The position numbers and the translations under genes are program-made. A DNA stretch of 22,036 nt from a bacterium (GTDB lineage: Bacteria > CSSED10-310 > JAJRTK01), in the NCBI GenBank assembly GCA_024278345.1, contig JAJRTK010000441.1:1-22036 (forward strand). The letters run 5' to 3'. The notes beneath the pieces were generated by a model. That model was not told the origin of the DNA. It saw nothing but the letters and a program-made list of their open reading frames with translations, and ran no database searches. Below are positions 1-22,036 of this stretch, piece by piece. Within the stretch, counting starts at the first letter, position 1. Each line of letters starts with the position of its first letter.

Positions 1-49
1 GACCCCTGCGTCCCGAACGCAGTGCTCTACCAGTCTGAGCCACGCCCCG
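1..49 (-). tRNA. tRNA-Pro(CGG), 3' part cut off by the window edge
   Basis: Read on the minus strand, the sequence starts with acceptor strand CGGGGCG (49 to 43), followed by a D-arm with GGTAG and a perfect anticodon stem CTGCG/CGCAG. The seven-base loop TTCGGGA gives anticodon CGG, which reads the proline codon CCG. The variable loop is reached at position 1, so the T-arm, acceptor 3' strand and CCA lie outside the window. The acceptor strand is the same as in the second tRNA-Pro at 2546-2622. Confidence 0.93.
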
Positions 50-87
50 AAAATTCTCTTTCATCCGGCACACGGGAGAACGCCCCT

Positions 88-116
88 AAAATACGGATCT
101 TACGCACGGTTTGCAA
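88..116 (-). promoter_or_regulatory. Probable sigma-70 promoter of tRNA-Pro(CGG)
   Basis: On the minus strand, TTGCAA (116 to 111) and TATTTT (93 to 88) are separated by exactly 17 bases. Transcription would start near 80, about 30 bases before the mature tRNA end at 49. The stretch 117-250 beyond it holds no gene; it is the 3' flank of the DUF368 gene and shows only a weak TGCG/CGCA hairpin followed by four T on the minus strand. Confidence 0.6.
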
Positions 117-250
117 ACCCTGCGCAACCGCCGGCAGATCGAGCCTGCTCCGAGATAGCGGTGGAGGGTTCTCAAAATGCGGGCCGCAGTCGTCGGCCGG
201 GGCTCGACGGGTGCGCCTTGGGCGGGCCCGGCTGCCTCGAGGACGCTAAT

Positions 251-1195
251 TCATTTTCTTCGCTTCTCTTGGCCTGGCCGCGCCGTCCATTCCAGTGCCA
301 GGACCACTCCGATTCCAGCTAGGCAGAGCCCCAGAGCCATCCATTCCGGCCCTCCCATGGAAGAGGGAAGAATATTCGCCTCGGCAAGAACGAACGTTTT
401 TCCCCGAATCACCATGGTCTCCAGGGTCTCCTTGAAGGGCCAGACCTTTCGCAGCGAACCGATCATCAACCCTAACATGCCGGCCAGGGTCGCCCCATGA
501 TACCGCTGCAAAAGAAAGCGAAGCAGCCGGACGAAGCTCAGAAGGCCCACGGCACAGCCCGCTCCGAAAACCAGGATCACCAAAAAGTCTCTCTCGTGAA
601 TCGATTCCAGGAGATACTTCCATTTGCCAAGAATCAGGAGGATGAAGGCGCCGCTCAGCCCCGGCAAGATCATGGCGGAAATCCCTACGACGCCGCACAG
701 GAAGATGAAGGCAAGGTGGTTCGGTGTCTGCACCGGAATGAGGCCCACCACCCGGTAAGCGATGACGGTTCCGCCAAGGAGAGCGACGAAGGAGCCGCCG
801 TTCCATTTTTCCACCATCCGCACAACCACGAAGGCCGAGGCAAGGATCAGCCCGAAGAAAAGACCACGGATCTGGGCCGGATACTGGTCCAAAAGGCGAG
901 GCATGATCCGCGCCAGGCTCAGGATTGCCAGGCCGATTCCGGCAAAGAGGCAGACCAGAAAGCGCCAGTCGATCCGGGCGAGCGCCCCGCGAATATCCAG
1001 TTTTGCCAGGGTCTTGAGCGCGATGGCGTCAATCGAGGCTATAGCCAGGACGAGCCGCTCGTAAATCCCCAGGATCAGGGCGACGGTGCCTCCGGAGACT
1101 CCCGGGATCACGTCGGCCGTTCCCATGCAGAACCCCTTGGCCGCGATGGCCAGGGCGCTTTTCAAATCGTTGGGCCCCTGGCCGTTCCTCTCCAT
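251..1195 (-). CDS. DUF368 membrane protein, PopT-type polyprenyl-phosphate translocase
   Basis: A 314-residue, very hydrophobic protein. Two related loops, PGVSGG (31-36) and PGLSGA (178-183), each followed by an ILG-containing helix, are the hallmark of DUF368 and reflect its internal duplication. DUF368 proteins (PopT) are known from genetic work to return undecaprenyl phosphate across the cytoplasmic membrane for reuse as carrier lipid in peptidoglycan and polysaccharide synthesis. Length and motif order fit the family. The ATG at 1195 has a strong AGGAGAG ribosome site a few bases upstream, which decides the start even though the upstream pcm frame runs 167 bases into it. Co-transcription with pcm is likely. 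The C-terminus is short and basic (EKRRK). Confidence 0.9.
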   Translation of the reverse strand: MERNGQGPNDLKSALAIAAKGFCMGTADVIPGVSGGTVALILGIYERLVLAIASIDAIALKTLAKLDIRGALARIDWRFLVCLFAGIGLAILSLARIMPRLLDQYPAQIRGLFFGLILASAFVVVRMVEKWNGGSFVALLGGTVIAYRVVGLIPVQTPNHLAFIFLCGVVGISAMILPGLSGAFILLILGKWKYLLESIHERDFLVILVFGAGCAVGLLSFVRLLRFLLQRYHGATLAGMLGLMIGSLRKVWPFKETLETMVIRGKTFVLAEANILPSSMGGPEWMALGLCLAGIGVVLALEWTARPGQEKRRK

Positions 1196-1904
1196 TCTCT
1201 CTCCTCGTGGTCAAGCGTCGCCTCTGCCTACGGGCGTCCGGCATCCGCTGGCTTTCTTCCGAAAAGCCTTCTTTCCCCACCAGCGGGACGAATTGGCAGG
1301 CGCCCAAGGCTTCGCTTTCAATCTTTCCGCCGGCTGATTTCCGGAATCGCATGAGTCGTTGTTCACCGGACTGCGTCATCTCTGGAACGACTAAAATGCC
1401 TTCCGGCGCAAGTTGTGCCAGGAGATTCCAGCTCTTGCCCGGGGCACAAGCCGTCACCAGAATCCGGTCGAAAGGCGACCGATCCGGCCATCCAAGGGAG
1501 CCGTCGCCGACGCGGCCGAAAATCGTCTGGTATCCGAGCTCCCGCAAGAGCCCCACTGCGCGGCGGGAGAGCTTTCTCCGGCATTCTATCGTGAAAACCT
1601 TTTCAGCGAGCTCCGCCAAGATCGCCGTCTGGTAGCCCGAGCCCGTCCCGATCTCCAGGACTCGGTGGTCAGGGCCGACCTCCAAGGCATGGGTCATCCG
1701 CGCCTGCGTCGCTGCCGCCGACAAAGTCTGGTCTTGCCCGATGGGCACGGCGCCAGGTTCGTACGCCCGGAGCCACATCGCCTCCTGATAGACGAATCGT
1801 TCCCTGGGAACCTTGAGAAACGCGGCCACCAGCCTGGGATCTTGGATGCCCCGACCTCGGAGATCCCGCTCCACCATTCTCCTTCGGGCGATTCGGTAGT
1901 CCAA
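1029..1904 (-). CDS. pcm: Protein-L-isoaspartate O-methyltransferase with abnormal C-terminal tail
   Basis: The enzyme methylates isoaspartyl residues in damaged proteins with S-adenosylmethionine so they can revert to normal aspartate. Visible family motifs, numbered from the TTG start: PIGQDQTLS (54-62), the SAM-binding motif VLEIGTGSGYQ (82-92), GDG (133-135), the PFDRILVTA segment (144-152) and the family-typical end FVPLVG (205-210). Normal members stop about ten residues later. Here the frame continues about 80 Arg-rich residues with no recognisable domain, 167 bases into the next gene; a small indel near 1225-1240 would give a normal end. The chosen start is TTG at 1904 because GGAGAGG lies five bases before it; an in-frame GTG at 1922 and an ATG at 1877 have poor or badly spaced ribosome sites. 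Confidence 0.88.
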   Translation of the reverse strand: MDYRIARRRMVERDLRGRGIQDPRLVAAFLKVPRERFVYQEAMWLRAYEPGAVPIGQDQTLSAAATQARMTHALEVGPDHRVLEIGTGSGYQTAILAELAEKVFTIECRRKLSRRAVGLLRELGYQTIFGRVGDGSLGWPDRSPFDRILVTACAPGKSWNLLAQLAPEGILVVPEMTQSGEQRLMRFRKSAGGKIESEALGACQFVPLVGKEGFSEESQRMPDARRQRRRLTTRRENGEERPGAQRFEKRPGHRGQGVLHGNGRRDPGSLRRHRRPDPGDLRAARPGYSLD

Positions 1905-2007
1905 TCTTCCTCTCCGGTTCACGGCTCAGCCGGTTTGCATGGGGCGCCAAAAAAAGTGAAACCCAGAAGGATCCTCTATAAGGATACCAAAAGATGACCG
2001 GAAGCGG

Positions 2008-2026
2008 GCGTTCCAACCTGGAACGC
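2008..2026. repeat. Perfect 8-bp hairpin in the pcm leader
   Basis: GCGTTCCA and TGGAACGC form an uninterrupted 8-bp stem with loop ACC. It lies about 105 bases upstream of the pcm start and on neither strand is it followed by a T-run, so a terminator is unlikely. It could be an operator or leader structure. No protein-coding gene is supported between 1923 and 2160. Confidence 0.5.
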
Positions 2027-2056
2027 TATCTTTGGACAAAGGGGGCATCCACATAC

Positions 2057-2125
2057 CATGAAAGTACATGGCTAAATCCATCTTCGACGGCGTAGTTATG
2101 GCGCTCGGCGCCATTTACTTTCATC
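2057..2125. repeat. Two nested, mutually exclusive inverted repeats
   Basis: A 16-base arm at 2057-2072 matches the reverse complement of 2110-2125 at 14 of 16 positions (CATGAAAGTACATGGC against GCCATTTACTTTCATC). Inside it, ATGGCGC (2098-2104) and GCGCCAT (2108-2114) form a perfect 7-bp stem with loop TCG. Both hairpins need bases 2110-2114, so only one can form at a time. A run of G follows at about 2129-2137. Function is unknown; an attenuator-like switch or a remnant of a mobile element are possible. Confidence 0.45.
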
Positions 2126-2160
2126 TTCCGGGGGGGGGCGCCGGGATCATGCTCGTTAAC

Positions 2161-2413
2161 GCGGGACAATTCCAGGACTGTGGAACTGCAAGCGCCAACG
2201 CCTCGCTATCGCTCGGCGGGTCACGCTTCGCGTGACTCGGCGGTCGTCCGGGGCCTCCGGCCCCGGCCCCCGGCAGGGCTTTGCCCTGCACCCACCAGGG
2301 AGCTCGCTCATCCTCCCGTTGCAACGAAAGGCAACGGGATCCCAGCCCACATTCATGTACGACGCCGTGCGTCTTGGTTTTGGCGGGTGTCCCGGCTTAC
2401 GTTGATACCCGAC
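2161..2413 (+). repeat. Hairpin-rich dispersed element, copy 1
   Basis: About 250 noncoding bases built from consecutive stems: GTCACGC/GCGTGAC (2220-2236), CCGGGGCC/GGCCCCGG with loop TCC (2248-2266), GCAGGGC/GCCCTGC with loop TTT (2273-2289), CCCGTTGC/GCAACGGG (2315-2338) and GACGC/GCGTC (2361-2373). The element begins with GCGGGACAAT and ends with TGTCCCGGCTTACGTTGAT, so its ends are imperfect inverted repeats. The reverse complement of 21818-22036 is a second copy, nearly identical over about 2290-2361 and with a compensatory base-pair change in the CCGGGG stem. No open frame in it resembles a protein. It lies about 130 bases downstream of tRNA-Pro(GGG). A MITE-like element or a dispersed structured RNA are the main options. 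Confidence 0.8.
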
Positions 2414-2545
2414 AAAGGTAAAAGTCCGCGGAGGCCTCCTTTTCTTCCGGCGTGATCCGACGGAACTCCCGTTCTCCATGCACTGTTGGCACTTCGCAAC
2501 CCAACCCTGACCGGCTGGCGGATTTGGAGGGGATGTACAAAAAAA

Positions 2546-2622
<77 letters not shown>

Positions 2623-2678
2623 ACGAAACCGACCTTTCTCCGCTGGCCCTCCACGGACTGGCGGAGATTCCACAGGAA

Positions 2679-2708
2679 TATTTAGTCCAATTGATCTCCC
2701 GGTGTCAA
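2679..2708 (-). promoter_or_regulatory. Probable promoter of tRNA-Pro(GGG)
   Basis: On the minus strand a perfect -35 box TTGACA (2708-2703) is followed after 18 bases by TAAATA (2684-2679). Transcription would start near 2672, about 50 bases before the tRNA. Confidence 0.6.
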
Positions 2709-2783
2709 ACTCGACCTTCTTCCTGGCTGCGTTATATCAGGCCGTTGGAACGCCTGTTTGTCATTCAAGTCCAGCTCCCATGG

Positions 2784-2806
2784 AACACTCCCGTTGCTGG
2801 AGTGTT
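2784..2806. repeat. 8-bp hairpin between divergent promoters
   Basis: AACACTCC and GGAGTGTT form a perfect 8-bp stem with a seven-base loop. It sits between the tRNA promoter and the promoter of the FHA-GGDEF gene, so it could be an operator; only two T follow on the plus strand, so it is a poor terminator. The 2623-3025 interval otherwise holds only the two promoters. Confidence 0.4.
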
Positions 2807-2907
2807 TGCCGGTTCTTATCGCCATCGATGGTGACCGCGCGGCTCAAGTGGGCTTTCGCGCTGGCCATTGAAGGCTTCCTGTGGTAGGGAGACTGGGCCG
2901 CCGCTTC

Positions 2908-2934
2908 TTGACATGGCTGGCGCGGAGCTATAGG
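2908..2934 (+). promoter_or_regulatory. Candidate promoter of the FHA-GGDEF gene
   Basis: TTGACA at 2908-2913 and TATAGG at 2929-2934 are separated by 15 bases, which is short for sigma-70. A second possibility is TTGACT at 2943-2948 with TAAACG at 2965-2970 (16-base spacer). Either gives a 5' leader of roughly 50 to 90 bases. Confidence 0.4.
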
Positions 2935-3025
2935 CTCTTTACTTGACTGGGTAGATCTGCCAATTAAACGGTTACTTCGATGTTCGCGGAGTGTCGCGGG
3001 CGAGAGATCGGGATGAGAGGAACCC

Positions 3026-4075
3026 ATGCCTTCGCAGGATTCGGATTCTTCCAGAGGATACGACGATGACAGGACGATTGTCCGTGGAATCGATGTCGTT
3101 CAGAAAACGGAAGAACAACAGGCTTACCTGATTGTGCTGAACGGTACCACTGCAGGGAAGATGTTCAAGCTCGTGGTCGAGGAAGCGATTGTAGGCCGCT
3201 CGGCGGAAGCCGATGTGTTGTTGACCGATGAGTCGGTTTCCCGCAATCACGCTCGCCTTACCCGGATTGGGTCATCGATCCAGATCTCCGATCTGGGCTC
3301 GACCAATGGGACTTACTGCAACGGTAAGCAGATCAAGGACTACATCCTCAGTGATGGCGACAAGATCCAGATAGGCTCCCACATCATTCTGAAGTTCAGC
3401 TATCAGGATAACTTGGAAGAGGCTTATCTCAAACAGCTCTACGAGTCCGCAACGAAAGATGGCCTCACGGAGATCTATAACAAGAAATACTTCCTGGATC
3501 AGCTCCGGTACGAGTTTTCCTTTGCCCAACGGAAGAAGATGCCCCTAAGCCTGATCATCTTTGACCTGGATAAGTTCAAGGTCTTGAATGATACCTACGG
3601 GCATCTGGCGGGGGATGCGGTTCTCAAGCAGATCTCGCGCATCGTGATCACCCAGATCCGCAGCCACGACCTCTTCGCCCGTTACGGCGGGGAAGAGTTT
3701 GTCATCATGCTCCGAGAGACCGATGAGCGTCAGGGCGCAATCCTGGCCGAGCGAATTCGCCGGAAAGTGGAGCAGAGCAAGCTCGGGTACGAAGGAATCT
3801 CCTTCCCGGTGACAATATCCGTCGGCGTGGCTTCTTCCATACGGGATGCCGTGCGCACGCCCGCTCAGCTCATAGAGAAAGCTGATATTGCCCTCTATAA
3901 GGCCAAGGAAGGCGGGCGAAACCGGGTGGAACTCTACTGGGAAACCGAACAGGGAAGCTTCGCGGCGAATCACAATTTCGCCATGAAGACTCAACCGATG
4001 AAGGTCTTTAAGAAGGTCGGAGAAGAGGACCAGGAGCTTCCGTCGCCCGAGGGCGAAAACCGATCTTCCTCGTAG
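3026..4075 (+). CDS. FHA-GGDEF diguanylate cyclase
   Basis: A soluble 349-residue protein expected to make cyclic di-GMP from two GTP. A disordered acidic tail (1-32, with DDDRT at 13-17) precedes an FHA phosphothreonine-binding domain (about 34-127) that keeps GRS (57-59), S72xxH75 and N94G95. A short helix leads to a GGDEF domain (about 145-305) with metal and substrate residues D180, N188 and D189 and an intact GGEEF active site (221-225). RSHD (212-215), five residues before it, is the standard product-inhibition I-site, so the enzyme should be active and feedback-controlled. No membrane segment or signal peptide is present. The domain order is that of Bdellovibrio DgcB, whose FHA domain binds a phosphorylated threonine in its own N-terminal tail; Thr17 is a candidate for the same role here (inference). 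The start has GAGAGG five bases upstream. Confidence 0.95.
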   Translation: MPSQDSDSSRGYDDDRTIVRGIDVVQKTEEQQAYLIVLNGTTAGKMFKLVVEEAIVGRSAEADVLLTDESVSRNHARLTRIGSSIQISDLGSTNGTYCNGKQIKDYILSDGDKIQIGSHIILKFSYQDNLEEAYLKQLYESATKDGLTEIYNKKYFLDQLRYEFSFAQRKKMPLSLIIFDLDKFKVLNDTYGHLAGDAVLKQISRIVITQIRSHDLFARYGGEEFVIMLRETDERQGAILAERIRRKVEQSKLGYEGISFPVTISVGVASSIRDAVRTPAQLIEKADIALYKAKEGGRNRVELYWETEQGSFAANHNFAMKTQPMKVFKKVGEEDQELPSPEGENRSSS

Positions 4076-4200
4076 GCAGGATTTCTGGAGGTGGCATCTT
4101 TTCAGGGCACGGAGCCTGGCCATGACAGGCGGATCCCCGCCATTCCACCGATTGACGAGCCCTTGCTCAGGCGGGGCATGACAACCTCACTTCTCCATGC

Positions 4201-4222
4201 GGGCTCCGGATCTCCGGAGCCC
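4201..4222 (+). terminator. Perfect 9-bp hairpin after the FHA-GGDEF gene
   Basis: GGGCTCCGG (4201-4209), loop ATCT and CCGGAGCCC (4214-4222) form a perfect stem 125 bases after the cyclase stop and 42 bases before the ABC-F start. Only GATTCATCT follows, with no T-run, so it may be a partial terminator, an mRNA-stabilising hairpin or part of the ABC-F leader. Confidence 0.35.
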
Positions 4223-4263
4223 GATTCATCTGCCGATCTCTTGCCGAAGACGCGCTGCCGCTC

Positions 4264-6378
4264 ATGCTCCACCTCAAACAAATATCCCTGGCTTTCGGTG
4301 CTCAGGTCTTGTTCCGGGACGTGAATTGGCATCTTGGGCGAAAGGACCGAGTCGCCCTCGTGGGCCCCAACGGCGCTGGAAAATCGACGTTGATGAGAAT
4401 CATCTGTGGCGCGATCACGGCGGACCGGGGGGAAGTATCGACCGTTAAGGGCTGCACCTTTGGGTACTTGCCTCAGGAGGGCATCGTCGCACGGGGCTCG
4501 ACCCTTCTGGAAGAGGTGAAGAGCGGCCTCTCAGAGCTCTTGGACATGCAGAGAAAGATGGCGGACCTAGAGGTCAGGCTGGAGCATGCCAAGGGGGAAG
4601 ACACCAACGGTCTGCTGGAGAGTTACGGCGATTTGCAGGACCAGTTTGATGCCCGGGGCGGTTATACCATCGATGCCGTGGCCGGGAGTGTACTCCGGGG
4701 GCTTGGCTTTAGCCCGGACCAGTGGGAGCGCCCTTGTAGCAGCTTTTCCGGTGGCTGGCAGATGCGGATTGCTCTGGCCAGACTGCTGGTGAAGCGCCCG
4801 TCCATCCTGCTTCTGGACGAGCCCACGAACCACCTGGATATCGAGGCCCGGAACTGGCTCGAAGACTATTTGCTGGACTATCCCGGCGCTGTCATCCTGG
4901 TGTCCCACGACCGTTTTTTCCTGGACATGACCGTCAACCGCTGCGCGGAGATCGCCCGCGGCAAACTCGTGGACTTCCACTCGAACTTCAGCGGGTTCGA
5001 GAAGGAGCGGGAAAAACGCTGGGCCGCCGTCCAGAAGGCCTACGTGCGGCAGCAGGAGGAGATCCAAAGACTGGAAAGGTTCATCACCAAGTTCCGGTAC
5101 AAGGCCACCAAGGCGGCCCAGGTGCAGTCTCGGGTGAAGATGCTGGAAAAGATGGTGCGCATCGACCCGCCTCCGGAGCCGCCCCGCCGGATCCGCGTGC
5201 GGTTGCCGGTGGCCAGGCGGAGTGGCCGTATCGTTCTCGAGGCGGAGGGGATTCGGAAGAGTTACGGCGATCTGCTGGTCCTCGACGGCGTGGGTTTGCG
5301 GTTACTCCGTGGCGAGAAAGTTGCTCTCGTCGGTCACAACGGGGCCGGCAAGACGACCTTGCTCCGGATCCTGGCCGGAGCTTTGGAGCGGGACAGTGGG
5401 CTTGTTGAGCTTGGCTACCAGGTCCTGTTGAGCTACTTTGCTCAGGATCAGTCCCAGGAACTTGATCCCGAAAATACCGTTTTGCGGGAAGTGGCCAAAG
5501 CTTCCGCCTTTGATCGCATGGCGGGGCTTCGCTCCATGTTGGGGAGTTTCCTTTTTTCAGGCGATAGCGTGGATAAACCGATCTCGGTGATCTCTGGTGG
5601 AGAGCGGAACCGTGTGGCGTTGGCCAAGCTCCTTTTGGCGGAGTCGAACCTCCTGTTGTTGGACGAGCCGACGAACCACTTGGATTTGGCATCGAAAGAC
5701 GTCCTTCTGGAAGCTCTGAAGAATTACGAGGGGACAGTGTTGTTTGTCTCTCATGATCGGCATTTTGTCAACGGATTGGCCGACAAGATTCTTGAGATAG
5801 ACGGCGGGCGGATCGAGGAAACCCTGGGCCGTTATGAGGAGTACCTGGAAGCAAAGATGGCCAAAGAGGCGGGTTTTTCCGTTGAATCCCAGGGGGTGCG
5901 CTGGTGGACGACTTCCAGCGGCCAAGTCAAGGAAGAGGTTCCTTTTCCCCCTGATGGTGGTCCTCCAGAAGACTCCACTGGCACTTGCCGCAACCAGCGG
6001 CGGAAGCTCAATGACCCGAGGGCCGGTGGAAAGAGACAAAAAGATGGAAAGAGACAAAAAAGCAGTGCTCGTCTCAAGGGGAGAGGAGCCGAGGCCACCG
6101 GAGAGGCTCGAAAGTTGGCCTACCGTCGCCGGCGGGAAGAGGAAAGAAGACTCGGGCGGCGCCGGGAGAAGCTTCAACGGCGGCTAGAGTCGATCCAGAC
6201 CACCATTGAGGAACGGGAAACCGAAGTCGCGCACCTCGAGAAGCTCATGGCGACACCGGGTTTCTTCACGAGCTTGGAACGGTCGAAAGATGCCAGCAAG
6301 CGCCATGCTGATCTCATTTGGGAAGTAAAATCTCTCTACGATCAGTGGGCCCTTCTGGAGATGCAGATTCAGGGATGA
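4264..6378 (+). CDS. ABC-F family ATPase (Uup/YheS type)
   Basis: A soluble 704-residue protein with two ATP-binding cassettes and no membrane segment. Cassette 1: Walker A GPNGAGKST (34-42), signature SGGWQ (162-166), Walker B ending DEPTNHLD (185-192), SHDR (214-217). The charged linker at about 240-315 corresponds to the P-site tRNA interaction motif. Cassette 2: GHNGAGKTT (357-365), SGGER (444-448), DEPTNHLD (467-474). The C-terminal region (about 610-704) is a basic coiled coil, as in Uup and YheS. Known ABC-F proteins bind ribosomes at the E site and relieve stalled or mispositioned translation. At 704 residues it is longer than most (500-650) because of a low-complexity segment at about 540-610. 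No strong ribosome site precedes the ATG; the start is set by homology, since the first cassette begins at once. Confidence 0.93.
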   Translation: MLHLKQISLAFGAQVLFRDVNWHLGRKDRVALVGPNGAGKSTLMRIICGAITADRGEVSTVKGCTFGYLPQEGIVARGSTLLEEVKSGLSELLDMQRKMADLEVRLEHAKGEDTNGLLESYGDLQDQFDARGGYTIDAVAGSVLRGLGFSPDQWERPCSSFSGGWQMRIALARLLVKRPSILLLDEPTNHLDIEARNWLEDYLLDYPGAVILVSHDRFFLDMTVNRCAEIARGKLVDFHSNFSGFEKEREKRWAAVQKAYVRQQEEIQRLERFITKFRYKATKAAQVQSRVKMLEKMVRIDPPPEPPRRIRVRLPVARRSGRIVLEAEGIRKSYGDLLVLDGVGLRLLRGEKVALVGHNGAGKTTLLRILAGALERDSGLVELGYQVLLSYFAQDQSQELDPENTVLREVAKASAFDRMAGLRSMLGSFLFSGDSVDKPISVISGGERNRVALAKLLLAESNLLLLDEPTNHLDLASKDVLLEALKNYEGTVLFVSHDRHFVNGLADKILEIDGGRIEETLGRYEEYLEAKMAKEAGFSVESQGVRWWTTSSGQVKEEVPFPPDGGPPEDSTGTCRNQRRKLNDPRAGGKRQKDGKRQKSSARLKGRGAEATGEARKLAYRRRREEERRLGRRREKLQRRLESIQTTIEERETEVAHLEKLMATPGFFTSLERSKDASKRHADLIWEVKSLYDQWALLEMQIQG
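6027..6062 (+). repeat. 18-bp direct repeat, two units, inside the ABC-F gene
   Basis: Two adjacent copies, TGGAAAGAGACAAAAAGA at 6027-6044 and a near-identical unit at 6045-6062, encode a repeated Gly-Lys-Arg-Gln-Lys motif in the linker before the C-terminal coiled coil. The unit is A-rich, unlike the surrounding GC-rich sequence, and its length keeps the frame. Confidence 0.7.
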
Positions 6379-6446
6379 TCGGTCTTTTCGGGGCTGCATA
6401 CCGTGCGGCACCGGATGCCGGTTTCCTCAAAAATGGAAGGGAATCG

Positions 6447-7832
6447 ATGGGGCAACTGGTGGGACGAATGACCGGGATGACCTTTCTGTCGGTGCTGGTA
6501 CTCTTCGTGGCGACCTCGCTCTCGGCGGCGGCTCCCACCGATGCGCCCGACCTCGATCTTCTGGGGCCGCTGCTCACGGATTCCAACGCCGCACCTCCTC
6601 CTACTCGCACCGCAAATCCCGCCCCCGCGGATCTTGCCGAAGCCACGCCAAAGCCACTCTCTGCCCCAGGCTCTCAGGCCTTCCACGCTTGTAGGAGACC
6701 GAACCCCCTTTTCGTGGAGCCAGAAAGCTATGATTTTTCCGGAAATCCCCAGCTGCTCCAGCGGATCCTGGAGCGGCCGCACGGCTATTTCCGCTTCATC
6801 AACGTCGCCTTCAGCAAGGAAGTCTGCCGGCGCTTCAAGGAGGCGATCCATGGCGCTCCTTCTGTCAACCTCCACGGGGATGCCCACGTCGAACAGTACG
6901 CCATCACCGATCTGGGACGGGGATTGACAGATTTCGATGACTCCGCCAGCGGTCCCCCGGTCTTGGACTGGATGCGATTCGGAGTCTCTCTGCGCCTGGC
7001 TTCCCGGGCTCATGGCTGGGAGACTCGGGCCGATGAGCTTCTGAGAGTTTTTTTTCAGGGCTATCGGTATGGCCTTGAGAACCCGGATTCAGAGGTTCCG
7101 GAACCGGTGGTCGTCCGGAGAATCCGGAAGGGTTTCAAGGTCAATAGGACCGCCTATTTTCTGTGGATCGATTCCCTCATGCAACCCATTGCTCCACAAG
7201 AAAGCGCTGAGGTTCTAGAGGCTTTGAAGCCGTACGAGGAAGCAATGAGGGAGGAATACCCCCATGCGTCGCCGAACTTCTTCCAGCCCGTCCGATTGGG
7301 CGCTCTCACCATGGGGATCGGGAGTGCGCTTTTGCCCAAGTACCTCCTGAGAATCGAGGGGCGTTCTTTCGATCCGGCGGACGATCTTGTCTTGGAGCTC
7401 AAACAGGTGCGGGACCTTACCGGGATCTCGTGCATCAAGGGGGCTTCCCATGCCGATGCCTTCCGGATCTTGCTGGGCCAGGCAAGGATTTCCTATACGC
7501 CCTTCCAGTACCTGGGCTATGCTCGGATCCGCGGCGCCAACTACTGGATCCATTCCTGGGTCGATAACTACAAAGAGCTGGGAATTCAGGATTACGATTC
7601 GTTCGAGGACTTTCGGGACATGGCCCGAGACGCCGGCATCCAGCTCGGCCGCGGTCATCCCAAGCAGATTGCCGCTCCCTTCGGGCCGCAGCTCCGCAGG
7701 GAGCTGGGACGGATCCTCCAGCGCCTGGAACCGAGCCTGTTGGAGGAAACTAGAGCCATGGAAAACTGCACCTTGAGCGCCTGGCGCCAATTCGTGCAAA
7801 GCCTCGAATCCAGCCGTCGGCCACGGGAGTAA
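6447..7832 (+). CDS. Exported DUF2252 (kinase-like fold) protein
   Basis: 461 residues from ATG 6447, chosen because GGAAGG lies seven bases upstream and a signal peptide follows; the frame is open back to 6318, overlapping the ABC-F gene. The N-terminus is a signal peptide or anchor (hydrophobic core about 11-28, SAAA end), followed by a Pro/Ala-rich linker (about 30-75). The DUF2252 domain carries HGYFRF (112-117), the phosphotransferase-like HGDAH (143-147) and TDFDD (161-165), corresponding to the catalytic-loop and metal-binding motifs of aminoglycoside-phosphotransferase folds. The Asn normally in the loop (GDxHxEN) is Gln150 here. Substrate and activity are unknown for the family. If exported, it would work where ATP is absent, so a non-canonical role or a membrane-anchored cytoplasmic orientation should be considered. 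It lies 68 bases after the ABC-F gene and may be co-transcribed. Confidence 0.82.
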   Translation: MGQLVGRMTGMTFLSVLVLFVATSLSAAAPTDAPDLDLLGPLLTDSNAAPPPTRTANPAPADLAEATPKPLSAPGSQAFHACRRPNPLFVEPESYDFSGNPQLLQRILERPHGYFRFINVAFSKEVCRRFKEAIHGAPSVNLHGDAHVEQYAITDLGRGLTDFDDSASGPPVLDWMRFGVSLRLASRAHGWETRADELLRVFFQGYRYGLENPDSEVPEPVVVRRIRKGFKVNRTAYFLWIDSLMQPIAPQESAEVLEALKPYEEAMREEYPHASPNFFQPVRLGALTMGIGSALLPKYLLRIEGRSFDPADDLVLELKQVRDLTGISCIKGASHADAFRILLGQARISYTPFQYLGYARIRGANYWIHSWVDNYKELGIQDYDSFEDFRDMARDAGIQLGRGHPKQIAAPFGPQLRRELGRILQRLEPSLLEETRAMENCTLSAWRQFVQSLESSRRPRE

Positions 7833-7982
7833 AGCCATCCCAGGGGGGGGCCTTCTCCGAGAGTGATGCCGTTCCTTGGGTCCCGGGCCGCTTCGTGGCG
7901 AAATCTTTCCAAAGCAGTTCTTCGGCACCGGTCATCGCCTTGGACTCCCGCTCTCCCACCCCAAGGTCCGCCGCGCCCACCA

Positions 7983-9824
7983 TCACTCGTACAACCCCAC
8001 CAAGTCTAGATCAATTTGAAAAATTTCCGTTTTTAGGCGACTTCGCGTGTAGATCTCGATCCCTTGGATGTCCCGGCCACTGAACTGGAGCGGCCGCCCC
8101 TGACCTGACTGCCGGAGAGAAGTCCACGGAATCTGGATTTCCGTCCAATCTTCACCTGGAACGAAGGTCGCCTGGAAGTAATCCTCGTCCGTGACCGATG
8201 CCGTAGGAAGCCGGAGCCAGAATTGCTTCCGATTCCCGCGGACCCGGAGGTGGATTCCGGAGAAAGAGGCCATGCTCCGAGGGGAACCCTTGTCCGAGAC
8301 AAGGGAAAGGCGGATCCCCGTTTCCGACCCTCGGGAGGAGCGCCCGCTCAGCCGGAGATAGCCCCCAAAATCCGTCTTGATGAGCCGCGCCTTGGGTTCT
8401 TGCGATGCGTCTTTGGAGTAGGGTTCCCATTCCCGCTCATTCCGCGCTACAAGATTGAGATCGCTAAAGTCGTCCAACGTCGGACTCGTCCATGGGATTC
8501 CCAGGATTTGGTTTGCCTCGCCTTTTCCAGCCAAAAGGCTCAGGTCCACGAGCTCGCCGCCAAGAATGATCTTCTGGATAGTTTGGCTTCCCTTGATTTC
8601 CTTGGTGGGGTCTTCGGAGAGGAGCAAGAGGTCCGCGGCATACCCCTTTTCGATCCTGCCAGTTTTTTCGAGACCCAAGGTCCGGGCTCCATTCTCCGTC
8701 GCGCATTTCAAAGCCTCGGCAGGGGTCCAACCCGCTTGCACTAGCAGCTCCATCTCCCGGTGGACGGAGAATCCCGGCACATTGAGAGGGCCGGGAGACC
8801 AGCTCCCTACGGCGATGGGGACGCCCGACTTGTGAAAGCTCTTCATCAGCTCTAGGACAAGTTTTTGCCCCTTGATCAGAATAGTCCTGCTCAACCCATA
8901 GCGAGACAACGGTTTGGCCAGTGATCCAGGAAGCCTGTCCAGATCCGGGGGCTTTCGGAGCGGCGGATACTCGATCATGGAAAGGCCGGGCACCAGGGGA
9001 ACCCGCGACTCCGCAAGCTGAGGGAAGCCCTCTCCGTCCAGAAGACCCTCCAGACCCACGCTCCAGAGCTGCGGAACCACATACTTCCGGAAAAGGCTCT
9101 CCGGACTCTTTTGATAAGCAAAGGGACTAAGCTGGATCATGGATGTCAGGGGAGACGACAGGTGTTCCAGGGAATCGAACGGGATTGCCAGGGCTTGCTC
9201 GAATTTGAGCGCACCCACGCGCGCGGCGACTTTCAATCCCCTTGCGTGGGCTATGGGGACAATCGCCGCCGCCACTTCTTCGGGCACGGCTGGTTCCAGG
9301 AAAAGCCATTCCGCCCCGCGACTCCAGGCATCTTCCACCACGGACTCCAGATTCTCTTTCGCCGATACGCGGTAATCGCATCGAGGTGGGTTGCTCTTCA
9401 TGTCCAGCGTCGCGCCGCGCACGAGGCGGGGAAGTTTTTCCTCCGACGGTTTTCTCGCCGCTTCGAGGCCCCCCACCAGCCGGAGAGTCGTGACCCCGTA
9501 CCGGAGGTTCAACCGTAGACAATCCAAATCCTGACAGCGACTGGCCAGGTCGATGAGGCCGGGGATCGCGAAAAGACCTTCCGAATCCAGCGCCTCATAT
9601 CCGTCCGGCACTTGGTTTCCCGGAAGAATCTCCTCGATGCGGCCCTCTTTGATCAGGAGAGTCACGACGCCGGCCTGGCCCGCGATCCTGATGCCGCTCA
9701 CGGCAAAGGGCACATCAGCGACCGCCGGAATCGCCCACGAAAAAAGGCCAACCGCGAACCCAAGCAGCGCTCCGAGTCGGCGCCACGAGCTAAGAATACC
9801 GGAACACTGAGAAGAGATGGTCAT
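7983..9824 (-). CDS. Exported amidohydrolase-fold protein lacking metal ligands, with CIA30-like C-terminal domain
   Basis: 613 residues from ATG 9824 (a TTG two codons earlier, at 9830, is equally possible; neither has a clear ribosome site). A signal peptide (about 15-37, ending AVAD) is followed by an amidohydrolase-superfamily fold of the imidazolonepropionase/prolidase type: N-terminal beta-sandwich, PGLID (88-92), YGVTT (109-113), LEH (219-221), GWTPAEAL (365-372) and the GRIEKGYAADL ending (about 389-399) typical of the family. The metal-binding HxH after PGLID is replaced by Ala94 and Arg96, the HA position by Arg202, and the catalytic Asp after a strand by Trp342. It therefore looks like a pseudoenzyme, although His221 is kept. 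Residues about 480-613 resemble CIA30/galactose-binding-like beta-sandwich domains. It is convergent with the DUF2252 gene; the 150 bases between them contain no clear terminator. Confidence 0.8.
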   Translation of the reverse strand: MTISSQCSGILSSWRRLGALLGFAVGLFSWAIPAVADVPFAVSGIRIAGQAGVVTLLIKEGRIEEILPGNQVPDGYEALDSEGLFAIPGLIDLASRCQDLDCLRLNLRYGVTTLRLVGGLEAARKPSEEKLPRLVRGATLDMKSNPPRCDYRVSAKENLESVVEDAWSRGAEWLFLEPAVPEEVAAAIVPIAHARGLKVAARVGALKFEQALAIPFDSLEHLSSPLTSMIQLSPFAYQKSPESLFRKYVVPQLWSVGLEGLLDGEGFPQLAESRVPLVPGLSMIEYPPLRKPPDLDRLPGSLAKPLSRYGLSRTILIKGQKLVLELMKSFHKSGVPIAVGSWSPGPLNVPGFSVHREMELLVQAGWTPAEALKCATENGARTLGLEKTGRIEKGYAADLLLLSEDPTKEIKGSQTIQKIILGGELVDLSLLAGKGEANQILGIPWTSPTLDDFSDLNLVARNEREWEPYSKDASQEPKARLIKTDFGGYLRLSGRSSRGSETGIRLSLVSDKGSPRSMASFSGIHLRVRGNRKQFWLRLPTASVTDEDYFQATFVPGEDWTEIQIPWTSLRQSGQGRPLQFSGRDIQGIEIYTRSRLKTEIFQIDLDLVGLYE

Positions 9825-9904
9825 GAGCAAGAGGCCCGTTCATGGGTTCGACTCCAGAGCTTACGAGTCGGTTGGCTGTGATTCGCAATTCGCAGAGTAC
9901 TTCG

Positions 9905-9933
9905 TTTTTAATGAACCACCACGATTTTGGCAA
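9905..9933 (-). promoter_or_regulatory. Probable promoter of the amidohydrolase-like gene
   Basis: On the minus strand TTGCCA (9933-9928) and TAAAAA (9910-9905) are separated by exactly 17 bases, placing the transcript start near 9898 and leaving a leader of about 70 bases. Nothing else is recognisable between 9831 and 10049. Confidence 0.5.
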
Positions 9934-10049
9934 GGCGGCGGCCAAAACCAGGGGTTTCCACACCCTTCCGAGGGGATCTTCTCAAATCCGTCTGCTCGTC
10001 TGCTCCACACAACCGTCCAGCCGCCCTGGCTTCAAGGGGATAAACCGCT

Positions 10050-10319
10050 TCAGATGTTTCGATCCTCCCATCTCTCCGCCGTCGGAACCTGGGGATCGAC
10101 CCACATCTTGCGAGAAAGCCTCCGCATTCCCATGGCCAGGGTCAAGAGAAAACCGCCTACGATGAAGAAAAAGAGGGCCACCAACGCTACCAAAAGCTCC
10201 GGAAAGACCATGATCGCCACGCCAAACAGGATCATGCCGCTTCCAAGAATCGCATAGGGCAGCCAACTGGCGCTAGGTGTGCCCAAAAATCCGTTGTCCA
10301 TCACGATTCGAGTGTACAT
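10050..10319 (-). CDS. Small two-helix membrane protein of unknown function
   Basis: I do not recognise the family. From ATG 10319 the protein has 89 residues: a short N-terminal segment (1-18), two adjacent hydrophobic helices (about 19-39 and 41-63) separated by a Pro-Glu turn (40-41), and a basic then polar tail (RRLSRK at 66-71) that should face the cytoplasm. This start is preferred because GGGAGAG lies six bases upstream. The same frame stays open upstream to a GTG at 10568, and the extra 83 residues include CLLCG and a third Cys (ACW) that look protein-like, so a longer protein with a small Cys-rich N-terminal module cannot be excluded. It is divergent from the DUF2318-like gene. Confidence 0.55.
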   Translation of the reverse strand: MYTRIVMDNGFLGTPSASWLPYAILGSGMILFGVAIMVFPELLVALVALFFFIVGGFLLTLAMGMRRLSRKMWVDPQVPTAERWEDRNI

Positions 10320-10862
10320 TTTTTTCTCTCCCGGTGCCACGGGCACCATCTCCATGAGGTCGTCCAGATTCCTGCCGGCAGCCCGGGAAACCTTCCCCCG
10401 GGGAATCCAACAGGCCTTTCCCATTTCCACCGGGCCTCCACAAAGGAGACAACCCGGAATCCCCCCCACCAAGATTGGCCAAAACAACCATGAAATTCCA
10501 CTTTTCTCCGGGACTCCCGCGAAGGGCCATATTTTTAACGGTCCGCCGAAACCGCGATAGGATCCCACCGCGGAAGGATCTCTGGAAAAGTTCTGGGATG
10601 CAACCCCAATCGTTCGACAAGGTTCAACATCTGTGCTCTACTGGTTGGTTCCATTGCCGATCCGCAAACAGAGCTTTTCCAGGGTCTGTTTTCTTTGGAT
10701 TCGGCTTCCGCTCGCGCCCGTCGCAGCCGCTCCGGTCGCTCGCCCATGGACCCGCTCACACAGTCGGTGACACCCAATGTCCAATCGACTTCGCGGTTTT
10801 TTCAGCGCCATTTCGGTCTCCCCCAAGATCCGCTACTTTTTTGCCAATGCAGGAGTTTACTC
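10320..10862. other. Interval without a firmly supported gene
   Basis: The left part (10320-10568) may belong to a longer version of the neighbouring small membrane protein on the minus strand. The right part holds a 59-bp dispersed repeat (10689-10747) and the ribosome site of the DUF2318-like gene. I see no convincing promoter for that gene. Confidence 0.4.
10689..10747 (+). repeat. 59-bp dispersed repeat, copy A
   Basis: A T-rich start (TTTTCTTT) is followed by a pyrimidine-rich, GC-rich block containing CGCAGCCGCTCC and ending CGCTCGCCCAT. The reverse complement of 18724-18781 matches it at about 51 of 59 positions with one gap. Each copy contains an internal imperfect duplication of about 19 bases beginning CCGCTC. 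Both copies lie upstream of, or at the start of, a gene for a membrane or exported protein, in the same orientation as that gene. Confidence 0.75.
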
Positions 10863-11525
10863 ATGTCGGCCTGTTCCGTTTGTGGTCACGAGGTTTCCGA
10901 GGACGTCACAGCTTGCCTTGCCTGTGGAGCGGTTGTCTCTGTCCCATCTTCGTCTGACTCGGGGCGACATTTGCTCCGCCGTGGACTCTTGGTGGCCATG
11001 GTGATCGCTCTCCCCCTATTGGGAGCCGCATTCTTGAGGGTGGCATCGCTGAATCTCACCTATTTTGGAACGAAAGTGATGGAGAAGGGGCCGGACTTCC
11101 GTGGCCAGACCGTCCCCATGCAGAGGATCGACGTCACCGTTCGGGGGGGCTACCTGGAAATCCCCCTCCATCACATCGTCAAGGCGAAGTTGGTCCAATT
11201 CTACTACCGGGAGCGGGGTTTCAATATTCCTCTCATCGCCTACGTCGGACCCACGGGACGCCTGATCACCGCTTTTGCTATGTGTGAGCCCAGCGAAAAC
11301 ACCGACTACCACTTCGAGGGGAATACCCTGGTCAACAACAAGTGCAGCGCCACCTATGCCCTGGAAGGGGACGGCGCTACCCCAAGGCCCAGGCCGGCCC
11401 ACATGGGACTGGGCGGCGATCATGTCTGCAACCTCTACGGCCCGGAATTCGTGGAAAACCAGGTCGTCGATGAGATGGTCCGCATCCCCGTCTCCAAGAT
11501 CGAGGCCTGGACACCTCGTATGTGA
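10863..11525 (+). CDS. Zinc-ribbon, single-pass membrane protein with degenerate DUF2318 domain
   Basis: 220 residues from ATG 10863, chosen for the AGGAG seven bases upstream; the frame is open back to 10695 but that part is not protein-like. A zinc ribbon C4xxC7...C18xxC21 is followed by one membrane helix (about 41-62). The exported or periplasmic part (about 80-215) follows the DUF2318 pattern: a strand with GGYLEIPL, a helix binding segment, VGPTGRLITAF ending in C141, then LVNNKC161. Normal DUF2318 domains have two CxxC-type pairs thought to hold a metal or Fe-S centre; here only C141, C161 and C189 are left, so the site is reduced. DUF2318 genes often sit beside FTR1-type iron uptake genes, but none is present. 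Function unknown; redox or metal handling at the membrane is a guess. Confidence 0.72.
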   Translation: MSACSVCGHEVSEDVTACLACGAVVSVPSSSDSGRHLLRRGLLVAMVIALPLLGAAFLRVASLNLTYFGTKVMEKGPDFRGQTVPMQRIDVTVRGGYLEIPLHHIVKAKLVQFYYRERGFNIPLIAYVGPTGRLITAFAMCEPSENTDYHFEGNTLVNNKCSATYALEGDGATPRPRPAHMGLGGDHVCNLYGPEFVENQVVDEMVRIPVSKIEAWTPRM

Positions 11526-11553
11526 GGCAAGCAGATCCGTTTCGCCGTGCGTA

Positions 11554-11574
11554 GGGCCGAACAAGCGCCGGCCC
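11554..11574. terminator. Hairpin between convergent genes
   Basis: GGGCCG (11554-11559) and CGGCCC (11569-11574) form a 6-bp GC stem with a nine-base loop in the 72 bases between the convergent stops of the DUF2318-like and radical SAM genes. There is no T-run on either side, so termination is only suggested by position. Confidence 0.3.
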
Positions 11575-11597
11575 GAGGGAGGCATCTCCAGCCGGAA

Positions 11598-13139
11598 TCA
11601 GCCTTTCCGCTGCGACACATTGAGAGAATTCGCAGGGCACTTTGGACCCTTTCGGGCTCGTAGCTTTGCCTGGATCTTGAGGCGAAAGTAGACCGCCGCC
11701 ATGATGGCGTAACGCTTGAAATCTCCCCGGGATCGAATCGAACGGAGCACGCGAGGGATTTTTTTCCAGATGGAATAATGGCGGCCTCCAATGAAGGACC
11801 AGCGAAACATGAGCTCGCAGATTTGGGACCACTTGAGCTTGTGGACGAAGAGTGGCACGTGGCCCTGGGCTGCCGGAAGCGTGATCACTCGCGGATCTCG
11901 TTCCACCGTCCAGGAGTAGTCCTTAGGCAGGACTCCCAGATCCTTGGCTGTCTTTTCCAAGGGCGTGCCCGGGTAGACGTGCATGATGGAAATCGTTGGC
12001 GTGGTCTTGCCTTTGAATTCTTCCATGATGTCAATGGTCTCAAGGGCGTCTTCCCAGGTCTCCGTGGGATGGGAGAAGATGTAAAACGGATTGGTAATGA
12101 TCCCGAGCTTATGACTCCAGTCCACGATTTTCCGCGCCTGAGCACGGTCGAATTTCTTGAGAATGACCTCTTTCCGAATTCGCTCGCAGCCCGATTCCAC
12201 TCCGAATCCCATGTAGTAAAGGCCGGCTTCCCGCATCCGCTCCAGGACCCTTTCATCCAGAAGGTCGATCCGCACTTCGCAAAACCAGTGAATGTCCAGC
12301 CTCCGCTCAAGGATCTCGTCGCAGAGGGCGTACATCCTCTTGCGGCTGACGTTGAAAGTGTCGTCGTAGAACCAGACGGCCTTGGAGCCGTAGGTCTCCT
12401 GGCAGTGCTCAATCTCGTCCACGACCCGGGCTACGCTGTGAGCTCGCACCGTGCGGCCCCAGTTCGTCGGCGTAGCACAAAAGGTGCAAGTGAACGGGCA
12501 TCCTCGCGTTGTCATGAGGTTGCAGGCCGGCAACGGCCCAATGCCTGGAACGTCCATGGTGAAGTTGTATTTTTCATACGGAATCAAGTGCCGCGCCGGC
12601 ATGGGAAAATCGTCCAGATCCCGGACGCGCGTCCGCTTTTCGTTATGGACGATCCCGCCCTGGGCCCGGAACGAAAGACCCTGGATTTTTCGCAAATCCC
12701 GCTCTTCTCCCCCGGCCTTCAGGGCTTGCATAAGCTCGAAAAGCGTGCTCTCCCCCTCGCCTCGGGCCACCATGTCCAGATTCGGCAGGTTTGCCAGGCA
12801 ATCCTGGGCTGTGTGCGTCGGGTGGGGTCCACCGATGATGGTCAAGGTTTCCGGGCAGGCCTCTTTCATCCGCGTGACCAGCCGAAAGCTCTCGAACCGG
12901 TTTTCCGTCGTGCAGGTGACGCCCACCAGATCGGGCTTATAGCCTTCTACTTCCCCAATGACATCCGCTTCCTCCATCCCCAGAACATGCGATGGAAGAA
13001 CACTCACCTCGAAGCCTTCTTTTTCCAGAACGGCAGCGAGGTAAAGGATGCCCAATTCCGGCATCATGACCCCGTGGGACCAGCGCTCGGCGAAATAGCC
13101 TCCAGGTGGAGTGACCAGCATCATCTTCGGCTGCGCCAT
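11598..13139 (-). CDS. B12-binding domain radical SAM protein (BchE-like family)
   Basis: A 513-residue cytoplasmic protein. The N-terminal cobalamin-binding Rossmann domain (about 5-145) has HVLG at 51-54, matching the HxxG part of the DxHxxG motif with the Asp replaced by Pro49, so base-off cobalamin binding through His51 is plausible. A radical SAM core follows with C214xxxC218xxC221 for the [4Fe-4S] cluster, FYDDTF and the GVESG segment. The C-terminus (about 400-513) is basic and rich in aromatic residues, suggesting a lipid or membrane-linked substrate. Family members carry out methylation, ring closure or similar reactions on bacteriochlorophyll, hopanoids and other metabolites; no neighbour fixes the substrate. 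The ATG at 13139 has GAGG eight bases upstream; a GTG at 13148 is the alternative. It has its own promoter. Confidence 0.9.
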   Translation of the reverse strand: MAQPKMMLVTPPGGYFAERWSHGVMMPELGILYLAAVLEKEGFEVSVLPSHVLGMEEADVIGEVEGYKPDLVGVTCTTENRFESFRLVTRMKEACPETLTIIGGPHPTHTAQDCLANLPNLDMVARGEGESTLFELMQALKAGGEERDLRKIQGLSFRAQGGIVHNEKRTRVRDLDDFPMPARHLIPYEKYNFTMDVPGIGPLPACNLMTTRGCPFTCTFCATPTNWGRTVRAHSVARVVDEIEHCQETYGSKAVWFYDDTFNVSRKRMYALCDEILERRLDIHWFCEVRIDLLDERVLERMREAGLYYMGFGVESGCERIRKEVILKKFDRAQARKIVDWSHKLGIITNPFYIFSHPTETWEDALETIDIMEEFKGKTTPTISIMHVYPGTPLEKTAKDLGVLPKDYSWTVERDPRVITLPAAQGHVPLFVHKLKWSQICELMFRWSFIGGRHYSIWKKIPRVLRSIRSRGDFKRYAIMAAVYFRLKIQAKLRARKGPKCPANSLNVSQRKG

Positions 13140-13189
13140 GGTCGGCACCTCGCGGGTTTAAGCAGATCGAGAAAATCGCCGTCCCCTTG

Positions 13190-13218
13190 TTTGTAAGCGA
13201 TATGCTTGCTTTAGTCAA
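13190..13218 (-). promoter_or_regulatory. Probable promoter of the radical SAM gene
   Basis: On the minus strand TTGACT (13218-13213) and TACAAA (13195-13190) are separated by exactly 17 bases. The transcript would start near 13183, about 45 bases before the ATG at 13139. Confidence 0.65.
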
Positions 13219-13227
13219 GAAGAAATG

Positions 13228-13275
13228 GCACCACGGCCTCGGGTGGTGCAAAAAGGGACCGGTGGGCACCGGCCC
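13228..13275 (-). terminator. Tandem intrinsic terminator of the bactofilin operon
   Basis: On the minus strand, GGGCCGGTG and CACCGGTCCC (13275-13255, one bulged base, loop CC) form a strong GC stem followed immediately by TTTTT (13254-13250). A second hairpin, GCACCAC/GTGGTGC with an eight-base loop (13228-13249), follows directly. The pair separates the bactofilin operon from the radical SAM promoter at 13190-13218. Two such stems in a row would insulate the two units well. Confidence 0.65.
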
Positions 13276-13721
13276 TCGAACAAATGCGCGGTGCCGAGCA
13301 TAAGCGAGACGCGGCCCAAGGAACCCAAGCGCAAGCTGCCAGCGGAGGTGCCGTGCGCCGGGCGACAGCCGCCAAAGCGGCCACCGATGACCAGCCCCGC
13401 GCCTGGTCACCAAGGGCATGGAGAGGCGGATACCGGAAGCGTAGTCTTGCAAATCATCGAGGAGCCGGCTGCCGAAGCCGTCGGTGGAAAGGATGGAGGA
13501 TGCCGCGGTAGGGACCTATCAAATTGTCGTGTTTTTGCTTTACAATTTTCTTCGCCCAAACGGTGGCACCGGCATCTTGCCGGTGTAGCGCCCTCCGGGC
13601 TGCACGGCGCCGGGAAGGAGGCCCGCACTAGACGAACAATGCTGGAGCTCGAGGTTTCAAGCCCCAGCACTGGTTGATCCGGCGTAGGGAAGAGGCAGGG
13701 GCTTGTGAAGCCTTCCAGTCG
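13276..13721. other. GC-rich noncoding interval with several hairpins
   Basis: About 450 bases after the bactofilin stop with no gene I can support. It contains TGACCAG/CTGGTCA (within 13388-13410), a perfect 8-bp stem CACCGGCA/TGCCGGTG with loop TCT (13567-13585) directly followed by a GCCC/GGGC hairpin, and TGCTGGAGCT/AGCCCCAGCA (13640-13669, one mismatch). A 7-bp inverted repeat AAATTGT/ACAATTT (13521-13548) lies in a short AT-rich patch. The CACCGGCA stem has the look of dispersed palindromic repeats. This may be the long 3' untranslated region of the operon or a graveyard of small repeats. Confidence 0.4.
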
Positions 13722-14207
13722 TTATTCCAGCTCGTCATCCAGATCGGGATCAAGGAGAAGATCTTCTTCATCTTCTTCAGCTTCCTCTGGCGCGGTGGAA
13801 GCGGCGTCGGGCGGGGCCGCGGTTGTTTCTCTGGGCTTGACAGCTTCGTGATCCCCGACTTCCACGTGGGATGTTCCGAAGGTCACGGTGTGCCGCGTAC
13901 CAGAGTCATCGGAGGTGAGCTTCACTTCCAGGCTGGCTGCGGAGATCGAGGTGTTGTCGCGGACATTCCCGGCCAGGGTAACCCGTTCAGCCTTGATCTG
14001 CCCGGAGAGCTCCCCGTGAGAATCGAGACTCTCGACGTTGACTTCGCCGTGGACACTTCCGGTTTCACTAATGACGAGAGAAGTTGCGAAGAGTTGTCCT
14101 TCGATCCGTCCGCTCACGTGAACGGGGCCGACGGAGGTCAGTTTTCCTTCGAGCTTTGAGGTTTCAGCAATGATCGTGCGGGGCTCCTGGTCTCCGTGCG
14201 AATCCAT
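13722..14207 (-). CDS. Bactofilin (polymer-forming cytoskeletal protein)
   Basis: 161 residues. The core (about 10-115) shows the bactofilin pattern of short beta-strands with regularly spaced Gly and small hydrophobic residues (GRIEGQL, GSVHGEV, GELSGQI, LAGNV), expected to fold as a right-handed triangular beta-helix that polymerises end to end without nucleotide. A long C-terminal tail (about 120-161) is very acidic (EEAEEDEED and further Asp and Glu) and probably disordered. Bactofilins scaffold cell-wall enzymes, stalks, chromosome segregation proteins or motility factors. The ATG has AGGAG seven bases upstream. It is the last gene of a three-gene unit, 132 bases after the pentapeptide gene, with a terminator about 450 bases downstream. 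The acidic tail would suit binding to the basic N-terminus of the first gene's product (inference). Confidence 0.9.
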   Translation of the reverse strand: MDSHGDQEPRTIIAETSKLEGKLTSVGPVHVSGRIEGQLFATSLVISETGSVHGEVNVESLDSHGELSGQIKAERVTLAGNVRDNTSISAASLEVKLTSDDSGTRHTVTFGTSHVEVGDHEAVKPRETTAAPPDAASTAPEEAEEDEEDLLLDPDLDDELE

Positions 14208-14339
14208 GAGATATCTCCTGGCAGGTTTCTTGTGTGTCCGCTGAGATTGAGAGGATCCCTCTACCTTGCGTGTTGCGTTGGCCGGGGCGCGGGGATCCTA
14301 TCGACTCTCATCTGAAATGCACTCTTTTTCAACGCGGCC

Positions 14340-15617
14340 CTAGCTTGGTTCCTCTGGAGCGACGATTTTGAGCCGTAGGGCACAGCCGTGCTCAAAGACG
14401 AACTCCGTATAGCCGTTGGGCTGGCGCACCGTTGCCTGGGCGCATCCTCCGGCCTTGACAGTAAAACGTCGGGCATCGGAAACGGCTAAGTCGCCATTCT
14501 GAAGAAGGCGACCTAGAACGGTGATAATTCCCGGTCCCACGACCTCGCATTGGTTGAGGAGTCCGTTGGGGCCAATGACGAGCTTTGCGTCTTCGCCGAG
14601 GGCGATATTGCAATGCTCGAACTTGCCTTCGATATGGACCTCTGAATCCGCACCAAACTCCAGATCGGCGTTTCTGAGGATGTCGGCTTGGCCGAAAAAC
14701 CGGACGCCCGCCGGCTGCGGCGGCGCCACGGGAGCGACAGGCACTGGTGCGGCGACGGGGATGGCTGCAGGTTCAGCCCACCCTTCTGGTGTCCTTGCTT
14801 CCGCCAAGGTCCGCTTGATGGAGCCATCGCCGGAGCGGCTAAGATCGATCCAGTCGCCGGTGGCGGAGGCGAACTGGCCTGGCTCACATTCGGCGTCCCA
14901 GAACCGGGCTCCTTCCACGAAGGCTCCGTCAAGGACGGCGTTTCGCAAGTTGGCGCGCCGCAGATCGGAGTCGTAAAGATCGGCCCGTTCGAGGTTGGCC
15001 CCCACGAGGATCGCCATCTCCAGCGTAGCCCCTTGGAATCTGGCCGCTTCGAGGTTAGCGTCCCGAAAATTTGCGCCTTCCAGGTTGGCTCCTCGCAGGT
15101 CAGCCTCTTCCAAGTTTGCTGAGTCGAACACGGCTTTCCTGAGGTCAGCTTCCCCGAGGTTCGCTCCGCCCAGATAGGCTTCCTCGAAGTCGGCGTTTTT
15201 CATTTTGGCTTTGGAAAGGTCGGCCTTCCCGAGGTTCGCCTCCATGAAGACCGCTCCTCGCAGCCGGGTCCCCTGGAGGTTGGCTCTTTCCAGGATTGCG
15301 CCTTCGAGGTTAGCTCGCGTCAGATCGGCGTTGCGAAGGTTTGCCCCCGTGAGGTTGCAGCCTTCCAGATCGGCATTCCTCAGGTTTGCACCTTCGAGGT
15401 TTGCGCCGCCCATGTGCGCATCCCGGAGGGAGGCGCTTTCCAGGTTAGCTCCCCGGAGATCCGCATTCCCGAGCTTTGCTCCGGTCAGTTCCGCGCGTGG
15501 GGCCCTGAGTCCCGGAAGAGCCACGCCTTCGAGGTCGATATCTCTCAGATCTGATCGTTCAAGACCCTCGCCGAGCTCGACCAACTCGAAAATCTGAGCC
15601 TTGGTGTACTGTGCCAT
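14340..15617 (-). CDS. Pentapeptide-repeat protein fused to a bactofilin-like beta-helix domain
   Basis: 425 residues from ATG 15617; AAGGAGA stands about ten bases upstream. A short N-terminal helix (1-18) caps about 44 pentapeptide repeats of the A(N/D)LxG type (about 22-245), which fold as a right-handed quadrilateral beta-helix rod of roughly eleven turns. A Pro/Ala-rich linker (about 280-303) leads to a second domain (about 304-420) whose spacing of Gly and short hydrophobic strands (GADSEVHIEGKF, GEDAKLVIGPNGLL) resembles a bactofilin-type beta-helix. The reading frame is 103 bases downstream of the HhH gene and upstream of a true bactofilin, so polymer co-assembly or capping is an attractive guess. 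It is not a Qnr-type gyrase mimic by any visible feature other than the repeats. The highly repetitive coding sequence also opens long meaningless frames on the other strand. Confidence 0.88.
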   Translation of the reverse strand: MAQYTKAQIFELVELGEGLERSDLRDIDLEGVALPGLRAPRAELTGAKLGNADLRGANLESASLRDAHMGGANLEGANLRNADLEGCNLTGANLRNADLTRANLEGAILERANLQGTRLRGAVFMEANLGKADLSKAKMKNADFEEAYLGGANLGEADLRKAVFDSANLEEADLRGANLEGANFRDANLEAARFQGATLEMAILVGANLERADLYDSDLRRANLRNAVLDGAFVEGARFWDAECEPGQFASATGDWIDLSRSGDGSIKRTLAEARTPEGWAEPAAIPVAAPVPVAPVAPPQPAGVRFFGQADILRNADLEFGADSEVHIEGKFEHCNIALGEDAKLVIGPNGLLNQCEVVGPGIITVLGRLLQNGDLAVSDARRFTVKAGGCAQATVRQPNGYTEFVFEHGCALRLKIVAPEEPS

Positions 15618-15720
15618 GGTAACCCATTCTCCTTGTCTGGAACTCGAGCAAAGTAGACGGCGAGCAGATGGCCCGTCGAGCTTTTCTCGCATCATCAGCG
15701 ACAGCGGCGCACTTCAACCG

Positions 15721-16998
15721 TCACGGACGGGAATCGAGACACTCCCGAAGTAACTTGATTCTTCCGTCAAAGGGGAGTCGCTGCAGCTTCTCGACGACGG
15801 CTGCCTGACCGAGCTCGAGCAAGACGACCTCAATCCGCAAGGCGACATGTTCCCGGGCACGCCTATGAAGGCGCTTGGTTTCGATCCAGCGTTCGGCACC
15901 CCATTCACGTGCCGCCTGCCGGAACCTCTTGTGATGATCCTCTAACCGGTCAACAAGGTCTGCCAGCTTCTCCCACGAGGCGATTCGGTATTCCCCCGAA
16001 GCCACCATTCTTTCAGATTCCCGCTCCCGCTGGTATTCCCTGATTTTGTCACAGACCTTGGTCGCTACCCGTTCTGAGACATTGGCCGTCCGCACGATAT
16101 CGGGTGGATTCGCCGCGAACAAGACATCGAGGGACGTGAAACCGGCGGCAAACAGTTTGTCGAGAGTGACGCGCCCCACTTCTGGTACCTGCTTGAGGAG
16201 CGACAGAATCAAAAGGCCTTCCGCAATTTGAGGTTCCCCCTCCTCCTCGCCGACCTCCTGTTCGACGTCCGGCATTTCAAAGACATTGGGCAGAACCTCC
16301 GAGATCCGCCGGTACTCTCTCAGCAGTCCTTCCCGCTCCGCTCCGCCGATCACCGGCGCATCGGTTTTCTCGCAGTCCTGCAAAACCTCCTCGAAGGATG
16401 ACAAGAGCGGTACCACATCATCCAGTTGCATGGAACGGGAGGAAGAAAGAAGCATGCGGATTGAGGGCAGGCAGATGGTGATCCATTCTCTGGACGCATC
16501 GCCACGGGCAAGCTCACTGGCGAAATCCGTGACGGGGCGCACATATTGCTCCGCGATGGAGGCAAAGAGTTCTCGTGCCTCCGCGCGCACAAAATCTTCG
16601 TAGCTGCCCGTATAAGTTTGCGCCCCGGCGATTTCGAGATGTGGCTGTGGATGATCCGCTGGTAGTGGCAAAGAAGGTTCTTCTTCTTCTTCTTCTTCTT
16701 CCAGGGAAGCGGGATCGACGTCCCCGGAAAAGAGAGCATCGAAATAGTCATCGACCTTCTGGTCGAGCTCGTCTTCCACATCCACGCCAACTACCGTCGC
16801 AACTTCCGGCCCGGCCTCTGGCTCCGCGAAAGGCTCCACGGCCATGGGCTCCGATTCCAGAACCGCCGACGGCGACACCACGACAGAAGCAGCCTCCGGT
16901 ATGGAAACCTCGGGGGCAGGCGTAACAGGCACCTGCTCCTTAGCTTTGGCGCTGCTCTTGCGTCGCTTTTTTTTGGACCACCAGTCCCAAACACCCAT
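15721..16998 (-). CDS. Helix-hairpin-helix protein with basic aromatic N-terminus and acidic linker
   Basis: 425 residues from ATG 16998 (GGGAG seven bases upstream; the frame is open to 17115 but the promoter lies inside that part). The N-terminus WDWWSKKKRRK (4-14) could lie on a membrane surface or bind acidic partners. A Pro/Ala/Val/Glu-rich linker (about 20-125) includes eight consecutive Glu (100-107). A helical middle (about 135-245) follows, then a tandem helix-hairpin-helix segment (about 265-325, VPEVGRVTLDKL and ANVSERVATKV) of the type that binds DNA backbones without sequence preference or mediates protein contacts, and an Arg-rich helical C-terminus. I know no characterised homologue. 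As first gene of the pentapeptide/bactofilin unit it could link the scaffold to DNA or to the membrane (inference). Confidence 0.78.
   Translation of the reverse strand: MGVWDWWSKKKRRKSSAKAKEQVPVTPAPEVSIPEAASVVVSPSAVLESEPMAVEPFAEPEAGPEVATVVGVDVEDELDQKVDDYFDALFSGDVDPASLEEEEEEEEPSLPLPADHPQPHLEIAGAQTYTGSYEDFVRAEARELFASIAEQYVRPVTDFASELARGDASREWITICLPSIRMLLSSSRSMQLDDVVPLLSSFEEVLQDCEKTDAPVIGGAEREGLLREYRRISEVLPNVFEMPDVEQEVGEEEGEPQIAEGLLILSLLKQVPEVGRVTLDKLFAAGFTSLDVLFAANPPDIVRTANVSERVATKVCDKIREYQRERESERMVASGEYRIASWEKLADLVDRLEDHHKRFRQAAREWGAERWIETKRLHRRAREHVALRIEVVLLELGQAAVVEKLQRLPFDGRIKLLRECLDSRP
16678..16701. repeat. (TTC)8 trinucleotide run
   Basis: Eight perfect TTC units on the plus strand encode Glu100-Glu107 of the HhH protein on the minus strand. 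Pure codon runs slip during replication, but in units of three, so the acidic linker could change length without losing frame. Confidence 0.85.
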
Positions 16999-17046
16999 AA
17001 GAGCTCTCCCAGCACCCGCGAGACTGGGTAACAAAATCTGATCTAA

Positions 17047-17076
17047 CCTATAGCATAGACTCGTTGGCCAGTGCAA
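17047..17076 (-). promoter_or_regulatory. Probable promoter of the HhH-pentapeptide-bactofilin operon
   Basis: On the minus strand TTGCAC (17076-17071) and TATAGG (17052-17047) are separated by 18 bases, and TGC directly before TATAGG forms an extended -10. The transcript would start near 17040, about 42 bases before ATG 16998. This promoter also supports the shorter start of the HhH gene. Confidence 0.62.
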
Positions 17077-17136
17077 GGGGAAATACCGAAATCCTCCCTC
17101 CATCTTGGCGCCCAACCCTCAGCTCTGAGAGCCTCG

Positions 17137-17200
17137 GGAGGGCAAGCCCCTCCTGCCCCTATTGGGACCGAGTCAGCTCCACCGGACTGAGTGTGGAGCT
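17137..17200 (-). terminator. Hairpin pair after the TolC-like gene
   Basis: On the minus strand, 15 bases after the stop at 17215, AGCTCCAC/GTGGAGCT (17200-17175) forms a perfect 8-bp stem with a ten-base loop, followed by GGAGGG/CCCTCC (17153-17137). There is no T-run, so this is a termination or mRNA-end structure by position only. It precedes the promoter of the next operon. Confidence 0.4.
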
Positions 17201-17214
17201 TGGAGAGGCGCTTG

Positions 17215-18816
17215 TCAATGGGAGGTTCCTTTTTCAAGCCCGGGCCGGCCCGGATTGTCACCGAGATGTGGGAGGGGGTTTTCTCCCGCGGCCCGCCAAA
17301 GCTCGGCGATGGCGATGTTATAGGCATGGACGGCACGGAAGTAGCCAAGGCTCTCTTCCACGTGGGCTTCCAATGCACGAAAATGAGATTCAGTCCTCGC
17401 CGATCCCAAAAAATCGGTTCCAGCCAGAAGAACCAGCCCCCTGGCAGCCCGTTTTCCCTGGGCGGCGGATCCCAGATCGGCCTTCGCTTTCACCGCTTCG
17501 AGCCAGGCTTTCTTGAGCTCGATCCGAAGCCCCATCTCCGCTTGGCGAAGCTGGCTTCTTGCTTTCCTAAGCTCCGCGAGCCCACGGGCTTGGGCTGGAA
17601 ACGGCCCCCAGAGCTCGGGCTTCCAGCGGAGCCCCAGTACCAGTCCCGGTTCAATCGTATTCCAAGGATCGAACGCAAAGGGATTTTTCTGGTCGTCGCG
17701 ATTGGGCGCGATTCCGTAGCGGAAGAAAAAACCCGCGAAGAGCACGGGCCAGTCTTCTCGTTCCATCACCTCCAGTTCCGCTTCTCTTGCCCGCACCCCT
17801 TCCCGAGCTTGTTGGAGGCGGCTTCCCTCCTGAAGCTTGGCCAGATACTCCTCCAACGGCGCAAGGGCATGGGCCATGGGCTTCAGCCTTCTTTCGGCCA
17901 GCACCAGCGGAGTCTCCCCGCGGAGCCCCAGCTCCATTTTCAGCCCGTCCAGGGCCAAGGTCCTGCCGACTTCGAGTTCCCGTAGCCGCCGGGCCAGACG
18001 GCTTTGGGCCAGCTCTACCGACAGGAGGTCGCGCCGCTCCGGTTCGCCCAGCTTCCGCCTGGGAGGGACGCCTTCCAACACCTCGCCGTCCAGCTCCGCC
18101 TCGTCTAGCTGTTCCAGCTCGTCGAGCCGCCTGCGGATCTTCTTTTCAGCCCTCTCCAGATCCCGGGCAATCCCCGAAAGGAACCGAAGAATCTCCCCTG
18201 TCAAGAGCACCGAGTCGTACCGGTCGATCACGGTCTTGGCCACCTGTCCGCGGAGCGCCTTGACGCCCTCATTTCTGGCGCTGAGGCCGTGGAGTGCCGC
18301 TCTTTGCCCCGCCGCCAACCGGCCGAAGGTCCAGAGGGGCTGGATGATGTCTACCTCCAACCGTGAAAAGGGCCCCAATCCGTCCAGGAAGTCGTTCACG
18401 GAGTCTTCCGAGGCGCTGGGATCGCCTTTGGCCTCGTTGATCAGGCCGAAGATCTGCCGGACTTCCACCGTTGCCAGTCGTGCGCGTTTCGCTCTCTGGA
18501 GATCCGCGGCCACCAGTGCCGCCTCAGCCAGCGCCTCCTCGATTTTCGGGCTTCGTTTCCATGCCATTCGGATGCAGTCAGCCCGGCTCATCCCATGAGC
18601 GCGTTCTGGCCTCTGACTGCTCCCAGCCGGTTCTGGAATCGGTTTTCCTCCGCCTGCCCAGGCGGTGGCAGCCAGGAGTAGCCCAACGGCCCACAAGGCC
18701 GTAGCCCAGGCCTGCCGGTGGTGATGGGCGAGCGACGGGAGCGGCTGCGAGTGGCGGGAGCGGAACCCAACCCAAAAAAAAGGCTCACTCGTTGGAAGAA
18801 AACTTCGCACTTTCAT
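17215..18816 (-). CDS. TolC-like outer-membrane efflux protein
   Basis: 533 residues. After an unusually long signal region (hydrophobic core about 40-52, likely cleavage after AWA at 54) the protein shows the outer-membrane efflux protein pattern: a conserved MSRADCIRMAWKRSP start (76-90), long helices rich in Ala, Leu, Glu and Arg with coiled-coil character, and a beta-strand segment around FAGFFFRYG. TolC-type trimers form the outer-membrane channel of RND and other exporters. The ATG at 18816 lies inside the end of the MlaC-like gene (32-base overlap), suggesting translational coupling. No in-frame ATG or GTG lies between there and the signal core, so the 58-bp dispersed repeat at 18724-18781 is translated as part of the signal peptide's N-region. 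It is the last gene of the three-gene envelope unit. Confidence 0.85.
   Translation of the reverse strand: MKVRSFLPTSEPFFWVGFRSRHSQPLPSLAHHHRQAWATALWAVGLLLAATAWAGGGKPIPEPAGSSQRPERAHGMSRADCIRMAWKRSPKIEEALAEAALVAADLQRAKRARLATVEVRQIFGLINEAKGDPSASEDSVNDFLDGLGPFSRLEVDIIQPLWTFGRLAAGQRAALHGLSARNEGVKALRGQVAKTVIDRYDSVLLTGEILRFLSGIARDLERAEKKIRRRLDELEQLDEAELDGEVLEGVPPRRKLGEPERRDLLSVELAQSRLARRLRELEVGRTLALDGLKMELGLRGETPLVLAERRLKPMAHALAPLEEYLAKLQEGSRLQQAREGVRAREAELEVMEREDWPVLFAGFFFRYGIAPNRDDQKNPFAFDPWNTIEPGLVLGLRWKPELWGPFPAQARGLAELRKARSQLRQAEMGLRIELKKAWLEAVKAKADLGSAAQGKRAARGLVLLAGTDFLGSARTESHFRALEAHVEESLGYFRAVHAYNIAIAELWRAAGENPLPHLGDNPGRPGLEKGTSH
18724..18781 (-). repeat. 58-bp dispersed repeat, copy B
   Basis: Reads T8, GGGTTGGG, then a GC-rich block on the minus strand and matches 10689-10747 at about 51 of 59 positions. 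It begins three bases after the MlaC-like stop and lies within the frame of the TolC-like protein, where it encodes the GFRSR...LPSLAH part of the signal region. Confidence 0.75.
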
Positions 18817-19429
18817 CCTCGATCTTCTGTTCCAATCGCTTGACCAGCTCTTCGAAACCCTGTTCCTCTACGATTTTCCGGGCCTGCTTTTGGAGTTGCC
18901 TGGCCAGGCTCACCTCGTCCAGAAGGATGTCCTGGAGCTTCCACTCCGCGTTGTGGAGCCTTAGCTTGAACTCCAGAAGAATGGTCCCTTCGGTAGGATG
19001 GTTCGCCGTGGCGGCCACCGTCGCCCGTTTCCCTCGGAGGCTTGACGGTTCGTAGGTGATTTGCAGGTTGGTTCCGAAAAATTCGGCGCCCTTGGGGAGA
19101 ACGACGCTCCGGAACAACTTTTCCAGCAGTTGGAGGAACCGCTTTCTCCCGGGATCATCGAGCTCCTTCCAGGTAGGGCCCACCATCCGCCTGGCCAGCC
19201 GTTCCATCTGAAGATAGTGAAGGACGTGGGAGGCTGCCTCGTTTTTTTTCTTGAGATGCTTTGTTTTGGGTCTGTCCTTGGTGGCCCGCATCTTCCGGAC
19301 CTCATCGATGATCTTTCGAACCGTGGTCTGGGGGTCGTCCGAAGGCGCTGCCTCAGGTTGGGCCAAGGCGGTGCCGGCGAAGCCGCCAAGAAGTAGGAAG
19401 CCCGTGGCCAGGGCTGTGAGTAGTTTCAT
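18785..19429 (-). CDS. MlaC/HpnM-like periplasmic lipid-binding protein
   Basis: 214 residues from ATG 19429 (AAGGTGA seven bases upstream). A clean signal peptide (1-23, ALA cleavage) is followed by the MlaC/Ttg2D fold: a helical N-part with a Lys-rich segment, FLQLLEKLFRSVVLPKG (helix-strand), the central strands ITYEPSSLRGKRATV, then WKLQDILLDEVSLARQ and a final amphipathic helix. MlaC carries phospholipid between membranes, and HpnM, of the same family, is associated with hopanoid-producing bacteria and lies next to hpnN. Here it is 71 bases downstream of the HpnN-like gene, which favours an HpnM-like role, and it overlaps the TolC-like gene by 32 bases. Confidence 0.88.
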   Translation of the reverse strand: MKLLTALATGFLLLGGFAGTALAQPEAAPSDDPQTTVRKIIDEVRKMRATKDRPKTKHLKKKNEAASHVLHYLQMERLARRMVGPTWKELDDPGRKRFLQLLEKLFRSVVLPKGAEFFGTNLQITYEPSSLRGKRATVAATANHPTEGTILLEFKLRLHNAEWKLQDILLDEVSLARQLQKQARKIVEEQGFEELVKRLEQKIEDESAKFSSNE

Positions 19430-19500
19430 GGTAAATTCACCTTGGGCCGTGGTTTCGGAGTGGACAAGGGAGTCTCCACCTGAAGTTTTTGGCGGTGCCT

Positions 19501-21792
19501 TCAATTTGGTGACGAGTTTTCTGAACCCGCTTTTCTTTCAATGCGTTGCGTTCCGCTCACATCAGGCGCCGTCCGACGCCCGCTGCTCGCCATTTTTGCC
19601 CCCTTCCCCATCGGTTGCCCGGAAGGCGCCTCGCCACCGAGTTTTTGCCCGCTCCTGTATGCGGCCTTTGGGCCTTTTTGGTCCAGGAGGCAAAAGAGTG
19701 CCGGCAGGGCCGTCAACGAGGCCACGAGGCAACAGCCGATCCCGATAAGGAGGAGCAGGCCCAGGGAATAGGCGCCGTAGTAATGGGCGGACAGGAGGCT
19801 TCCAAAGCCCGCCATCGTCGTGAGAGAGCTTAGAATCACGGCCAGGCCCGTGCTCCTTGTGGCTGCCTTGATTCCCGGTTCGGGGTGGAGCCCGTTCCGT
19901 TCCTGAAACCAGCGCTCTGTCAAATGGATTCCGGCGTCAACGCCGATCCCGATGAGCAGCGGGAGGATCACCATGTTGGCAAGGTTCAGATCGAGGCCGC
20001 TCCAGCCCATGATCCCCGCCGTCCAAGCGGCCCCGAAAAAGAGCGGCACTAGGGGCAGAACCATTCCCAGCAGACTCCGAAACTCGAAGGCCAGAAAAAG
20101 GAGGATCGCCACCGCCGAATAGAGCCCGCCTTCCAGATAGCCTTCCCGCATGAGGCGGGTGCCTTCGTAGGTGGTCACGGGTTCGCCCGTCGCGCTTGGA
20201 TCGACGCTCCGCACCGCCTGCACGAAGGCCTTCAATGGAGCGTCGTCCCAAATCGGCTTCTTGGGGTAGATCTCCAGGAGCAGTTTCCCAGTGCGACCCA
20301 CGAGGCGCTGCTTGAGCCCAACAGGAAGGCTGTCGGGGGTGATGGGCTGGAGATGTTTTGAGTCAAGAACCAGGCGAAGCCCCTGGCGCAACTCTCTGAA
20401 TAGGCGTGCTCCGGTGGTTTCAAGGCCTGCGATGGCCTCGGTGTCAGATAGATTCTCAAGGAGCTCTTCGAAGCGCCGAAGCGCTTCCCGCGCCTTTTGA
20501 AGAGCCTCTTGTTCGGCGATATCTTCGCCTGTTTCGCCCCGTTCCTGGAGCTTGAAGCGGATGCGCCGGAGGATCTGCTCCAGAGACGGGAGGTCCACGG
20601 GTCGGGGCTTTGCTTCATCGGCGTCGAGATCGATCTCCAGTTCTTCCAGAAAATCGGCTGCCTGGCGAAGCTGCCGGAGCTTTTCTTCCTGATCCGCCGG
20701 GATGGCCCGGACAATCCCGTGGACGGCGCCCACTTCGGGGAGCTTTTCGAACCGCCGCGCCAGGGTGCGGGCCTCTGCCATGGAGCTTGCCAGGGAGAGG
20801 GCGAACCAGCTCGACCGATCGGTTTCGTTCAGGATGCGTTCTTCCCATTCCACGGCAGGCGTTCCCTGGGCCTGGAGCTCCAGCAGATTGCTGTTCACCG
20901 CCACCTTGGCGGCCTGGGAAAGGGCGGCTGCCACCAGAAGGAGGCAGATCCCAAGAACCGTGCGCGGCCGGCGGCCCATGGCGGTAAGAATCCGTTCGAA
21001 ACCGCGCTGGAACGGTCCCAGAAACGAGCCGCCGCCCCTGATTCCGCCCTTTCTTTCCCGGGCGCGGTCCGCCAGGGAAAGGAGTGCCGGAAGTAGCGTG
21101 AAGGTGGCCAGAAGGCAAAAGAGCACGCCTCCGCCCGCGATGATTCCAAGCTCCGAGATCCCCAGGAATGAGCTCATTCCCAGCGCCAGGAAGGCCACGG
21201 CGGTGGTGGTGGCTCCGCAGACGATGCCGCGGCCACTGTTTTTTAGTGCGAGGCCCATGGCCGCGCCGCGGGGGACTCCTTGCCGTAGCGCTTCGTCCCG
21301 CCGGGCGATGAGGTGGATGGCGAAGTCGATGCCCAGCCCCACCAAGATCGTGGAAAACATGGCCGAAACCACTGTCACTCGTCCCACGGCCACCACGGTG
21401 AATCCAGCCGTCCATGCGATGGCTAGCGCCAGGGAAGCCAGGGCCAGCACCGGTTCCAGGAGCCTCCGAAAAGCCAGGGCGAAGAGAAGGCCGACTCCAA
21501 AAAAGGCCAGAAGAGAAGCCCGCTTCATGTCCACGGCCGTCACCGCCATCTCCTCTGCTTCCATGGCCGAGGCTCCGGTCACACCGAAATCCAGGCCGGG
21601 ATAGCCCGTTCGGAGCTCCCGCCCCAGTTTCCAAACGAGTTGCAGGGCTCCTCCGGCCCGGCCGAACGATGCCTTGTTTTCCACCGGCTCTACAAGGACG
21701 AAGAAGAAGCCGCCTTTGCCAGAAGTCAGCCATCCGGCCTCCTCCCAGAGGTCGGGCTCCGCCTCCGGGGAAGAAGAGAGCGTCGAACCCAT
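19501..21792 (-). CDS. HpnN-like RND/MMPL transporter, N-terminally truncated
   Basis: 763 residues from the first ATG outside the neighbouring repeat (21792); the frame stays open through that repeat to 22008. Five to six membrane helices (about 92-240) with GLGIDFAIH (152-160), helix 7 (about 277-297), a large periplasmic domain (about 300-555) with long helices, and a second helix block with the duplicated motif GIGVDAGIHL show an RND permease of the HpnN/MMPL type. Such proteins have about 850-880 residues; the first membrane helix and the first part of periplasmic domain 1 are missing, and homology-like sequence begins near PDLWEEAGWL (13-22). No ribosome site precedes 21792. The protein is probably broken, unless translation starts in or beyond the repeat. 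Intact HpnN moves hopanoids to the outer membrane. Confidence 0.8.
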   Translation of the reverse strand: MGSTLSSSPEAEPDLWEEAGWLTSGKGGFFFVLVEPVENKASFGRAGGALQLVWKLGRELRTGYPGLDFGVTGASAMEAEEMAVTAVDMKRASLLAFFGVGLLFALAFRRLLEPVLALASLALAIAWTAGFTVVAVGRVTVVSAMFSTILVGLGIDFAIHLIARRDEALRQGVPRGAAMGLALKNSGRGIVCGATTTAVAFLALGMSSFLGISELGIIAGGGVLFCLLATFTLLPALLSLADRARERKGGIRGGGSFLGPFQRGFERILTAMGRRPRTVLGICLLLVAAALSQAAKVAVNSNLLELQAQGTPAVEWEERILNETDRSSWFALSLASSMAEARTLARRFEKLPEVGAVHGIVRAIPADQEEKLRQLRQAADFLEELEIDLDADEAKPRPVDLPSLEQILRRIRFKLQERGETGEDIAEQEALQKAREALRRFEELLENLSDTEAIAGLETTGARLFRELRQGLRLVLDSKHLQPITPDSLPVGLKQRLVGRTGKLLLEIYPKKPIWDDAPLKAFVQAVRSVDPSATGEPVTTYEGTRLMREGYLEGGLYSAVAILLFLAFEFRSLLGMVLPLVPLFFGAAWTAGIMGWSGLDLNLANMVILPLLIGIGVDAGIHLTERWFQERNGLHPEPGIKAATRSTGLAVILSSLTTMAGFGSLLSAHYYGAYSLGLLLLIGIGCCLVASLTALPALFCLLDQKGPKAAYRSGQKLGGEAPSGQPMGKGAKMASSGRRTAPDVSGTQRIERKAGSENSSPN

Positions 21793-21817
21793 GCCTGTCA
21801 GGGGGGATCCACGTAAG

Positions 21818-22036
21818 GCGGGACAAAACAGGAAAAGAAGAGGGAAAACGCGAAGCGTACAAGAATGTGGGCTGGGATCCCGTTGCCTTTCGTTGCAACG
21901 GGAAGATGAGCGAGCTCCCTGGTGGGTGCAGGGTGAAGCCCTGCCAGGGGACCGGGGACGGAGTCCCCGGACGACCGCCGAGCGGAGCGCGGCGTTGTCC
22001 GAGGCCAAGTTTTTTCCCCGGCGACCATTGTCCCGC
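21818..22036 (-). repeat. Hairpin-rich dispersed element, copy 2
   Basis: In minus orientation this matches copy 1 (2161-2413). Its ends are GCGGGACAA (21818-21826, plus strand) and TTGTCCCGC (22028-22036, the window edge), a perfect 9-base terminal inverted repeat. Internal stems: ACGC/GCGT (21848-21858), CCCGTTGC/GCAACGGG (21879-21902), GCAGGG/CCCTGC (21928-21944) and CCGGGGAC/GTCCCCGG (21952-21970). Where copy 1 has a C-G pair in the last stem, this copy has A-T, keeping the helix. The shared sequence continues a little outside the 9-base repeat (TTACGTGGATCCC on the minus strand, to about 21801). It lies exactly at the broken 5' end of the HpnN-like gene. Confidence 0.8.

Follow-up and report, generated by a model that had tools for sequence, protein, structure and literature searches.

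A conserved gene trio encoding a bactofilin, a pentapeptide-repeat rod and a helix-hairpin-helix protein: a possible bactofilin scaffold with a separate membrane adaptor

Bactofilins are widespread polymers, and their partners are known in a few model bacteria only. An N-terminal membrane-targeting peptide (MTS) is common among them, but not universal. Canonical bactofilins bind membranes via this peptide, which has the consensus MFSKKKK (PMC12448750). In Caulobacter, the bactofilin BacA, which carries its own MTS, recruits PbpC via a 13-residue peptide (PMC12448750), and in Myxococcus the BacNOP bactofilins use an adaptor, PadC, a ParB-like protein that recruits ParA (PMC5703909). Here, we describe a conserved operon, two of whose products are candidate dedicated partners of a bactofilin. 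One may act as an external membrane anchor; the other would, to our knowledge, be the first pentapeptide-repeat rod to be linked with a cytoskeletal polymer. As the sequence-only reading of this DNA had supposed, no described system with this gene set was found in the open-access literature, nor was any paper pairing a bactofilin with either a pentapeptide repeat or a helix-hairpin-helix (HhH) domain.

The window, that is, the whole stretch of 22,036 nucleotides analysed, is one contig of a metagenome-assembled genome of 6.06 Mb in 550 contigs. Three co-directional genes, encoding an HhH protein, a pentapeptide-repeat (PPR) protein and a bactofilin in that order, lie on one strand as had been claimed, and their starts are backed by alignment with orthologs:

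15721-16998 (-): HhH gene, 425 aa (ORF with ortholog-aligned start)
14340-15617 (-): PPR gene, 425 aa (ORF with ortholog-aligned start)
13722-14207 (-): bactofilin gene, 161 aa (ORF with ortholog-aligned start)

The gaps between them are 103 and 132 nt, so that a single transcript appears plausible. When each protein was searched against 60 relatives, the three genes were found adjoining, with order and strand kept, in two further genomes (G001 and G003), each from another family of the window's phylum:

L036: 959-2188, 2208-3437 and about 3560-3970: HhH, PPR and bactofilin genes of G001
L037: 8896-10287, 10312-11568 and 11614-12111: HhH, PPR and bactofilin genes of G003

The window proteins are 35 and 35% (HhH), 49 and 50% (PPR) and 54 and 42% (bactofilin) identical to the two orthologs. 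In a scan of 84,980 species, the relatives with this operon correspond to the records JACPHN010000082 and JAFGSJ010000012. Its surroundings are exchanged from genome to genome: the window has a set of TolC-like, MlaC and HpnN-like genes together with one for a B12 radical SAM protein, G001 has glycosyltransferases, and G003 has creatininase and CheB; a tblastn comparison of the window's flanking proteins with the loci L057 and L058 of the two orthologs gave no match. The scattering of the three genes in related genomes, which the sequence-only reading had named as fatal to its proposal, was therefore not what was found. The association is more than chance, being a conserved unit across three families at 35-54% identity. 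When 386 genomes were searched with profiles, the HhH protein and the PPR C-terminal domain had full-length relatives in the trio genomes only, which indicates that they are co-inherited. Nor did the scan of 84,980 species add any full-length relative, although such a pattern scan may miss distant ones, and four other members of the phylum lacking an HhH match are 60-90% complete, so that absence there is not certain.

We favor, at a probability of roughly 45%, a three-protein bactofilin scaffold with the HhH protein as membrane adaptor and the PPR rod as a spacer or a link to a client, the support for which is limited by the trio being carried by three genomes only. In this model the bactofilin would form the polymer without a membrane-targeting peptide of its own, and the HhH protein, with an MTS-like tip, would be a membrane-anchored adaptor that binds the polymer via a conserved acidic motif, its core domains, or both. 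The pentapeptide rod would act as a stiff spacer, and the beta domain at its C-terminus may dock on the polymer or recruit a client, for which envelope-synthesis, polarity or chemosensory proteins are candidates. Such an arrangement would resemble that of Caulobacter BacA and PbpC, in which a bactofilin polymer lies at the membrane and a partner is recruited there by a short peptide (PMC12448750), except that the MTS-like tip here is on a separate HhH protein rather than on the bactofilin and that no pentapeptide protein has been described there. It would also share with the Myxococcus BacNOP-PadC-ParABS system the combination of a bactofilin scaffold with a dedicated adaptor (PMC5703909); the proposed adaptor, however, has no match to ParB in a Pfam scan. 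A broader claim, which we consider doubtful, is that the operon encodes a bactofilin cytoskeleton of a new type: a separate pseudo-HPt/HhH adaptor would have taken over membrane anchoring from the bactofilin, and a PPR rod ending in a novel beta-rich domain would serve the filament network as a structural component or spacer.

The bactofilin itself is clear, with a match to PF04519 over residues 11-96 at 57.6 bits against a cut-off of 27.9 (Pfam). The acidic C-terminal tail, which according to the sequence-only reading could bind the basic tip of the HhH protein, is real (net charge -14 over the last 25 residues) and is acidic in all three orthologs, in which its sequence is not conserved. No canonical MTS is present in the window bactofilin or either ortholog, their N-termini being MDSHGDQ, MDQHNET and MAQDAHK compared with the consensus MFSKKKK. 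The two other bactofilins of the window genome have no obvious MTS either, and the missing MTS is thus only moderately informative.

How might the polymer then reach the membrane? The HhH protein has emerged as the candidate. It can be divided as follows, partly on the basis of an AlphaFold2 model built from a three-sequence alignment (pTM 0.43), in which the first 130 residues are disordered and are followed by five helices (133-235), the HhH domain and a long helical hairpin:

residues 1-14: aromatic-basic N-terminal tip
linker behind the tip: disordered and acidic, with the conserved motif EDELDQKVDDYFDALF at about 76-91
about 133-239: HPt-like four-helix bundle without phospho-histidine
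about 262-325: RadA-type HhH domain
about 334-422: C-terminal helical hairpin

The basic aromatic tip had been noticed from the sequence, and it holds up: MGVWDWWSKKKRRK in the window protein, with a net charge of +7 in the first 20 residues. The N-termini of the three orthologs, MGVWDWWSKKKRRK, MGIFERLFKKKAS and MSILGRWFKG, are conserved although the linker behind them is unalignable, and the acidic motif EELDxxIDDSFDxLF is likewise conserved in all three. The tip resembles the membrane-targeting peptide of canonical bactofilins; against the scaffold model, its helical moment is low in the window protein (0.15), compared with 0.48 and 0.53 in the orthologs.

The bundle that follows is likely, though not proven, to be like HPt (CheA P1). 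Its model can be superimposed on CheA P1 (1tqg) with a VIA Z of 10.6 and an rmsd of 3.4 over 103 of 105 residues, a helical-bundle score under about 13 being possibly generic according to a warning of the structure-comparison tool. Among the top matches, at similar Z, are further chains of CheA P1 along with four-helix bundles from protein design, some of which derive from 1tqg. Independently, CheA P1 appears weakly among the sequence-profile matches (E 0.035-0.46). Matches to the H-NS N-terminal domain were set aside, as they cover only part of the bundle. Unlike CheA P1, the HhH protein has no histidine at the phosphorylation position and continues into an HhH domain instead of kinase domains: the column is occupied by R, Q and T in the trio proteins, and none of 8 relatives has a His there. 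Under the scaffold model, the HPt-like and HhH domains would serve as protein-interaction modules, acting neither in phosphotransfer nor in DNA binding.

This core of two domains recurs in G006 (the group reaching an hhalign probability of 97.6%) and, in two copies each, in G040 and G185. In the latter two genomes the paralogous pseudo-HPt/HhH proteins (L042, L051, L101 and L102), the fully read copies of which have an acidic N-terminal region, belong to no Pfam family and apparently represent an undescribed family outside the window's phylum; neither a bactofilin nor an MglA gene adjoins them. In G006 (L038:3086-7947) the HPt-like/HhH protein is followed on one strand by an MglA/Arf-like GTPase, an HU-like protein, a TPR protein and a response-regulator/Roadblock protein.

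Could the trio then be a polarity or chemosensory module, with the pseudo-HPt/HhH protein as a partner of Che proteins or of a small GTPase of the MglA type, and with bactofilin and PPR protein together positioning that system? BacP with SofG in Myxococcus is an example of a bactofilin positioning a polarity system. The row of genes that follows the core in G006 is consistent with this reading, as are the five and six MglA-like genes of G000 and G001 and the CheB gene located 22 nt 3′ of the bactofilin gene in G003 (this CheB methylesterase, at L037:12134-12781, is without a receiver domain). However, the surroundings of the trio showed no adjoining MglA gene in the three genomes, and the CheB gene of G003 has no counterpart there in the window or G001. 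In G040 and G185, too, the core has no MglA as a neighbour, and the phospho-histidine is absent from all 8 relatives; we regard this reading as rather unlikely.

The second candidate partner in the scaffold model, the PPR protein, consists of the following parts:

start of protein: short N-terminal helix
about 20-250: pentapeptide-repeat beta-rod
between rod and C-terminal domain: Pro/Ala-rich linker
about 305-420: beta-rich C-terminal domain of uncertain fold

The rod proposed in the sequence-only reading is secure. It matches Pentapeptide PF00805 with an E-value of 5.1e-64 (Pfam), its model has a pLDDT mostly above 90, and it can be superimposed on HetL (3du1) with a Z of 32.2 and an rmsd of 1.6 over 214 residues; unlike HetL, the protein adds a linker and a beta-rich C-terminal domain of 120 residues. 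The latter had been taken for a bactofilin-like domain, which the sequence does not confirm. Even at E 10, the tail gave no Pfam match, PF04519 included, in the three orthologs, nor did it give a PDB sequence match, and its alignment with bactofilins reaches an hhalign probability of only 0.3-4%, which exceeds reversed and shuffled controls and is not significant, so that assignment as a bactofilin domain by sequence was rejected. The domain is modelled as beta-rich at low confidence (pLDDT 37-73), the structural-library matches of the model all fall on the rod and none informs the tail, and among the 386 genomes searched it is found only in this operon.

A scaffold linking polymer, DNA and membrane had also been suggested. 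That the HhH protein has the helix-hairpin-helix fold is borne out: the HHH_5 score of the window protein (22.9) stays below the cut-off of 27, which the G001 ortholog passes at 27.7 bits, and the domain is closest to the N-terminal HhH of RadA/Rad51 (2bke, E about 2e-5 to 3e-5), with a Z of about 8 over 63-69 residues. This likeness, the organization of chromosomes by bactofilins in M. xanthus and the acidity of the PPR rod (net -16 over residues 1-260), which is structurally comparable to QnrB1 and MfpA, would suit a scaffold with a DNA-binding HhH domain, a bactofilin that places chromosome regions as in BacNOP-PadC-ParABS and a rod that regulates the binding as a DNA mimic. However, in all three orthologs PEVG stands in the hairpin where GhG would be expected, the first Gly having become Glu, and the second Gly is also lost in the window protein; the HhH region has no net positive charge (0, 0 and -3 in the three orthologs), and the whole protein is strongly acidic (-17 to -33). 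On these sequence features a DNA link is not supported. Nor was a gene for ParA or ParB recognised next to the trio, and the best structural matches of the rod are HetL and designed rods, not gyrase inhibitors. We consider a DNA-linked scaffold improbable; the membrane part of the earlier proposal finds support in a membrane-type tip conserved in three orthologs.

The sequence-only reading had further described the operon as bounded by a promoter and a terminator, for which the following sites come into question:

17047-17076 (-): proposed extended -10 promoter, TGCTATAGG; possible but weak
13275-13256 and 13249-13228 (-): terminator-like hairpins 3′ of the bactofilin gene (terminator scan)

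The proposed extended -10 lacks its final T and has a poor -35, and a consensus scan for sigma-70-like sites in 12500-18000 found 0 versus 0.8 expected from shuffling. At the corresponding place upstream of the HhH gene of G001, TTGACA-N17-TAGAAT is present (L036:894-922). The hairpins exist, about 450 nt beyond the bactofilin stop and outside 13722-17076, and the number of terminator-like sites (9) does not significantly exceed that expected by shuffling (6.0 +/- 2.8). Both proposed boundaries are possible and, statistically, weak. These weak signals, the gaps of 103 and 132 nt and the occurrence in three genomes only would fit three genes travelling together without a common complex, for example under shared regulation only, but order and strand have persisted in three families, at 35-54% identity, in spite of exchanged flanks, which makes this improbable too.

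Several other features were observed in the window. Directly upstream of the HhH gene, an HpnN-like RND transporter, an MlaC/HpnM-like protein and a TolC-like outer membrane protein are encoded in a row at 17215-22008 (-), the HpnN-like protein scoring 464 bits, under the NCBIfam cut-off of 752. An amidohydrolase fused to a CIA30 domain is encoded at 7983-9830 (-), and a single protein in which an FHA domain precedes a GGDEF diguanylate cyclase domain at 3026-4075 (+). The sole Rfam match in the window is a tRNA gene at 2549-2622 (-).
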